This document shows, one piece after another, positions 1 through 64,000 of a stretch of DNA of 64,000 nt. Position 1 is the stretch's first letter. The number at the start of each line of letters is the position of its first letter. The position numbers and the translations under genes were made by a program. The DNA comes from Streptomonospora mangrovi (GTDB lineage Bacteria > Actinomycetota > Actinomycetes > Streptosporangiales > Streptosporangiaceae), in NCBI RefSeq assembly GCF_027604915.1, contig NZ_JAJAQC010000029.1, positions 1 to 64,000 on the forward strand, in the 5' to 3' direction. The notes below the pieces were generated by a model, which was given only the letters and a program-made list of their open reading frames with translations, was not told where the DNA came from and did no database searches.

Positions 1-267
1 GAACTGGGCCATCTGCTCATCCGCCCGGTCCGCCAGGACGAGCCCGAACCCCAGGTGAAGGTGTTCCCGTCCTGGCTGCGCCAGCGGATCGAAGCCGTCA
101 TCTGGACGCTGAAGAACCAGCTCGGCCTGGAGCGGCACGCCGCCCGCACCACCGAGGGCCTGTGGGCGCGCACCTGCCAGCGGGTGTGCGCGCTCAACGC
201 CGCGATCTGGCACAACTGGTTGATCGGGGCCCCGGTCAAGCGGTCATTGATCGCTTACGACCACTGA
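1..267 (+). mobile_element. IS982-like transposase, C-terminal fragment cut by the window edge
   Basis: An open frame runs in from base 1 and stops with TGA at 265-267, giving 88 residues. The C-terminus reads through a tryptophan-containing helix (VIWTLKNQLGLERH), then AAIWHN, and closes with GAPVKRSLIAYDH. That ending is typical of actinobacterial IS982-type DDE transposases, where the last helix carries the E of the DDE triad shortly upstream. The catalytic D residues would lie outside the window. Whether the element is intact cannot be judged. The right terminal inverted repeat should fall within about 40 bases after the stop, but I cannot identify it without the left end. Confidence 0.75.
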
Positions 268-367
268 CCAGGACACCAATTCCCCATCAACGATCTAGCG
301 GAGGCCCCCGGCGGAGCGACGCGCCCCGCCGGGACCCCGCCCGGCCCGGTCTTCGGCCGGCCCGGCG

Positions 368-2647
368 TTAGGCCGGCCGCTCCGCGCCGCGCGGGGTGTA
401 GACCACCGACCGCGCCCGGCGCGGGGTGACCACCTCGCGCAGGGCGGGGTCGACCAGCAGCACCACGGGGACGATCCGGTTCTCCTCGACCGGGTACCAG
501 GCGGGCAGCGCCGCCTCGATCGCGGCCCAGGCGGCGTCGGTGTCGCCCTCGGCCGCCAGGGCGCGGGCGGCGGCCAGGGCCGCCTCGAACTCGGGCGGCT
601 CGGGGAGTTCCCGCCCGGCCAGCCAGTCCGCCGCGGCGGGGTCGTCCAGGGCGTCGCCCTGGGGCACCGGCACGCCTGGCAGCATCTCGGCGAGCTGGGC
701 GGCCCAGTGCCGCCGGGCGTCGGCCGGGGTGGCGGCGTTGAGGTCGGACTGGCTGCGGTCGAGGTAGAGCGGCACGGCCTCGGCGCGCAGCCGCTCGGCG
801 CCCACGGCGGCGGCCACGTGCTCCCGGTGCAGCACGTGGCGCAGGTCGTGGTGGCTGAAGCGGGGCTCGGTGAACGCCTCCAGCAGGACGCGCAGGTAGG
901 AGGCGGCGCCGGAGCCCTTGTCCTCGGCCTTCTCGTAGGCGTCCAGCGCGCCCTGGACGTCGCCGCGCAGCGCGGCGCGGTTGCCCTCGCGCAGGAGGTC
1001 GTCGGCGCCCTCGGGGTGCACCGGGTTGCCCGAGGAGCCCTCCAGGGACTCCCAGCCGCGGCGCTCCTCGACCACGAGGTCGGCGAAGGAGCGGAAGCGG
1101 TCGCTCAGGCCGGGGAACCAGCTCGCCCAGATGTAGGCGGCCCACTCGCCGTCGGGCGAGACGTCGCCGGCGTCCAGCACCCAGTACTGGGCGTCGCTCT
1201 CGCCGGAGATGAAGAGCGCCGGCCCCTTCAGTCCGTCTTCGTCCAACACGTAGTCGGGCTCCAGGGGCTGGTCCGGGTGCTCGTGCAGCCAGTGGACGTC
1301 GGCGGCGCCCAGCAGCTCGTAGGTGAACCCGCTGATGTTGGTCCAGCCGTTGGAGGCGGCGAGGAACGCGCGGTAGCTGGGCGGCAGCGCGGTGCCCAAC
1401 CGCTCCTCCAGCGCCGCCAGCTCGTCCTCGGTGGCGCCCTCGAACCCCAGCCAGGAGGCGGCGCGCTGGTCGTCGGTGACGTCGATCAGGTCGTCGCCGC
1501 TCACCCGCAGCATGTCGGCGCTGTAGGAGGACAGGAAGGCGCGCCAGTCCTCGGGGGTGGTCAGCCGGGACGGGTCGGAGAGGACGGCGGGCGGTCGGCG
1601 GCCCTGCTCCACGTAGCCGCGGAAGGGGCCGGAGGCGGGCACGATCGGCTCGGTGGAGGGGCGGGCGGCGACCCCGGCGTAGGGCTCGGGTGCCCGTCCC
1701 GGCGCGTGGCGGTGGCCGGCGAAGGACTCGTGGAGGGGGCCGGAGGAGAAGAACCGCACCCGCTCGAGCTGGGTGCAGTCGGCGCCGCCGTTGCGCAGGA
1801 CGCGCAGCCGGAAGTGGCGGTAGGGGGTCTCGCGCGCGGGGCCGGTGATGTCGAAGCCGCGGAGGTGGTGGCGGTCGGGGAACACCTCGTCGGTGCGGGT
1901 GTCCAGCTCGGTCCAGGTCTCGCCGTCGACCGAGCCGCTGAGCACCCACTCGCGGGGGTCGCGCTCGGCGAAGTCGTTGGCGGAGGTCAGCGTGTAGTAG
2001 CGGACCACCACGGGTTCGACCATGGTGAAGTGCAGCCAGCAGGGGCCGGGCTCCGGCGCCAGCCACTTGTCGGAGCGCACGTGCAGGACGGACTCGGCGA
2101 CCTCGCCGGCCTCGGTGAACTCGGCGCTGGCGGCGACCTCGCGCACGCTGCCGGTGACCTCGCCGCCGGCGGGCAGCCCGCCGGTCCGCAGCGCGACGGC
2201 GCCCCCGCCGCCGGCGCGGTCCGTCCAGGACAGGCGGGTCAGGGTGGCGCCGCCGTCGGCCACGAGCAGCGCCAACTCATCGCCGTCGGATCCCCCGGTG
2301 GTGACGGCGAACCGCTGCGGTTCGGGGTCGACGGCCGGCTGCACGGCGTGGCCGCGCCACTCCTCGGGGGTGCCGCCGGCGGCGGTGCGCACGCCGAGGA
2401 AGGCGGACATGTCGGGCGCGAAGGAGACCACCGCGTCGGCGCCGCCGATGTCGCGCCAGGAGAGCTGGGCGAGCGCGACGGGCTCGCCCGGCTCGAAGCG
2501 GAGGGTCAGCGTCCGGTAGGCGTGCCACTCCCCGCCGCCGAAGGGGCGGCGCTCCGTGCGGAAGGCGAGGGCGCGCGGTGCGGCGGCGTCCGAGTCGGGG
2601 GACTCGGGGGTGTCGGCGGCGCCGGGGGCGTCGGCGGTGTCGGGCAT
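368..2647 (-). CDS. Discoidin-like (F5/8 C) domain plus SMI1/KNR4 (SUKH) domain protein
   Basis: 759 residues. I chose the ATG at 2647 because GAGG lies 6 bases upstream; the frame opens earlier but the extension has no ribosome site. The N-terminal half is beta-rich. Residues about 185-305 look like a discoidin/F5/8C carbohydrate-binding fold (WLHFTMVEPVVVRYYTLTSA, then DPREWVLSGSVDGETW). Residues about 385-520 are a SMI1/KNR4 (SUKH) domain (LEERLGTALPPSYRAFLAASNGW). A helical region with a short TPR-like repeat follows. There is no signal peptide or membrane segment, so it is probably cytosolic. SUKH proteins are often immunity proteins against polymorphic toxins, but no toxin gene is adjacent, and the fusion could equally be a housekeeping scaffold. 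The domain names are fairly secure; the function is unknown. Confidence 0.8.
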   Translation of the reverse strand: MPDTADAPGAADTPESPDSDAAAPRALAFRTERRPFGGGEWHAYRTLTLRFEPGEPVALAQLSWRDIGGADAVVSFAPDMSAFLGVRTAAGGTPEEWRGHAVQPAVDPEPQRFAVTTGGSDGDELALLVADGGATLTRLSWTDRAGGGGAVALRTGGLPAGGEVTGSVREVAASAEFTEAGEVAESVLHVRSDKWLAPEPGPCWLHFTMVEPVVVRYYTLTSANDFAERDPREWVLSGSVDGETWTELDTRTDEVFPDRHHLRGFDITGPARETPYRHFRLRVLRNGGADCTQLERVRFFSSGPLHESFAGHRHAPGRAPEPYAGVAARPSTEPIVPASGPFRGYVEQGRRPPAVLSDPSRLTTPEDWRAFLSSYSADMLRVSGDDLIDVTDDQRAASWLGFEGATEDELAALEERLGTALPPSYRAFLAASNGWTNISGFTYELLGAADVHWLHEHPDQPLEPDYVLDEDGLKGPALFISGESDAQYWVLDAGDVSPDGEWAAYIWASWFPGLSDRFRSFADLVVEERRGWESLEGSSGNPVHPEGADDLLREGNRAALRGDVQGALDAYEKAEDKGSGAASYLRVLLEAFTEPRFSHHDLRHVLHREHVAAAVGAERLRAEAVPLYLDRSQSDLNAATPADARRHWAAQLAEMLPGVPVPQGDALDDPAAADWLAGRELPEPPEFEAALAAARALAAEGDTDAAWAAIEAALPAWYPVEENRIVPVVLLVDPALREVVTPRRARSVVYTPRGAERPA

Positions 2648-3129
2648 GGTGTTCCTCGTGGGGACGGGCACCCGGGAAAGGGGGCGGGGGGCGGGGGTTT
2701 TGACGGTTCGGCTCGAAAGCGCGAGCAGACTACCGCCCGGCTGCGACAACACCCGCCGGCCCGCCGGCGCCGGTCCACTGTGGCGGTGGTCACGGCGTTC
2801 CGCGCGTCCGGCTCCCGCCGGGGACCGGCCCCCGGCACCCCCGGCGGCCCCGCTCCACGGGCGCGCGGCACCGCCCGCCCGCCGCCACCTGCACCGCGCC
2901 CGCCCCGGTCGCGGGCCGGCGGGGGTGCGGGGGCGTGCCCCGCGCGGCGCGGCGCATCCGGGCCGCGCCGGTTAGGGGCGGGTCGGACCGCACCCCGCCG
3001 CCGGCCGAAACACCGGGTGCGGAACCGCGCGGGCCGGCGTGCCGTTGGCGCGGGTGACGACGGACGCGCCGCCGCCCCGGCCGGAGCGGGGCCGCACACG
3101 GGCGCGTCCACCCCCTTGAAAGGGTCAGG
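2648..3129. other. Divergent intergenic region (482 bp)
   Basis: Lies between the divergent SUKH-protein and Spo0M genes and should hold both promoters. On the minus strand a TAGTCT -10-like hexamer sits around 2729-2734, but I see no convincing -35 partner. The rest is very GC-rich, and the open frames across it lack coding character. Confidence 0.5.
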
Positions 3130-4107
3130 ATGGGCTTCAAACGTTTTCTCGCGGCCTTCGGCGTGGGCGGCCCGAGCGTCGACACGGTGCTCACCGGGCG
3201 CGGCACTCGCCCCGGCGCGCTGCTGGAGGGCCACATCGAGTTGACCGGCGGTGAGGCCGAGGCCCGCATCGACGAGATCGCCGTGGCTTTGGCCGCCCGC
3301 GTCGAACTGGACTCCGACGACGGCGACCAGGCGGCGGGCGCGGAGTTCGCCCGGGTGCCGGTGGTCGGCCCCCTCACCCTGGCGCCGGGCGAGCGGCGCT
3401 CGCTGCCGTTCCGCTACCCCGTGCCCTGGCAGGCGCCCATCACCGACGCCGCCCACGGCCCGCTGCCCGGCGCGGTGCTGGGGCTGCGCACCGAGGTGGT
3501 GATCGCGCGCGCCCCCGACAAGGGCGACCTCGACCCGGTGCGGGTCTACCCGCTGGCGGTGCAGGAGCGGGTGCTCGACGCCTTCGCCCGGCTCGGGTTC
3601 ACCCTCAAGCGCACCGACATCGAGACCGGGCACCTGGCCGGCACCCGGCAGGAGTTCCCGCTGTTCCAGGAGATCGAGTTCCACCCGGCGCCGCACTACG
3701 CCCACGAGATCGGCGAGGTCGAACTCACCTTCGTCGCCGACCCGCACGGCATGGACGTGGTGCTGGAGTTCGACCGGCGCGGCGGCATGTTCACCCCGGG
3801 CGGCGACCTCTACGGCCTGTTCCGCGTGGAGCACGCCGACGCGGACCGGCTGGACTGGGCCGAGGCGGTGGCGTCGTGGATCGACCACGCGCTGGACCGC
3901 CACCGCGCGCTGTTCGGCCACGAGCACCACGGCCACGGCGGCTACCACCCCGGCCACGACGACGACCACGGCGGCGGGATGGGCGCCGTGGCCGGGCTGG
4001 CGCTGGGCGCGGCGGGCGGCCTGGCGGCCGGCTACGCCGCCGCCGAGGTCATGGACGAGGTCGGCGACCTCTTCGAGGGCGAGGAAGCCGAGGAGACCGA
4101 GGAGTAG
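3130..4107 (+). CDS. Spo0M-family sporulation-control protein
   Basis: 325 residues starting with MGFKRFLAAFGVGGPSVDTVL, the characteristic opening of Spo0M/SpoOM arrestin-like proteins. A purine-rich AAAGGG lies about 5 bases before the ATG. Residues 1-240 form the paired beta-sandwich family region (RVELD, then PGERRSLPFRYPVPWQAPIT). The family affects entry into sporulation in Bacillus and is common in actinobacteria, where its partner is unclear. The tail differs from the family core: a histidine/glycine/aspartate-rich segment (HEHHGHGGYHPGHDDDHGGG, about residues 266-286), then an Ala/Gly-rich helix that could touch membrane (GLALGAAGGLAAGYAAAEV), then an acidic end. The His-rich stretch could bind metal, which is inference. 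A strong hairpin follows the stop. Confidence 0.85.
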   Translation: MGFKRFLAAFGVGGPSVDTVLTGRGTRPGALLEGHIELTGGEAEARIDEIAVALAARVELDSDDGDQAAGAEFARVPVVGPLTLAPGERRSLPFRYPVPWQAPITDAAHGPLPGAVLGLRTEVVIARAPDKGDLDPVRVYPLAVQERVLDAFARLGFTLKRTDIETGHLAGTRQEFPLFQEIEFHPAPHYAHEIGEVELTFVADPHGMDVVLEFDRRGGMFTPGGDLYGLFRVEHADADRLDWAEAVASWIDHALDRHRALFGHEHHGHGGYHPGHDDDHGGGMGAVAGLALGAAGGLAAGYAAAEVMDEVGDLFEGEEAEETEE

Positions 4108-4142
4108 GCCGGCGCGGCGCCCGGGGCCGGGCGGACCGGGCG

Positions 4143-4171
4143 GGGGCGGGCGCCGTCCGTGCGCCCGCCCC
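4143..4171. terminator. Hairpin terminator between convergent genes
   Basis: An 11-bp perfect stem (4143-4153 with 4161-4171) around a 7-base loop, midway between the convergent Spo0M and CocE genes. There is no T-tract, as is usual in high-GC actinobacteria. It would act in both directions. Confidence 0.65.
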
Positions 4172-4180
4172 GGCGGCCCG

Positions 4181-4216
4181 CCGCCCGGTTCACCGCCCGG
4201 TTCACCGCCCGGTTCA
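4181..4216. repeat. Three perfect tandem copies of a 12-bp unit
   Basis: CCGCCCGGTTCA is repeated at 4181-4192, 4193-4204 and 4205-4216. The third copy contains the TGA stop of the minus-strand hydrolase gene, so two further in-register TGA codons follow the true stop at 12-base intervals. A slippage-prone microsatellite is the simplest reading. Confidence 0.9.
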
Positions 4217-6298
4217 CAGCAGGTCGCGCGGGCAGGTCTCCGACCACTCCCGGGAGAACACCCGGCGGTCGCCCTCGTAGGCGTCCAGGGTGGCGTGCAC
4301 CAGGAACTCCTCGGCCGTGCACGACAGCACCGTGCGCGTCACCGTGGTGGTCTGCCAGTCGCCGCGCCCGAACCGCATGGTCCAGGTGGACTCCCCGCGC
4401 GCCGAGGTGAAGTCGTCGGCGAAGGACTCGTACTCCTCGTAGGCGCGCCGGCCCACCTCCATGCCGACGTCGTCGTAGCGCACCGTGCCGTTGTCCTTGA
4501 CGATCTCCAGCGCCGAGCGGTAGTCGACCAGGTCGCGGCGGACCTCCCAGCGGTGCTCGTCGGGCTCCAGCCGGGTGGCCGAGGCGCGCGGCGTGCCCTC
4601 CGGCGCGCCGAAGGGCTCGGGCTCGGTGCCCTGGGGGGCGTCCAGCGGGCGCACCGGCAGCAGCAGCGCGCTCTCGTGCGGATAGACGGTCAGCAGCGCG
4701 GGCTCGGGCGGCGGCCAGGCCAGCGGCCAATAGGAGCTGGACAGCGACAGCCGGATACGGTGACCGGCCGGGAACGCCTGCGCCACCCCGTTGAGCTGCA
4801 CCCGCACCCGGTAGCGGCGGCCGGGCTCCAGCGGCTCGGGGTTGTCGTGGCTGTCGCGGTGGGTGAGGTTGAGCAGGCCGTAGGTCACCCGGGTGGCGCG
4901 GCCGTCGGGGGCGACGTCGGACAGCCGCGCGGCGACCATGGCCACCGGCCGGTCGGCCGACACCGACAGCTCCACCACCGGCGCGCCCAGGATCTCGGTG
5001 CGCTCGGCGAGCACGGGGGTGTTGAACACCAGCGACCCGCCGTCCTCCTCGCGCTGGTCGTAGGGCAGGTCGGGCGGGGCGTTGTAGGAGGCCCACTTGC
5101 CGGCGAACTGGCCCACCGACAGCGGCGAGCGCACGGTGAGCCCGCCGCCGGCGGCCTCGGCACCGGTCTCGGCGTGCAGCTCCGTGGCGGGTCCGCCGCC
5201 GGCGGCGGACCCGGGGGGCGCCTGCGAGGGCTCGATGCGGTTCTCGCTGAGGGGGTAGGCCCGCACGTCCACGTTGGGCGAGGGCAGCTCGGGCTCGCCC
5301 ACCCAGCGGCCCGGCCGCTCCTCGTACGAGGTCGAGGGGGGCACGCTGTCCTGCATCCAGGCGCGCAGCATGGGGCCGTCCATGACCCCGTTGTCGACGC
5401 CCTTGAGCCAGTGGTCCCACCAGCGCACCACCTCCTGGAGGTAGCCGATGGCCGGGCCGGGCTCGCCCAGGTGCGGGAACTTGTGCGACCAGGGGCCGAT
5501 CAGCCCCTTGCGCGGGACCTCCAGGCGGGCCAGCAGCCGGGTCACCGCGTTGGAGTAGCCGTCGGCCCAGCCGCTGGAGGCCAGCACGGGGCAGGCCACC
5601 GCCGCGTAGTCCTGGCAGACCGAGGCGTGCCGCCAGTAGTCGTCGCGGCGCTGGTGCTCCAGCCAGCGCAGCACCCAGGGCCGGGTGCCCTCCAGCCGCT
5701 CGGTCCACATCTCGCGCCAGCGCTCCCCCACGATCTCGGGGTCGGGCGGGCAGGTGCCGTGGGCGAACATGGTGCCGGCCTCGGCGAGGTTGTCCGACAG
5801 CAGGCAGCCGCCCATGTAGTGCATGTCGTCGGCGAAGCGGTCGTCGGTGAAGGACGCGATGACGATCGCCTTGAGGTGCTCGGGCCGCCGCGCGGCGACC
5901 TGGAGGGCGGCGAAGGCGCCCCAGGAGATCCCCATCATGCCGACGTTGCCGTCGCACCAGGGCTGGGCGGCGATCCAGTCGATGACGGCCTCGGCGTCGG
6001 CCTGCTCCCGCTCCAGGTACTCGTCGGCGAGCACCCCCTCGGAGTCGCCGGTGCCGCGCAGGTCCACACGCACGCACGCGTAGCCGTGGCCGGCGATGTA
6101 GGGGTGGTGGATGGAGTCGCGCACGGAGGTGAGGTCGCGTTTGCGGTAGGGGATGTACTCCAGGACCCCGGGCACCGGCTCCTCCTCGGCGGAGGCCGGC
6201 CGCCAGATGCGGGCCGACAGCCGGACGCCGTCGGGCATCGGGATCCAGACGTGCTCCTCTTCCTTGATGGCGTGCGGCAGCGCGGTGACCTCGCGCAT
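4214..6298 (-). CDS. CocE/NonD (X-Pro dipeptidyl-peptidase S15-type) serine hydrolase
   Basis: 694 residues. I start at the ATG at 6298 (MREVTALPHAIKEEEHVWIP), with GGGAGG 13 bases upstream, which is a long spacing. Residues 20-300 are the alpha/beta hydrolase core with oxyanion and nucleophile region VRVDLRGTGDS and GISWGAF, so the proposed triad is Ser125, Asp246 (GWADGYS) and His272 (GPWSHKF). The remainder is the C-terminal jelly-roll domain of the CocE/S15 family, which closes over the active site. Relatives hydrolyse esters (cocaine esterase) or amides (X-Pro peptidases, acylases). No signal peptide is visible, so it is probably cytoplasmic. It lies 86 bases downstream of the ATP-grasp gene on the same strand and is probably co-transcribed with it. 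The substrate is unknown. Confidence 0.88.
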   Translation of the reverse strand: MREVTALPHAIKEEEHVWIPMPDGVRLSARIWRPASAEEEPVPGVLEYIPYRKRDLTSVRDSIHHPYIAGHGYACVRVDLRGTGDSEGVLADEYLEREQADAEAVIDWIAAQPWCDGNVGMMGISWGAFAALQVAARRPEHLKAIVIASFTDDRFADDMHYMGGCLLSDNLAEAGTMFAHGTCPPDPEIVGERWREMWTERLEGTRPWVLRWLEHQRRDDYWRHASVCQDYAAVACPVLASSGWADGYSNAVTRLLARLEVPRKGLIGPWSHKFPHLGEPGPAIGYLQEVVRWWDHWLKGVDNGVMDGPMLRAWMQDSVPPSTSYEERPGRWVGEPELPSPNVDVRAYPLSENRIEPSQAPPGSAAGGGPATELHAETGAEAAGGGLTVRSPLSVGQFAGKWASYNAPPDLPYDQREEDGGSLVFNTPVLAERTEILGAPVVELSVSADRPVAMVAARLSDVAPDGRATRVTYGLLNLTHRDSHDNPEPLEPGRRYRVRVQLNGVAQAFPAGHRIRLSLSSSYWPLAWPPPEPALLTVYPHESALLLPVRPLDAPQGTEPEPFGAPEGTPRASATRLEPDEHRWEVRRDLVDYRSALEIVKDNGTVRYDDVGMEVGRRAYEEYESFADDFTSARGESTWTMRFGRGDWQTTTVTRTVLSCTAEEFLVHATLDAYEGDRRVFSREWSETCPRDLL

Positions 6299-6384
6299 AA
6301 GGCCGTGGTCCTCCCTCTCGGTCCGGGGGCGGCGGTCTGCTCGGGGCGAGCCTGCCCGGGGGCGGCCCCGGGCGGCGGGCCGGC

Positions 6385-7683
6385 TCAGCTCCCGGGCGCC
6401 TCGATGTGGTCGAACTCGAAGGTCAGCTCCTCGACGCAGCGCTCGTACTTGGCGCGCAGGGCGGTCTCGTCCTCGGCGCCGATGAACAGGTGCGCCAGCT
6501 CGAAGCTGTAGCTGTCCTGGTCGATCATGTCCGACAGGCGCTGGCCGGGCCGGGGCACGACCTTGATCTTGAGTCCGGGGATCTCGGCGGTGAGCCGGTC
6601 GATCTCCTCCTGGTCGGGCACCGCCACCACGCGGGCGTCGGTGAAGCGCCGGTAGTACCACTTGGCGGCCAGCGGGTAGCGGCCGCGGTTCTCCGGCATC
6701 CGGGGCTCGCGGCCCAGGCCCAGGCTGATCATGAAGTCGTGGTTGGGCAGGCCGTCGACGTACTCGAACAGCTCCGCGTGGGACTGGGAGTGCCGGGCGT
6801 TGATCTCCAGCAGGTTGATGTCGCCGGTCAGGGGGTCGTAGAAGAACTCGATGCTGTAGGTGGCGGAGTCCAGGCCCACCTGGGTGATGACGCGCCGGGA
6901 GATGTCGTCCAGCCGGGCCACCACGTCGTCGTCCAGCACCGAGGGGTACTGGTGGCGCAGGAACACGGGGCTGCCCGGGTAGTCGACGGAGTCCAGGACC
7001 CCGTAGACCACCACCTCGCCGTTGTGCACGTAGCCCTCGACGGCCACCTGCACGCCGCGCAGCGCCTCCTCGGCCAGGCACGCCTGCCCGCCGGCCTCGG
7101 CCACCTCGGGCGGCAGGTCCAGGCGGGAGAGGATGCTCTCGAAGGGCCGCCCGATGCGGCCGATGCCCTCGCGGATCCGGTCGACCGCCTCGGTGAACTC
7201 CTTCTCGTCCTCCACCCGGAACGCCAGGTCGGAGGAGAACGACTTCACCGGCTTGAGCCACATGGGGAACTCCAGGCCCTCGGGGGGCCGGGCGGGGCCC
7301 TCCAGGTCCACCAGGGCGAAGCGCGGCAGCTCGGAGATGACCTTGCTCTGCTCCAGGCGGCTCCAGTACTTGTGCTCGCACTTGACCACCGACTCCAGGC
7401 TGGTGCCCGGCAGGCCGTACTCGGCGGTCAGGATCGGCACCAGCATGCTGACCGGGAAGTCCCAGTAGCCCACGATGGCGTCGATGCTGCCGTCGAAGGA
7501 GTCGAGCTGGGAGCGCGCCTTGTCCAGCAGCGCCTCGATGTCCACCTCGCCCTCTTGCAGCTCCCCGGGGTCCAGCAGCCCGTGGAACCGCAGCCGCGCC
7601 GCGTCGGGCACGTGCGCCAGGGTCTCGCGGTTCTTGTCGTCGAGTCCGACGACGAAGACGTTCTTGTGCTCACTCGTGTCCAT
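6385..7683 (-). CDS. ATP-grasp domain ligase, substrate unknown
   Basis: 432 residues with GAGG four bases before the ATG. The N-terminal third looks like a pre-ATP-grasp alpha/beta domain (VFVVGLDDKNRETL, then SIDAIVGYWDFPVSMLVP). The central part carries a nucleotide-binding lysine region (FPMWLKPVKSFSSDLAFRV) and an ATP-grasp metal-binding signature, NLLEINARHSQSH, at about residues 290-303. Enzymes of this fold join a carboxylate to an amine, thiol or similar group through an acyl-phosphate. The gene heads a likely two-gene operon with the CocE-type hydrolase, pairing a bond-forming enzyme with a bond-breaking one. The product could be a peptide-like or amino-acid conjugate, but nothing in the window names it. 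The fold assignment is sound; the reaction is not known. Confidence 0.85.
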   Translation of the reverse strand: MDTSEHKNVFVVGLDDKNRETLAHVPDAARLRFHGLLDPGELQEGEVDIEALLDKARSQLDSFDGSIDAIVGYWDFPVSMLVPILTAEYGLPGTSLESVVKCEHKYWSRLEQSKVISELPRFALVDLEGPARPPEGLEFPMWLKPVKSFSSDLAFRVEDEKEFTEAVDRIREGIGRIGRPFESILSRLDLPPEVAEAGGQACLAEEALRGVQVAVEGYVHNGEVVVYGVLDSVDYPGSPVFLRHQYPSVLDDDVVARLDDISRRVITQVGLDSATYSIEFFYDPLTGDINLLEINARHSQSHAELFEYVDGLPNHDFMISLGLGREPRMPENRGRYPLAAKWYYRRFTDARVVAVPDQEEIDRLTAEIPGLKIKVVPRPGQRLSDMIDQDSYSFELAHLFIGAEDETALRAKYERCVEELTFEFDHIEAPGS

Positions 7684-7933
7684 CTGGCCTCATTTCCCGT
7701 CGTCCGCTGGGGCGCGGGCTACCCCGACCGGCGCGGAACTACCGTCCGCCCGCGCCGATCCAGGGGGAGACACCCGCCACAGCGGCCCCGGGGCGGCGGT
7801 GGGGCGGGTGCCCGCGGGCGGCGGCGGAAGGCGCGCACCACCAGGGGAGGCACGGGTTGCCGCGCACCGCGACGGGCCGGTCGCGGCGCGCGCCGGCGCC
7901 GAGGGGAATCGAGGGGATACCGGTGCGCGAATC

Positions 7934-7985
7934 CGCCGCCCGGTCCGCGCGGCGCGCGGACCGGGCGGCGCGCGGACCGGGCGGC
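7934..7985. repeat. 17-bp inverted repeat with a further direct copy of the right arm
   Basis: Arms 7934-7950 and 7954-7970 pair perfectly around the 3-base loop GGC. The right arm CGCGCGGACCGGGCGG is then repeated directly at about 7970-7985, so the left arm could pair with either copy. It sits between two divergent starts, where a terminator is not expected. Confidence 0.8.
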
Positions 7986-8160
7986 GGGGTCAGTACGCCG
8001 AGCCGAGGACGCGCGGCGGCTCGGCGCCCCCGTCCGGCGGGATCCGCGCGGCCGTGCTCGGCGTAGTGCGGCAGGGCCGCCTCGTGGATCGCCGCGACGG
8101 GTTCGGCCCCGCGCCGCCGCGTCGGCCGACCGGTTCCGGTCGCTCACCATCACCGCATTT

Positions 8161-8178
8161 AGATACGCGCACGTATCT
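8161..8178. promoter_or_regulatory. Operator-like palindrome upstream of DUF418 gene
   Basis: AGATACG, four bases, CGTATCT: 7-bp arms, symmetrical over 18 bp except one pair. It is the most A/T-rich spot in the region and lies 54 bases before the DUF418 start. Its size and spacing fit a TetR- or PadR-type site, but no such regulator gene is adjacent. Confidence 0.55.
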
Positions 8179-8231
8179 TATGGTGATATTGTTGGATACG
8201 CTCCCGTAGCTCACCGAACGGCGGTACCACC

Positions 8232-9464
8232 ATGGCCAACGACATCCCCCCGCCCGCCCCCGGCGTGCGGCGGCCCCCCACCGCACCGGCGGCCGGCGCC
8301 GCCGCCGCGCCCCCCGCGCCGCTGCCGGCGGCGCGGCGCGACCTCGCGCCCGACCTGGCCCGCGGCTTCATGCTGCTGGTCATCGCCGTCGTGCACGCCC
8401 ACCTGTTCCGCGTGACCACCGGCGCGGGCGGGCTCACCCTCGACGGCACCCTCGACATCGCCGCCACCGCCGCCGTGGCGCTGTTCGCCGAGAACCGGGG
8501 CTACCCGATGTTCGCGGCGCTCTTCGGCTACGGCCTCGCCCAGATCTTCCGGCGCCGCACCGAGGAGGGCCGCGACTGGCCCTGGACCCGCCGCCTGGTG
8601 CGCCGACGCGGCCGCTGGCTGATCGTGATCGGCGTGGCCCACACGGCGCTGCTGTTCTACGGCGACATCATCGCCGTCTACGGCCTCATCGCCGTGTGCT
8701 TCGCGGCGGCGCTGCGCTTCACCGACCGCCGCCTGCTCACCCACGCCTTCGTGTGGATGGCGGTGGGCAGCCTGGCCTACTCCGCCGTGGAGAACCTGGT
8801 CTTCGGCGCCGCCCAGGAGTCGGCGGGCGGCCAGAACCCCGGCCCCCTGCTGGACGCCGTGTTCCGGCTGATGACGCTGCCCGTCATGTGGCCGATGATG
8901 ATCGCCATCTCGGTGTTCCCGTTCCTCATCGGCGTCTGGGCGGAGCGCCGCCGGCTGCTGGAGGAGCCGGAGCGCCACCGCGCCTTCCTGGTCCGGGTCG
9001 CGGCGGGCGGCATCGGCCTGGCGGTGCTCGGCGGGATCCCGCAGGCTCTCGTCAACACCGAGGTGTGGAGCGTCGGCCCGGTGGCCGGCGCGGCGCTCTT
9101 CTGGGTGCACGTGCTCACCGGCTACGCCGGCGGGTTCGGCTACGCCGCCGCCATCGCCCTGGTGGCGCTGCGGCTGGGCCGCCGGCGCGGGGCCGTCGTC
9201 TCGGCCCTGGCGGCGACCGGTCAGCGCTCCATGACCGCCTACCTCCTCCAGTCGGTGGTCTGGGCGGCGCTCATCCCGCCCTACGCCCTGAACATCGCCC
9301 CGCACCTGAGCGACGCCCAGGCCGTGGGCCTGGGCGCGGCGGTGTGGCTGGGCACGGTCGTGGTCTGCGACATCCTGCGCCGCACGGGCTTCCGCCAGGG
9401 CCCGGCGGAGTGGTTCCTGCGCCGCATGACCTACGGCCGCCCCGCCCGCACCCCCCGCACCTGA
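8232..9464 (+). CDS. DUF418 polytopic membrane protein
   Basis: 410 residues. After a Pro/Ala-rich N-terminus comes DLARGFMLLVIAVVHAHLF, then about ten hydrophobic segments. Family hallmarks are the charged first loop and the C-terminal block ATGQRSMTAYLLQSVVW followed by a helix and RQGPAEWFLRRMTYG, typical of DUF418 proteins. These are distantly acyltransferase-3-like membrane proteins of unknown function. The gene stands alone; the ATG at 8232 has no strong Shine-Dalgarno. An operator-like palindrome lies 54 bases upstream, so regulation by a local repressor encoded elsewhere is plausible. Confidence 0.85.
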   Translation: MANDIPPPAPGVRRPPTAPAAGAAAAPPAPLPAARRDLAPDLARGFMLLVIAVVHAHLFRVTTGAGGLTLDGTLDIAATAAVALFAENRGYPMFAALFGYGLAQIFRRRTEEGRDWPWTRRLVRRRGRWLIVIGVAHTALLFYGDIIAVYGLIAVCFAAALRFTDRRLLTHAFVWMAVGSLAYSAVENLVFGAAQESAGGQNPGPLLDAVFRLMTLPVMWPMMIAISVFPFLIGVWAERRRLLEEPERHRAFLVRVAAGGIGLAVLGGIPQALVNTEVWSVGPVAGAALFWVHVLTGYAGGFGYAAAIALVALRLGRRRGAVVSALAATGQRSMTAYLLQSVVWAALIPPYALNIAPHLSDAQAVGLGAAVWLGTVVVCDILRRTGFRQGPAEWFLRRMTYGRPARTPRT

Positions 9465-9672
9465 GCGGCCCCCGCAGTGCCCGCAGTCCCCGGAGCCGCC
9501 CCCGCCCTAGAGCGTGGGCGGTTCCGGCCGCCTCCCGAGCACCCCGCCGGAGCGCGGGGGCCGCGCGGGCGGGGCGGAGTGACGGGTGGACCGCGGTCCC
9601 CGCCGGGGCCGCTGTTGGGAGCGGCGCCCGGTCCGATGCGCGGGGACCGCGGCCGCCGGGGCCGGCCGGGTT

Positions 9673-9699
9673 CCCCCGGCCGGGGTCGGGGGCCGGGGG
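9673..9699. terminator. Hairpin between convergent genes
   Basis: A 9-bp stem CCCCCGGCC/GGCCGGGGG with a 9-base loop, lying immediately after the stop of the minus-strand SGNH gene. It follows the plus-strand DUF418 gene by about 210 bases. The position fits a terminator for the esterase operon. Confidence 0.55.
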
Positions 9700-11079
9700 C
9701 TACCCGGCGCGGTCGGGGCGGAACAGGGAGGTGGGGACCGCCGCCGCCATCGCCGCCATTCCCGCGTCGTTGGGGTGCAGGTGGTCGCCGCTGTCGTAGG
9801 CGGGGCGCAGCCGGAGGGGGTCGGCGGGGTCGCGCATGACGCGGTCGAAGTCGATGACCGTGTCGTACTCCCCGCTGGTGCGGATCCAGTCGTTGACCCG
9901 CTGGCGCTTGGCCTCGTTCTCCGCCGAGTGGAAGCCGAGGGTGTCGCCCTTGAACGGCAGGATGGTGCCGCCGTGGGCGCGCAGCCCGGCGGCGTGCGCG
10001 CGGGCGATGATCTGGCGGTGCGCCCCGATGATCTCCTCGGCGCTGACCTCTTCCGACTCCGGCGCGGAGGTTCCCGGGTGGCCGAGGTCGTTGACCCCCA
10101 GCAGCACGATGACGTGCTCGGCGCCGGGCTGGGCCAGCACGTCGCGGTCGAAGCGGCGCAGCGCGCTCTGCCCGAAGAACGCCGCGTAGCCCTCGGCGTC
10201 GCTGCCCGGGGGCGGGTTGGGGTCGTGCAGCAGCCGGTTGCCGGCCACGCCGAGGTTGAGGACGCCGGTGTGGCGCAGCCGCTCGGCGAGCAGGTCGGGC
10301 CAGCGGTTGTTGGCGTTGACGCGGGTCTCGGCGCCGTCGGTGATGGAGTCGCCCAGGGCCACCACCGCGCCGGCGCCGGGGGTGCGGGTGCGCACGCTGA
10401 CGCCCGAGAGCAGGTGCCACTGCGTCATGGTCGCGGTGGCCTCGACCGACGCGGCGCCGGTGGCGTTGCCCGAGGCGACCACGTTCTCCTGGTAGGAGAA
10501 GGCGTGCAGGGTCGTGACGGGGGTCTCCTCGGGCAGGTAGACGCTGACGACGAGGTCGGCGCGGGGCGGGACGCGGAGGTCGACGGGGTCGCTGAGCAGC
10601 GGTGCGCCGGCGGGCACGGTCACCGAGGTCTGCCCGTTGAAGGTCACCGCGCGGTCGGTGGCGGGGTCGATATCGGTCCCCGAGCCGCCGTCGCGGCGGG
10701 CCACGCGGACCTCGCCGACGCGCAGCGGGGTGTCGCCGAACTCGTTGGTCAGCCGCAGGCGCAACCGGTCGCCGCCGATGCTGGTGCGCACCACTTGGCG
10801 AACCGTCTCGTCGTGGAGCACGGGGGTGGCGGAGGCCGGGGTGGCGGTGGGCACGGTGGCCCAGGTGCCGACCCAGGCGCCGCCGCGCCCGGCGGCGGCG
10901 GGGCTGTCGGCGGTGGGACTGTCGGCGGCGGCGGGGCCGGTGGCGGAACCGGTGGCGACCGCGCCGCCGAGCAGGAGCAGCGCACTCACCAGCACGACGG
11001 CGACGCGCCGCCGCGCGCGGGAGAGGGCGGAAGTGGAGGTGAAGGCGCGGGTGAAGGCATGGGCGGGGGCGGGGGGCAC
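9700..11079 (-). CDS. Secreted SGNH/GDSL-family esterase
   Basis: 459 residues beginning at a GTG with AGGAGG four bases upstream. The N-terminus has an Arg-rich stretch and a hydrophobic segment (VAVVLVSALLLLGGAVA), so it is exported. Residues about 65-230 form a beta-sandwich N-domain; the SGNH hydrolase follows. All four blocks are present: GDSI with nucleophile Ser245, Gly in NLGVAGN, GVND with Asn330, and DHLH with Asp432/His435. Only 25 bases separate it from the upstream deacetylase gene, so the two form an operon behind the 11855-11874 operator. In this xylan context a role removing acetyl or other ester side groups is a reasonable inference, but GDSL enzymes vary widely in substrate. 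Confidence 0.88.
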   Translation of the reverse strand: MPPAPAHAFTRAFTSTSALSRARRRVAVVLVSALLLLGGAVATGSATGPAAADSPTADSPAAAGRGGAWVGTWATVPTATPASATPVLHDETVRQVVRTSIGGDRLRLRLTNEFGDTPLRVGEVRVARRDGGSGTDIDPATDRAVTFNGQTSVTVPAGAPLLSDPVDLRVPPRADLVVSVYLPEETPVTTLHAFSYQENVVASGNATGAASVEATATMTQWHLLSGVSVRTRTPGAGAVVALGDSITDGAETRVNANNRWPDLLAERLRHTGVLNLGVAGNRLLHDPNPPPGSDAEGYAAFFGQSALRRFDRDVLAQPGAEHVIVLLGVNDLGHPGTSAPESEEVSAEEIIGAHRQIIARAHAAGLRAHGGTILPFKGDTLGFHSAENEAKRQRVNDWIRTSGEYDTVIDFDRVMRDPADPLRLRPAYDSGDHLHPNDAGMAAMAAAVPTSLFRPDRAG

Positions 11080-11104
11080 GGTACCTCCTGGTCCGGGTCC
11101 GGGC

Positions 11105-11827
11105 TCAGCCGCGCCGGGCGGGACCGGTGAAGTGCCAGCCCTCGGCCCTCAGCCGGGGGATGACCTGGTCCACGGCCTCGACGGTCTGGGACCGGTCGCC
11201 GCCGCCGTCGTGCAGGAGCACCACCGCGCCGGGGGTCGCGCCCTCCTCCAGGCGCCGGACGAGTTCGCCGGTGCCGGGCGGCTCCCAGTCCTCGACCGCC
11301 AGGCGCCAGCCGAGCGGCTGCATGCCCATGTCGGCGGCGACCTGCGGGGTCTGCCCCCAGGCGCCGTAGGGGGCGCGGAAGTAGGGGATGCGGGCGTGGG
11401 GCACGGCGTCGCGGATGGCGGCGTTGGTGGCGCGCAGGTCGGCGCGGATGTCGGCGGCCGACCAGGTGCTCATGTCGTCGTGGCGCATGGTGTGGTTGCA
11501 CAGCGTGTGCCCGGCGCGGGCGATGCGCCGCACCAGGTCGGGGTGTTGGCGGACGTGCTCGCCCCACAGGCAGAAGACGGCCCGGACCCGGTGCTCGCGC
11601 AGGACCTCCAGCAGCCGGGGGGTGTTCCTGGGGTCGGGCCCGTCGTCGAAGGTGAGGGCGAGGGCCTGGCCGCCGCGCGCGGTGGAGTCCACGATGTCGG
11701 GGGTGGCGCCGGTGGGGCCGGAACCGTTGGCCTGAGCGGGCGCCGCGGCACAGAGGGCGAGGGCGACGGTGGAGGCGAGCATGAGCGCGAGCAGTCGTCC
11801 CGGCCCGCGACGGCGAACGGTGGTCAC
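11105..11827 (-). CDS. Secreted polysaccharide deacetylase (CE4/NodB fold), probable acetylxylan esterase
   Basis: 240 residues; GTG start with AGGAG five bases before it. A signal peptide ends near AAPAQA (residue 33). The NodB motifs are in order: TFDDGP with catalytic base Asp61 and metal ligand Asp62, H-x3-H ligands His112 and His116 (CNHTMRHDD), RAPYGAWG, and LLHDGGG with His206. CE4 enzymes remove N- or O-acetyl groups from chitin, peptidoglycan or xylan. First gene of an operon with the SGNH esterase. Its promoter and operator match those of the nearby GH10 xylanase, so acetylxylan is the favoured substrate by inference. Chitin or peptidoglycan remain possible. Confidence 0.88.
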   Translation of the reverse strand: MTTVRRRGPGRLLALMLASTVALALCAAAPAQANGSGPTGATPDIVDSTARGGQALALTFDDGPDPRNTPRLLEVLREHRVRAVFCLWGEHVRQHPDLVRRIARAGHTLCNHTMRHDDMSTWSAADIRADLRATNAAIRDAVPHARIPYFRAPYGAWGQTPQVAADMGMQPLGWRLAVEDWEPPGTGELVRRLEEGATPGAVVLLHDGGGDRSQTVEAVDQVIPRLRAEGWHFTGPARRG

Positions 11828-11854
11828 AGGATCTCCTTGACCGCACTGGGGGAT

Positions 11855-11874
11855 GTTTTCCGGAAGTTTCCGGA
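11855..11874 (-). promoter_or_regulatory. Operator of the deacetylase/esterase operon
   Basis: Read on the minus strand: TCCGGAAACTTCCGGAAAAC. Its core is the inverted repeat CCGGAA-N2-TTCCGG (11860-11873). It matches the xylanase operator (13632-13651) at 17 of 20 positions and has the same orientation to transcription. It begins a few bases after the predicted start point, so a bound repressor would block the polymerase. Confidence 0.85.
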
Positions 11875-11884
11875 ATGTAAGGGC

Positions 11885-11913
11885 AACATAAGGAGACGCT
11901 GGCGCCCTGTCAA
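11885..11913 (-). promoter_or_regulatory. Sigma-70 type promoter of the deacetylase/esterase operon
   Basis: On the minus strand a TTGACA -35 (11908-11913) is separated by 17 bases from a TATGTT -10 (11885-11890). Transcription would start near 11878, just before the operator and about 50 bases before the GTG. Confidence 0.8.
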
Positions 11914-12297
11914 CGGTCCTTCACGGATTCGCGCGGCACAAGGGGAGCATGGCGACCGCAAGGAGGAAGGGAGGGGGTGTGACCCGGCGGCGGGCGAGCG
12001 GCCATCGCACCGCACGACAGTGGTCGAGGTCGGCGACGAGACAGCAGCGGCAGCAGGGGTCCGGGCGGGCGATCACCGGCCCCGCGCCTCGGGGGCCATG
12101 GCCTTCGCCGGAACAGGGCGACAGCCCCCGCCCGGCCTGCCACCAGCCGCACCGCCGACCGGGCCGCCCCCGACGCCACCCGGGCCGTCCGCCCCGCAGC
12201 CCGCTGACCGCGCGACTGGACCCGCGCCTCGGCTCGGCGGACCGTCGCCACCCGTTGGACCAGGGACAATCCGCCCGGGAGGTCGGGGAGAGGGCCG
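11914..12297. other. Intergenic region after the LacI gene
   Basis: Non-coding by eye. It lies between the stop of the LacI gene and the deacetylase promoter. The frames across it are Arg/Pro-rich shadows. I see no further operator copy and no clear terminator. Confidence 0.5.
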
Positions 12298-13350
12298 TCA
12301 GTCCGAAGCGGAGGGCGGTGGAGCCGTGCTGTCGCGGACGACGAGTTCGGTGGCCAGCTCGATGCGCGGGCTCTCGATCGCCTCCCCCCGCATGAGGCGG
12401 TGCACCGTGCGGACCGCCAATCGCCCCATCTCCGCCAGGGGCTGGCGGACCGTGGTCAGCGGCGGCGAGGACCACCGGGCCTCCGGAAGGTCGTCGAACC
12501 CGACCACGCTGACGTCGGCGGGCACCCGCAGTCCTCGGCGGCGCAGGGCCTCGTACACCCCCAGGGTCATCTGGTCGCTGGCGCCGAACACCGCCGTGGG
12601 CGGGTCGGGCAGGGCGAACAGCCGCTCCCCCGCCCGGAAGCCCGACTCGTAGTCGAACTCCCCCTGCATCACCAGCCTGTCGTCCACACTCAGCCCGGCG
12701 GTCTCCAGCCCGGCGCGGTAGCCGTCGAGGCGGGCGCGGCTGGACCACAGCTCCGGCCGCCCGGCCACGAACCCGATGCGGCGGTGGCCCAGCCCCGTCA
12801 GGTGGTTGGTGGCGCTGAGCCCGCCCGCCCAGTTGGTGCAGCCGATGGTGGGCACGGCCAGGTCGGGCACGCCGACGGGGTCGACGACCACCGAGGGCAC
12901 GTGCAGTTCCTCCAACTCCGCCCGCAGCGCGGAGTCCAGGTCCGTCGTGACGAGGATGGCGCCGTCGCTCGCGCGCGAGCGGACGTTGTCGAGCCACTGG
13001 CGGGCGGAGCTGGCCCGGCGGTGGATCGCCGAGACGACGATCCCGCCGCCCGTGCCGTGGGCGGCGTCCTCCACGCCGCGGATGATCTCGACCGCCCACG
13101 GGCTGTCGAGGTCGTTGAAGACGAGGTCGAGCAGCCCCACCCGCGCCTCGGGGCGCGCGCCGACCGCCTCACCGGCCTTGCTGCCGCGCCGCCGGTAGCC
13201 CCGGGCGCGCAGCAGCGACTCGATGCGTTCCCGGGTGGCGGGAGCGACGTCGCCCCGGCCGTTGAGCACGCGCGAGACCGTCGGCGCGGACACGCCCGCT
13301 TCCGCGGCGATGGCGGAGATGGTCACGGCAGGGGTCGGGGTGTCGGGCAC
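12298..13350 (-). CDS. LacI-family transcriptional regulator, probable xylan-utilisation repressor
   Basis: 350 residues from a GTG at 13350 with AAGGAGG four bases upstream; the long frame extending past it lacks ribosome sites. The N-terminal LacI helix-turn-helix is clear (VTISAIAAEAGVSAPTVSRV, residues about 8-28, then LNGRGDVAPATRERI with the hinge). The periplasmic-binding-type effector domain follows, including VFGASDQMTLGVYEALRRRG and VSVVGFDDLPEA. It lies between two transcription units that share the CCGGAA-N2-TTCCGG operator, so it is the natural candidate to bind that site with a xylo-oligosaccharide effector; this is inference. Upstream, CGAGCGCTCG (13379-13388) has the central-CG symmetry typical of LacI sites and may serve autoregulation. 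Confidence 0.9.
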   Translation of the reverse strand: MPDTPTPAVTISAIAAEAGVSAPTVSRVLNGRGDVAPATRERIESLLRARGYRRRGSKAGEAVGARPEARVGLLDLVFNDLDSPWAVEIIRGVEDAAHGTGGGIVVSAIHRRASSARQWLDNVRSRASDGAILVTTDLDSALRAELEELHVPSVVVDPVGVPDLAVPTIGCTNWAGGLSATNHLTGLGHRRIGFVAGRPELWSSRARLDGYRAGLETAGLSVDDRLVMQGEFDYESGFRAGERLFALPDPPTAVFGASDQMTLGVYEALRRRGLRVPADVSVVGFDDLPEARWSSPPLTTVRQPLAEMGRLAVRTVHRLMRGEAIESPRIELATELVVRDSTAPPPSASD

Positions 13351-13378
13351 TGCTCCTCCTTCGTACCTGCCCAGCCTA

Positions 13379-13388
13379 CGAGCGCTCG
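13379..13388. promoter_or_regulatory. Possible LacI-type autoregulatory palindrome
   Basis: Perfect 10-bp palindrome CGAGCGCTCG, 28 bases upstream of the LacI gene start. It shares the GAGCGCTC core of CebR/CelR-type boxes. It is short, so chance is possible at this GC content. Confidence 0.4.
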
Positions 13389-13587
13389 CCCGCCGCGCCA
13401 CCGGTCGGGACCCCTCGGCGGGAAGCGGTGTCGGCGGCCCGAGCCGTGCCGGACCCGGGTCTGGGCACCGCCCATGCCAACGCGCCGGACCGCCGCCAGG
13501 CTCCCGACCGGCGGTATCCCGCACGGTGAGGCCCCGTCCGCGCCCGCCACCGGCGCGCCCCCCGGCGCCTCTGCGCAGGCAGGGGTA

Positions 13588-13616
13588 TTGACGGTCGCCG
13601 GGGCACCGCCTAGTGT
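13588..13616 (+). promoter_or_regulatory. Promoter of the GH10 xylanase gene
   Basis: TTGACG (13588-13593), a 17-base spacer, then TAGTGT (13611-13616). The expected start is near 13623, about 10 bases before the operator. The layout copies that of the deacetylase promoter. Confidence 0.8.
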
Positions 13617-13631
13617 CCAACGTCGCCGTAC

Positions 13632-13651
13632 TCCGGAATTTTCCGGAAATC
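13632..13651 (+). promoter_or_regulatory. Operator of the GH10 xylanase gene
   Basis: TCCGGAATTTTCCGGAAATC contains the inverted repeat CCGGAA-N2-TTCCGG (13633-13646). Same motif, orientation and post-start position as at 11855-11874. Confidence 0.85.
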
Positions 13652-13680
13652 TCCGACGGCCGACCGAATGGGAGTCCCCC

Positions 13681-14838
13681 ATGCAACCCATCCGCTTCGT
13701 CACCGCCGCCCTCGCCACGACCGCCCTGCTCCTGCCGCTGGCGGCGGCCCCGGCCGCCGCCGAGCGGCACCACGGCCACGACGGCCGCCACACCCCGCCC
13801 CACTCCAACGCCAAGTTCGACCGGCTGCGCTGGGCGGCCCCCCAGGACGTCGTCATCGGCACCGCCGTGGCCGGTGGCGGCCACCACCTCGAACAGGACT
13901 ACCCCGACCCCTTCACCTCCGACGGGCGCTACCGCCGTGTCCTCGCCCAGCAGTTCAGCTCGGTCTCCCCCGAGAACCAGATGAAGTGGGAGTACCTGCG
14001 CCCCGAGCGCGACCGCTACGACTTCGCCATGGCCGACCGCATCGTGGACTTCGCCGAGCGCAACGGCCAGGCGGTGCGCGGGCACACGCTGCTGTGGCAC
14101 AGCCAGAACCCCGCCTGGCTGGAGGAGGGCGACTTCACCGACGCCGAACTTCGCGAGATCCTGCACGACCACATCACCACCGTGGTGGGCCGCTACGCCG
14201 GGCGGATCGACCAGTGGGACGTCACCAACGAGATCTTCGACGAGGCGGGCCAACTGCGCACCGAGGAGAACATCTGGCTGCGCGAACTCGGCCCCGGGAT
14301 CATCGCCGACGCGTTCCGCTGGGCGCACGAGGCCGACCCGCACGCCGAACTCTTCCTCAACGACTACGGCGTGGAGGAGGCCAACGCCAAGAGCGACGCC
14401 TACTACGACCTCGCCCAGCAACTCCTGGCCGACGGCGTGCCGCTGCACGGGTTCTCCACCCAGGCCCACCTCAGCCTCGACTACCCGTTCCCGCACGGCC
14501 TGGAGGACAACCTCCGCCGGTTCGACGACCTCGGCCTGGCCACCGCCGTAACCGAGATGGACGTGCGCATGAACGTCCCCGAGAACGGCCGCCCCACCCG
14601 CGCCCAACTCCGCGAGCAGGCCGACTACTACCGCCAGGGACTGTCGGCCTGCCTCGCCGTCGAGGGCTGCGACTCCTTCACCATCTGGGGCTTCACCGAC
14701 AAGTACTCCTGGGTCCCCGTCTTCTTCGAGGGCGAGGGCTCGGCCACGGTGATGACCGACGACTACACCCGCAAGCCCGCCTATTACTCCCTGTGGTCCA
14801 CCCTCAAGCGCGCCAAGTACGACCACGACCGCGAGTGA
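13681..14838 (+). CDS. Secreted GH10 endo-beta-1,4-xylanase
   Basis: 385 residues. A signal peptide (TAALATTALLLPLAAAPAAA) is cleaved near residue 30, then a short His-rich linker leads into one GH10 catalytic domain to the C-terminus. Diagnostic features: FSSVSPENQMKWEYLRPERD, RGHTLLWHSQNPAWL, acid/base Glu184 in WDVTNE, and nucleophile Glu292 in TAVTEMDVRM, followed by FTIWGFTDKYSWVP. There is no carbohydrate-binding module, so this is a minimal xylanase. It cuts internal xylan links outside the cell. The gene is monocistronic, with its own promoter and operator upstream and a hairpin downstream. The ribosome site is weak (GGAG seven bases before the ATG). Confidence 0.95.
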   Translation: MQPIRFVTAALATTALLLPLAAAPAAAERHHGHDGRHTPPHSNAKFDRLRWAAPQDVVIGTAVAGGGHHLEQDYPDPFTSDGRYRRVLAQQFSSVSPENQMKWEYLRPERDRYDFAMADRIVDFAERNGQAVRGHTLLWHSQNPAWLEEGDFTDAELREILHDHITTVVGRYAGRIDQWDVTNEIFDEAGQLRTEENIWLRELGPGIIADAFRWAHEADPHAELFLNDYGVEEANAKSDAYYDLAQQLLADGVPLHGFSTQAHLSLDYPFPHGLEDNLRRFDDLGLATAVTEMDVRMNVPENGRPTRAQLREQADYYRQGLSACLAVEGCDSFTIWGFTDKYSWVPVFFEGEGSATVMTDDYTRKPAYYSLWSTLKRAKYDHDRE

Positions 14839-14877
14839 CCCGTACACCCGCCCCCACCTGAACCCACGCCAACCCCC

Positions 14878-14903
14878 GGGGCTCGGCCGACCGGCCGAGC
14901 CCC
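14878..14903 (+). terminator. Hairpin terminator of the xylanase gene
   Basis: An 11-bp perfect stem GGGGCTCGGCC/GGCCGAGCCCC with a 4-base loop, 40 bases after the stop. No T-tract. Confidence 0.75.
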
Positions 14904-15203
14904 GAGCCGTGCCCGGGGGTCACCGTCGCGCATGCGTGCGGTCCACCGCGCGGTGGGCGTGTGCTTCCGGGAACCCCGGCCTCGGTTCTGATCGTTCGGA
15001 TGACGAACCCGGGCGCGGGGCGCCGACGCGCCGCGGATTCGGTGCTCCGGTCGTGGCCGACGGTGGGGGTGGGGTGGTGGGACGGTGGGGTGGTTGTGGG
15101 AATACCACTAGCAACCCTGTGGCGGACGGGCTCTGCTGGCGGCTTTAATGAAGCGGCGGGGCTGCGCCCGCTTTCCGCACCCCCTGTGGACTTGAGGAGT
15201 ACG
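14904..15203. other. Intergenic region before the small unknown gene
   Basis: No gene recognised. A purine-rich run (GGTGGGGTGGTGGGACGGTG) near 15066-15095 could form a G-quadruplex on the plus strand. The last 100 bases are less GC-rich and should carry the promoter of the 75-residue gene, but no clear hexamer pair stands out. Confidence 0.45.
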
Positions 15204-15431
15204 GTGTCGATCCTGCAACCGGACATGAAGCGCATCAAGCTTGAGGTGCCCGACGCTCCGGAGTTCGCGGACATTCGCGACCTTGACGGTACGTGGACCG
15301 AGGTGGCCGATCCCAAGAGCGGCTACCGGTTCAAGCGGGGCAACGTGACCTTCCGTTTCTCCTCGACGGGCCACACCGTTGACGAGAACGGGGTCAAAGC
15401 GGAGGTGTTCACCGCCACCAGTGTGCGGTGA
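15204..15431 (+). CDS. Small protein of unknown function (75 aa)
   Basis: I do not recognise this family. The GTG at 15204 has GAGGAG four bases upstream, which decides the start. The product (opening MSILQPDMKRIKLEVPDAPE) is small, soluble and charged, with alternating hydrophobic residues suggesting beta strands (GYRFKRGNVTFRFSS, then KAEVFTATSVR). No Cys pairs, membrane segment or signal peptide. Codon use is less extreme in third-position GC than the neighbours. It stands alone between the xylanase and the ROK-led sugar operon. The good ribosome site and amphipathic pattern argue for a real gene. Confidence 0.65.
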   Translation: MSILQPDMKRIKLEVPDAPEFADIRDLDGTWTEVADPKSGYRFKRGNVTFRFSSTGHTVDENGVKAEVFTATSVR

Positions 15432-15797
15432 CCTGCCATAACGGGGAGGACGGCGGGCCGGTCGCGGCCCCTCCGGCCTCCCCGCGGGGGCGGCGGTGAC
15501 CCCCACCGCCGCCGTCCCCCCACTGTCGTTCCCGCTCCGCCGTGCCCGGCTTCCGACGCCCGGGCTCCCCCGATGCCCGACTCCCGGGTTCCGACGCCCG
15601 GCTCCCGCTCCCTGCTCCCCGATCCCCGGCGCCTTCCCTGTGCTTGCTGCTACGGGGGCGGGCTTCCCTGCCCGTCTTCCAATGCGGTGGGTGATTGACC
15701 AGCCACCTGGCGCGACCGCGTTCTGATTGACGGTCCCCTTTTGCGCTACAGGCGGTAGATGGTCGCTTACTTAGTTCGATTTTCGTCAAAAGCGGTA
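15432..15797. other. Intergenic region with degenerate C-rich repeats
   Basis: No gene seen. Around 15550-15625 the phrase TTCCGACGCCCGG(G)CTCCC occurs twice, about 40 bases apart, among other CTCCC-rich copies. Similar pyrimidine-rich spacer DNA recurs at 17115-17230. It looks like drifted low-complexity sequence. Confidence 0.5.
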
Positions 15798-15826
15798 TTG
15801 ACTCCCGACACAAGGGCGCGTAGCTT
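15798..15826 (+). promoter_or_regulatory. Promoter upstream of the ROK regulator
   Basis: TTGACT (15798-15803), exactly 17 bases, then TAGCTT (15821-15826). It gives a leader of about 100 bases before the GTG at 15930 and probably drives the whole sugar operon or at least its regulator. Confidence 0.7.
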
Positions 15827-15929
15827 CGTGGCCTGGCTCACAGTGGCGGACCACCCGCCATCGAGGGCCGCCGCACCACCCCCACCACACCCCCGTCGCG
15901 TCCGCGCGCCGACCTCCGCAGGAGCAGCC

Positions 15930-17114
15930 GTGTCCTCTCCGGGCGACATCCTCGACCTCATCAGTCGGGGTGATGCCGGAACCCGCGCCGAACTGGCCCG
16001 GGTCACCGGCATGGCGCGCTCCACGGTCGCCCAGCGCGTGGACACCCTCATCGCCTACGGGCTGGTGGAGGAGCACGAGACCGGCGCGTCCACCGGCGGC
16101 CGGCCGCCCCGGGTGCTGCGCCTGGCCACCGAGCGCAACTGCGTCGTGGGCGTCGACCTCGGCGCCACGCACTGCCGCGTGGCGCTGATGGACATCGGCG
16201 GCCGCCTCCTCGCCGACCGCGAGGACCCCCTGCGCATCACCGAGGGCCCCGAGCCCGTGCTGCGCCACATCGACGACCGCATGCACGAACTCCTCGCCCA
16301 GGCCGGCCGCCCCCTGGCCGCCGTCAAGGCCATCGGGATCGGCGTCCCCGGCCCCGTGGAGTTCGCCACCGGGCGACCGGTCAACCCGCCGATCATGCCC
16401 GGCTGGCACGAGTACCCCATCCCCGACTACTTCACCAGCCGCTACGACCTGGAAGTCCTGGTCGACAACGACGTCAACGCGCTGGCCCTGGGCGAGGTCC
16501 GCCACGGCAGCACCGCCGCCGACAACCTGCTGTTCGTCAAGATCGGCACCGGCATCGGCTGCGGCATCATCGCCGGCGGCCGGCTGCACCGGGGCGCCCA
16601 GGGCGCGGCCGGCGACATCGGCCACATCCGGGTGCCCGGCGCCGACTCCGCCGCCTGCCGCTGCGGCAACACCGGCTGCCTGGAGGCGGTGGCCGGCGGC
16701 GCCGCCCTGGCCGCGCGGCTCACCCAGGCGGGCGTGCCCGCCGCCGACGGCCGGGCCGTGGTGGACCTGGTCAGCAGCGGCGACCCGATGGCCGTGCGCC
16801 TGGTGCGCGAGGCCGGCCGCGACATCGGCGACGTCCTCGCCGGGCTCGTCAACTTCTTCAACCCCGAGGCGATCGTGGTGGGCGGGGTCATGGCCGCCGC
16901 CCACGAGCACCTGCTGGCGGGGGTGCGCGAGGTCATCTACCAGCGCTCCCTGCCGCTGGCCACCCACCGGCTCACCGTCGCGCCCACCGAGGCCGGCGAG
17001 GCCGGGGGCGCGCTGGGCGCCGGGCGCCTGGCCATCGACCACGTCCTGGCCCCCGACAACATCGACCGGGCACTGGCCGCGCACGCGGCCGGCGCCGCAC
17101 CGGCGGCGCGGTAG
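15930..17114 (+). CDS. ROK-family transcriptional regulator of the sugar operon
   Basis: 394 residues from a GTG with AGGAG five bases upstream. Residues about 1-70 are a winged helix-turn-helix (GTRAELARVTGMARSTVAQR, then VDTLIAYGLVEE). The ROK sugar-kinase-like domain follows, with DLGATHCRVALMDIGG as phosphate loop, IGTGIGCGIIAGGRLHRG, and the zinc-binding CRCGNTGCLEA. This is the NagC/Mlc/XylR layout: a repressor that responds to a sugar or sugar phosphate. The binding-protein gene starts 140 bases downstream on the same strand, so it most likely controls the importer that follows. The sugar cannot be named from sequence. Confidence 0.9.
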   Translation: MSSPGDILDLISRGDAGTRAELARVTGMARSTVAQRVDTLIAYGLVEEHETGASTGGRPPRVLRLATERNCVVGVDLGATHCRVALMDIGGRLLADREDPLRITEGPEPVLRHIDDRMHELLAQAGRPLAAVKAIGIGVPGPVEFATGRPVNPPIMPGWHEYPIPDYFTSRYDLEVLVDNDVNALALGEVRHGSTAADNLLFVKIGTGIGCGIIAGGRLHRGAQGAAGDIGHIRVPGADSAACRCGNTGCLEAVAGGAALAARLTQAGVPAADGRAVVDLVSSGDPMAVRLVREAGRDIGDVLAGLVNFFNPEAIVVGGVMAAAHEHLLAGVREVIYQRSLPLATHRLTVAPTEAGEAGGALGAGRLAIDHVLAPDNIDRALAAHAAGAAPAAR

Positions 17115-17254
17115 CGGACCCCCGCTCCCGCCCCGACCCCCTCCCCGACTCCCGACTCCCGACCCCATCCCCCGAAGCCGCACCTTCCCGGATCCCCCCG
17201 ATCCCCCGACCCCGCTATCCCCCCATCCCGTCCGAAGTACATGGAGGCCCCACG

Positions 17255-18349
17255 ATGGGTTCGATTCCGCAATGGCGCACCCGCAGGCACGCGTTCGGCG
17301 CGCTGGCGGCGGCCGGCGTGGTGCTCGCCGCGACCGCGTGCAGCACCCCCGAGGCCGGCGGCGGCGACGGCGGTGAGGGGGCGTCCGACGGCCCCTTCAC
17401 CATCGGCGTCAGCAACGGCTTCATCGGCAGCGAGTGGCGCGAGCAGATGCTCTCCGTCCTTGAGGACGCCTTCGCCGAGTACGAGAGCGAGGGCGTCGTG
17501 GACGAACTCGTCGTGGAGAGCGCCGACGTCGACGTCAACGGCCAGATCCAGCAGATCCGCAACCTGATCCGCTCCGACGTCGACGCCATCATCGTCAACC
17601 CCAACTCCCCCACGGCGCTGGACGAGGTGTTCGCCGAGGCCGCCGACCAGGGCATCCAGATCGTCGCCATCGACCAGGCCGTGGAGTCCGAGCACGTCAC
17701 CAACGTGGTCATCGACCAGGCGGAGTGGGCGTCGATCTCGGCGGAGTGGCTGGCCGAGGAGGTCGGCGAGGGCGGCGAGATCATCGCGGTCAACGGCATC
17801 GACGGCCACCCCGCCAACGAGGACCGCTGGTCGGGCGCCCAGCAGGTGTTCGAGGAGGCCGGCGTGGAGGTTGTGGCCAACGACTTCGCCGAGTGGGACC
17901 AGAGCCAGGGCCAGACCGTCACCCGCGACCTGCTCTCCAGCAACCCCGACGTCGACGGGATCTTCGTCCAGGACGGCATGGCCCTGGGCGCCATGCAGGC
18001 CCTCCAGGCCGAGGGCCTGGAGGACGAGGTCGCCATCACCGGCGAGGCGCGCGTGGGCTACATGAAGGAATGGGACCAACTGCGCCAGGACAACGAGGAC
18101 TTCTCCAGCATCGGCGTGCCCAACCCGCCCTCGGTGTCGGTGTCGGCGCTGCACGTCGTGGTCCGCATGCTCCAGGGCCAGGAGTTCCGCTCCGACGCCC
18201 TCGACGGCAACACGCTCTACCTGCCGATGCCCGAGACGGTCACCGACGAGAACTTCGACGAGCGCTTCGCCGAGGTCGAGGACGAGCCCGACGCCTACGC
18301 CGTCGACCACAGCATCACCCCCGAGGAAGCCGACTCCTACTTCCAGTAG
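17255..18349 (+). CDS. Sugar ABC transporter substrate-binding lipoprotein (RbsB/XylF class)
   Basis: 364 residues with GGAGG seven bases before the ATG. The lipobox VLAATACS predicts acylation at about Cys29, so the mature protein is tethered to the outer face of the membrane. The type-I periplasmic-binding fold follows (FTIGVSNGFIGSEWREQM, then VDAIIVNPNSPTALDEV, then IVAIDQAVE), as in ribose/xylose/inositol binders. First structural gene of the importer, 92 bases before the ATPase. The ligand is likely a monosaccharide or cyclitol, given the transporter class and the downstream dehydrogenase. Confidence 0.92.
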   Translation: MGSIPQWRTRRHAFGALAAAGVVLAATACSTPEAGGGDGGEGASDGPFTIGVSNGFIGSEWREQMLSVLEDAFAEYESEGVVDELVVESADVDVNGQIQQIRNLIRSDVDAIIVNPNSPTALDEVFAEAADQGIQIVAIDQAVESEHVTNVVIDQAEWASISAEWLAEEVGEGGEIIAVNGIDGHPANEDRWSGAQQVFEEAGVEVVANDFAEWDQSQGQTVTRDLLSSNPDVDGIFVQDGMALGAMQALQAEGLEDEVAITGEARVGYMKEWDQLRQDNEDFSSIGVPNPPSVSVSALHVVVRMLQGQEFRSDALDGNTLYLPMPETVTDENFDERFAEVEDEPDAYAVDHSITPEEADSYFQ

Positions 18350-18441
18350 GCAGCACTTCCGGCAGCCCGCCGCCGGTGCCGGGGCGCGCAAGCGCCGCCC
18401 CGGCACCGCCCCGGCACCGGCGACCAGGACAGGGAGACATC

Positions 18442-20220
18442 GTGGACACACCGCCGTTTCTGCGGATGAGCGGCGTGCGCAAGCGCTACGGCGGCGTCAC
18501 CGCGCTGGCCGGCGCCGACTTCGAGGCCGAGGCCGGCACGGTGCACGCCGTGCTGGGCCCCAACGGCTCGGGCAAGTCGACGCTGCTGAAGGTGCTCACC
18601 GGCGTGGTGGCGCCCGACGCGGGCGAGGTGCTGCTGGAGGGCCGCCGGCTGCGCCCGCGCGGACCCCGCGACACCCTCGCCGCCGGCGTCAGCGCCGTCT
18701 ACCAGGAACTGTCGCTGATCGAGGAGTTCAGCGTCCTGGACAACCTGGTCCTGGGCGTGGAGCCGACCCGGTTCGGCCTGCGCGACACCCGCGCCGCCCG
18801 CGCCCGCGCGCTGCCGTGGCTGGAGCGCTTCGCCCCCGCGTTCGGCGGCCGGGTGCCGGCCGACGAGCGCGCCGCCGACCTCGACCCCGGCGAGCGCCAG
18901 ATCGTGGAGATCTGCAAGGCCCTGGTGCGCGAGCCCCGCGTGCTGGTGCTGGACGAGGCCACGGCCTCGCTGCGCCGCGCCCAGGTCGACGTGCTGTTCG
19001 AGGTGGTGGGCGAGCTGCGCGAGCGCGGTGTGCTCATCCTGTTCATCACCCACCGCCTGGCCGAGATCCTGGCGCTGTGCGACCGCGCCACGGTCATGCG
19101 CAACGGCGCGGACGTGGCCACGGTGACGGTGGGCGAGACCCCCGAGCGGGAGCTGGTCGAGCTGATGTCGGGCGGCACCCCCCGCACCCCCGAGACCGAT
19201 ACCGGCACCACCGGCACCGCCGCCGCCGGCGCCGGGTCCGCCGCACCCGCGGGCGCGAGGACGGACGCGTCCCGGGTGCGGCCCCGCGCCGCCGCCGCGG
19301 CACCGGGTGGCGAGCCGGCGGCGGCCGAGCCGCTGCTGGAGGTGCGCGACCTCTCCGGCGACCGCGTCGACGGCGTGTCCTTCCAGGTCCGCCCCGGCGA
19401 GGTGCTGGGCCTGGGCGGCCTCCAGGGCCAGGGCCAGTCGGAGCTGATGGCCATCCTCTTCGGCGCGCGCCGGCGCTCCGGCGGCACCGTGCTGCTCAAC
19501 GGCCGCCCGGTCCACCCGCGCTCGCCCAAGCAGGCGGTGCGCGCCGGGTTCGCCTACGTCCCGGGCAACCGGGGCGCCCAGGGGCTGGCGCTGGGCCGAC
19601 CGATCCTGGAGAACTTCGCGCTGCCCTCGGTGGGCCGGCGCGCCGGGCTGGGCGTGGCGCTGTCGCGGCGCCGCGAGATCGCCGCGGCGCGCGCCGTGGC
19701 CGAGCGCATCGGCACCCGCTACGGCTCCCTGGACGACCCGGTGTCCACGCTGTCGGGCGGCAACCAGCAGAAGATCGTCGTCGGCAAGTGGTTCCCCACC
19801 GAGCCGGTGGTGGTGCTGATGGACGACCCCGCCAAGGGCATCGACCTGCGTGCCAAGGCGGAGATGTTCGCCGTGGTCGCCGAACTGGCCGCCGCCGGTG
19901 CGGCGGTGGTGCTGGGCGCCAGCGACGACCGCGAGCTGGTCGAGGTCTGCGACCGGGTGCTGGTGCTGTTCGAGGGCCGGGTGGTGGACGAGGTGTCCGG
20001 CGACCGGCTCACCGAGGACACCCTCATCGCCAGCTCCATGCACATCGCCGGGCGCGACACCGGCACCGGGCACCCCGAGGCGACCTCGGCGCTGCCCGAA
20101 CCCGACCGGGCGCCCGCGCCCGCCGCCGGAACCGGAACCGGCGGTCCCGCCGGCGCCCCCGGCGCGGCCGACGGCCCCGCGCCCGAGCCCGCACCCTCCG
20201 ACCCGGGCGGCCGCGCGTGA
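18442..20220 (+). CDS. Sugar ABC transporter ATPase with two nucleotide-binding domains (RbsA/MglA class)
   Basis: 592 residues from a GTG with AGGGAG upstream. Domain 1 has Walker A GPNGSGKST, a degenerate signature LDPGERQ and Walker B VLVLDEATASL. Domain 2 has the non-canonical Walker A usual in this class (GLQGQGQSE), the proper signature LSGGNQQK and VVLMDDPAKGIDL. So each composite site mixes one good and one poor half, as in RbsA. Unusual are a long Thr/Gly/Ala/Pro-rich linker (about residues 250-295) between the domains and a Pro/Ala-rich C-terminal tail of about 50 residues. It energises the two permeases that follow. Confidence 0.92.
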   Translation: MDTPPFLRMSGVRKRYGGVTALAGADFEAEAGTVHAVLGPNGSGKSTLLKVLTGVVAPDAGEVLLEGRRLRPRGPRDTLAAGVSAVYQELSLIEEFSVLDNLVLGVEPTRFGLRDTRAARARALPWLERFAPAFGGRVPADERAADLDPGERQIVEICKALVREPRVLVLDEATASLRRAQVDVLFEVVGELRERGVLILFITHRLAEILALCDRATVMRNGADVATVTVGETPERELVELMSGGTPRTPETDTGTTGTAAAGAGSAAPAGARTDASRVRPRAAAAAPGGEPAAAEPLLEVRDLSGDRVDGVSFQVRPGEVLGLGGLQGQGQSELMAILFGARRRSGGTVLLNGRPVHPRSPKQAVRAGFAYVPGNRGAQGLALGRPILENFALPSVGRRAGLGVALSRRREIAAARAVAERIGTRYGSLDDPVSTLSGGNQQKIVVGKWFPTEPVVVLMDDPAKGIDLRAKAEMFAVVAELAAAGAAVVLGASDDRELVEVCDRVLVLFEGRVVDEVSGDRLTEDTLIASSMHIAGRDTGTGHPEATSALPEPDRAPAPAAGTGTGGPAGAPGAADGPAPEPAPSDPGGRA

Positions 20221-20284
20221 GCGCCGCCGCCGCGCACTCCCCGACCCCGGCCGCCGCGCGGCCGGCCCGAGACCGAGGAAGGCC

Positions 20285-21331
20285 ATGACAACCCCCAGTC
20301 GAACCGAGGCACCGGGCGCCGCGGCGGGCGCGCCACCGCCGCCGCTCCTGCTGCGGGCGGGGCGGTCGGCGCTGTCCGCGCGGATGCCGACCCTGGCGGT
20401 CGCCGCGCTGCTGGTGGTGACCGTCGCGGCCTCCGCCGTGCTGCAACCCAACTTCTTCTCGGCCTACTCCATGACGGCCAGCTTCGCGACGTTCCTGCCG
20501 CTGGCCACCATCGCCGCCGCCCAGACCATCATCGTGCTGGCCGGCGGGATCGACCTGTCGCTGGGCACGATCGTCACCCTGGCCGCCGCCGTGTCGGTGG
20601 TGCTGATGGACGGCGACGACGCCCGCCTGCCGCTGGCGCTGGCCGCCGGGCTGGCCACCGGCGCGGCCTGCGGGCTGGTCAACGGCCTGGTGGTGGCGGG
20701 CCTGCGGCTCCAGCCGATCGTGGCGACCTTCGCCACCAGCTCGGTCTTCGGCGGCGCGGCGCTGCTGGTGCTGCCCCAGCCCGGCGGCGAGGCGTCGCCC
20801 GCCCTCACCGAGACCTTCCGCATGGTGGTGGCGCTGTACGTGCCCGTGCCGGCCGTGCTGCTGGTGCTGCTGTGGGCGGCCTGGCGGCTGCTGCGCCGGC
20901 ACCGCTTCGGCCAGTACCTCTACGCCGTGGGCGGCGGCGCCGACGCGGCCTACACCTCGGCGGTGCCGGTGTCGGCGGTGCGGGTGTTCTCCTACACCGC
21001 CGGCGGCCTGGTGGCGGCCCTGGCCGGGGTGGCGCTGCTGGCCGACTCCGGCGCGGGCGACCCCACCCTGGGCACCGAGCTGACGCTGGGCTCCATCGCG
21101 GCCCTGGTCATCGGCGGCACTCGGCTGCGCGGCGGGGTCGGCGGCGTGGGCGGCGCCCTGGTCGGCGCGGTCGTGCTCTCGCTGATCCAGGGCCTGGTGT
21201 TCTTCGCCGGGGTGCCCACCGACGCCCGGGAGTTCGTCTACGGCTGCATCATCATCGCCGCCATCGCGCTGGCCGGGCTGCTGACCGCCCGCGGCGCGCG
21301 GCGGCCCGCCCACGCGGGAGGCCCCCGATGA
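20285..21331 (+). CDS. Sugar ABC transporter permease 1 (RbsC class)
   Basis: 348 residues, GAGGAAGG just before the ATG. About nine hydrophobic segments, with the family block TIAAAQTIIVLAGGIDLSLG and the C-terminal region LTLGSIAALVIGGTRLRGGV followed by GGALVGAVVLSLIQ. Overlaps the second permease by ATGA (21328-21331), so the two are translationally coupled and probably form a heterodimeric channel. Confidence 0.92.
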   Translation: MTTPSRTEAPGAAAGAPPPPLLLRAGRSALSARMPTLAVAALLVVTVAASAVLQPNFFSAYSMTASFATFLPLATIAAAQTIIVLAGGIDLSLGTIVTLAAAVSVVLMDGDDARLPLALAAGLATGAACGLVNGLVVAGLRLQPIVATFATSSVFGGAALLVLPQPGGEASPALTETFRMVVALYVPVPAVLLVLLWAAWRLLRRHRFGQYLYAVGGGADAAYTSAVPVSAVRVFSYTAGGLVAALAGVALLADSGAGDPTLGTELTLGSIAALVIGGTRLRGGVGGVGGALVGAVVLSLIQGLVFFAGVPTDAREFVYGCIIIAAIALAGLLTARGARRPAHAGGPR

Positions 21332-22374
21332 CCGTGTCCACCGCGCCCGAGCAGGCGCCCGACCAGCCCGAACGCCCCGACCGGCCCGGCGCGCCCGCGC
21401 GCCCGCCCCTGGCCCGCCGCCTGCTGCGCGACCCCGTGGTGGTCTCGGGGGCGCTGGCGGTGCTGCTGTGGGTGGTGGCGGCCCTGTACTCCCCCGAGTT
21501 CGCCAGTTGGGGGCAGGTCGTCACCCTGCTCACCGTCGCCTCGTTCCTGGGCGTGATCGCCATCGGCCAGACGCTGGTGATCATCGCCGGCGGTGAGGGC
21601 ATCGACCTGTCGGTGGGCGCCACGGCCACGCTGTCGGCGATCGTGGCCTCGCGGTTCATGGACGGCTCCAACGAGGGCTTCGTCGTGGCCGTGCTGCTGG
21701 CGCTGGGCGCCTGCTGCGTGGTGGGCGTCGTCAACGCGGTGGGCGTGCTGGTGTTCCGGGTGCCGCCGCTGGTGATGACCCTGGGCATGATCGCGGTGGT
21801 CACCGGGTTCATCCGGCTCTACACCGGCGGCCGGCCCGAGGGCTCGGCGGCGCCGCTGCTGCGCACGCTGGTCACCGGCGACACCGTCGCGGGGATCCCC
21901 GGGGTGCTGTGGCTGTGGCTGGGCCTGGCGGTGCTGGTGGTGTGGCTGCTGCGGCGCACCTCCTTCGGCTGGCGGCTCTACGCCGTGGGCGGCAACCCCA
22001 CCACCGCCTACCTGTCGGGGGTCAACACCACCGCCGTGCGGTTCTCCGCCTACGTCCTGTCGTCGCTGTTCGCCGGGGTCGGCGGCATGCTGCTGCTGGG
22101 CTACGCGCAGAACGTCTACACCAGCCTGGGCACCGACTACATGCTCAACAGCGTGGCGGCGGCCGTGATCGGCGGCACCGCGCTGGTGGGCGGGGTGGGC
22201 GGCTACCTCGGCACGGTCATCGGCGCCATCCTGCTCACCGTCCTCGACTCCCTGCTGCGGATCATGCAGATCGGCGGCGGCGAGTGGGGCGACGCGCCCC
22301 GCCAGATCATCTACGGCGTGGTGCTGATCATCGTCCTGACCGCCTACGGCAGGCAGAAGCGGCTGCGGCAGTGA
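21328..22374 (+). CDS. Sugar ABC transporter permease 2 (RbsC class)
   Basis: 348 residues, the same length as permease 1, with GGAGG seven bases before the ATG. Carries the matching blocks IGQTLVIIAGGEGIDLSVGA and NSVAAAVIGGTALVGGVGGY. Many RbsC-type importers use one permease twice. Two distinct genes here suggest a heterodimer, as in autoinducer-2 or some pentose systems. Confidence 0.92.
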   Translation: MTVSTAPEQAPDQPERPDRPGAPARPPLARRLLRDPVVVSGALAVLLWVVAALYSPEFASWGQVVTLLTVASFLGVIAIGQTLVIIAGGEGIDLSVGATATLSAIVASRFMDGSNEGFVVAVLLALGACCVVGVVNAVGVLVFRVPPLVMTLGMIAVVTGFIRLYTGGRPEGSAAPLLRTLVTGDTVAGIPGVLWLWLGLAVLVVWLLRRTSFGWRLYAVGGNPTTAYLSGVNTTAVRFSAYVLSSLFAGVGGMLLLGYAQNVYTSLGTDYMLNSVAAAVIGGTALVGGVGGYLGTVIGAILLTVLDSLLRIMQIGGGEWGDAPRQIIYGVVLIIVLTAYGRQKRLRQ

Positions 22375-22427
22375 TCGGCGACCCCGATCACGCCGCGGCA
22401 CCCGTCCACGGATATGGAGTGACCAAC

Positions 22428-23699
22428 GTGACAGCACAGGCGAGCGGCCGGCTCGGAGTCGGCATCGTCGGCAGCGGGTTCATCGCCGACTTCCACACCC
22501 GCGCCTTCCGCGGCGTGCGCGACGCCGACGTGACCGCGGTCTGCGGGCGCACCGAGGAGCGGGTGCGGCGCATCTGCGACCTGGCGCGCGAGCTGCGGGT
22601 GGGCGACCCCACCGCCTACGCCGACGTCCGCGACATGGTGCGCGACCCGGCCGTGGACGCCGTGTGGGTGACCACGCCCAACCACGTGCGGGTGGAGACG
22701 GTGCGCGCCATCGTGGAGGAGGTGACCTCGGGACGGGCATCCCTGCGCGGGATCGCCATCGAGAAGCCGCTGGGCCGCACGGTCGCCGAGGCCGAGGAGG
22801 TGCTGCGGCTGGTGGAGAGCGCCGGGCTGCTGCACGGCTACCTGGAGAACCAGGTGTTCGCGCCCGGGGTGACCCGCGCCCACGAGCTGGCGTGGAAGCG
22901 CGGCGCGGCGGCGTCGGGCACCCCCTACCTGGCGCGCTGCGCCGAGGAGCACAGCGGGCCGCACAACGGGTGGTTCTGGCAGGGCGACAAGCAGGGCGGC
23001 GGCGTCCTCAACGACATGATGTGCCACAGCGTCGAGGCGGGGCGGTTCCTGCTGACCCCGCCCGGGGTCTCGGCCGACGAGTGGCTGACCCCGGTCAGCG
23101 TGGACGCCACCATCGCCAGCCTGAAGTGGTCGCGCCCCTCCTACGCCGACGAGCTGGCGCGCCGCTACGGCCCGGAGGTGGACTACCGCACCCGGCCCTC
23201 GGAGGACTACGCGCGCGCCACGGTGGTCTTCCGCAACGGCGACGGCGACGAGGTCGTGGCCGAGGGCACGACCTCGTGGAGCTACGTGGGCGCGGGCCTG
23301 CGGCTGACCTTCGAGCTGCTGGGCCCGGAGTACGCGATGTCGGTGAACAGCCTGGACACCGAGGCCCGGGTGTTCCTCAGCCGGGAGATCGCCGGGCGGC
23401 CGGGCGAGGACCTGGTCGAGAAGCAGAACGCCGAGGGCGGCCTGATGCCCGTGCTGCCCGACGAGGCCGGGGCCTACGGCTACACCGAGGAGAACCGGCA
23501 CATGGTGACGCGGTTCCTCGACGGCGTCGCCCCGGCCGAGAGCCTGGCCGACGGCCTCCAAGTGACGCGGCTGCTGATGGCCGCCTACCTGTCGGCCCAG
23601 GAGGGCCGCCGGGTGGACCTGACCGATTCGGCCACGGCGGAGAAGCTGGCCGGTTTCGTGCCCGACGTCGCCCAGGGCACCTGGCGCTCGGGCCGCTGA
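22428..23699 (+). CDS. Gfo/Idh/MocA-family NAD(P)-dependent oxidoreductase
   Basis: 423 residues. I prefer the GTG at 22428, with GGAG eight bases upstream; a GTG at 22371 overlapping the permease stop is a weaker alternative. The N-terminal Rossmann fold begins VGIVGSGFIADFHTRAF, and the EKPLGRTVAEAEEVL block carries the catalytic-region lysine of the family. The C-terminal alpha/beta domain follows (NGWFWQGDKQGGGVLNDMMC, then HSVEAGRFLL). Such enzymes oxidise or epimerise sugars and cyclitols. As the last gene of the importer operon it probably performs the first step on the imported compound. A strong terminator follows. Confidence 0.9.
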   Translation: MTAQASGRLGVGIVGSGFIADFHTRAFRGVRDADVTAVCGRTEERVRRICDLARELRVGDPTAYADVRDMVRDPAVDAVWVTTPNHVRVETVRAIVEEVTSGRASLRGIAIEKPLGRTVAEAEEVLRLVESAGLLHGYLENQVFAPGVTRAHELAWKRGAAASGTPYLARCAEEHSGPHNGWFWQGDKQGGGVLNDMMCHSVEAGRFLLTPPGVSADEWLTPVSVDATIASLKWSRPSYADELARRYGPEVDYRTRPSEDYARATVVFRNGDGDEVVAEGTTSWSYVGAGLRLTFELLGPEYAMSVNSLDTEARVFLSREIAGRPGEDLVEKQNAEGGLMPVLPDEAGAYGYTEENRHMVTRFLDGVAPAESLADGLQVTRLLMAAYLSAQEGRRVDLTDSATAEKLAGFVPDVAQGTWRSGR

Positions 23700-23766
23700 C
23701 CCGCGCCGGCGTCGGTCCGGCACGAGCGCGCGCGCCCGGTCCCGCGGGGGCCCGGACACGCGAAAA

Positions 23767-23797
23767 CGCCGAGGGGGCGCAGGGCGCCCCCTCGGCG
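23767..23797. terminator. Bidirectional terminator of the sugar operon
   Basis: A 14-bp perfect stem CGCCGAGGGGGCGC/GCGCCCCCTCGGCG with a 3-base loop, preceded by an A-run (GAAAAC) that becomes a T-run for minus-strand transcripts. It separates the operon from the convergent DUF397/XRE genes. Confidence 0.85.
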
Positions 23798-23896
23798 TCG
23801 TGCTTCCCACGCGGGTCGGGCCCGGGTGACCAGGTCAAGGAACTCGCAGGCGAACGCGGCGGCACTACGAGGGAGGCGGCGAGGAGTCGGTCCGGT

Positions 23897-24094
23897 TCAC
23901 ACCTGCCCGGCATCCGCCTTGACCAGGCGCACGAACGCGGCCCACTCCGCACCGGGAAAGGCGATGTGCCCGAGCCGGCGATACCGGGTGTCGCGCACCA
24001 ACACCGCGCCCGGGGCGTCGGCGACCTCCACGCACTCTCCCCCCGAGGCGTTGCTGTAGCTCGACTTGCGCCACACCGCCTCCATGGCTCTCAC
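23897..24094 (-). CDS. DUF397 protein
   Basis: 65 residues. The GTG at 24094 overlaps the upstream regulator's TGA as GTGA, a sign of translational coupling; the ATG nine bases further in is an alternative. The DUF397 signature is complete: WRKSSYSNASGGECVEVA at residues about 8-25, then VLVRDTRYR and a C-terminal FVRLVKADAG. DUF397 proteins are almost confined to actinobacteria and accompany WhiJ-like XRE regulators, where they modulate development in Streptomyces. Cytosolic, no membrane segment. Confidence 0.92.
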   Translation of the reverse strand: MRAMEAVWRKSSYSNASGGECVEVADAPGAVLVRDTRYRRLGHIAFPGAEWAAFVRLVKADAGQV

Positions 24095-24933
24095 GTGAAC
24101 TCTCCTCTCGCGGCCTCGATCAGCTTCCGTGACTCCCTTGGCGGCAGCGCCACTCCGCGAATGTCACCGAGGAGACGAGCGTACTGCGAGACCTCTTCAA
24201 GAGCCTCCACAGGTGCCCCCGACAGCGGAGTCTCCATGTAGAGGATGTCGGCACCCTGCACGTACAAGAGAGTGAAGGGTCCGCTCAGTCCAGGGTTGTT
24301 CTCGGTCGCCAGCGGAACGATCTGAAGGGTCACCCGAGAGCTTTCGCTCGCCTCCAGTAGGTGGTCAAGCTGCGCGCGCATGATTCTCGGCCCCCCTACG
24401 GGACGCTGAATCGCGGTCTCGTCCAGGACGAGGAGCAAGAGAGGCGCGTGGTCCGAAGCGAGAATCGACTGCCGAGCCATACGCGCCTGCACGAGTTCCT
24501 CAATCTCGGCGTCAGTGTCCATAGGCCGACCGTCGCGCAGGATGGTACGCGCGTAGTCCTCTGTTTGAAGCAGGCCGTGAACAAGTAGAGGTTGGAACGA
24601 CTTGATCTCGGTTGCCTGCTGTTCGAGAGAGACGACACCGCGAAACCATGTCGGAAAACCGTTGTGCTCGCTCAGGCGCTCCAACGCCCGCACGAGAGTG
24701 CCACCGGTAGAAAGCACCTGGTCGATTCGTTCCACGTGCTCCCGTCTTGCACCACGGGCTCCACGTTCCATTGCACTGATCATCGCGTGCGACACCGATA
24801 TCTCCCTGCCCAACTGCTGCTGCGAAAGCCCAGATTGGTCGCGTATCCTGCGGAGTTCCCGACCGAACCTGACCCATTTGGGGTTGGTGCGCTCAACCAT
24901 GTTCGCATGGTACTCAACCACACTGCTACGCAC
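24091..24933 (-). CDS. WhiJ-like XRE regulator with DUF5753 domain
   Basis: 280 residues. A GTG at 24933 has AGGAG seven bases upstream and is preferred; an internal ATG at 24900 lacks a site. The HTH (LRRIRDQSGLSQQQLGREIS, then VSHAMISAMERGARG) occupies residues about 27-65. The DUF5753 ligand-like domain follows (FQPLLVHGLLQTEDYARTIL, RMARQ, then LLLVLDETAIQRPVGG). This gene is visibly less GC-rich than its neighbours. Together with DUF397 and the divergent ATPase it forms the three-gene WhiJ/DUF397/AbaA-type locus duplicated in many actinomycetes and tied to sporulation and secondary metabolism. Confidence 0.92.
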   Translation of the reverse strand: MRSSVVEYHANMVERTNPKWVRFGRELRRIRDQSGLSQQQLGREISVSHAMISAMERGARGARREHVERIDQVLSTGGTLVRALERLSEHNGFPTWFRGVVSLEQQATEIKSFQPLLVHGLLQTEDYARTILRDGRPMDTDAEIEELVQARMARQSILASDHAPLLLLVLDETAIQRPVGGPRIMRAQLDHLLEASESSRVTLQIVPLATENNPGLSGPFTLLYVQGADILYMETPLSGAPVEALEEVSQYARLLGDIRGVALPPRESRKLIEAARGEFT

Positions 24934-25201
24934 CTGAATTCTCCTGAACCGAAATCGTCTGTTCGGTCGAATCCCTGGAGATGCGTCCGAGTCGCAGGGA
25001 TCGTTATCACATCAACGCTCTCTACTTCTCCCGAGAGCGGCCCTGACCAGTGCTGACATCACCGGACAGGGCCTAAGCCCCCAACCTGCCACGGACAGGC
25101 GAGGACCTGATGACCAAGATAATCCGCCCACGGCGTTCCGCCCGAATTCGCCGTTATGTGTTGCTCACACCATTCCAGACCCGCCGGGCGGTGCACTGAC
25201 C

Positions 25202-25681
25202 ATGCAGGTCTACAGCACCACCTTTCCCGGGCGCCCGGAATGCGTCGCCGAAGTGCGGCACTGGCTGGAGAGCATGCTTTCCCCCACCGACCACCCCGCG
25301 ATTCCCGACGACGCGCGGGCCGCCGCCGTCCTGCTGCTCTCCGAACTGGCCACAAACGCCCTCCGCCACGCCCTCACCTCCGCCACCGGCGGCTACGGCA
25401 TCCGGGTCGCGCTCGCTCCCGGCAGCATTCGGGTCGAGGTCGAGGACGGCGGGCCGCGCGACGACCCCCACCACCCGCCTCGGCCGCGCGACGCCGGTCC
25501 CGACGACGAGTCGGGGCGGGGACTGGTGCTCGTGGCCGCCTTCGCCGACGAGTGGGGCCGCCTGCATCCGCGCCACGGCATGTACTTCCGCCTGCGCTGG
25601 CCCGCGCCGCCCGCGCCCGCCCCGCGCGACCGGGCCGCGCTCCGGCCCCGGCGGCCCGCACACGGCCCGCTGCGCATGTAG
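25202..25681 (+). CDS. Anti-sigma-factor-like HATPase protein (SpoIIAB/RsbW type)
   Basis: 159 residues. Bergerat-fold boxes are in order: N box LLLSELATNALRHA, G1 box VEVEDGGP, and G2 box SGRGLVLVAAFADEWG. There is no sensor or dimerisation domain, as in RsbW-type kinases that bind sigma factors or phosphorylate anti-anti-sigma partners. The Pro/Arg-rich tail (about residues 138-159) is not part of the fold. Divergent from the XRE/DUF397 pair across a 268-bp gap; this arrangement recurs in actinobacterial developmental loci. No sigma factor or antagonist gene is nearby, so its partner is elsewhere. Confidence 0.88.
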   Translation: MQVYSTTFPGRPECVAEVRHWLESMLSPTDHPAIPDDARAAAVLLLSELATNALRHALTSATGGYGIRVALAPGSIRVEVEDGGPRDDPHHPPRPRDAGPDDESGRGLVLVAAFADEWGRLHPRHGMYFRLRWPAPPAPAPRDRAALRPRRPAHGPLRM

Positions 25682-25719
25682 GGCCACAGGGCGCAGAGCC
25701 GTGCGACGGGCTCCTTGAC

Positions 25720-25766
25720 GCCCTCCCGTCGCCGCCGTTTTTGGAGGGGGGTGGCGACGGGAGGGC
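25720..25766. terminator. Bidirectional hairpin terminator
   Basis: Perfect 14-bp stem GCCCTCCCGTCGCC/GGCGACGGGAGGGC with a 19-base loop containing TTTTT, followed by CTTT. It serves the plus-strand ATPase and the convergent solute-binding protein gene. Confidence 0.85.
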
Positions 25767-25801
25767 CTTTCCCGGCCGGTTACGGCTCCGCGGTCGGGTC
25801 G

Positions 25802-27316
25802 TCAGCGGCCCTCCAGGGCTCCTTCCAGGCGGGATTCCAGGGTGGCCAGTTCGCTGTCGGGGGGTTGGCCGTCGGACTGGCGGAGGAGGCGGTTGAGGTC
25901 GGTGTAGAGGACCTCGGTGTAGCGGGCGTAGTAGGGGCTCGTGGGGCGGTGGCGGGCGTTGGCGACCTCGTCCAGGAGGAGGCGGGTGTACTCCGCCCCC
26001 CGGCGGTCCTCCACCGAGGCGCCGGACTCCCCGGTGCCGCCGGGGCACGGCCCCTCGACCGCGCCGGTGTAGGCGTCCTCGCGGGCGGGCGAGTAGCCGC
26101 CGCAGTAGAGCAGGCGGCGCTGCTGCGCGGGCGCCGTCAGGTACTCCACCAGGTCCCAGGCCGCCTTCTCCTGGTCGGAGTCCCGGCTGACCGTGAGGCT
26201 CTGGCCCCCCAGGACGCTCTCGCCGGGCAGCGGCACGACGTCGAACTCGATGGGGTCGGCGCCCGCGTCGCCGCCGGGTCCGCCCCCGGCTCCGTCCCCG
26301 TCCTGGCCCTCGACCTCGGCCGGCGGGCCGCCCGCCTCCTCGCCGCGCGCCGGTTCGGCGGCCGGATCGCGGGCCAGCACGTCGTACCAGCCGGGCCAGT
26401 TGCGCATGGCCACGACCTCGCCGTCCACGAAGTGGCGGAAGCTGTCGTACTCGGTGGCGCCGTCGGTGAGGACGCCGGGGTGCACCGTGCCGTCGGCCAG
26501 CCCGCGCGCCACCAGGTCCACCGCCGCGCGGCCCGGCCCCGAGGCGAACGCCACCGGCCGGTCCTCGTCGGCCTGGCCGCCGCGCATGCCGTACATCAGC
26601 TCCAGCATGTTCACGGTCAGCCCCTCGTAGGGAGAGAACTGGCCGCTGTAGCCGTAGTGGACCCCCTCGGCCTCGGCGGTGACGCGCAGCAGGTCGAGGG
26701 TGCCCGCCCAGTTGCGCCCGTGGAGGTCGGCGGCATCCACCAGGTCCGAGCGGTAGTAGAGCAGCCCCACGTCGGCGATGAAGGGCACCGCCCACACCCG
26801 GTCGTCGTAGGTGACCGAGGCGATGGAGGGGCCCAGGACCGCGTCGACCGCGACGTCGCCGGGCACCGGTTCGATCCAGCCGTTGCGCGCGAACTCCGCC
26901 GTCCACTGGTTGTCGATGTTGAGGACGTCGTAGGAGAACCCCTCGGTCTGGGTCCAGCGCACGAACTCCGCGTGCACGAGGTCGGCGGCGCTGGAGATCT
27001 CGACCAGTTCGGCGCGCGGCTGGCCGGGCGCGCGCCGGTCGTTCCACTCCTCCACGAACATCCGGTAGAGGCCGGTGCCCGAGACGTCCTGCCCGGTGAC
27101 CACGGTGATGGTGGCCGGGGCGGCCGCGCCCATCGGCCCGGCGGCCAGCAGCGTCCCGGTCACGGCGAGGGCGGTCACGACGGCGGTGACGGCCGTGGCC
27201 ACCACCACGCGCGGCCGGCGGTGACCCATCAGCAGCCAGTCGAGCGCACGGGCGGACCCGCGCGGACCCGGCGGGCAGGAACGATCGCCGGACGCGGACG
27301 GCGGCGATGCGGTCAT
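25802..27316 (-). CDS. Exported extracellular solute-binding protein, orphan
   Basis: 504 residues from an ATG with GGGAGG six bases upstream. After a cytoplasmic Arg/Pro-rich head, a single hydrophobic segment (VVVATAVTAVVTALAVTGTLLAAG, residues about 37-60) acts as an uncleaved anchor or signal. There is no lipobox cysteine. The rest is a type-I solute-binding fold (ATITVVTGQDVSGTGLYRMF, then FSYDVLNIDNQWTAEF, then VWAVPFIADVGLLYY, then EKAAWDLVEYLTAPAQQRRL), like family-1 sugar or peptide binders. Also unusual is an acidic Gly-rich insert around residues 330-355. It lies 157 bases downstream of the VWA-domain gene. No permease or ATPase is present, so transport is unlikely unless in trans. 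Confidence 0.85.
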   Translation of the reverse strand: MTASPPSASGDRSCPPGPRGSARALDWLLMGHRRPRVVVATAVTAVVTALAVTGTLLAAGPMGAAAPATITVVTGQDVSGTGLYRMFVEEWNDRRAPGQPRAELVEISSAADLVHAEFVRWTQTEGFSYDVLNIDNQWTAEFARNGWIEPVPGDVAVDAVLGPSIASVTYDDRVWAVPFIADVGLLYYRSDLVDAADLHGRNWAGTLDLLRVTAEAEGVHYGYSGQFSPYEGLTVNMLELMYGMRGGQADEDRPVAFASGPGRAAVDLVARGLADGTVHPGVLTDGATEYDSFRHFVDGEVVAMRNWPGWYDVLARDPAAEPARGEEAGGPPAEVEGQDGDGAGGGPGGDAGADPIEFDVVPLPGESVLGGQSLTVSRDSDQEKAAWDLVEYLTAPAQQRRLLYCGGYSPAREDAYTGAVEGPCPGGTGESGASVEDRRGAEYTRLLLDEVANARHRPTSPYYARYTEVLYTDLNRLLRQSDGQPPDSELATLESRLEGALEGR

Positions 27317-27473
27317 CCGAAACCTCCCTCTTCCCGCACCGGCATGATTCCGACGCCTTCCCGCACCGGCGTGCGTCCGAGGCCCGGCCGCGCGGTGCCG
27401 ACGTCGCGGGGCGCGCACCGGGCGGTCACGCGCGGTGCGGCGGCACGGGCAGCGGTCCCGGGAGCGGTCGGGG

Positions 27474-29834
27474 TCATGGGGTTCGCGCCTCCCCTAGCAC
27501 CCGTAATGCCGCCTCGCCGGGGCTGTCGGCGTCGGCGGGGACGCACTCGACCAGGGGGTGGGCGGCCAGGCCGGGAAGCCCGGCCACGTCGCAGGGGTCC
27601 ACGCGGCCCCAGCGGCGGGTCTCGTCGCCGACCGCGACCAGCCGCACGCGCACGCCCGCCGCGTCGAGGCGGTCGGCCGTCTCCCCCGCGCCCAGGCCGC
27701 CGCCGGCGGGCTCCCCCACGCCGTCGGTGAAGACGACGAGCACGGGCGCGGCGGCCGCGCCCTCCTCCTCGCCTCCGCCACTTCCGCTGCCGCTTCCGCC
27801 GCCGGTACCCTCGGGCGCCTCCTCCCCCGACCGGGACTCCGCCCAGGCCGCCAGCGCCTCCGCGCCCTCGGCGACAACCTCGCGCAGCGGCGTCGACTCC
27901 CGGTCGGGCGCGAGCGCGGTCAGCTCCCGCAGGACCAGCCGGCCGGTCTGGTTGGCCGGCTCCACCAGCGCGGCGGCGTCGGCCGCCGCCGCGCCGCGCC
28001 CCTGCGGGAACGCCCACAGCCCCAGCGCGTCGCGCGGGCCGGCCGACTGCGCCAGCACGGCGGCCTCCTCCAGCGCCGTGTCGAACTTGCGGTTGGGGGT
28101 GCCCATGGACGACGACCGGTCGACCGCCAGCAGCAGCGCCGCGCTGCCCTGCGAGGAGTCGTAGAGGTCGAGCACCGCGCCCGCCGCGTCGCGCCACGCC
28201 TCGGGGTCGCCCTCGGGGTTGGGCAACTGCGCGGGCGCCGAGCCGATCCCCATTGTCACGCGCCCGTCGCCGGCCTCGTTGCGGTAGCCCGCGTAGGCGC
28301 CGGCCGCCGACGGGCGGGCGCCGGCCTCGCGGTAGGGCCGGTCGAAGGCGTGCGGCGGGTACTCCGTCATGAAGCCGTCGAGGTAGCGCTCGAAGCGGCG
28401 CAGCTCGGCGCCGAGCTGGGGCGCCTCCGTCACGGGCCGCGCCGAGCGCGCGTCGGCGCCCGCGCGCACGCCCGTGACGCGCACGAACGGGTGGTCCAGC
28501 ACGGGCAGCTCGGAGGAGTACAGCGCGGTCAGCTCCGCGCCGGAGTCCGCCGGCTCCGGGCACGCGGCCCGCCAGGTGCCGCCCTCGGCGGCCTCGTACA
28601 CCGCCGCCTCGGTGGTCAGCGCGGCGACGGGGACGGTGTCGTCGGCGTGCTGGGCGACCTGGCAGACGAGGTCGCGCTCGCTGTGGGCGGTGAGGCCCAG
28701 GGAGAGGTCGTGCTCGATCTCGGCGGCGCGGTCGGCGTCGAGCAGTTCGCCGCCGGGCGCGATGGCGCCGTTGGCGGCGTACAGGAAGGCCGTGTGCAGC
28801 ATGGCGGCGGCGGAGTCGCCGGGGTCGGCGCGGGCGACGCGCACCCCTGCCGGGCCGACCGCCTCGATCAGCGCGGCGTAGGGGTCGTCCACGACCACGG
28901 CGTCGGGGTCGTCGCCGGTGACCTCGTCGGCGAGTTCGCGCGGCACGGCCAGCACGAGCGGGGTCAGGCGGGTGGCCTCGCCGACGTCGATCGCGGTGAC
29001 CTGGGCCAGCGGCGCACCGCCGTCGGGCGAGGCGGTGGCGGCGGGGCTGTCGGCGCTCCCGCCCGCTCCGGCGGCGCTCCCGCCGTCCGCCTCGCCGGCC
29101 ACCGTGGGCGCGCCGCCCGCGCCGCGCTGGGCGAGGGCGTCGCGCACCATCAGCGCCTCGACGGTGGAGTCGGGGATCCAGACGTGCGGCAGCGGCCCGA
29201 GCCGGGAGTCCCAGGTGCCCAGGAGGGCGTTGCGCATGCGCTGGCCGTCGTCGACGGCGTAGACGGTGACGCGGACCCCGCGGCAGCGCTCACCGGGCTC
29301 GGCGGCGCCCGAGCCGCCCTCGGCCGCGCGCTCCTCGGCGAAGGCGGCGGCGACGGCCTCGACGGCGGGCTCGCTGTCGGGGGTGGTGGCCACGACGATC
29401 TCGGTCGGCGGCGCGCAGGCGTCCTCGAACGGGGCGGCGAGCAGGGCGCCCAGCAGGACGAAGACGGCGACCGGCACGAGCACGTAGCGGACCAGGGGCA
29501 CGGCGATGCGCGGTCTGCCGTCGCGCTGCGGGAAGAGGGCGGCCAGTCGCCGCCGCAGCCGCTTCGCGCGCGTGCCGGAGCGGGAATCCCCGGAGTCCGC
29601 CGGCGCGGGCGGCGCCAGCAGCGCCCACCACCACACCCCCGCCACCAGCCACACGAACACCGACCCGGCGAGCAGGTACCAGAGGGCCCGCACCCCCCAC
29701 TCGGGCGCCGAATCCGGCACCCCGGCCCCCAGGACACCGGAGGTCAGCGTGGCGATGCCCAGGCTCAACCAGGTCAGCTCGCGCAGCAGCCCGGTCAGCG
29801 GCGTTTCGCCGCCCCGCGGACTCGACTCCTGCAC
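27474..29834 (-). CDS. Membrane-anchored substrate-binding-like and von Willebrand A domain protein
   Basis: 786 residues from a GTG at 29834 with AGGAGG eight bases before it; the open frame extends upstream without a site. Three N-terminal membrane segments (residues about 15-40, 45-75, 115-140) are followed by a large exported part. Its first half resembles a solute-binding fold (TEIVVATTPDSEPAVEAVAA, then LTPLVLAVPRELADEV). The second half is a VWA domain with intact MIDAS Asp-x-Ser-x-Ser at Asp572-Ser576 (LLLAVDRSSSMG) and VVFTDGVGEP. VWA domains bind metal and protein ligands. With the downstream solute-binding protein it suggests a surface sensing or adhesion pair. The domain calls are good, the role unknown. 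Confidence 0.82.
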   Translation of the reverse strand: MQESSPRGGETPLTGLLRELTWLSLGIATLTSGVLGAGVPDSAPEWGVRALWYLLAGSVFVWLVAGVWWWALLAPPAPADSGDSRSGTRAKRLRRRLAALFPQRDGRPRIAVPLVRYVLVPVAVFVLLGALLAAPFEDACAPPTEIVVATTPDSEPAVEAVAAAFAEERAAEGGSGAAEPGERCRGVRVTVYAVDDGQRMRNALLGTWDSRLGPLPHVWIPDSTVEALMVRDALAQRGAGGAPTVAGEADGGSAAGAGGSADSPAATASPDGGAPLAQVTAIDVGEATRLTPLVLAVPRELADEVTGDDPDAVVVDDPYAALIEAVGPAGVRVARADPGDSAAAMLHTAFLYAANGAIAPGGELLDADRAAEIEHDLSLGLTAHSERDLVCQVAQHADDTVPVAALTTEAAVYEAAEGGTWRAACPEPADSGAELTALYSSELPVLDHPFVRVTGVRAGADARSARPVTEAPQLGAELRRFERYLDGFMTEYPPHAFDRPYREAGARPSAAGAYAGYRNEAGDGRVTMGIGSAPAQLPNPEGDPEAWRDAAGAVLDLYDSSQGSAALLLAVDRSSSMGTPNRKFDTALEEAAVLAQSAGPRDALGLWAFPQGRGAAAADAAALVEPANQTGRLVLRELTALAPDRESTPLREVVAEGAEALAAWAESRSGEEAPEGTGGGSGSGSGGGEEEGAAAAPVLVVFTDGVGEPAGGGLGAGETADRLDAAGVRVRLVAVGDETRRWGRVDPCDVAGLPGLAAHPLVECVPADADSPGEAALRVLGEARTP

Positions 29835-30253
29835 GCCGCCGACCTCCTGCCAATGCCGCCCGCCCGCACCGGGGGACGACGGTCGCCGCCACGGCGGATG
29901 TGTGGTCCGAAATATACGGTGTTCCCTTATAACGGAAACAGCACCGAAATCGCGTGGCCGGATGCGGACTGATCGGATCAGTACGAGCGCGGCAACCGGC
30001 ACCGCGAAGCCGTGCACCCAGCGCCACCACCGCTTTTCCCTCACCGGTCGGCGAATGGATCTTGTCCGGAGCGGGCGCCTTTCCGCCGATGGAGCGGTGC
30101 CATTGCGGATCCGCCCCCGGATTCCGCGTAATACGTCCGCAATGCGGCCCCGAGGACGCGTTAGGGCCGCGCGCCGCCCCGGTGCCCGTTTCCTTTCGAG
30201 AGGTTTCCGAGAGCGGGGCGGGTGCGGGCGGCGGGGCGGCTCTCGGTGGCCAC
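29835..30253. other. Upstream region of the VWA gene
   Basis: No gene recognised. The 29900-29960 stretch is unusually A/T-rich for this window and contains a minus-strand TATAAG -10-like hexamer (29936-29941), about 100 bases before the GTG; no good -35 partner is seen. Confidence 0.4.
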
Positions 30254-30277
30254 CCCGCCGGGCTCTTTCTCGGCGGG
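30254..30277 (-). terminator. Short hairpin after the small membrane peptide gene
   Basis: A 7-bp stem CCCGCCG/CGGCGGG with a 10-base loop containing CTCTTTCT, 6 bases past the stop of the 53-residue gene. Confidence 0.5.
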
Positions 30278-30282
30278 CGGGC

Positions 30283-30444
30283 TCAGCGGCGGTGGCGGCC
30301 CTGGTGGCGGGCGGTGGGGCGGCACCTGCGGCGGGTGGCGAGGGCGACCACCGTGGCGGCCGCCGCCAAGGCCGCGAACGCGGTGATCAGCAGGCGGCGA
30401 CTTTCCGGCGGAATCAGGGCGGGGCGGGTACGCTGGGATTTCAT
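30283..30444 (-). CDS. Small single-pass membrane peptide (53 aa), unknown
   Basis: Translates as MKSQRTRPALIPPESRRLLI followed by a 16-residue hydrophobic Ala/Val stretch (TAFAALAAAATVVALA) and a strongly basic tail rich in Arg and His. GGGAG lies four bases before the ATG. Third codon positions are nearly all G or C. The lysine/arginine head, one membrane helix and basic tail give a coherent small membrane protein. It is monocistronic with a hairpin right behind it and a perfect palindrome 150 bases upstream (30595-30608). No known family is recognised. Confidence 0.55.
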   Translation of the reverse strand: MKSQRTRPALIPPESRRLLITAFAALAAAATVVALATRRRCRPTARHQGRHRR

Positions 30445-30594
30445 GGTTCTCCCTCTTCGGGTGGATCGCCGAGGGGGTCGCGTTCGTTGCCGGCAAGCTG
30501 GGACGCGGCCCTCTTCTTTTCCGGTGCGGACGGCGGTGGCGGGCCGGTCGGGTCGGCGCGGCCGTTCACCGCTGCGCGATGAGCGTCATTTGCA

Positions 30595-30608
30595 CGTGCA
30601 TATGCACG
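30595..30608. promoter_or_regulatory. Perfect 14-bp palindrome, possible TetR operator
   Basis: CGTGCATATGCACG is perfectly symmetrical and overlaps a second palindrome TGCACGTGCA (30591-30600). It lies between the small membrane gene (start 30444) and the TetR gene (stop 30890), in unusually A/T-rich sequence. Confidence 0.55.
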
Positions 30609-30763
30609 CCGATTCTATGCCGTCGCCACTTCCCCGGCATCAGGTTCGGCGAATTTCGCCGTGCGGCCGATAGGGTGCGGATCGGGCGCCCGCTTCCTGA
30701 GCCTTTCCGGGCCACGTCCTGCGCTTTTTGAGGGTGCGTCCCTTGACTTTCCAGGTCACGGGG

Positions 30764-30891
30764 CCGCGCACCTTTCCCCCGGCGCGACCCGCACGCTTCC
30801 GGGGCGTGCCGAACGCTTCCCCCGGCGCTACCCGCGCGCTTCGGGGGCACGGCGCACACCTTTCCCGGCGCGACCCGCGCCCTTCCGGGTC
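30764..30891. repeat. Three imperfect ~43-bp tandem repeats
   Basis: Units at about 30764-30805, 30806-30848 and 30849-30891 share the frame CACcTTTCCCCCGGCGCGACC, then CGCnCGCTTCCGGGG. The last unit ends on the TetR gene's stop codon. Fainter TTTCC...GGG units occur further left to about 30690, suggesting an older, decayed array. Confidence 0.7.
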
Positions 30892-31516
30892 ACTCCCCGC
30901 GCGGGGCTAGCCCGTCGAACGCCAGTGTGGTGACCGCCTCGGCGATGGCCGCCGCGTCGTAGCGGCCCTCCGGGCGGTACCACTCCACCAGCGAGTTCAC
31001 CATGCCGAACAGCAGCCGCGCGGCGAGGTCCGGCGGGATGTCGGTGCGCAGGGCGCCCTCCTGTGCCGCCGCGCGGACCAGCCCGGCCAGGGCTGCGTCG
31101 ATCCGGCGGCGCCGCCGCAGCGCCTCCTGCTCCGCCTCGCTGTTGCCGCGCACCCGCAGCAGCAGCGTCACGGCCGGCAGGTGCTCCACCAGCACCACCA
31201 CGCTGCCGCGCACCGCCTCCTCCAGCCGCTCGTAAGCGGTGCCACCGCCCTGCTCGGCCCGGGCTGCGGTGTCGATCACGGCCGTCAGCGCGTCCAGCGC
31301 CTCGTCCAGCGCCGCCTGGAGCAGGTGCGCCTTGCTCGGGAAGTGGTGGTAGATGGCCGACTTGGTCAGCCCCAGCTCCCGCGCGAGGTCGCCCACGCTC
31401 GTGCCGTCGTAGCCGCGCCGGTTGAACAGGTCGATCGCGCGGCGCAGCACGGCCTCCTGGTCGTACCCGGGCCTTCCGCGCCGCGCCGCCGTGGTGGTGG
31501 GCGATGGCCGTGGCAT
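30890..31516 (-). CDS. TetR-family transcriptional regulator
   Basis: 208 residues. The TetR HTH is clear: AVLRRAIDLFNRRGYDGTSV, then GDLARELGLTKSAIYHHFPS at residues about 22-65. The C-terminal all-helical effector domain (LLFGMVNSLVEWYRPEGRYD) is of the type seen in regulators of fatty-acid or acyl-CoA pathways. It is divergent from the small acidic protein gene at 31601, with only 84 bases between starts. Its site may be in that gap or at the 30595 palindrome. Target unknown. Confidence 0.9.
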   Translation of the reverse strand: MPRPSPTTTAARRGRPGYDQEAVLRRAIDLFNRRGYDGTSVGDLARELGLTKSAIYHHFPSKAHLLQAALDEALDALTAVIDTAARAEQGGGTAYERLEEAVRGSVVVLVEHLPAVTLLLRVRGNSEAEQEALRRRRRIDAALAGLVRAAAQEGALRTDIPPDLAARLLFGMVNSLVEWYRPEGRYDAAAIAEAVTTLAFDGLAPRGE

Positions 31517-31600
31517 GGGAACAGGCTCTCATATCGGACGTCGCGCCTCGCGGCGGGCGCCGCCGAGCCGGCCGCGCCGCCATGGCGGAGAATGCCCGTC

Positions 31601-32071
31601 ATGAGTGACCACTACGAAGTCGTCTTCTCCTGCTTCCTGCGCGACGACACTCCCCGCCCGGTCCTCGCGGAGCTGCGCTGGCACCTGGGCGTGGACCCCG
31701 AGCCCCCCGAGACCGTCGACGTGGACCGCGACCCCGACCCCCTGCTGGACCCCGACCCCGACAGCCCGCTGCCCGGCGGCGACGTGGGCCACCTGCGCCG
31801 CCAGACCCGCGCCGAGGAGCCCGACGCCGACCCCGGGCTGCTGGAGCGCCTCCTCGACGGCCGCGAGGAGCGCCACGCGTGGGGCCTCTACAGCCGCAGC
31901 TACTGGCTGGACGACGACCTCGGCCGCGTCTCCGACGTGCTGGACCTGGTGGCGCCCCACGCCGACCACTCCGGCTACGCCGGGCACCACCGCGACGTCT
32001 ACGGCACCGAGGTCACCCTGTTCGTGCTGGACGGCCGCGGCGGCTACGAGGTGCGCAAACCCGGAGCCTGA
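31601..32071 (+). CDS. Small acidic protein, unknown (156 aa)
   Basis: Starts MSDHYEVVFSCFLRDDTPRP; an in-frame ATG nine bases earlier is possible, but GGAG is then too close. An N-terminal beta-alpha unit (VLAELRWHLG) is followed by a Pro/Asp-rich stretch (DRDPDPLLDPDPDSPLPGG) and a C-terminal part rich in aromatic residues (WGLYSRSYWLDDDLGRVSDV, then TEVTLFVLDG). I do not recognise a named family with certainty. No signal or membrane segment. A strong terminator follows. Confidence 0.75.
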   Translation: MSDHYEVVFSCFLRDDTPRPVLAELRWHLGVDPEPPETVDVDRDPDPLLDPDPDSPLPGGDVGHLRRQTRAEEPDADPGLLERLLDGREERHAWGLYSRSYWLDDDLGRVSDVLDLVAPHADHSGYAGHHRDVYGTEVTLFVLDGRGGYEVRKPGA

Positions 32072-32133
32072 GGCCGCACCCGCCCGTCCCCGCCCTGTCC
32101 GCGCGCCCGCGCCCGGCACCGCGCCCGGCGGCA

Positions 32134-32170
32134 CCCGGCCGGACCTGTCCCGAGATCGGGTCCGGCCGGG
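32134..32170. terminator. Bidirectional hairpin terminator
   Basis: A 12-bp perfect stem CCCGGCCGGACC/GGTCCGGCCGGG with a 13-base loop between convergent genes. Confidence 0.8.
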
Positions 32171-32199
32171 GCCGCCCCGGGCCGCGCGCCGCGCGGCCG

Positions 32200-33153
32200 C
32201 TAGAACTCCAGCACCAGCCGCCCCCGCACGCCCCCGGCCTCCAGCAGCCGGTGCGCCTCGGGGGCCTCCTCGGCCGGCAGGGTGCGCGCCACGCGCAGGG
32301 TCACCACGCCGTCCTCGGCCTGCTGCCGCAGGCGGTCGAGCTTGGCCCGCTCGCGGGCGTAGCGCACCACCAGCACGGGGTGGTAGGTGATGCCGCGCGC
32401 CGCGGCCGGGGGGTCGTCCGCGCCGTCGTAGCCCCGCACGGTGACGATGCCGCCGCCATCGCGCACCGCGCCGCTCACCGCCGCGTCCAGCACCGCGCCG
32501 TCGGCGAGGGCGTCGACCCCCTCGGGCACGGCTTCGCGGATGCGCTCGGCCACGCCGGCGCCGCGCGGCACGACCACGTCGGCGCCCAGCTCCGCCACCA
32601 ACTGCTCGTCCTTGGGCGCGGCGTCGGCCACCACGCGCAGCCCGTCGGCCTTGGCCAACTGCACGACGTAGCCGCCGAAGGCGCCCGCCGCCCCGGTGAC
32701 GGCGATGGTCTGGCCGGGCCGCAGGTCGAGCACGTCCAGGGCCAGGCGCGCGGTCAGCCCGTTCATGGGCAGGGTGGCCGCCGCCGCGTGGTCGGCGCCG
32801 GAGGGCGCGCGCACCACCGACTCCGCCGGCAGCACCAGGCTCTCGCTGTAGGCGCCGTGCGCGCCGTCGGGCACCACCACGGCCATCACCCGGTCGCCCA
32901 CGGCGAGGTCGGTGCCGGTGCCCTCGCCGATCTCGTCCACGACGCCGGCGGCGTCCATGCCCGGGACGTAGGGCGGCGGGTCCTTGCGCTGGTGCCTGGC
33001 CCGCGCGCCGTTGCGGACGAAGGTGTCGGTGGGGTTGACCGCCGCCGCGCGCACGCGGACCCGGACCTCCCCCGGCCCCGCGTGGCGCTCGGGTACGTCG
33101 AAGGGGCGCAAAGCTTCCGGTCCGCCGTACTCGGCTACTCCGATGACTCGCAT
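32200..33153 (-). CDS. Zinc-free MDR-family quinone oxidoreductase / NADPH-dependent reductase
   Basis: 317 residues, ATG at 33153 (MRVIGVAEYGGPEALRPFDV). This opening and the GroES-like N-domain (GEVRVRVRAAAVNPTDTFVR, then PYVPGMDAAGVVDEIG) place it in the quinone-oxidoreductase branch of the medium-chain dehydrogenases. The Rossmann motif is AVTGAAGAFGGYVVQLAK. There are no structural-zinc cysteines. Such enzymes reduce quinones or enones with NADPH. Upstream, the gene has no strong Shine-Dalgarno (GGGGGT only). A standalone gene. Confidence 0.88.
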   Translation of the reverse strand: MRVIGVAEYGGPEALRPFDVPERHAGPGEVRVRVRAAAVNPTDTFVRNGARARHQRKDPPPYVPGMDAAGVVDEIGEGTGTDLAVGDRVMAVVVPDGAHGAYSESLVLPAESVVRAPSGADHAAAATLPMNGLTARLALDVLDLRPGQTIAVTGAAGAFGGYVVQLAKADGLRVVADAAPKDEQLVAELGADVVVPRGAGVAERIREAVPEGVDALADGAVLDAAVSGAVRDGGGIVTVRGYDGADDPPAAARGITYHPVLVVRYARERAKLDRLRQQAEDGVVTLRVARTLPAEEAPEAHRLLEAGGVRGRLVLEF

Positions 33154-33638
33154 ACCCCCGCCAACACGGGGGCCCGGGCGCCGGATTCCCGGGGCGCGAC
33201 GCCGCAGCGGGGTCCGCCGCCTGGAGGCACGGGAGGCGGTGGAGCCCCGCCGCGGCGGTGCGGCGCTACGGGTAGCGCTTCCCCATCCCGCCGGACCGCC
33301 CGCCCGCACGGGGGCGGCGGGCCGGCGCCTGGCGGCCGCGCAATGCGCGGCGGGGCGGGCACGGGAAACGCTTTCCGCAGCGGCGCGGCATCCCGTCCGC
33401 CCCGACGAGCCTACGCCGACCCGCTCTGATCTGTAAACACGGGACTACGAGGAGTGTTGACAGCCCCGGGCGGCTCGCGCAGACTTTCCAGCGGGGTGTG
33501 CGCGGCAGCCGGAATCCCGGCCCCGGCCGCCGCGCGCCAGCGCCCACGCGAAAGCCGGGCGGTGGCGCCCACGAAACGCCACCGCCCGGCCCGTTCACCA
33601 CCTTCCGGCGCGGCCCCGCCGGGGCCGCGCCGGCCGCC
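33154..33638. other. Intergenic region (485 bp) with promoter-like and operator-like elements
   Basis: No protein gene. Holds GGAAA-CGC-TTTCC (33364-33376), a LacI-like half-symmetric site, and a plus-strand promoter-like TTGACA at 33457-33462 with CAGACT 17 bases on. It ends in the strong hairpin at 33554-33590. Confidence 0.45.
33554..33590. terminator. Hairpin terminator of the ABC exporter operon
   Basis: A 14-bp perfect stem GCCGGGCGGTGGCG/CGCCACCGCCCGGC with a 9-base loop, about 50 bases past the ATPase stop on the minus strand. Confidence 0.8.
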
Positions 33639-34496
33639 TCAGGAGGACATGAACTCCTCGTAGGCGGCCAGCACCTCGTCGGTCTCGCCGTCCATCACCA
33701 GGTTGCCGCTCTCCAGCCACAGCACCCGGTTGCAGGTGTCCTTGATCGACTTGTTGCTGTGGCTGACCAGGAACACCGTGCCGGCCTCCTCGCGCAGCTT
33801 GCGGATCCGCGCCTCCGACCGCTTGCGGAACTTGCGGTCGCCGGTGGCCAGCGCCTCGTCGATCATCAGCACGTCGTGCTTCTTGGCCGAGGCGATCGAG
33901 AACCGCAGCCGCGCCGCCATGCCCGAGGAGTAGGCGCGCATCGGCAGCGAGGAGAAGTCGCCCTTCTCGTTGATCCCGGAGAACTTGATGATCTCGTCGC
34001 GCTTGGCGCGCGCCTCCTCGGGCGTCATGCCCATCGCCAGGCAGCCCAGGATCACGTTGCGCTCGCCGCTGAGGTCGTTCATCAGCGCCGCGTTGACGCC
34101 CAGCAGCGAGGGCTGGCCGTTGGTGTAGACCCGCCCGCTCTCCGGCGGCAGCAGCCCGGCGATGGCGCGCAGCATCGTGGACTTGCCCGAGCCGTTGGAG
34201 CCGATCAGGCCGATCGCCTCGCCCCGGTAGGCGGTGAAGCTGACGCCCTTGACGGCGTGCACCTGGCGGCCGCCCTTGGGCTGGCGCCCGGTGACGAACC
34301 GCTTGAGCCGGGTGCGGGCGCCCTCCTTGGCGGCGGGCGCGGCGCGGCCCTTGGCCCCGGCGCCGCGCAGCCGGTAGACCACGTGCAGGTCGTCCACGAT
34401 GACGGTGGGCCGGCGGTCCTCGGCGGCCGCCGCCTCGGCGGCGGGGGCGGCCTGCTCCCCCCGCTCGGTGGTGTCCTCGGTGCGCTGCTCAGTCAC
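33639..34496 (-). CDS. Polysaccharide/teichoic-acid-type ABC exporter ATPase (Wzt/TagH class)
   Basis: 285 residues from a GTG overlapping the permease stop by 8 bases. Walker A IGLIGSNGSGKST, signature MRAYSSGMAARLRFSIA (degenerate, as usual in this class), Walker B DVLMIDEALATGD and switch histidine VSHSN. The motif YSSGMAARLRFSIA is typical of O-antigen, teichoic-acid and galactan exporters. It has no C-terminal carbohydrate-binding extension, so the substrate is probably recognised by a lipid carrier rather than a capped chain. An acidic Glu/Ala-rich N-terminal tail of about 30 residues precedes the domain. Confidence 0.92.
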   Translation of the reverse strand: MTEQRTEDTTERGEQAAPAAEAAAAEDRRPTVIVDDLHVVYRLRGAGAKGRAAPAAKEGARTRLKRFVTGRQPKGGRQVHAVKGVSFTAYRGEAIGLIGSNGSGKSTMLRAIAGLLPPESGRVYTNGQPSLLGVNAALMNDLSGERNVILGCLAMGMTPEEARAKRDEIIKFSGINEKGDFSSLPMRAYSSGMAARLRFSIASAKKHDVLMIDEALATGDRKFRKRSEARIRKLREEAGTVFLVSHSNKSIKDTCNRVLWLESGNLVMDGETDEVLAAYEEFMSS

Positions 34497-35400
34497 GGCC
34501 GTACTCCTCCTCAGCCCGCCAGAAGTAGATGAATCCGCCGACGAACGCGAGCAGGGCCCAGCCCAGCGCGAGCGCCCAGACGTGCGGGGGGAGCTGGGCG
34601 GAGGTGAAGCTGTCGATGAGCGCGAAGCGCATCAGGTCGATGTAGACGGCGGCGGGGTTGACGTCGAGCACCACCTGCACCCAGCGCGGGGCGTCGGCGG
34701 CCATGATGTCGATGCTGTACATGACGCCCGAGGCGTACATCCAGGTCCGCAGCACGAACGGCAGGAGCTGCGAGGCGTCGCTGACCTTGCTGCCGATGCG
34801 CGCGGCCCACATGGCCAGCCCGGTGTTGAACAGCAACTGCACCAGCAGCACCGGCACGATCAGCAGCCAGTGCAGCCGGGGCACCTGCCCCATGGCCACC
34901 ACGATGACCGCCAGCACCGCCATCGACACCAGCATCTCGCGGAGCTGGATGATGACGGCCGAGATCGGCATGGCCGCACGGGGGAAGTGCAGCGCCCGGA
35001 TCAGGCCGCGGTCCCCGGAGATCGCCTTGACGCCCGCCATCACGGAGTTGCGGGTGAAGGTGAAGATGAAGACCCCGGTGACGAGGAAGGGGATGAAGTC
35101 GGGGACCCCGCGGCTGGTGCCCAGGAGCAGGCCGAAGATGAGGTAGTAGACCGCCGCGTTCAGCAGCGGGGTGAAGACGTGCCAGAGCTGGCCGAGTCGG
35201 GCGCGGGTGTACTTCGTGGTGGAGCGCGCCTTGGCGAACTCCGTGATGAAGTAGCGGTGCTGCCATAACCTGCGGATGTACTCGACCAGGTTGGGCCGGG
35301 CGCCGCTGACGGACAGGCCGTACCTTGCGGCCCGCTCCGCGGCGTCGGACTCCGGCCGCTGGTGGGCGGCGACTCCGTCTAGTGCCACGCGTCTGCTCAC
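34489..35400 (-). CDS. Polysaccharide ABC exporter permease (Wzm/TagG class, ABC-2)
   Basis: 303 residues from a GTG at 35400. Six membrane segments in an ABC-2 arrangement (LWHVFTPLLNAAVYYLIFGL, PFLVTGVFIFTFTRNSVMAG, MLVSMAVLAVIVVAMG, LLIVPVLLVQLLFNTGLAMW), with the exporter block VMYSIDIMAADAPRW and a C-terminal NPAAVYIDLMRFAL. Coupled by an 8-base overlap to the ATPase. It exports a lipid-linked glycan across the membrane, most likely a cell-wall polysaccharide. Divergent from a TetR gene with two shared operator copies between them, so it is probably repressed by that regulator. Confidence 0.9.
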   Translation of the reverse strand: MSRRVALDGVAAHQRPESDAAERAARYGLSVSGARPNLVEYIRRLWQHRYFITEFAKARSTTKYTRARLGQLWHVFTPLLNAAVYYLIFGLLLGTSRGVPDFIPFLVTGVFIFTFTRNSVMAGVKAISGDRGLIRALHFPRAAMPISAVIIQLREMLVSMAVLAVIVVAMGQVPRLHWLLIVPVLLVQLLFNTGLAMWAARIGSKVSDASQLLPFVLRTWMYASGVMYSIDIMAADAPRWVQVVLDVNPAAVYIDLMRFALIDSFTSAQLPPHVWALALGWALLAFVGGFIYFWRAEEEYGRD

Positions 35401-35470
35401 TTCGGATCTTTCGGCGATTAAGGGTGGGCCGGGCTCCCGGCCGGCTCGGCGCCCAAGCGCATACGACAGA

Positions 35471-35531
35471 ACGCAACCGTTTCGTCGCCTCGTAGCGTAG
35501 GGCGGAGTAGGACAGAACGCAACCGTTTCGT
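35471..35531. promoter_or_regulatory. Two copies of a TetR-type operator between divergent genes
   Basis: ACGCAACCGTTTCGT occurs at 35471-35485 and 35517-35531, inside longer 22-bp direct repeats (35465-35486 and 35511-35532). The symmetrical core is ACG-n-AAC-n-GTT-n-CGT. Spacing from start to start is 46 bases. Confidence 0.88.
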
Positions 35532-35539
35532 CCCTACGT

Positions 35540-35545
35540 TAGTAT
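35540..35545 (+). promoter_or_regulatory. -10 element of a probably leaderless TetR transcript
   Basis: TAGTAT lies only 6 bases before the GTG at 35552, so transcription would begin at or next to the start codon. Operator copy 2 occupies the -35 region (35517-35531). Confidence 0.65.
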
Positions 35546-35551
35546 GGCCGC

Positions 35552-36178
35552 GTGACCGCCGCTGAGAGACCCACGTCGCGCCGCGCCCCGGCCGGGGCCG
35601 CGGTGCTGCAACGGGATGTCACACTGGCGATCCAGGCCGCCGTCTTCGCCGAACTGGCCGAGCACGGATACGGGCGCATGTCGATCGAAGCGGTGGCCCG
35701 CCGCGCGGGGGTCGGCAAGACCGCAATCTATCGCCGCTGGAACTCCAAGCTGCAAATGGTGATCGACGTGGTCTCGACGGCCGCCGTGAAGGTCATGCCG
35801 GTGCCCGACACCGGCAGCCTGCGCGGCGACATCCGCGAACTGCTCGACGCCGGCGCCCAGGCGATGCGGCACCCGCTGGCCTCGCAGATCGTACCCGACC
35901 TCCTGGCCGAGGCCGCCCGCAACCCCGACATCGCCGAGACCCTGGAGAAGGCGCTGCGCGAGACCCAGCAGGGGGTCAGCGCCGTCATGATCGGCAACGC
36001 CGTGGAGCGCGGCGAGCTTCCCGCCGACACCGACGTCGAACTCGCGCTCGACATGGTCTTCGGCCCGCTCTACTGGCGCGTGGCCGTCACCCGCAGCCCG
36101 GTCTCCCCCGACTACCTGGACCGCCTCGCCCAGGGCGCCGCCGCCGCCCTCGTCGGCGCGCACGGCGTCGCGCCCTAG
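35552..36178 (+). CDS. TetR-family repressor of the exporter region
   Basis: 208 residues beginning at a GTG with no Shine-Dalgarno. The HTH is clear: AIQAAVFAELAEHGYGRMSI, then AVARRAGVGKTAIYRRWNSK at residues about 28-70; the TAIYRRW recognition helix is standard for the family. The C-terminal effector domain (LALDMVFGPLYWRVAV) resembles TetR_C domains that bind small lipophilic ligands. The paired operators between it and the divergent exporter operon suggest that it controls both itself and the exporter. Confidence 0.9.
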   Translation: MTAAERPTSRRAPAGAAVLQRDVTLAIQAAVFAELAEHGYGRMSIEAVARRAGVGKTAIYRRWNSKLQMVIDVVSTAAVKVMPVPDTGSLRGDIRELLDAGAQAMRHPLASQIVPDLLAEAARNPDIAETLEKALRETQQGVSAVMIGNAVERGELPADTDVELALDMVFGPLYWRVAVTRSPVSPDYLDRLAQGAAAALVGAHGVAP

Positions 36179-36445
36179 CCGCGCCCCTCGATCCCGCCCT
36201 TCCGGGTCCGGCCGGCCCCCGCCGCGCGCCCCTCGCGCGCCCGCCGGAACCCCCGCTGTGCCGCCGCGCGCACCGCCCGCCGCCCGTGCACACCGCCCTT
36301 CCCGGGTTGTCAGCACGCCCCACTTGAGACCGGTTTGTTACGGAACATCGGCCGCCGGAACGGAAGCCGAGCTGGGAAACACCGCCCCGCTAGCAGGTGA
36401 ACCGCTTCGACGGACGGCGGCGCGCCGGTGCTCACTGTGTGTGCA

Positions 36446-36474
36446 TTGACACATCCGCAATGCCGCTGTCACGA
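36446..36474 (+). promoter_or_regulatory. Promoter of the GH9 cellulase gene
   Basis: TTGACA at 36446-36451, then a spacer of 17-18 bases to a weak -10 (TCACGA/CACGAT around 36469-36475). The start would fall near 36482, just before the CelR-type box. Confidence 0.6.
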
Positions 36475-36486
36475 TTCGGCTACGTG

Positions 36487-36500
36487 TGGGAGCGCTCCCA
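36487..36500 (+). promoter_or_regulatory. CelR/CebR operator upstream of the cellulase gene
   Basis: A perfect 14-bp palindrome TGGGAGCGCTCCCA, identical to the published target of CelR in Thermobifida fusca and CebR in Streptomyces. It lies 110 bases before the ATG and directly after the predicted start point. No celR gene is in the window. Confidence 0.95.
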
Positions 36501-36609
36501 ATCCCGTTCCCGATCCGGCTTCCGACCCGCTCCCGCACGCGTGGAGACCCGCGCAGGAACCCTCGTCCATCCCCCTCATCCCCCATCCCCCTCAACGCGA
36601 GGACTCTCA

Positions 36610-39504
36610 ATGAGCCCAGTTTCCCCCCGCGTCCGACACGCGGCGGGGGCGGTCACGGCCGCCTCCGCCCTGGCCCTCTCCCTGCTCGCCGGCGCGCCCG
36701 CCGCCGCCGACGAGGCCGAGCAGGTCGTCAACGGCGGCTTCGACAACGGCACCACCGGCTGGTGGCACACCGAGAACACCCCGGCCGAGGTGGTCGACGG
36801 CCGCCTGTGCGCCGAGGTCGAGGGCGGCACCGTCAACGCCTGGGACGCCATCGTCGGCCAGGACGACATCAACCTCACCGAGGGCGAGTCCTACGAACTC
36901 ACCTTCACCGCCTCGGCGACCACCGACGTGGCCGTGCGCGCCCTGGTGCAGGAGCCGGTCGAGCCCTACACCGCCTACCTCGCCGAGCGCCCCGTGCTGA
37001 GCGGCGAGGCCCAGACCTTCAGCTACGTCTTCACCTCCGGGGCCACCCGCGACGACGCCCAGCTCGCCTTCCAGCTCGGCGGCGCCGACGAGGCGTGGAC
37101 GTTCTGCCTGGACGACGTGTCGCTGACCGGCGGCGCCGAGCCGCCGGTGTACGACCCCGACACCGGCCCGCCGGTGCGCGTCAACCAGGTCGGCTACCTG
37201 CCCGACGGACCCAAGAACGCCACGCTGGTCACCGAGGCCACCTCGGCGCTGCCCTGGGAGCTGGCCGACGCCTCCGGCGAGGTGGTGGCCGAGGGCCAGA
37301 CCGTGCCCGAGGGCGAGGACCCCAGCTCCGGCGAGAACGTGCACTCCATCGACTTCGGCGACTACACCGGCGAGGGCACGGGGTACACGCTGACCGCCGA
37401 CGGCGCCACCAGCCACCCCTTCGACATCTCCGGCGCCTTCTACGAGGACCTGCGGGTGGACTCGCTGTCGCTGTACTACCCCCAGCGCAGCGGCATCGAG
37501 ATCAGCGACGAGATCATGCCCGGCTACGGCCGCGAGGCCGGCCACGTGGGCGTGCCTCCCAACCAGGGCGACACCAGCGTGCCGTGCGCCCCGGGCTCGG
37601 GCTGCGACTACGAGCTGGACGTCTCCGGCGGCTGGTACGACGCCGGCGACCACGGCAAGTACGTGGTCAACGGCGGCATCTCCGCCTCCCAGATCATGAG
37701 CGTGTGGGAGCGCACCACCTACGCCGACACCGCCCGCCCCGACCGCCTCGGCGACAACACGCTGCCGGTGCCCGAGCACGACAACGGCGTGCCCGACGTG
37801 CTGGACGAGGCGCGCTGGGAGATGGAGTTCCTGCTCAGCATGCAGGTGCCCGAGGGCGAGGAGCTGGCGGGCATGGCCCACCACAAGATCCACGACGCGG
37901 AGTGGACCGGCCTGCCGCTGATGCCGGCCGACGACCCCCAGCCGCGCTACCTCCAGCCGCCCTCCACGGCGGCCACGCTCAACCTGGCGGCCACCGGCGC
38001 CCAGTGCGCCCGCGTGTTCGAGCCCTACGACGCCGACTTCGCCGCGCGCTGCCTGGCGGCGGCCGAGACGGCGTGGCAGGCGGCGCTGGACAACCCGGAG
38101 ATCTACGCCCCGGCCACCGGTGTCGGCGGCGGCCCCTACAACGACGACAACGTCGAGGACGAGTTCTACTGGGCGGCGGCCGAGCTGTTCCTCGCCACCG
38201 GTGAGCAGTCCTACGAGGACGCCGTCATGGACTCCCCCCAGCACACCGCCGACGTCTTCACCGCCGCCGGCGCGAGCTGGGGCGCGGTGGCGCCGCTGGG
38301 CCGGATGAACCTGGCGGCCGTGCCCAACGACCTGCCCGACCGCGACCGCGTGGCCGAGTCGGTCGTGGCCGGCGCCGACCAGTACCTGGAGGCGATGGCC
38401 GAGCACCCCTACGGCCTGCCCTACGCCCCCGAGGACGGCGAGTTCGTCTGGGGCTCCAACAGCCAGGTCCTCAACAACATGGTGGTCATGGCCGCGGCCT
38501 TCGACCTCACCGGCGACCGCGTCTACCGCGACGGCGTCGTGGAGGGCATGGACTACATCCTGGGCCGCAACGCCCTCAACCAGTCCTATGTGACCGGCTA
38601 CGGCGAGAACGCGGCGGAGAACCAGCACAGCCGCTGGTACGCCCACCAGCTCGACCCGGACCTGCCCAACCCGCCGCCCGGCACGCTCTCGGGCGGGCCG
38701 AACTCGGTGGAGAGCACCTGGGACCCGGTCGCCCAGGAGAACCTGGAAGGCTGCGCGCCGCAGTTCTGCTACATCGACGACATCGAGTCCTGGGCCACCA
38801 ACGAGCTGACCATCAACTGGAACGCGCCGCTGGCGATCGTGTCCTCGTTCATCGCCGACCAGACCGGCGGCGGGGGCGACCCGGAGGACCGCACGCCGCC
38901 CAGCGCGCCGGGGGCGCCCACCGCCTCCGACATCACCGCCGACGGCGCGGTGCTGAGCTGGGACGCGGCCACCGACGAGGGCGGCAGCGGGCTGGCGGGC
39001 TACGACGTCTACCGGCAGACGGGCGAGGGCGCCGAGCGGGTGGGCTCCCCTGAGGAGCCGGAGTTCGCGCTGAGCGGGCTGGAGCCCGAGACCGAGTACA
39101 CCTACCACGTGGTCGCGCGCGACGGGGCGGGCAACGAGTCCGAGCCCAGCGCGAGCGTCACGTTCACCACCGCGCCCGAGGGCGGCGGGGACGCCACGTG
39201 CGCCGTGGACTACCGCACCCACGACTGGAGCGGCGGGTTCACCGGGTCGGTGACGGTCACCAACACCGGTGAGGAGCCCATCCGCGCCTGGGAGCTGGCG
39301 TTCGACTTCACGGCCGGACAGACGCTCACCCACGGCTGGAGCGCGGAGTGGGCGCAGCGCGGCACCACCGTCACGGCCAAGGGGATGTCGTGGAACCGCG
39401 ACATCGCCCCGGGCGCCTCGGTGACCGCCGGCTTCAACGGCCGGTGGAACGGGAGCAACCCCGCGCCCGAGGAGTTCACCGTCAACGGCGAGAGCTGCGC
39501 CTGA
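36610..39504 (+). CDS. Secreted multidomain GH9 endo-beta-1,4-glucanase
   Basis: 964 residues; GAGG eight bases before the ATG at 36610. Domains in order: signal peptide (1-34), CBM4-type cellulose-binding module (about 38-178), CelD-type Ig-like domain (about 190-290), GH9 catalytic domain (about 295-755), fibronectin-III (about 770-865, [20 protein letters not shown]) and a C-terminal CBM2 (about 870-964, [20 protein letters not shown]). Catalytic residues: Asp344 and Asp347 in [13 protein letters not shown], and acid Glu732 in [14 protein letters not shown]. This is the architecture of Thermobifida fusca Cel9B-type endoglucanases. Transcription is probably cellobiose-controlled through the CelR box. 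Confidence 0.96.
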
Positions 39505-39519
39505 CGGCGGACCGGCCGG

Positions 39520-39552
39520 GCGTCCCGGCGCGGCGGCGCCGCGCCGGGACGC
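39520..39552 (+). terminator. Terminator of the GH9 gene
   Basis: A 15-bp perfect stem GCGTCCCGGCGCGGC/GCCGCGCCGGGACGC with a 3-base loop, 16 bases after the stop. Confidence 0.85.
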
Positions 39553-39771
39553 TGACCCCCATCGGCCGGCCCGCGGCGGCCGGGGCGCCCCCCACCCCCG
39601 CCCCGGCCGCCGTTCCCGCCGCCCCTTGCCGCGTTGGCGCGGGGGCGGGCGGCGGGAACACCTCATGGTCCGGCGGGGGCGAGCGCGCACGGGCCGGGGC
39701 GGGGACACGGCACACTGCCCGAGGGCCGGAACCCGGCGCATGGCCCGAGGGCACCTGGGCAGCCGTCCCCC

Positions 39772-40248
39772 ATGGACACCACGCGGACGCTTTCCGTCCT
39801 GGCCTCCGCCGCCGGGCGGGGCATGCTCGCCGGCGTGGCGGGCACGGCGGCGATGACGGTCTCCAGCACCCTGGAGGCGCGGCTGCGCGGCCGGGGCTCC
39901 AGCTCCGCCCCCGAGCAGGCGGCGGGCACCGTGCTGGGGGTGCGCCCCCGCGACGAGCAGGGCGAGCGGCGCTTCAGCACCCTGGCCCACTGGGGCTACG
40001 GCACGATGTGGGGCGCGGTGCGCGGCGTCATCGGAGCGGCCACCGGCGCCGCCGGGGCACCGGCGGCCCTGGCCCACCTCCTCGTGGTCTGGGGCGCCGA
40101 GCAGGTCGTGCTGCCGTCCACCGGCGCCGCTCCCCCGGCCTGGCGCTGGGGCGCCGCCGAGGTCGGCATCGACCTGCTGCACCACGCGGTGTACGCGGCC
40201 GCGACCGGCGCGGCCTACGACCTGCTGACAGCGGCGGCGCCGCGCTAG
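39772..40248 (+). CDS. Small hydrophobic membrane protein, unknown
   Basis: 158 residues from the ATG at 39772 (MDTTRTLSVLASAAGRGMLA); the frame opens earlier in Gly/Arg-rich sequence unlikely to be coding. Three or four hydrophobic stretches (LAGVAGTAAMTVSSTL, AVRGVIGAATGAAGAPAALA, LLVVWGAEQVVLPS, LHHAVYAAATGAAYDLLTAA) suggest a polytopic membrane protein. The pattern TLAHWGYGTMWGAVRG recurs in actinobacterial proteins of unknown function. No strong ribosome site. It may be co-transcribed with the hydrolase 238 bases downstream. Confidence 0.7.
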   Translation: MDTTRTLSVLASAAGRGMLAGVAGTAAMTVSSTLEARLRGRGSSSAPEQAAGTVLGVRPRDEQGERRFSTLAHWGYGTMWGAVRGVIGAATGAAGAPAALAHLLVVWGAEQVVLPSTGAAPPAWRWGAAEVGIDLLHHAVYAAATGAAYDLLTAAAPR

Positions 40249-40486
40249 GGGCGGCGGCGGCCGAGGCGGCGCACCGGCCGCTGGGGCGGCCGCCGTTTCG
40301 GTCTCCGGGCAGGGCGGGCCGGCCGCGACGCCGGGCATTTCCCGCTCCGGGCGGGGTAGGCCCATCCGCGCGCCCGCCGGACACGCGCGCGGGCGACGCA
40401 CCGCCGGGCGGGAGCGGCGCCCGCTCCCACCGCCGCCCGGCCCCACCCCTCGCCGCCGCAGCGCGGCCCGGACCAGGAGCACGCCC

Positions 40487-41368
40487 ATGCCCCACCACGA
40501 CGCCCGCCCGCCCGTCGTCCTGCTGCCCGGTTTCTGGCACGGCACCTGGTGCTGGAGCCCGGTGGCCGCCGAACTCACCGCGCGCGGGCGGCGCGCCGTC
40601 GCGGTGGACCTGCCCGGGCACGGGCTGGAGGCCCGGCCGCCGGCGTCCGCACGGGCGCGGCCCTTCGACCCCGAGGACTTCGCCACCGAGCCGTCGCTGA
40701 CGGCCGGGATCACCCTGGAGTCGGCGACCGAGCACCTGCTGGAGCGCGTGGAGCGCATCGGCGGCGGCGGGCCGTGCGTGGTGGTGGCCCACAGCGGGGC
40801 CGGGCCGGTGGCCGTCCAGGCGGTCGAGAAGGCGCCGCACCTGTTCGCCCGCGCGGTGTACGTGTGCGCGTTCATGCCCACCGCCGGGCTGCCCGCCATG
40901 GCCTACATCAGCGCGCCGGAGAACGCCGGGGAGAAGGCCACGCCCGCGCTGCGCGCCGACCTCTCGACCGTGGGGACGATGCGGCTCGACCCGGGGTCCC
41001 CCGATCCCGACTACCGGGTGCACCTGCGCGACCTGTTCTACAACGACGTGGACGCCGCCGTGGCCGACGCGGCGATCGCCCTGCTCTCCCCCGACGGCCC
41101 GATCGGGATCATGGCGGGCACCACCGAGGTCACCGACAAGGGCTGGGGTTCGGTGCCGCGCACCTTCGTGGTGGGCACCCGCGACAACGCCGTGCGCCCC
41201 GACCTCCAGCGCCGGTTCATCGCCGAGGCCGACGCCCGCTTCCCGCGGACCGCCACCGACATCGTCGAACTGGACAGCTCCCACGCGCCGTTCCTGTCGA
41301 TGCCGGAGCGCCTGGCCGAGGTGATCGACACGGCCGACGAACGCGACGGTCGAGACGGGCGTGCCTGA
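40487..41368 (+). CDS. Alpha/beta hydrolase
   Basis: 293 residues with AGGAG seven bases before the ATG. A cytoplasmic alpha/beta hydrolase: oxyanion region VVLLPGFWHGTWCWSPVAAE, nucleophile Ser in VVVAHSGAGPVAVQAV (about residue 101), acid in VVGTRDNAVRP and His in DSSHAPFLSMPERL. It resembles esterase/methylesterase-like enzymes of the plant salicylate-esterase (EstC/SABP2) type, a large group with varied substrates. No local pathway identifies it. Confidence 0.88.
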   Translation: MPHHDARPPVVLLPGFWHGTWCWSPVAAELTARGRRAVAVDLPGHGLEARPPASARARPFDPEDFATEPSLTAGITLESATEHLLERVERIGGGGPCVVVAHSGAGPVAVQAVEKAPHLFARAVYVCAFMPTAGLPAMAYISAPENAGEKATPALRADLSTVGTMRLDPGSPDPDYRVHLRDLFYNDVDAAVADAAIALLSPDGPIGIMAGTTEVTDKGWGSVPRTFVVGTRDNAVRPDLQRRFIAEADARFPRTATDIVELDSSHAPFLSMPERLAEVIDTADERDGRDGRA

Positions 41369-41418
41369 GGCGGCGGGGGCGGCGGGCGTGAGGAGCACGG
41401 CGGGCCGCCTGACCGCCC

Positions 41419-42399
41419 TCAGCCGTAGCGGTCGAACCGCTCGTCGTCGGCGAAGCCCCGACGGGCGCGGCGGGGGGCCGGGCGGGCGGCGCCCGCGCGG
41501 CGCTCGGCGACGGCGAGCATCAGCAGGATCGCGAACACCGCCGCGCCCACGCCCACCATCCACACCACCGTGGGCGCGTCGGCGCCCCGGTCCCCCGGAA
41601 CCGCAGCCGCGCCCGGCGGCAGGGTGGCGGCCAGCAGCAGGCCCTCGCCCGCCCGCAGCGGACCGGCGGTGAACTCGGCGCGCTGGTCCCCCGGCTCCGC
41701 CGCGCAGGGGCGGCGGGCGCCGGGCGCGCCCGCGCGGCACTCGGCCGCCGCCACGCCCCCGGCCGCACCAAGGCGCGCGCGCACCCGGTCCACCGGGAGC
41801 GTCCCGCCGGTCGGCCACAGGGCGTGCTCCAGGCGCGTCCGGCCGCCCGGGAGGGCGGACAGCAGGCGGTCGTAGCGGTAGTGCAGGACGACCGTGCGCG
41901 GGCCGCGCGCGTCGGTCGGGGCGGCGGTGGGAGCCAAGGCAGGGGCGGCGGTGGGCGAGGCAGTGGGCGCGGTGGGCGCGCCGCCCAGGCGCACCGTGGT
42001 CGCCGCCGCCGTGGCGGTGACCGCGACCGGCCCCAGTCCCGCGTCGTCGGCCACGCGCACCCCGGTCAGGCCCAGCGGCCGTACCTGCCCGCCCACCCGC
42101 CCGCGCGCCGGGATCTCGCGGCGCACCGGGCGGGCGGACGGCCCGCCGAGGCGCAGGGTGACCTCCTCGCGCACCCGCACCGCGCCCTCCTCGGTGACGG
42201 TGATGTCGACGTCCAGCCGCGCGACGGCGTGCCCGGCCGCCGCCGGCCCCGGTGCCCGCTCGACCGCTCCGGCGGCCGGTGCCCCCGGCCCGGCCGCCGC
42301 CAGCAGCGCCACGGCACACACCGCCGCCGCCCGCACCACCCACCCCGCGCGCCGCCGCGCGCGGCCCGCCGCGACCCCCGGCCCGGTCCCCGCCCCCAT
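41419..42399 (-). CDS. DUF2207-like exported domain with C-terminal membrane anchor
   Basis: 326 residues from an ATG at 42399 with GAGG six bases before it; an ATG 12 bases earlier is the alternative. A signal peptide (AVCAVALLAAAGPGAPAAGA) leads to a beta-rich exported domain (ARLDVDITVTEEGAVRVREE, then VTLRLGG and RREIPARG) like the N-terminal domain of DUF2207 proteins. A single membrane helix (VVWMVGVGAAVFAILLMLAV) and a basic cytoplasmic tail close it. It is shorter than full DUF2207 proteins, which carry a further large C-terminal domain, so it may be a truncated relative. Unknown role. Confidence 0.72.
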   Translation of the reverse strand: MGAGTGPGVAAGRARRRAGWVVRAAAVCAVALLAAAGPGAPAAGAVERAPGPAAAGHAVARLDVDITVTEEGAVRVREEVTLRLGGPSARPVRREIPARGRVGGQVRPLGLTGVRVADDAGLGPVAVTATAAATTVRLGGAPTAPTASPTAAPALAPTAAPTDARGPRTVVLHYRYDRLLSALPGGRTRLEHALWPTGGTLPVDRVRARLGAAGGVAAAECRAGAPGARRPCAAEPGDQRAEFTAGPLRAGEGLLLAATLPPGAAAVPGDRGADAPTVVWMVGVGAAVFAILLMLAVAERRAGAARPAPRRARRGFADDERFDRYG

Positions 42400-42617
42400 C
42401 GCCCGCCTCATACCCCTTCGGATCGATCCGGCGCCGCCGGGGTTCCCGCGCCGCGCGGGCGCGCGGCGTCCGCATGCGGACACGCTCGCGGGAACCGACG
42501 TCACGCTGCGCGTCGTGACGCACCCCACTCAACGCGCGGGCCGCGTGACGGATGAAGACGACATATCGGGTAGGGACCCTCCGGACCGCACCGTCGTAGG
42601 GAAAAGGGGTCTGGCAC

Positions 42618-43640
42618 ATGCAGGGGTGGCCGTGGTGGGCCAGTGCGCTGGTGATGGTGGCCGCCGCCGCGGCGCTGTTCATCGGGGGCGGACCGTTCAC
42701 CCGCCTGGTGGACCGCCTCGCCGACCGGACCGGCATGGGCGGGACCCTGGCCGGGATCATCCTGGTGGGCGCGGTGACCGCGCTGCCCGGCCTGATCACC
42801 AGCGTGCTGGGCGCGGCCCGGGGCGACGCCGAGTTCGCGATGAACAACGCGCTGGGCGGTATCGCCCTCCAGACGGTGTTCATCGCGCTGGCCGACGTGT
42901 TCTACCGGCGCGCCAACCTGGAGCACGCGGCGGCCTCGCTGCCCAACCTGCTCGCGCCCATCGGGCTGTCGATCATGCTGTCGACCGTCCTGCTGGCGGG
43001 CGCCGGACCGCAGATCACCGTGTTCGGCGTCCATCCGGTGTCGCTGCTGCTGGTGTTCCTGTACTGGTACTGGCTGCGGCTGTCGCGCAAGGTCGGCGAC
43101 CACCCCATGTGGCGGGTCGAACCCACGCGGAACACCCAGCACGACGACCCCGACCCCTCCGCGCGGCGGCCCGGGGAGTCGCTGCGGTCGATGTGGCTGA
43201 AGTTCGCCGGGCTGGCGGCGCTGGTGGCCCTCACCGGGTACGCCACCGGCGAGGCGGGCCTGGCGCTGACCGAGCAGACGGGGCTGTCCAGCGGCGTGGT
43301 GGGCGCGGTGATCACCGGCTTCGTGACCTCGCTGCCCGAACTGGTGACCGTGCTCTACGCGGTGCGCATCCGCGCCCTGCACCTGGCCATCGGCGACATC
43401 ATCGGCGGCAACGGGTTCGACGTGCTGTTCCTGTCGGCCAGCGACGTCGCCTACCGCGAGGGCTCGGTCTACGGCGCCATGACCGAGGGCGTGGTGCTGC
43501 TGGTGGCCCTGGGCATCGTGCTGAACCTGCTGGTGGCTGCCGGGCTGATCCGCCGCCAGGAGCACGGGATCGGCTTCGAGGGCGTGGCGATGTTCGCCTT
43601 CTACGCGCTGGGCATCGGCTTCCTGATGGCCATGGGGTAG
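42618..43640 (+). CDS. CaCA-superfamily sodium/calcium antiporter-like protein
   Basis: 340 residues with ten or so membrane segments and two inverted alpha-repeats. Repeat 1 is GTLAGIILVGAVTALPGLIT, then SVLGAARGDAEFAMNNALGG. Repeat 2 is GVVGAVITGFVTSLPELVTV, then AIGDIIGGNGFDVLFL. The cation-coordinating motif of typical members is G-[N]-[AGS]-x-[FV]-[DN]; here repeat 1 reads MNNALGG and repeat 2 GGNGFD, so repeat 1 is degenerate and selectivity may differ. It moves Ca2+ or another cation across the membrane. AAGGGG precedes the ATG. Confidence 0.85.
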   Translation: MQGWPWWASALVMVAAAAALFIGGGPFTRLVDRLADRTGMGGTLAGIILVGAVTALPGLITSVLGAARGDAEFAMNNALGGIALQTVFIALADVFYRRANLEHAAASLPNLLAPIGLSIMLSTVLLAGAGPQITVFGVHPVSLLLVFLYWYWLRLSRKVGDHPMWRVEPTRNTQHDDPDPSARRPGESLRSMWLKFAGLAALVALTGYATGEAGLALTEQTGLSSGVVGAVITGFVTSLPELVTVLYAVRIRALHLAIGDIIGGNGFDVLFLSASDVAYREGSVYGAMTEGVVLLVALGIVLNLLVAAGLIRRQEHGIGFEGVAMFAFYALGIGFLMAMG

Positions 43641-43644
43641 GGCA

Positions 43645-43669
43645 GCGGCCGCCCCCCATGGGCGGCCGC
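43645..43669. terminator. Bidirectional hairpin terminator
   Basis: A 10-bp perfect stem GCGGCCGCCC/GGGCGGCCGC with a 5-base loop, 4 bases past the antiporter stop and facing the convergent CDF gene. Confidence 0.75.
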
Positions 43670-43716
43670 GACGACCGCCGCCCCCAGCCTCCGCCCGCCC
43701 TCGGCGCCCCCGGCCC

Positions 43717-44673
43717 TCATCCCGGCTGGGCGCCGCCGGGGGCCGCGGTGCTGCCCGGGGTGGCGCGGAGCAGGTCGGGTTCGATGTAGATCAGTCCGGC
43801 GATGGGCACCGCCGCGCGGATGCGCTCCTCGGCGGCGTTGATGGCGCGCACCACGTCGCCCGCGTCGTCCCGGACGTCCACGGCGATCTTGGCGGCCACC
43901 AGCAGCTCCTCGGGGCCGAGGTGCAGGGTGCGCATGTGGATCACGGTGTCGACGTCCTCGCCCGCCAGCAGCGCCCGGCGGATGCGCCCCACGTGCTCGG
44001 GGCTGGCCGACTCCCCGATGAGCAGGCTCTTGACCTCCAGCGCCAGCACCACGGCGATGGCCACCAGCAGCAGCCCGATCGCGCCGGTGCCCAGGCCGTC
44101 CCACACGCCGTTGCCGGTGACCAGCGTCAGCCCCACGCCCAGCAGCGCGAACACCAGGCCCAGCAGGGCGCCGGTGTCCTCCAGCAGGATCACGGGCAGC
44201 TCGGGCGCCTTGGCGCGGCGGATGAAGGCGAACCATCCCGAGTCGCCGCGCACCTGGTTGGACTCGCGCACGGCCGTGCGCAGCGCGGTGCCCTCCATCG
44301 CCATCGACACCAGCAGCACGGCCACCGGGACCCAGTGCCAGGCGGTGATGGGGTGGGGGTCGGCGATCTTGTGCCACGCCTCGTACAGCGCGAAGCACCC
44401 GCCCAGCGAGAACAGCACGATGGCCACGAGGAAGGCGTAGATGTAGCGCTCGCGGCCGTAGCCGAAGGGGTGCTCGGCGTCGGGGCGGCGGCGCGCCCGG
44501 TGGCCGCCCACCAGCAGCAGGGCCTGGTTGCCGGAGTCGGCGACGGAGTGGATGGACTCCGCCAGCATCGCCGACGACCCCGTCAGCAGGTAGGCGACGA
44601 ACTTGGTGGCGGCGATTCCCAGGTTGGCGCCCAGCGCCGTGACCACCGCCCGTGTGCTTCCCTCAGCGCTCAT
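43717..44673 (-). CDS. Cation diffusion facilitator (CDF) metal efflux transporter
   Basis: 318 residues, GGGGAAG before the ATG at 44673. Six membrane segments with two metal-site motifs: SIHSVADSGNQALLL (His-x3-Asp in TM2) and LEDTGALLGLVFALLG (Asp in TM5). The HxxxD type fits Zn/Mn-transporting CDF proteins of the ZitB/FieF group. The cytoplasmic C-terminal domain is ferredoxin-like (VDTVIHMRTLHLGPEELLVA, then AKIAVDVRDDAGDVVRAINA). Convergent with the antiporter. No metal-responsive regulator is adjacent. Confidence 0.88.
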   Translation of the reverse strand: MSAEGSTRAVVTALGANLGIAATKFVAYLLTGSSAMLAESIHSVADSGNQALLLVGGHRARRRPDAEHPFGYGRERYIYAFLVAIVLFSLGGCFALYEAWHKIADPHPITAWHWVPVAVLLVSMAMEGTALRTAVRESNQVRGDSGWFAFIRRAKAPELPVILLEDTGALLGLVFALLGVGLTLVTGNGVWDGLGTGAIGLLLVAIAVVLALEVKSLLIGESASPEHVGRIRRALLAGEDVDTVIHMRTLHLGPEELLVAAKIAVDVRDDAGDVVRAINAAEERIRAAVPIAGLIYIEPDLLRATPGSTAAPGGAQPG

Positions 44674-44806
44674 GACTTCCCCCGTCGGCGTCCGAGATCC
44701 CCGCGGTCTGCGCGAACCCGCGCATCCTACGCTCGTATCCGCCGACGTGCGCAGGCGCCCCGCCGGTCCTTGCCCGGCCCCCCGGACCCCCGTCCCCTCG
44801 ACCCCC

Positions 44807-47197
44807 TCAGTCCGCCGTGGCCGCCAGCACCACCACCGGCCGGGTGCCGAGGGTGTGAGAGAAGCCCATGGGCCCGGGGTTCTCCACGGGCTCGGCGACG
44901 GTGCAGTCGCCCAGCACGCGCCCCACCCGGCCGCCCTCCGGCAGGGACGGGGTGATCTGCTCGCAGGCGTAGTCGCCGATCAGCAGGGTCTGCACGCCGG
45001 TGCCCGAGTAGTCCATCAGCATCTCGCCCTCGCCCGCCGCGAACGCCTCGGCCAGATCCATGGCCTGGCCGCAGGACATGTCCCACACCTGGGGCCGGAC
45101 CTCGTAGCTCTCGCCGTCGGCCTCGACCCGACCGCAGACCGGCGTGACGATGAGGGAGCTCACCTGGGGCAGCGCGCCCTCCGTCGCCATGGTGGTGTCG
45201 GGCGGCTGGGGGTCGGCGATCTCGGGCGCCTCGTCCACCGCCGTGAACTCGACGCTGATGCGCCACTCCTCGTGGGTGTGCTCCAGCCGCAGCGGGTCGC
45301 CGGTCTCGGCGTCCACCCACAGCCGCCCGGTGGTCTGCGAGCGCTCCACCCGGCCCTCCGACAGCACGCGGGCGGTCATGGGGCCGGAGAACACCTGCGC
45401 CGCCACCCCGCCGACGTCCTCGGTCTCCTCCTGCTCCACCAGTTCGCCCGACTCCGCCAGGGAGGTGAGGGCGTCGGCGACCATCTGGGGGCCGTAGTCG
45501 CCGGCCGGGTAGTCGGCGGGGTCGGCGTAGGCGGGCGCCTCGCCGGTGGCCTCGTCGGCCGCGCCGTAGACGTAGACGGCGCCGTCGACGTTGGCCACGG
45601 CCACCACCGACTCCGCCGGCCGGCCGCGGCCCCGGGTGGAGGCGTCGCCGGGGGTGAAGTAGCCGCTGGCCAGGAACACCGGCCGCGCTCCGCCGGCGTA
45701 GGCGTACTCCATCTCGGTGCGGCTCGCCTCCACCGCCTCCTCGGGCGAGACGCCCAGGGCGGCGGCCTCCTGCTCGGCGTGCTCGGCGGTGTACTGCCGC
45801 ACGACCTCGGCGGAGAACCCGCGCCCCTGCTCCAGGCGCTGCGCCGCCGCCTGCACGGTCTCCTCGGGGCTCGGCCCGGCCCAGGCGGTGTAGCCGGCGA
45901 TCCCCCCGGCCACCACTCCCCCGCCCACCACGATGGTGGCGGTGGCCGCCGCGATCTTGCCCAGCGCGATACCGGCGGCCCCCTGGGCGGCCGCGCCGCC
46001 GGCGCCGGTGGTGCCGGCGCCGCCCAGGCCGCCCAGCGCACCCGCGCCCGCTGCGGTGCCGCCCGCTCCGGAGCCTCCGGCGCCCGCACCGGCGCCGCCG
46101 GCCGCACCGGCCAGGGCGTTGGCCCCGGCCAGGGTCGCGCCGACCGCGGCGGTGCCCGCCCCCAGGGTGACGCCGGCGGCGGCCGCCCACAGCGCGGGCT
46201 CGTGCCAGCCGGCGTCGATACCGCGCCAGTGCCGGGCCAGCGCCGAGCGCAGCCGGTCGGCCAGTGGCCGGGCGCGCTCGGGCCGCCCGTCGGGCGACTC
46301 CTCGTCCTCGCCCTGGACCAGGTCCAGCAGCGCGGTGAACGCCTCCAGCGCGGCGGGGCGGTCCTCGGGCCGCTTGGCCAGCGCCCGCTCCACCAGCGGC
46401 AGCAGGTCCGCGGGCACCCCGTCGAGGTCGGGCTCGCCGGTGAGGACGCGCTCCTTGAGTTCGGCGGCACTGCCCGTGCCGAAGGGGGCGCGCCCGGTCG
46501 CGGCGAGCACGACCAGGCCGCCCCAGGCGAACATGTCGACCGGCGGCGCGGCGGGCGCGCCCCGGTAGCGCTCGGGCGCCACCCAGCCGGGGGTGCCGTA
46601 GGAGGCGCCCGCGTCGGCGCCCTCGGCGTCGTCGGGCGCGGTCGCGATCCCGAAGTCGACGATTTTGGGGCCGTCGGGCGCCAGGATGACGTTGCCGGGC
46701 TTGATGTCGCGGTGCACGATCCCGGCGGCGTGGACGGCGGCCAGCGCCTCGGCGGTGCCGGCGGCGAAGGCCCGCAGCATGTCGCCGTCGAGCGTGCCGA
46801 CCTGGCGGACGTGCTGGTGGAGGGTGCGGCCGGCGATGTAGTCGGTGGCCACCCACGGGCTGGGCGCGTCGGGGTCGGCGGCGTGCACGGCGGCGGTGCA
46901 GACGCCGTTGGCGCGGCGCAGCAGCGCGACCTCGCGGGCGAAGGCGGCGCGGAAGGCGGGGTCGGCGGCGTGGTCGGCGTGGACGGTCTTGACGGCCAGG
47001 CAGCGGCCGTGCGGGTCCAGCCCGCCGTAGACGGCGCCCATGCCGCCGGCGCCGATGCGGCCGACGATCCGGTAGGGGCCGATCGCGCGGGGGTCCTCGG
47101 GCCGCAGGGGGTTCAGCTCCACGGGGAGCGGGGCGGCGGCGGGCGCGTCGTCGCGGGGGTGTGAGGGCTCGCCGGGAGTGGCGGAGGCGCCGCTCAT
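44807..47197 (-). CDS. Membrane-bound Ser/Thr protein kinase with exported C-terminal domain
   Basis: 796 residues, ATG at 47197. A bacterial eukaryotic-type kinase fills residues about 40-300: glycine loop GAGGMG, Lys70, catalytic HRDIKPGN with Asp164, DFG Asp181 and the APERYRG segment. A Gly/Ala-rich region leads to one membrane segment at about residue 430 (TATIVVGGGVVAGGIAGYTA). The exported part (about residues 445-796) has Cys residues and a beta-rich, LppX/lipoprotein-like pattern (YFTPGDASTRGRG, then GRLWVDAETGDPLRLEHTHE), rather than PASTA repeats. It may sense an extracellular ligand. Downstream partners are unknown. Confidence 0.88.
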   Translation of the reverse strand: MSGASATPGEPSHPRDDAPAAAPLPVELNPLRPEDPRAIGPYRIVGRIGAGGMGAVYGGLDPHGRCLAVKTVHADHAADPAFRAAFAREVALLRRANGVCTAAVHAADPDAPSPWVATDYIAGRTLHQHVRQVGTLDGDMLRAFAAGTAEALAAVHAAGIVHRDIKPGNVILAPDGPKIVDFGIATAPDDAEGADAGASYGTPGWVAPERYRGAPAAPPVDMFAWGGLVVLAATGRAPFGTGSAAELKERVLTGEPDLDGVPADLLPLVERALAKRPEDRPAALEAFTALLDLVQGEDEESPDGRPERARPLADRLRSALARHWRGIDAGWHEPALWAAAAGVTLGAGTAAVGATLAGANALAGAAGGAGAGAGGSGAGGTAAGAGALGGLGGAGTTGAGGAAAQGAAGIALGKIAAATATIVVGGGVVAGGIAGYTAWAGPSPEETVQAAAQRLEQGRGFSAEVVRQYTAEHAEQEAAALGVSPEEAVEASRTEMEYAYAGGARPVFLASGYFTPGDASTRGRGRPAESVVAVANVDGAVYVYGAADEATGEAPAYADPADYPAGDYGPQMVADALTSLAESGELVEQEETEDVGGVAAQVFSGPMTARVLSEGRVERSQTTGRLWVDAETGDPLRLEHTHEEWRISVEFTAVDEAPEIADPQPPDTTMATEGALPQVSSLIVTPVCGRVEADGESYEVRPQVWDMSCGQAMDLAEAFAAGEGEMLMDYSGTGVQTLLIGDYACEQITPSLPEGGRVGRVLGDCTVAEPVENPGPMGFSHTLGTRPVVVLAATAD

Positions 47198-47471
47198 GGG
47201 GTGGGGGGGCCTTTCTGGTGGTACGGGCCAAAGCGCGCGGTGGCGCGCCGGGGGTCGGGTGGGCCCGGCCGCACCGGCGCGGCACCGGCGGACCGGGTGT
47301 GTGTGCCGCCGCGGCCGTGGCGCCGCGGAACGGACGGGATTCAGCGGGCCGCGCCGCCGCGCGCCCACACACCGGTCGTGAGGGTGGCCTTGCAGCGAAA
47401 CGGTAGATTACGGCACTGACCGCCGTCGCGCCGCTGGCCACAGGCGGCCACGCGGCCGGCGCCGCCGGCGC

Positions 47472-47502
47472 GGGGCGCGGGCGGCTCAGCCGCCCGCGCC
47501 CC
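47472..47502 (-). terminator. Hairpin terminator with the stop codon in its loop
   Basis: A 14-bp perfect stem GGGGCGCGGGCGGC/GCCGCCCGCGCCCC whose three-base loop is the complement of the MpaB-gene TGA stop (47486-47488). The 3' coding end therefore forms one arm. Confidence 0.8.
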
Positions 47503-48718
47503 GCCCCGCGGCCGGCTTCTCGCCCGCTCCCGCGTCCGGTCCCCCGCCGTCGGCGGCGGTGCGGTACTGCGCGGTCTCCAGGTGGGCGAACTCGGTGCGG
47601 CGGTAGGCGGTGTGGGCGGCCAGCGCCCGCTGCCATGAGTCGGGGGTGGCGCGCTCGGCCTCGCGCAGCCGGGCGTTGGGCAGGGCGATCAGCGGCACGA
47701 ACGGGGCGATGTCCTCGGCGGGGATCCCCAGCGCGTCGGCGGCGGTGTCGCCCTGCATCAGCCGGGTCAGGGCGTGCAGCATGCGGCGCGCCTCGGGCTC
47801 GGCCAGGCCCAGCAGGGAGCCCAGTTGGCCGCCGGCCAGGGCGTCGATGAGGGCGTGCACCAGGGCGCGGGCGTGGTCGTCGGGGGGGTCGTTGGCCGCC
47901 TCCAGCAGGTCGAGCAGGGCGCCGGCCGTGGCGTGGTCGGCGGCGCCGGCGTGGAAGTCGGGGTCCACGCCCATCAGCGCGGCGACGGTGTGCCAGTAGC
48001 GGTAGAGGTCGCGCTCCTCCTCAGGGGTGAGGGCGATCCCCACGCGCGCCAGCGCGCGGAAGGGCACCACGGTGAAGTCCAGCCAGGTGCGCGCCAGGTC
48101 GACCTGGTTGACGGGCACGCCCCACCGCGCGGTGTCCCAGCCGCGCCTCTGGGCGGCCGCGCGCACGCGGGCGTGCAGCAGGCGCACCTGGACGCTGTCG
48201 ACGTAGCCGGGCGCGCCCACGCGCAGCCCGCCGGGCAGGATCGCGTTGACCCGCCACAGGCCGGTCTCGGCCAGCCGCCGCTCGGCGTCGCCGGTCAGGC
48301 GGCCCGTGCCGGTGAGGACCCGGGCGATGGCCGGCGCGCTGTAGGTGTGCACCAGCGAGCCCAGCGCGAAGCTGATGCGGCTCCAGAAGGCGTCGACGGT
48401 CATGGACGCGACGTCGCCGCGCTCCAGCAGGGCGGGGTCGGCCGCCGCGACGGCGGCCTCGGCGTCGGCGAGCAGGGCGGCGACGGCGGGCGGGGGGTCG
48501 GTGAGGGCGGCCAGGCCCTCGCGCAGGCCGGTGGCGAGCGCGGCGCGGGCGGGCGCGGCCGCGCCGCCGGAGAGTTCGGCGACGGCGGCGTCGGCGAGGG
48601 GGTCGCCCATGGCCAGGCCCCGGCTCAGCAGCCGCGGGCCGGCCGCGCCGTGGCGGGCCGCCACCGCCTCGGGGTCGCGCAGCCGCGGCGCAGCGGTGGT
48701 CGAGGGGTTGTCGGTCAT
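47486..48718 (-). CDS. MpaB-type oxygenase (DUF2236)
   Basis: 410 residues; ATG at 48718 with GGAAGG five bases upstream. DUF2236/MpaB-like blocks are seen: DVASMTVDAFWSRISFALGS, then VNQVDLARTWLDFTVVPFRA and YRYWHTVAALMGVDPDF, whose His could be an iron or haem ligand. Fungal MpaB oxidises a polyketide-derived terpenoid; bacterial relatives include latex-clearing-like oxygenases. It is cytoplasmic or peripheral here. The C-terminal tail is Gly/Ala-rich and its 3' end is folded into the terminator hairpin. Confidence 0.8.
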   Translation of the reverse strand: MTDNPSTTAAPRLRDPEAVAARHGAAGPRLLSRGLAMGDPLADAAVAELSGGAAAPARAALATGLREGLAALTDPPPAVAALLADAEAAVAAADPALLERGDVASMTVDAFWSRISFALGSLVHTYSAPAIARVLTGTGRLTGDAERRLAETGLWRVNAILPGGLRVGAPGYVDSVQVRLLHARVRAAAQRRGWDTARWGVPVNQVDLARTWLDFTVVPFRALARVGIALTPEEERDLYRYWHTVAALMGVDPDFHAGAADHATAGALLDLLEAANDPPDDHARALVHALIDALAGGQLGSLLGLAEPEARRMLHALTRLMQGDTAADALGIPAEDIAPFVPLIALPNARLREAERATPDSWQRALAAHTAYRRTEFAHLETAQYRTAADGGGPDAGAGEKPAAGRGAGG

Positions 48719-49974
48719 GGCTGCCTTCCCACCGTCGGCCCACGCCGTGGGCATGATCACCGAGCGCAGACTACCGACTACGCGAACGTGTCGGCGCCGG
48801 GGTCGGTTCCCGGCGCGGTGGAGGGCGCCACGGGGCGGCAGGGGGCGGGCCGGCAGTGGAACTGGAACCCGCAAATCGCGAAATTCCTTCACATCTCACC
48901 GCGGAAGTGCGGCGGACCGGCTCCCCGGACGGGCGAAGGGGGCGAAAAAGGGTTCGACCGAATTACCCGGAGAGGAGGTGTACATACGGTTCGCCGGTGT
49001 CCATCCCGGCTATTTTCCCCGCGCCGTTGCCCCGAGAATAGCGCGAACCGGCGGCGGTCACCGAGGGTCACGTCCGGGGCGGCCGAGCGGCCCCGCGCAC
49101 GGCATCACCCAATGCGCGGGCACATGCAGTGTTTCCTGGTGGTTCGCCCCCGCCTCGGCCGATGCGGATGCAAACACACCGGCGGAATTGCGCAAGTTGA
49201 TCTTCGGGCGCCGGCGCGGCATTCCGGTCGCGGACGCGGGCCGGCGGCAATGAGTTCGGCCGCTGGCCGACATCGGCCGGTGGACGGCGGCCACCTTGCG
49301 TGCGTGCCAGGATACAAAGGGAGAGGCCACCGGCACCCCGGCAGGTCAGCACCATGATCGAATCCGGGGCAGGTGCGCGGAATGCCGGATCGGCGCGCCC
49401 GCGCACCGCGTTTTCCCCGGCTTATCGCCGGGGCCGTCCGGGCGGTGGCCTATGCTGATCGACGTGCGGGCGGTTCACAATGACCGCGCCCACCTGGGGA
49501 AAGCAACGGCGCCGTCCCCGCATCCGGCCACGGCATATGTCCGGCACGGCCCCGCCCCCTCGGGCCGTCGAAACTTCAACTTCCCGAAACAATGGCAGCA
49601 GGACAGGGAAATCCGGCCGTGATAGGAAATCCGAAAGCATGAATGAGTCTTCAATTCCTGTTCACCCGGACACCGCCGCCGCTATGGTGGAGTCGCATCG
49701 GGGCGCCCGCCGAGCCCGGTATCCCAGTGCCCCCGGCACGTGAACTCCCCCACCGCGGCCACCCCGCCCGGTTCGCTGCCAAAACCCGCAGAGGAATGGC
49801 TCACGGTCATGATGGTAAAGTCCGGAAGGCAGCCGAGTAAGCCCCCGCGCGGCGCACGGGCCGCGCAGTCGCCACCCTTCTCCCACCGTCCCGCAGTTGC
49901 ACCGACCGCACAGCGTGACCGTATTCCCTTCGTGGCACACCGCAACTTCCGGCAAAGCGCTCCGTGAGGTTCCG
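48719..49974. other. Long gene-poor region (1.26 kb)
   Basis: I cannot support a gene here. Base composition is clearly less GC-rich than the flanks (many TTCC/AAAT words) and third-position bias is lost. A 34-codon frame at 49639-49743 has AGGAAAT before its ATG, and a 75-codon frame overlaps its stop as GTGA (49740-49967). Both have poor codon bias and are not called. It resembles a decayed gene or a long regulatory region for the LuxR gene. Confidence 0.5.
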
Positions 49975-50613
49975 TTGACTATTCGGATTGTCTTGGCAGA
50001 CGACCACACACTTTTGCGTGAAGCGCTCCGTGAGGTTTTGCTGACGGAAGGCGACTTCCGAATCGTCGGTGAGGCCGGCGACGGCGAGTCCGTCGTCGAC
50101 TGCGTCTCGCGGGTGCGCCCCGACGTGGTCCTGCTCGACGTCGACATGCCGCGCAGCTCCCCCGTGCAGACCGCCACCCGGCTCCAGGCGGTGTCGCCGG
50201 GCACGGCCGTGATCGTGCTGACCATGTACGACGAGCCCCAACTGGTCAAGGACATGCTCCAGGTGGGCATCAGCGGCTACCTGCACAAGGGGATCAGCCG
50301 CCGCGACCTGATCGCGGCCATCCACAGCGCCGCCAACGGCCAGCAGCAGGTCACCATGTCGGTCTCGCGCGACACCATGGTGTCGGTGGGCTCGGGCTCC
50401 TCGGGCCTGCTCTCCGAGCGCGAGCAGGAGGTGCTGTCGCTGGTGGCCGTGGCCATGAGCAACCGGCAGATCGCCATGCGGCTGTCCATCACCGAGGGCA
50501 CCGTCAAGCGGCACCTGCGCAACATCTTCGGCAAGCTCGGCGCCGAGTCGCGCATGGACGCGGTCAACAAGAACAAGGCCGTGGTGGCCGAGCGCTACCA
50601 CCGCCGGGCCTGA
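49975..50613 (+). CDS. Orphan NarL/LuxR-type response regulator
   Basis: 212 residues. The start is a TTG at 49975 with GTGAGG five bases upstream; no ATG or GTG is closer to the receiver domain. The receiver begins TIRIVLADDHTLLREALREV; the acceptor Asp is in DVVLLDVDMP (about residue 54), with Thr in VIVLTMYDEP and Lys in YLHKGISRRD. A C-terminal LuxR HTH (LLSEREQEVLSLVAVAMSNR, then ITEGTVKRHLRNIFGKLGAE) follows. No histidine kinase is next to it, so it is an orphan. Its place upstream of a polyketide cluster makes a regulatory link plausible but unproven. Confidence 0.9.
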   Translation: MTIRIVLADDHTLLREALREVLLTEGDFRIVGEAGDGESVVDCVSRVRPDVVLLDVDMPRSSPVQTATRLQAVSPGTAVIVLTMYDEPQLVKDMLQVGISGYLHKGISRRDLIAAIHSAANGQQQVTMSVSRDTMVSVGSGSSGLLSEREQEVLSLVAVAMSNRQIAMRLSITEGTVKRHLRNIFGKLGAESRMDAVNKNKAVVAERYHRRA

Positions 50614-50821
50614 CCGCCGCCCCGCCCGGCCCGCCCGCCGCGCCGCCGCCCCCGCTGTCCCCGCCCCGCGCCCCGGCGGGTCCCTCCTGGTGGAGCACGC
50701 GGTGCGCCGCCCCGGCCAGCAGGCGAAGTGGGCTACCATACACGCCGGTACGCCCGGAAACGCGCAGCGGGCAAGGGGACGGCCGCCTGGGGAACCGCGG
50801 CACGGAGAGTGTAACCTTATG

Positions 50822-50843
50822 GATAGCGATACTGTCCGCTATC
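50822..50843. promoter_or_regulatory. Inverted repeat upstream of the MerR gene
   Basis: GATAGCG, eight bases, CGCTATC: a 22-bp symmetrical site 57 bases before the MerR start, interleaved with a second pair ACTGT...ACAGT (50831-50848). Its form fits a MerR-family autoregulatory site. Confidence 0.6.
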
Positions 50844-50899
50844 ACAGTGGACCGTGCGCGTGGCCACCGAAGGCGGCGACAACGTAGGGAGGCCGGTCC

Positions 50900-51643
50900 A
50901 TGCGGATCGCGGAGCTGAGTCGGAGTACAGGCGTGCCCGCGCCCACGATCAAGTACTACCTGCGCGAAGGACTCCTTCCCCCGGGCGAGCGCACCAGCCG
51001 CAACCAGGCCCAGTACGACGAGCGCCACGTGCGCCGCATCAAGCTGGTACGCGCGCTCGTGGAGGTCGGCGGCCTGTCCATCGCCACCGCGCGCGACGTG
51101 CTGGCCCGCATGGACGCCCCCGAGCACGGCCTGCTCACCTCCCTGGGCAAGGTCCAGTTCGCCATGTCCACCCCGCCCTCGGCCACCGTCGAGGACGAGG
51201 TGTGGGACGAGGCCGTGCGCCGCGTGGACGAACTGATCGAGCGCCGGGGCTGGCGGTCGGTGCCCTCCAACCCCGCCCGCAGAACCCTCGCCTCGGTCCT
51301 GGCCACCCTCCAGCGCCTGGGCCAGACCGACAAGCTCGACCTCCTCGACAGCTACGCCGACGCCGCCGAGCGGATCGTGGACGACGAGATCGAGGTGCTG
51401 CTGCGCCGCCCCGACCTCGACAGCCTCGCCGAGGGCCTGGTGGTGTGGATCGCCCTGGGCGACGTCATGTTCAGCGCGCTGCGCCGCATCGCCCAGGAGA
51501 GCGCCGCCACGCCGCGGGTGCCCGACTCCAACGGCCAGGCGCCCGCCGGGGCCGGGGCCGACGCGGCGGACACCGACGCCGACGCCGACGGCGACGGCGA
51601 GGACCCCGGTCCCGAGCCCGCGAGCCCGGCACCGGAGTCCTGA
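50900..51643 (+). CDS. MerR-family transcriptional regulator
   Basis: 247 residues; GGGAGG seven bases before the ATG. The MerR winged helix is at residues 1-70: MRIAELSRSTGVPAPTIKYY, then LREGLLPPGERTSRNQAQYD, with HVRRIKLVRALVEVGGLSIA. The effector half is helical with no Cys pattern for metals. The last 45 residues are Asp/Ala/Pro-rich (TDADADGDGEDPGPEPA) and probably disordered. A symmetrical site upstream suggests autoregulation. Target genes unknown. Confidence 0.9.
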   Translation: MRIAELSRSTGVPAPTIKYYLREGLLPPGERTSRNQAQYDERHVRRIKLVRALVEVGGLSIATARDVLARMDAPEHGLLTSLGKVQFAMSTPPSATVEDEVWDEAVRRVDELIERRGWRSVPSNPARRTLASVLATLQRLGQTDKLDLLDSYADAAERIVDDEIEVLLRRPDLDSLAEGLVVWIALGDVMFSALRRIAQESAATPRVPDSNGQAPAGAGADAADTDADADGDGEDPGPEPASPAPES

Positions 51644-51650
51644 TCCCTCC

Positions 51651-51678
51651 GGCGCTCCGCCCGCGCGGGCGGAGCGCC
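51651..51678. terminator. Perfect 28-bp palindromic terminator
   Basis: GGCGCTCCGCCCGC directly followed by its complement GCGGGCGGAGCGCC, between the convergent MerR and HAD genes. It ends two bases before the HAD stop. Confidence 0.85.
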
Positions 51679-51680
51679 GC

Positions 51681-52346
51681 TCAGCCGGCGGCCGGCGCCG
51701 CGTCCATCAGCCGGCGCAGCTCGGCCACCGCCGCGCCGGTGTCGGCGAACCGGATCGCCTGCCAGCCCGCGGCCACCGCGCCCTCGCAGTTGTTGGCCAG
51801 GTCGTCCACCAGCAGGCACTCCTCGGGGCGCACCCCGGCGCGCTCGGCGGCCAGGTCGAACATGTCCCTGCCGGGCTTGCGCCGGCCCACCTCGAAGGAC
51901 ATCACCACGTCGTCGAAGACCGACTCCGGCGGCACCATGCGCCGCCAGTGCGCGTCCCAGGCCGGGGGCATGTTGGAGAGCATGCCGACGAACACGCCCC
52001 GCGCGCGCAGCGCGTGCAGCTCGTCCAGCCACGCCTGGTTGGTCTCGCGGTCGTCGAACCAGGTGTCGGCCAGCGAGATCAGGGAGGCGTCGATGCCGTC
52101 GGACTCGCGCAGCACCTGGGCCACCTCGTCCAGCCACTCCCGCTCGGTCACCAGCGGGGTGTCCAGCGGCAGCATCATGTCGTCGGTGCCGTAGCGGGCG
52201 GTCACCGCGAACACGGCGCGCATCAGCGGCTCGGGCGGCAGCTTGGTCTTGGCGCAGAACGCGGCGAAGGTGTGCTCGACCGGCGGGGTGAGGACACCGC
52301 CGAAGTCGGTCCAGACGGCCTTGATGGTGGTCGGTTCGATCGTCAC
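51681..52346 (-). CDS. HAD-family hydrolase
   Basis: 221 residues from a GTG at 52346 (TTG at 52364 is an alternative). HAD motifs are complete: I in WTDFGGVLTP (the usual second Asp is replaced by Gly), II in FVGMLSN, III in RRKPGRDMF, IV in ECLLVDDLANNCEGA. The DFGGVL form occurs in epoxide-hydrolase-like and HAD-IA subfamilies, some of which lack phosphatase activity because of the missing general acid. Upstream lies the poly-G/poly-C tract. Confidence 0.85.
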   Translation of the reverse strand: MTIEPTTIKAVWTDFGGVLTPPVEHTFAAFCAKTKLPPEPLMRAVFAVTARYGTDDMMLPLDTPLVTEREWLDEVAQVLRESDGIDASLISLADTWFDDRETNQAWLDELHALRARGVFVGMLSNMPPAWDAHWRRMVPPESVFDDVVMSFEVGRRKPGRDMFDLAAERAGVRPEECLLVDDLANNCEGAVAAGWQAIRFADTGAAVAELRRLMDAAPAAG

Positions 52347-52455
52347 TGGGGTGTCCCCGTTCAACTGTGCGCGCGCTGGGCGCGGCCGGTGGCGTGGGTG
52401 GTCGGGCGGACGGCGGGTGGCGGGGGTGGGGGGTGCGGCGGGGCGCGGCGCGGGG

Positions 52456-52571
52456 CGGGGGGGGGGGCGCCCCCCCCCGCCGGGGGGGGGGGGGCCCCGG
52501 GGGGGGGGGGGGGGGTGGGGGGGGCGCCCCCCCCCCCCCCGGCCGGGGGGGGGGCCCCCCGGGGGGGGGGG
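52456..52571. repeat. Poly-G/poly-C tract of very low complexity
   Basis: About 115 bases of almost only G and C runs: up to 17 consecutive G and 14 consecutive C, alternating so that G-runs pair with C-runs. It lies in the 241-bp gap between the membrane-protein gene and the HAD gene. Runs like this are hard to sequence, so lengths and even order may be wrong. Confidence 0.85.
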
Positions 52572-52587
52572 CGGCGGTGGTGCGGGG

Positions 52588-53733
52588 TCAGGCCGCCGGC
52601 GCCGAGGTGGTGGGGCGGGCGGTGCCGGTGCCGGTGCCCGCGCCGGCGGGCGCGCCGTACTCGGCCGGGCGCGTGGCCAGGCCGCCCAGCAGGGCGCCCA
52701 GGCAGGCGGTGAACACCACGGTGCCGGTCCACATCTCGGCCGGCCAGCGGATGCCCTCGGCCAGGTGCAGGCCCAGCAACTGGAAGGACCACACCAGGGC
52801 GGGGAACAGCGCGCCGGCCAGCGGCAGGCGCAGCAGCGCGGTGGTGCCCCGGCGCCGGTCCAGCAGCACCAGCAGGCCGTCGGCCGCGGCCGCGCCGGCG
52901 ATGGCCATGACGGCGGCCAGGGTGTGGACGTCGGGGAGCTGGTTGATCGCCAGGAAGTAGACGATCACGCCGGTGGTCACGGCGGTGCCCATGCCCGGCA
53001 GGGCGGCGCGGCGGCGCAGCATCAGGATCAGCGGGATGGTCAGCAGCAGGGTGGTGATGAAGTAGGCGGTCACGCCCTGCACCGCCACGTACTCGTCGGG
53101 GGTGTCGACGATGCCGCCGTAGTCGCCGAGTTGGGGCGCGTAGGCCACGGTGGGCGCGCCGGTCATGAACGCCGACACGTAGGTGAGCAGCACGGTGGCG
53201 GCGATGGCGGACATGGCCGCCGAGATGATGCCGGTCGCCGCGCGCCAGCCGTTCTCGCCCGAGGCCCACCAGGACCGCAGCGGGCTGGTGACCAGCAGCA
53301 GGCCGCCGATGCTGACCAGGGTGTGGCTGGGGCTGAAGGAGGGCAGCAGGCCGATCTCGATGCCCAGGATCTGGTGCCAGAGCATGTCGCCCACGCCGCC
53401 GGCGCCGAAGACCAGCACGCCCAGCGCGCCCACGCGGTAGCCGTTGGGCCAGCCGTCCCACCACCAGCGGGGATGGCGGTCGCGGCGGCGGTAGGCCAGC
53501 AGGAACGTCCAGACCACGGTGGCCAGGAACCCGGTGTAGAGCACGGCGTGCCACCAGGTGAAGAAGCCCTCCAGGGTCTCAATGACGTTCTTGTGCGCCC
53601 AGCCGTCGAGGGTCACGCCGAGGGTCATGACGCCGCCCAGCGCGACGGTGACCCAGTCGTCGCGCTGGGACGCCATTCCGCTGCCGGCGCTGAGCGGGCC
53701 GGAATCCCGGCCGAGAACGGTGCTGCGGTCCAT
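52588..53733 (-). CDS. Polytopic membrane protein, unknown
   Basis: 381 residues; ATG at 53733 with GAGGAGG eight bases upstream. About ten membrane segments (VALGGVMTLGVTLDGWAH, LYTGFLATVVWTFLLAYRR, LGVLVFGAGGVGDMLWHQIL, ALFPALVWSFQLLGLHLAEG). Repeated Trp/His-rich loops (DGWAHKNVIETLEGFFTWWH, LWHQILGIEIGLLPSFSPSH) may form a metal or haem site. Similar proteins occur in actinobacteria without a known role. The Thr/Gly/Ala-rich tail ends before the G/C tract. Confidence 0.78.
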   Translation of the reverse strand: MDRSTVLGRDSGPLSAGSGMASQRDDWVTVALGGVMTLGVTLDGWAHKNVIETLEGFFTWWHAVLYTGFLATVVWTFLLAYRRRDRHPRWWWDGWPNGYRVGALGVLVFGAGGVGDMLWHQILGIEIGLLPSFSPSHTLVSIGGLLLVTSPLRSWWASGENGWRAATGIISAAMSAIAATVLLTYVSAFMTGAPTVAYAPQLGDYGGIVDTPDEYVAVQGVTAYFITTLLLTIPLILMLRRRAALPGMGTAVTTGVIVYFLAINQLPDVHTLAAVMAIAGAAAADGLLVLLDRRRGTTALLRLPLAGALFPALVWSFQLLGLHLAEGIRWPAEMWTGTVVFTACLGALLGGLATRPAEYGAPAGAGTGTGTARPTTSAPAA

Positions 53734-53983
53734 GTGGCCTGCCTCCTCGGATTCCGTCGGGGTCGCCGCCCGCCGGCCGCGGCGCTGTTTTCCCCCGGCC
53801 CGGCGGTGTTCGCGTCGTACGCGCACGCCCGGTGGCCGAGAGTAAGCGGCGGACCCGCCCGAAAACCAGCTTGGAATTACTTTGCCAATGGATTCTCGCA
53901 CGCAGTGCTCAAGCAGCGGTGAATCGCCGATCAAAGTGCGATGCAATGGCCATACAGGTGCTCCTACACCGCAATGACGCCGC

Positions 53984-54011
53984 TTGCGCAGGTCATCGCC
54001 GCAGCTAGATT
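53984..54011 (+). promoter_or_regulatory. Putative promoter of the FAAL-PKS operon
   Basis: TTGCGC (53984-53989), 16 bases, TAGATT (54006-54011). The following leader of about 155 bases is poor in purines. The same gap (53734-54173) also contains the start region of the divergent membrane-protein gene; no other gene is present there. Confidence 0.5.
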
Positions 54012-54173
54012 ATGGCGTTGGTGGCGAATCCAGCAAGAGCCGACGCCGTTGACGCGGCTCCCTCAGCGGATTTCCCCGTTGATTTTCCGGCACTCCCCAG
54101 CATTACCCGGATTTCCCCAGCTTTCCAGTTCCCCCCTGTTTTCCAGTCCCCGGCCAGCTAAGGGTAGGCGTAG

Positions 54174-55925
54174 ATGAAGGTTGTCCCGAAGGCGTCGACT
54201 CTCGTCGAATCGCTTTCCGCACAGGCGCGGGAGCGCGGTTCGGCGACCGTCTACCGGTTCCTGCCGGACGGCGAGAACGAAAAACGCGCGCTCACCTTCG
54301 CCGAACTCGACCTGGAGGTGCGGGCGATCGCCGCGCACCTCCAGCGGGCCGTGGCCCCCGGCGCGCGGGCGCTGGTGCTGACCTCGGAGGCGGAGGACTT
54401 CGTCCGCGCGTTCCTGGCCTGCCAGTACGCCGGGGTGGTGGCGGTGCCGGTCTACCCGCCGCTGCCGCTGAACTCCCCGCGCAAGGTCGAGACGCTGCGC
54501 GCCATCGCCCGCGACGCCGGGGTCGCGGCGGTGCTGTCCAGCTCCACCGCCGGCTACCGGGCGCACTTCGCCGAGGCGGCCCCCGAACTGGCCGCCGCCG
54601 CCTGGATCGCGGTGGACACCGTGCCCGACCACGACGCCGCCGACTTCCGGGCGCACCGCGCCGAGTCGTCCGACGCGGCGTTCCTCCAGTACACCTCGGG
54701 CTCCACCGCCCTGCCCAAGGGCGTGGTGGTGACCCACGAGGCGCTGATGCACAACCAGGAGTACATCCGCCGCGCCGGGGACTACACCCCGGACACGACG
54801 ATCGTGAGCTGGCTGCCGCTGTTCCACGACATGGGCCTGATCGGCACCGTGCTGCCGGCGGTCTACGTGGGCCTGGAGGCGGTGCTGATGCCGCCGCTGG
54901 CGTTCGTGCAGCGGCCGGTGCGCTGGCTGCGCGCCATCACCCGCTACCGCGCCACGGTGGCCGGCGGCCCCAACTCCGGCTACGACCTGTGCGTGCGCCG
55001 GGTGCGCCGCGAGGACCGCGAGGGCCTGGACCTGAGCGGCTGGCGCATCGCCTTCAACGGCGCCGAGCCGGTGCGGGCGGCGACCCTGGACGCCTTCGCC
55101 GCGGAGTTCGCCCCCCAGGGGTTCGCCGCGCGGGCGTTCTACCCCTGCTACGGGCTGGCGGAGAACACGCTGATGGTCACCGGCTCGCGGATCTCGGGCG
55201 GGGCGTCGGTGGTGGACGTGGACCTGGCGGTGCTCCAGAGCGAGCGGCGGCTGGCCCTGGGCGGCGGCCACCGGCTGGTGGGCTCGGGCCGCCCGCTGGC
55301 GGGCCGGCGGCTGGCGGTCGTGGACCCCGACACGCACCTGGAGGTGCCCGCCGGCGCGGTCGGCGAGATCTGGTCGGCCGGCCCCGACGTGGCCGCCGGC
55401 TACTGGAACAACCCCGAGGAGACCGAGCGCACCTTCCGGGCGCGCCTGGCCGACACCGGTGAGGGGCCGTTCCTGCGCACCGGCGACCTGGGGGTCATGC
55501 ACGAGGGCGAGCTGTATGTGTGCGGCCGGATGAAGGACGTGGTGATCGTCGAGGGCCGCAACCACTACCCGCAGGACATCGAGGCCACCGTGGAGGCCGC
55601 GCACCCGGCGGTGCGCGTCAACTGCGTCGCCGCCTTCGCCGTGGAGCGCGACGACGCCGAGCGCCTGGTGGTGGTCGCCGAGATCGACCCCGCCCACCGG
55701 ACCGTGGACCTGGCCGAGGTCGACCGCGCGGTGCGCGGCGCGGTCGCCGCCGCCCACAGCGTGCCCGTCGGCGAGGTCGCCTTCGTGGCGCCCGGTGCCG
55801 TACCCAAGACCACCAGCGGCAAGGTGCAGCGCCGCGCCTGCCGCGCCGCGTTCGAGCAGGGCGCGCTGACCCCGGCCCGCGGGGCGTCCGCCCAGGGGTC
55901 GCGGCACTACGAGGGAGCCAAGTGA
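54174..55925 (+). CDS. Fatty acyl-AMP ligase (FAAL), loading enzyme of the PKS
   Basis: 583 residues from the ATG at 54174 with AAGGGTAGG upstream. Adenylate-forming motifs: A3 LQYTSGSTALPKGVVVTHEA, A5 FYPCYGLAENTLMVTG, and A8/A10 region FLRTGDLGVMHEGELYVCGR, then MKDVVIVEGRNHYPQDIE and GKVQRRACR. The RNHYPQDIE ending is diagnostic of FAALs (FadD32/FadD28 group), which activate fatty acids as adenylates and pass them to an acyl carrier, rather than making acyl-CoA. The stop overlaps the PKS start (TGATG), and the PKS begins with an ACP, so this enzyme should load a fatty acid onto that ACP. Confidence 0.93.
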   Translation: MKVVPKASTLVESLSAQARERGSATVYRFLPDGENEKRALTFAELDLEVRAIAAHLQRAVAPGARALVLTSEAEDFVRAFLACQYAGVVAVPVYPPLPLNSPRKVETLRAIARDAGVAAVLSSSTAGYRAHFAEAAPELAAAAWIAVDTVPDHDAADFRAHRAESSDAAFLQYTSGSTALPKGVVVTHEALMHNQEYIRRAGDYTPDTTIVSWLPLFHDMGLIGTVLPAVYVGLEAVLMPPLAFVQRPVRWLRAITRYRATVAGGPNSGYDLCVRRVRREDREGLDLSGWRIAFNGAEPVRAATLDAFAAEFAPQGFAARAFYPCYGLAENTLMVTGSRISGGASVVDVDLAVLQSERRLALGGGHRLVGSGRPLAGRRLAVVDPDTHLEVPAGAVGEIWSAGPDVAAGYWNNPEETERTFRARLADTGEGPFLRTGDLGVMHEGELYVCGRMKDVVIVEGRNHYPQDIEATVEAAHPAVRVNCVAAFAVERDDAERLVVVAEIDPAHRTVDLAEVDRAVRGAVAAAHSVPVGEVAFVAPGAVPKTTSGKVQRRACRAAFEQGALTPARGASAQGSRHYEGAK

Positions 55926-58900
55926 TGTTTGACCGCGATGCCGTCGCCGACTGGCTGATCCAGCGGATCTCGGAGGTGCTGGAGGTGCCGGCCGAGACGG
56001 TGCTGCCCGACACCCCGTTCATGCAGATCGGCCTGTCCTCGGTGCAGGCGGTGGAGCTGACCGACGACCTCCAGCGCTGGACCGGGCTGACCATCCCCCC
56101 GACCTTCGCCTACGACTACCCCACCATCGCCGAGGCCGCCGCGTTCGTCGCGGCCGAGGCGGCCGGCGCCGTGCCCGGCGCCCCGCCCCGGGCGGCCGCG
56201 CCGGCGGTGTCCTCCGGCGAGCCCGTCGCGATCGTGGGCATGGGCGCCCGCATGCCCGGCGGCGGCGGGCTCGCGGGCTACTGGGCGACCCTGCTGGAGG
56301 GCGTGGACGCCATCAGCGAGGTCCCCGCCGACCGCTGGGACGCCGCGGCGCTGTACGACCCCGACCCGGCGGTGCCGGGGAGGATGAACACCCGCTGGGG
56401 CGGGTTCGTGGAGGGCGTCACCGACTTCGACAACGCGTTCTTCGGGCTGACCGCGCGCGAGGCCGGGCGGATGGACCCCCAGCAGCGCATGGTGCTGGAG
56501 GTCGCCTGGGAGGCGCTGGAGAACGCCGGGATCGCCCCGGCCGGGCTGGCGGAGTCGGCCACCGGGGTGTTCATGGGCGCCTCCACCTACGACCACGGCG
56601 CGGCGCTGCTGGCCTCGGGCGGGGAGTCCGAGCCCTACGACGGCACGGGCGGCGCGCTGAGCGTGGTCGCCAACCGGCTGTCCTACTGCCTGAACCTGCG
56701 CGGCCCCAGCATGGCCGTTGACACCGCCTGCTCCTCCTCGCTGGTGGCCGTGCACCTGGCCTGCCAGGCGCTGCGCAACGGCGAGGCCGACCTGGCGATC
56801 GCCGGCGGCGTCAACGTCATCACCAGCCCCAAGATCGCGCTGAGCTTCAGCAAGGGCGGCCTGATGGCGCCCGACGGCCGGTGCAAGACCTTCGACCACC
56901 GCGCCGACGGCTACGTGCGCAGCGAGGGCGTGGGCGCGGTGGTGCTCAAGCCGCTCTCGCGCGCGCTGGCCGACGGCGACCGGATCTACGCCCTGGTGCG
57001 CGGCGGCGCCGTCAACCAGGACGGGCGCACCAACGGGCTGGCCGCGCCCAACCGCCTGGCCCAGGAGGCGGTGCTGCGCGCGGCCTACGCGGCCGCCGGG
57101 GTGGACCCGGCCGAGGTCGACTACGTCGAGGCGCACGGCACCGGCACCGCCGTGGGCGACCCCATCGAGGTGGGCGCCCTGGGCACGGTGCTGGGCGCCG
57201 GGCGGCCCGCCGACCGGCCGCTGCGGGTGGGCTCGGCCAAGTCCAACGTGGGCCACCTGGAGGCCGCGGCGGGGGTGGCCGGGCTGATCAAGACGGCCCT
57301 GGCCCTGTACCACCGCACGCTCCCGCCCAGCCTGCACTTCGAGAAGCCCAACCCGATGCTGGGCCTGGACCGGCTGCCCGTCGCCGTGCAGACCGAGGCG
57401 GCTCCCTGGCCCGAGCGCGCGGGCGGCGCGCCCCTGGCCGGGGTCAGCTCCTTCGGGTTCGGCGGCACCAACTCCCACCTGGTGCTGGCCGCCGCGCCCG
57501 AGCCGGCCGGCGGCGCCCGCTCGGTCGCCCCGGCCGAGGCCGCCGCCGAGACCCCCGGCGTCACCGCCGAGGAGCCGGCCCCCGCGCGCACCCACCTGGT
57601 GCCGGTGTCGGCGCGCACGGAGGCCGCGCTGGCCCGCCGCGCCCGGGAGTGGGCGCGCCTGGCCCGCGCCAACGCCCACGACCCCTCCTGGCTGCCGCGC
57701 GCCGCCGCTGCCGCCGCCCTGCGCGGCGACCACGACCGGCACCGCGCCGCCGTGGTGGCCGCCGACGCCGCCGAACTGGCGGCCGGGATGGACGCCGTGG
57801 CCGCCGGGGAGCGCTCCGCCGACGTCTGCGGCCCCAACACGGTGTCGCGCCGGACCCGCCGCCCGGTGCTGGTGTTCCCCGGCCAGGGCTCCCAGTGGGA
57901 GGGCATGGGCCGGGAGCTGGCCGCGGCGGTGCCGGCGTTCCGCGCGGCGATCCGCCGCTGCGACGCCGAGATCGCGCGCTGGCTGGGCCGCTCCCTGTGG
58001 AGCGACGACACCGGGCTGGTCGCCAAGGGCACGGCCGAGGTGCAGCCGGCGCTGTTCGCCATCGAGGTCGCCCTGGCCCGCACCTGGCAGGCGTGGGGGC
58101 TGGCCCCGGCCGCCGTGGTCGGCCACAGCATGGGCGAGATCGCGGCGGCCCACGTGTCGGGCGCGCTGTCGCTGACCGACGCCGCGCGGATCGTGGTGGA
58201 GCGCAGCGGCCTGCTCACCGAGCTGTCGGGCAAGGGCGGGCTGGCGCTGGCCGAGCTGGACCTGGCCGAGGCCGAGGAGATGGTGCGCGGCCGCGAGCAC
58301 GAACTGGCCATCGCCGCGCTCAACGGCCCCCGGGCGACCGTGCTCTCGGGCGACCCCCAGGCGCTGGACGCGGTCATCGCCGACCTGGAGGGGCGCGGGG
58401 TGTTCGCCCGCCGCATCACGGTGGAGTTCGCCGCGCACAGCCCCCAGGTGGAGCCGATCCAGCCGCGCCTGCGCGCGGCGCTGGCCGGGATCGCGCCCGG
58501 CCCGGCCGACACCGACCTGTACTCCACGGTCACCGGCGAGCCGGTCGACGGCCGCGACCTGGGGCCAAAGTACTGGGAGCGCAACGTGCGCGCCACCGTG
58601 CGGTTCGCCCCGGCGCTGGAGCGGGTGCTGGCCGACGGCCACGACACGTTCATCGAGGTCGCGCCGCACCCGGTGCTGATCCGCTCGGTCACCGAGACCG
58701 CCGGCGCCTCCGGCGGCGCCGAGGTGGCGGTGGTGTCCTCGGTGCGCCGCGACGAGGACGAGGCGCGCGGCATGCTGCGCGCCCTGGGCGAGCTGTACAC
58801 CGTGGGCGTGGCCGTGGACTGGACCGCCCTGTACGGCACCGCCGCCGCGCACGTGGACCTGCCCCCGCACGGCTGGGAGCACCGGAGCTTCCCGCTGCTG

Positions 58901-61684
58901 CGGCCCAGCGGCACCCCCGCCGGGCTGCCGGGCGCCGGTGCGGCGGCCGGCGGACTGCTGGGGCCGCGCGTCCCCGTGGGCGCCGACCCCGCACTGCGGC
59001 TGTGGGGCCTGCCGCTGGAGGTGGCCTCGGCCCCCGAACTGGCCGACCACGTGGTGGACGACATCCCGGTGGTGCCGGGCGCCTACTGGCTGGCGGCCGC
59101 CGCCCAGGCCGCCTCCGCCGTCGCGCCGGGCGGGCCGGTGCTGCTGGAGGAGGTCACCTTCGTGCAGCCCTGCCCGCTGGCGGGCGAGCGCGACCCCGGC
59201 CTCCAACTGGCGCTGCGCCCCGCCCCCGAAGGCGGCGACACCCTGCTGATCACCTCCTTCCGCGCCGGCGCGCCCGTGGTGCACGCCCAGGGCGTGGTGG
59301 GCGGCGCCGCCGAGGGCGCGCCCGCGCACCCGCCGCTGGCCGAACTGCGGGCCGCCTGCACCGCGCCGGAGTCCGTCGAGGACCTGTACGAGCGGCTGGG
59401 CGGCACCGGCCTGCACTACGGCCCGCGCTTCCGCGGGCTGGCCGAGCTGTGGGCGGGCGCCGGGCAGGCGCTGGGCCGCATCGCGCTGCCCGAGGGCCTG
59501 GGCGCCGGCGCGCCGCCGCTGCACCCGGCGCTGCTGGACGCCTGCTTCCACACCGTGGCGGCGGCCGTGGGCGAGCGCCGGGGCGAACTGCCGCTGCCCT
59601 CGGGCGCCGAGGGGGTGTGGTCGCGCCAGGACGGCGCGCCGCTGCGCGCGGGCTGGGCGCACGCCCGGGTGGTGGACTCCCGGGGCCGCGACCTGGTCAC
59701 CGAGGTCACCGTGTACGACGACGCCGGGGAGCCGGTGTGGTCGGCGCGGCGGCTGCGGGTGACCATGGCCGCGCGCCGCCGCGACGTCGAGGAGGGCCGC
59801 CTCTACCAGGTGCGCTGGCAGCCGGTGGAGCCGCCGCGCCCGGCGGCCGGCGCGGGGGCCTGGCTGCTGCTGGCCGACCGCGACGGCGCCGCGCGCGCCC
59901 TGGCCGACCGGCTCGCCGCCGCCGGCGGGCGCAGCCTCATCGCCGTGTCCGGTCCGGCCACCGCGCCCGACGAGCGCTCGCTGGAGACGGCGGGCTACGC
60001 CGGCCTGCTCGCCGAGGCCGCCGGACTGGGCGCGCCGCTGCGCGGCGCGGTGGACCTGCGGGCGCTGTCGGGCGGACCCGACGCCCCCAGCGCCGAGGCG
60101 CTCGTCGGCCGCGCCGCCGACGCGCTGGAGCTGACCCGGGCGCTGGCCGGCGCCGCCCGCGAGGGCGAGGCGCCGCGCCTGTGGCTGGCCACCTCCGGCG
60201 CCCAGACCGCGTTCGGCCCCGCCGGCGCCGCCGGGCTGCCCGGCGCCGCCCTGTGGGGCCTGGGCCGGGTCGTCGCCAACGAGCACCCCGAGACGGCGTG
60301 CACCGTGGTCGACCTGGACAGCCCGGTGCGCCGCACCGACCTGGAGGCGCTGGCGGCGCTGCTGCGCGCCGAGGACGTGCCCGGCCAGGTGGTGCTGCGC
60401 GAGGGGGTGCTGACGCCCCGGCTGGCGCCGCTGCCCTCGGCGGCGGGCGCGGCCGAGGCGCCCGTGCGCGGCGACCGCACCTACCTGGTCACCGGCGGCC
60501 TGGGCGCCCTGGGCCTCCAGACCGCCCGGTGGCTGGTGGAGCGCGGCGCCCGCCACCTGCTCCTGCTGGGCCGGTCGGCGCCCTCCGACCGGGCGCGGGC
60601 CGCCGTCGCCGAACTGGCCGCCGCCGGCGCCCAGGTGCGCGTGGAGCGGGCCGACACCGCCGACGCCGCCGCCCTGGGCGCGGTCCTGGCCGGCCTGGGC
60701 ACCGGCTCCTCCCCCGCCCTGGCCGGGGTGTTCCACCTGGCGGGGGTGCTGGAGGACACCCTGGTCACCGACCTGGGCGCCGAGGGCCTGCGCCGCGCCA
60801 TGGCGGGCAAGGCGCTGGGCGCCTGGAACCTGCACACCCTCACCCGCGACCAGCCCGTCGAGCACTTCGTGCTCTTCTCGTCCATGGCCGCCGTGCTGGG
60901 CTCGCCGGGGCAGGGCGCCTACGCCGCCGCCAACGCGGTCCTGGGCGCGCTGGCCGGGGAGCGCGCCGCGCTGGGGCTGCCCGCGCTGTGCGTGGACTGG
61001 GGGCCGTGGGGCGGCTCGGGCCTGGCGGTGAGCGCGGGCGGCGTGGACCGGCTGGCCGCGCGCGGCGTGCCGCCGCTGTCGGGCGAGGTCGCCTTCGAAC
61101 TGCTGGAGGAGGCCATGCGCGCCGGCGCGCCCTCGGTGGTCGCCGCCGCGTTCAACTGGGCCGACATCACCCGCACCGGCGCGCTGCCCAGCGTCCGGCT
61201 GCTGCTGGCCGACCTGCTGCCCGCCGAGGGCGCGGCGGCGGGCCTGCGCGGCACCGCCCGCCAGGCGGTGCTGGCGCTGGAGACCCACGAGGCGCGCGCC
61301 GAGGCGCTGCGCGGCTTCCTGCTGGAGCAGGTCGGCTCGGTGCTGGGCGTCCCGGCCGCCCGCCTGGACAGCGCGGTGCCCTTCCAGGAGCTGGGCTTCG
61401 ACTCCCTGATGGCGGTGGAGCTGCGCAACCGGCTGGAGTCGGCGCTGGAGGTCCGCCTCTCGGCCACCATGGTCTTCGCCCACCCCACCGTGGACGAGCT
61501 GACCGCCGGCCTGCTGGACCGGCTGGCACCCGACATCACCGCCGCCGCACCCGCCCCGTCCGCCGCGGGCGGCGCGGGCGGCGCGGACGGCGACGCCGAC
61601 GGCCTCGCCGAACTGGACGACGACCAGCTCTGCGCGCTCCTGGCCGAGGAGCTGGGCGTGCTCGACACGATGGAGGAGCAATGA
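55925..61684 (+). CDS. Type I polyketide synthase: ACP-KS-AT-DH-KR-ACP
   Basis: 1919 residues. N-terminal ACP at 1-85 with Ser39 ([11 protein letters not shown]) as the phosphopantetheine site. KS at about 97-525 with Cys269 (DTACSSS), EAHGTGT and [11 protein letters not shown] at about 645-945 with [10 protein letters not shown] and Ser735 (GHSMGE). DH at about 1010-1290 with His1042 ([11 protein letters not shown]) and Asp1205. KR at about 1515-1720 with GGLGALG, Tyr1666 and LED at 1609-1611, suggesting B-type alcohol stereochemistry. ACP at about 1785-1870 with Ser1827 (GFDSL). No ER or MT. The N-terminal ACP is the acceptor for the FAAL product. The AT specificity loop reads VEFAAHSPQ, matching neither the usual malonyl (HAFH) nor methylmalonyl (YASH) form. 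One round yields an alpha,beta-unsaturated acyl chain. Confidence 0.93.
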
Positions 61685-64000
61685 GCCAGCGAGCCCCCCA
61701 GGACCAGCGCCGCCTGCTGGAGCAGGCGGTGCGCCAGTTGCGCGAGACCCGGTCCCGGCTGGAGGCGGCCGAGCGGGTGCGCGACGAGCCCGTGGCCGTG
61801 CTGGGCGCCGGCCTGCGGATGCCCGGCGGCGCCGACGACCTCGACTCCTTCTGGGAGCTGCTGAGCACCGGCGCCGACACGGTCGCGCCGCTGACCGACA
61901 GCCCCGACGGGGTGCGTCCGCCGGTCGCCGAGCGCCCGGCCACCCGCCACCAGGCGGGCCAACTGGACCAGGTCGACGCCTTCGACTCCGGGTTCTTCGG
62001 GATCTCCCCCGAGGAGGCCGACCGGATGGACCCCCAGCAGCGCCTGGTGCTGGAGGCCGCGTGGGAGGCCGCCGAGGACGCCGGCCTGCCCGCCGATGCG
62101 CTGCGGGAGGCCAACACCGGGGTGTTCCTCGGCGTGTACGGCACCGACTACCTGACGATGCAGCTCACCCGGACCGGCATCAACGCCTACACCGCGCCCG
62201 GCGGCGCGCACAGCATCGCCGCCAACCGGCTGTCCTACCTGCTGGACCTGCACGGCCCCAGCGTCGCGGTGGACACCGCCTGCTCCTCCTCGCTGATGGC
62301 GGTGCACCTGGCCGTCCGGGCGCTGCGCCAGGGCGACTGCGACCTGGCCCTGGTGGGCGGGGTCAACCTGGTGCTGTCCCCGCTGTCCACCGAGGTCACC
62401 GGGCGGGTGCTGCCGCTGGCGCCGGGCGGGCGCTGCCGCGCCTTCGACGCCGCCGCCGACGGCATCGTGCGCGGCGAGGGCTGCGGCATGCTGGTGCTGG
62501 CCCGGCTGGGCGACGCCCGCGAGCGGGGCGGGCGGATCCGCGGCGTCATCCGCGGCAGCGCCGCCAACCACGACGGGCGCACCAACGGGCTGACCGCGCC
62601 CAACCCCCGCGCCCAGGCCGACCTGCTGCGGCGGGCGCTGGCCGACGCCTCGGCCGCGCCCGAGGACGTCGTCTACATCGAGGCGCACGGCACCGGCACC
62701 CCGCTGGGCGACCCCATCGAGGTGGAGGGCCTGCGCGAGGTCTACGGCAAGGGCGACCGGCCCTGCGCGGTGGGGTCGGTCAAGACCAACTTCGGCCACC
62801 AGGAGGCCGCGGCCGGGATCACCGGGCTGATCAAGTCGCTGCTGGTGCTGGAGCGCGGCGTGGTGCCGCCGCTGCTGCACCTGACCCGCCTCAACCCCGA
62901 GATCGACCTGGCGGGCAGCCGCATGACGCTGCCCACCGCCCCGGCGGCGCTGCCCGACGACGGCCGGCCGCGCCTGGCGGCGGTGAGCAGCTTCGGGTTC
63001 GGCGGCGCCAACGTGCACACCGTGCTGGAGGCCGCGCCGCCGGCCGCGCCGCTGGGCGGACCCGAGCCGCACAAGCTGCTGCTGCCGCTGTCGGCGCGCG
63101 GCGGCGCGGCGCTGACCGCGCTGGCCGCCCGCTACGCCGAGCGGCTGGCCGGCGCCGACGACGCCGAGGCCGCCCGGGTCTGCGCCGCCGCCGCGACCGG
63201 GCGCACCCACCACGGTCACCGGGTGGCGCTGAGCGCCGCCGACGCCGAGGGCCTGCGCGCCCAACTGGCGTCGGTGGCCGCCCCGGCCCTGCCGGTGCGC
63301 ACCGGGGCACGCCCGCGCCTGGCGTTCGTGTTCAGCGGCCAGGGCTCGCAGTGGGCGGGCATGGGCCGCGCGGTGCTGGAGCGCGAGCCGGTCGTGCGCG
63401 CCGAGGTGGAGGCGTGGGACGCCGCCGTCTCCGCGCGCGCCGGGTGGTCGGTGCTGGAGCAGCTCACCGCCGGCGAGGAGACCAGCCGGGTCAACGAGAC
63501 CGAGATCGCCCAGGTCACCATCGCCGCGCTCCAGGCCGGCCTGGCCGCCCTGTGGCGCTCCTGGGGCGTGCGGCCGCACGCCGTCGTGGGCCACAGCATG
63601 GGCGAGATCACCGCCGCGGCGGCGGCCGGCCTGCTCGACCGCGACCAGGCGGTCGAACTGCTGCTCAAGCGGGCGCGGCTGACCGAGACCGGCGCGCGCG
63701 GTGGCGCCATGGCCAGCGTGGCGCTGCCGCTGGAGGAGGTGGAGCCGCTGGTCGCAGGCGTGCCCGGGGTGGGCATCGGCGCCGTCAACGGCCCGCGCTC
63801 CACCGTGGTCTCCGGCGCGCCCGAGGGCGTCGACCGGGTGCTGGCCAGGGTCGCCGAGCGCGGCGCGGCCAGCCGCCGGCTGCGCGTGGAGTACGGGTTC
63901 CACAGCCCCCTGCTGGAGGAGCAGGGCCGGGAGCTGGCCGGCGCGGTCGGCCACATCGCGGCCCGGCCCGGCGCCGAGGGGATCCACTTCTACTCCACGG
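61681..64000 (+). CDS. Type I polyketide synthase (KS-AT..., partial, runs past window end)
   Basis: 773 codons are visible. It overlaps the preceding PKS by ATGA (61681-61684). The N-terminus [20 protein letters not shown] forms an amphipathic helix like a docking domain that pairs with the acidic C-terminus of the first PKS. KS with Cys201 (DTACSSS), EAHGTGT and TNFGHQEAA. AT with GQGSQWAGMG and Ser639 (GHSMGE). The AT loop RVEYGFHSPLLEE carries the FHS form usual for malonyl-CoA. Later domains lie outside the window. Confidence 0.92.
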   Translation, partial: MSQRAPQDQRRLLEQAVRQLRETRSRLEAAERVRDEPVAVLGAGLRMPGGADDLDSFWELLSTGADTVAPLTDSPDGVRPPVAERPATRHQAGQLDQVDAFDSGFFGISPEEADRMDPQQRLVLEAAWEAAEDAGLPADALREANTGVFLGVYGTDYLTMQLTRTGINAYTAPGGAHSIAANRLSYLLDLHGPSVAVDTACSSSLMAVHLAVRALRQGDCDLALVGGVNLVLSPLSTEVTGRVLPLAPGGRCRAFDAAADGIVRGEGCGMLVLARLGDARERGGRIRGVIRGSAANHDGRTNGLTAPNPRAQADLLRRALADASAAPEDVVYIEAHGTGTPLGDPIEVEGLREVYGKGDRPCAVGSVKTNFGHQEAAAGITGLIKSLLVLERGVVPPLLHLTRLNPEIDLAGSRMTLPTAPAALPDDGRPRLAAVSSFGFGGANVHTVLEAAPPAAPLGGPEPHKLLLPLSARGGAALTALAARYAERLAGADDAEAARVCAAAATGRTHHGHRVALSAADAEGLRAQLASVAAPALPVRTGARPRLAFVFSGQGSQWAGMGRAVLEREPVVRAEVEAWDAAVSARAGWSVLEQLTAGEETSRVNETEIAQVTIAALQAGLAALWRSWGVRPHAVVGHSMGEITAAAAAGLLDRDQAVELLLKRARLTETGARGGAMASVALPLEEVEPLVAGVPGVGIGAVNGPRSTVVSGAPEGVDRVLARVAERGAASRRLRVEYGFHSPLLEEQGRELAGAVGHIAARPGAEGIHFYST

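What the first reader, a model, noticed from the sequence alone, without database searches (positions are those of the whole stretch)
11855..13651. Matched promoter-operator modules define a xylan regulon around one LacI gene
Two units, the deacetylase/SGNH operon (minus) and the GH10 xylanase (plus), each have a strong -35/-10 pair with a 17-base spacer and then, within about 10 bases of the start point, a 20-bp operator with the core CCGGAA-N2-TTCCGG. The two sites agree at 17 of 20 positions in the same orientation to transcription. A LacI regulator lies between them. Known streptomycete xylanase operators (CGAA/TTTC-type) differ, so this looks like a distinct site class. It also links two esterases to xylanase control.
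Basis: partly seen in the sequence, partly recalled or inferred. Interest (0 to 1): 0.72.

Follow-up and report, generated by a model that had tools for sequence, protein, structure and literature searches.

The report
LacI switch for xylan-degrading enzymes
A regulator gene sits between two enzyme units for breaking down the plant polymer xylan, and a matching DNA docking site, kept at fixed positions beside their promoters in related bacteria, very probably lets that regulator control these enzymes together.

Summary
Confirmed and extended. The two CCGGAA-N2-TTCCGG sites are the only exact copies in the 6.36 Mb assembly, agree at 17 of 20 positions and start 8 and 13 nt after the -10 box. 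LacI, GH10 and CE4 genes, often with SGNH, stay together in Streptomonospora, Thermobifida and other genera. Of 42 upstream regions that I chose, 33 have the 20-bp site within 3 mismatches and 39 within 4, against 0 of 2100 shuffles. The site also precedes an unlinked GH11 xylanase here and 14 of 17 GH11 genes in genomes with the regulator, against 0 of 28 in genomes without it, at 3 mismatches (at 4: 15 of 17 against 5 of 28).

So this is a xylan regulon supported by comparison. The operator is a variant of the published BxlR site (CGAAACTTTCG); which residues cause the difference is unknown, since an Arg/Lys difference in the recognition helix does not predict site type. The subfamily lacks the usual hinge-helix motif (0 of 107 loci; 18 of 18 other LacI loci tested have it). 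Binding, effector and direction of control are untested.

The parts
9700..11079 (-). SGNH/GDSL esterase, second gene of the deacetylase unit
   Evidence: PF13472 4.8e-27; best solved matches are SGNH hydrolases (8.8e-86), with a weaker partial match to 7tok 'Acetylxylan esterase I' (5.2e-12)
11105..11827 (-). CE4 polysaccharide deacetylase (xylan substrate inferred), first gene of the unit
   Evidence: PF01522 6.2e-35; best solved match is a peptidoglycan deacetylase (2.2e-28), acetyl-xylan esterase 2cc0 at 4.1e-18
11857..11876 (-). operator 1, ATTCCGGAAACTTCCGGAAA, starting 8 nt after the -10
11885..11890 (-). -10 box TATGTT of the deacetylase unit
11908..11913 (-). -35 box TTGACA of the deacetylase unit (17-nt spacer)
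12298..13350 (-). LacI-family regulator (350 aa, GTG start), recognition helix SAPTVSRV, no usual hinge-helix motif
   Evidence: PF00356, PF13377
13588..13593 (+). -35 box TTGACG of the GH10 xylanase
13611..13616 (+). -10 box TAGTGT of the GH10 xylanase (17-nt spacer)
13630..13649 (+). operator 2, ACTCCGGAATTTTCCGGAAA, starting 13 nt after the -10
13643..13656 (+). overlapping weaker copy (2 mismatches), shifted by 10 bp
13681..14838 (+). GH10 endo-xylanase
   Evidence: PF00331 3.1e-91

Best explanation
The LacI protein encoded at 12298-13350 is a local repressor of secreted xylan-degrading enzymes. As a dimer it binds the near-palindrome TTCCGGAA-N2-TTCCGGAA. At the GH10 and CE4-SGNH promoters the site lies over the first transcribed bases, so a bound repressor would block initiation or early elongation. 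At the unlinked GH11 promoter the site abuts the -35 box. A xylan breakdown product such as xylobiose would release it. Shown here: site identity, fixed promoter phasing, gene linkage, co-occurrence of site and regulator, extension to GH11 in trans. Inferred: binding by this protein, transcription start points, repression rather than activation, the effector.
For: The only two exact sites of the assembly flank this gene. Of 42 GH10/CE4/SGNH upstream regions beside the regulator, 33 have a site within 3 mismatches and 39 within 4; 0 of 2100 shuffled regions reach 4. Six positions (G6, A8, A9, T12, C15, G16) are invariant in those 39, which were selected by match. Phasing, given for 30 of the 42: sites start 8 nt after the -10 in 12 of 13 CE4 genes (6 nt in L145) and 11-13 nt after it in 17 of 17 GH10 genes. 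GH11: 14 of 17 genes within 3 mismatches in 14 genomes with the regulator, 0 of 28 without it, Mann-Whitney p = 2.1e-7; leaving out the own-genome gene, where the link was first seen, it is 13 of 16. In G004 a site precedes a GH62 arabinofuranosidase with lectin domain; G001 has the same site and a similar protein start. In Pseudarthrobacter (L145) a BxlR-like paralogue lies by CGAAAGTTTCG and this regulator by CCGGAAGTTTCCGG. Nearest solved full-length relative is a CelR-cellobiose complex, 5ysz. For the cousin: BxlR is called xylobiose-responsive, and deleting bxlR raised a reporter by up to 70% without full derepression (PMC4743123, passages).
Against: No binding or expression data. The counts treat related genomes as independent. 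At 4 mismatches 5 of 28 GH11 genes without the regulator also match, some as related palindromes. Misses: both GH11 genes of G064 and the second of G001; L077 first CE4, L080 GH10, L149 GH10. Of 65 other loci with the same branch of regulator, only 5 hold an even CGGAA-N2-TTCCG site, and 7 hold the CGAAA-N-TTTCG type, so the site variant belongs to the GH10-linked group and is not predicted by the Arg in the helix. The GH11 operator lies upstream of the -35 box, which also suits activation. One further extended match in the own genome (C16) has no obvious xylan gene. The genome has 17 LacI matches at E <= 0.001.
Confidence: 0.86

Rival explanations
1. The sites are bound mainly by the BxlR-like paralogue encoded beside a sugar transporter and GH3 gene (G000:C15), and the linked LacI gene does something else.
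For: The paralogue is 54% identical and lies by a sugar-binding protein, a permease and a GH3 gene. Half-sites are similar and GH11 sites often mix a CCGAAA and a CCGGAA half. The Arg/Lys helix difference does not predict site type.
Against: The paralogue's divergent intergenic region holds another conserved element, TATCGAAACTATCGGA, in the 6 genomes aligned, and L051 and L052 hold no CCGGAANNTTCCGG within 2 mismatches. In Pseudarthrobacter each paralogue lies by its own site type. The site co-occurs with the linked gene.
Confidence: 0.08
2. The sites belong to a general or global feature unrelated to xylan.
For: 301 matches per strand exist in the genome at up to 2 mismatches to the 14-mer, against 181 for the reversed control.
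Against: At up to 3 mismatches to the 20-mer the own genome has 4 places, before CE4, GH10 and GH11 and one unexplained, with 0 for the control. 0 of 28 GH11 genes without the regulator have a site at that level.
Confidence: 0.03
3. The protein is an activator or dual regulator rather than a repressor.
For: At GH11 the TTCCGGAA lies 4-5 nt upstream of TTGAC in all 17 promoters.
Against: At GH10 and CE4 the site lies downstream of the -10 box, which fits blocking. Most LacI-type sugar regulators are repressors (recalled).
Confidence: 0.05

Closest known systems
BxlR of Streptomyces (S. thermoviolaceus; S. lividans SLI7232; SirexAA-E SACTE_0535)
   Same: LacI family, linked to xylanase and xylobiose genes; operator with a related half-site: CGAAACTTTCG (PMC4743123, passages), CGAANNTTTCG upstream of GH10 and GH11 xylanases (PMC12772271, passages).
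   Different: This gene lies beside GH10 and CE4/SGNH, not bxlEFG; operator half TTCCGG with 2-bp centre instead of TTTCG with 1-bp centre.
CelR/CebR of Thermobifida and Streptomyces
   Same: LacI-family regulator of secreted plant cell-wall hydrolases; 5ysz (CelR) is the nearest solved full-length structure.
   Different: CebR binds TGGGAGCGCTCCCA, with central CG (PMC4898821, passages); CelR controls cellulases in T. fusca (PMC3377646, passages).
Sites found in Catenulispora and Actinospica
   Same: GAAA-N-TTTC palindromes upstream of cellulase and some xylanase genes (PMC3377646, passages).
   Different: Odd centre and mostly A where this site has G; no regulator named in the passages seen.

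Membership tests
LacI/GalR transcription factors | N-terminal LacI helix-turn-helix and C-terminal sugar-binding domain | tested here: met
   PF00356 6.2e-12 at 10-53; PF13377 2.5e-44 at 182-342; predicted fold matches LacI-family structures
LacI/GalR transcription factors | Hinge-helix motif of the YxPNxxAxxL type between the domains (recalled; usual, not strictly defining) | tested here: not met
   My pattern: 0 of 107 loci of this subfamily (at least 3 are the same genes from two collections) against 18 of 18 other LacI loci held from the genus. Model: no helix between residues 49 and 73, pLDDT under 50 at 54-68; a monomer model cannot exclude a helix that forms on DNA.
LacI/GalR transcription factors | Even palindrome with central CG (1173 of 1303 regulators, PMC4052901 section 9; usual, not defining) | tested here: not met
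   0 of 39 GH10/CE4/SGNH sites and 1 of 14 GH11 sites have central CG. A dyad centred inside TTCCGGAA, which would have CG, is not excluded.
BxlR | Gene beside bxlEFG and a GH3 beta-xylosidase | tested here: not met
   Neighbours are GH10 and CE4/SGNH; a paralogue at G000:C15 holds such a position
BxlR | Operator CGAAANTTTCG | tested here: not met
   The one exact copy in the own genome is at C30:126668, away from this locus
BxlR | Sequence orthology and xylobiose-responsive binding | not testable with these tools
   published BxlR sequences not held; needs purified protein
XlnR of S. lividans | Sequence orthology | not tested

The most novel reading that the evidence does not exclude
A large actinobacterial subfamily of LacI regulators (this protein, its BxlR-like paralogues and relatives) lacks the hinge helix that classic LacI proteins insert at a central CG, and so reads operators with an unconstrained centre by a different binding and induction mode; within it, a GH10-linked clade evolved its own operator code, CCGGAA-N2-TTCCGG, beside the CGAAA-N-TTTCG code of its cousins.
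Probability: 0.4. Interest if true: 0.65.

Novelty: new variant of a known kind. Interest (0 to 1): 0.52.

Why it matters
It gives a testable operator and regulon for secreted xylanases and putative xylan esterases in Streptomonospora, Thermobifida and related genera. It links a CE4 and an SGNH enzyme to xylan use through co-regulation. It also offers natural sets of related LacI proteins with different operators, and a subfamily that may work without a hinge helix, for studying DNA recognition and induction.

Tried and rejected
Loose scans were set aside: 2 mismatches in the window and in the genome. Of the 14 one-mismatch places in the own genome listed, five were read by eye for neighbouring genes (C16, C50, C64 directly; C18 and C29 through overlapping loci L094, L097) and none showed an obvious xylan gene; nine were not read. 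The ten other extended matches L093-L102 also showed none by eye.

An Arg/Lys code in the recognition helix was considered as cause of the operator difference and dropped: all 80 loci carry Arg, yet 7 of the 65 outside the GH10-linked group hold CGAAA-N-TTTCG sites.

A dyad centred on the CG inside TTCCGGAA was considered. Symmetric conservation about the N2 centre and the BxlR precedent favour the N2 centre; not proven.

Papers: searches listed no paper whose title or abstract start shows this site or a xylan LacI regulator of Thermobifida. Listings were capped (15 of 83; 10 of 62,699), most hits were not opened, and only open-licence PubMed Central is covered., and passages of PMC4961497, gave no statement about LacI proteins without the hinge motif. 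PMC10766802 was seen as passages.

Dropped rows: one search used 17 of 18 GH11 rows (L120, a second piece of the L115 gene, left out); of 32 rows, 30 had loci, 28 were scored and 2 had no anchor (L241, L242). 80 of the 130 family genomes without a hit at 1e-110 were searched. One search was a first try that failed on its anchor. The 42 regions were my choice, from loci with GH10-linked regulators; duplicates of G001, G005 and G044 and distant CE4 genes of Arthrobacter and Geodermatophilus loci were left out. One search kept the best 80 of 573 relatives.

Full report
The two CCGGAA-N2-TTCCGG sites lie at 11860-11873 and 13633-13646 and are the only exact copies in the 6.36 Mb assembly; the reversed control has none. 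As 20-mers in the direction of transcription they agree at 17 of 20 positions. Each follows a TTGAC-type promoter with a 17-nt spacer and starts 8 nt (deacetylase) or 13 nt (xylanase) after the -10 box. The genes are CE4, SGNH, LacI and GH10. The CE4 protein is closer to solved peptidoglycan deacetylases than to acetyl-xylan esterase, and reaches no NCBIfam cut-off, so its xylan role is inferred.

Relatives. The LacI orthologue is in 6 of 6 genomes of the genus, at 87-96% in the other five; 20 of 150 family genomes have a match at E <= 1e-110, some of them more distant paralogues. In all six same-genus genomes the gene lies between GH10 and CE4-SGNH with a site within 1 mismatch of the 14-mer before each unit. 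In six further family genomes GH10, LacI and CE4 are together with sites, SGNH being found only in L075. G115 has GH10 beside LacI without a good site; its contig ends nearby. GH10-linked loci also occur in Nocardiopsis, Actinokineospora, Prauserella, Pseudarthrobacter, Arthrobacter and Geodermatophilaceae.

Site counts. Of 42 GH10/CE4/SGNH upstream regions that I chose, 33 have TTTCCGGAANNTTCCGGAAA within 3 mismatches and 39 within 4; none of 2100 shuffles (50 for each region) reaches 4. Misses are the first CE4 of L077, GH10 of L080 and GH10 of L149. Phasing was read for 30 of the 42: 8 nt after the -10 in 12 of 13 CE4 genes (6 nt in L145), 11-13 nt in 17 of 17 GH10 genes.

In trans. The next best extended match in the own genome (C73) lies 85 nt before a GH11 xylanase (PF00457, 1.7e-81). 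GH11 is in 14 of 14 genomes searched with the regulator. 14 of 17 genes, in 13 of 14 genomes, have a site within 3 mismatches; misses are both genes of G064 (regulator 65-66% identical) and the second of G001, where the spacer is 1 bp longer. Of 80 genomes without the regulator at the cut used, 25 have GH11, and 0 of 28 genes scored have a site within 3; at 4 the numbers are 15 of 17 and 5 of 28. The own GH11 gene was the discovery, so the independent part is 13 of 16. In all 17 promoters TTCCGGAA lies 4-5 nt before TTGAC, also in the three misses; 10 of 17 have a CCGAAANNTTTCGG-type palindrome within 2 mismatches 101-153 bp further up, for which no control was run. A GH62 gene of G004 has the site, and G001 has the same site before a similar protein start.

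Regulator and cousins. The closest paralogue in the genome (54%) lies beside a sugar-binding protein, a permease and GH3, the BxlR arrangement. Recognition helices read SAPTVSRV here and SVPTVSKV there. On a tree of 64 proteins the Lys rows and the Arg rows fall on two sides of one branch (94/75, below the tool's star level), and the GH10-linked regulators form one starred clade of 24 rows (100/99). The helix does not predict the site: in the 15 GH10-linked named loci 11 hold an even CGGAA-N2-TTCCG site, while among 65 other Arg-type loci 5 do and 7 hold CGAAA-N-TTTCG. Some Streptomyces Arg-type regulators lie by transporter and GH3 genes (L177, L178, L181, L188), with other arrangements of TTCCGG nearby. 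The published BxlR may belong to either group; it was not compared. So the operator variant is a feature of the GH10-linked clade, and its cause in the protein is unknown.

Hinge. None of 107 loci of this subfamily matches my hinge pattern, while 18 of 18 other LacI loci held from the genus do; the model has no helix between residues 49 and 73. Central CG occurs in 0 of 39 and 1 of 14 sites, against 1173 of 1303 regulators in a survey (PMC4052901, section 9 read). That the two facts are linked is inference. Hinge pattern and E. coli LacI roles are recalled.

Conclusion. A repressor with its own operator variant controlling secreted xylanases and co-transcribed esterases is the best reading. 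Binding, effector and sign of control are not shown.

Noticed in passing
window 15759-18349 and onward: A ROK-family regulator and a CUT2-type sugar-binding protein, with what look like ABC transporter genes after them (ORFs, not scanned), lie downstream of the xylanase; ROK and binding protein are also there in G003. Possibly a pentose uptake unit.
   Followed up: no
L103-L119 upstream regions: 10 of 17 GH11 promoters carry a distal CCGAAANNTTTCGG-type palindrome (within 2 mismatches) 101-153 bp above the proximal site; dual control or looping is possible.
   Followed up: partly
L181, L188, L210, L213 (similar in L177, L199, L207): Streptomyces regulators of the Arg group have spaced TTCCGGAA and CTTCCGG elements upstream, such as CTTCCGGAATAATGTTGAAAAACTTCCGG, suggesting a related but different operator layout.
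   Followed up: partly
L022-L027: The BxlR-like paralogue has a conserved divergent intergenic element, TATCGAAACTATCGGA, in 6 genomes of the genus.
   Followed up: no
L089:5269: G005 has an exact site between a sugar ABC transporter operon and a Gfo/Idh/MocA oxidoreductase gene.
   Followed up: partly
window 13631-13657; L077, L079: Some operators continue as a third TTCCGGAA-like octamer in 10-bp step, so overlapping binding sites are possible.
   Followed up: no
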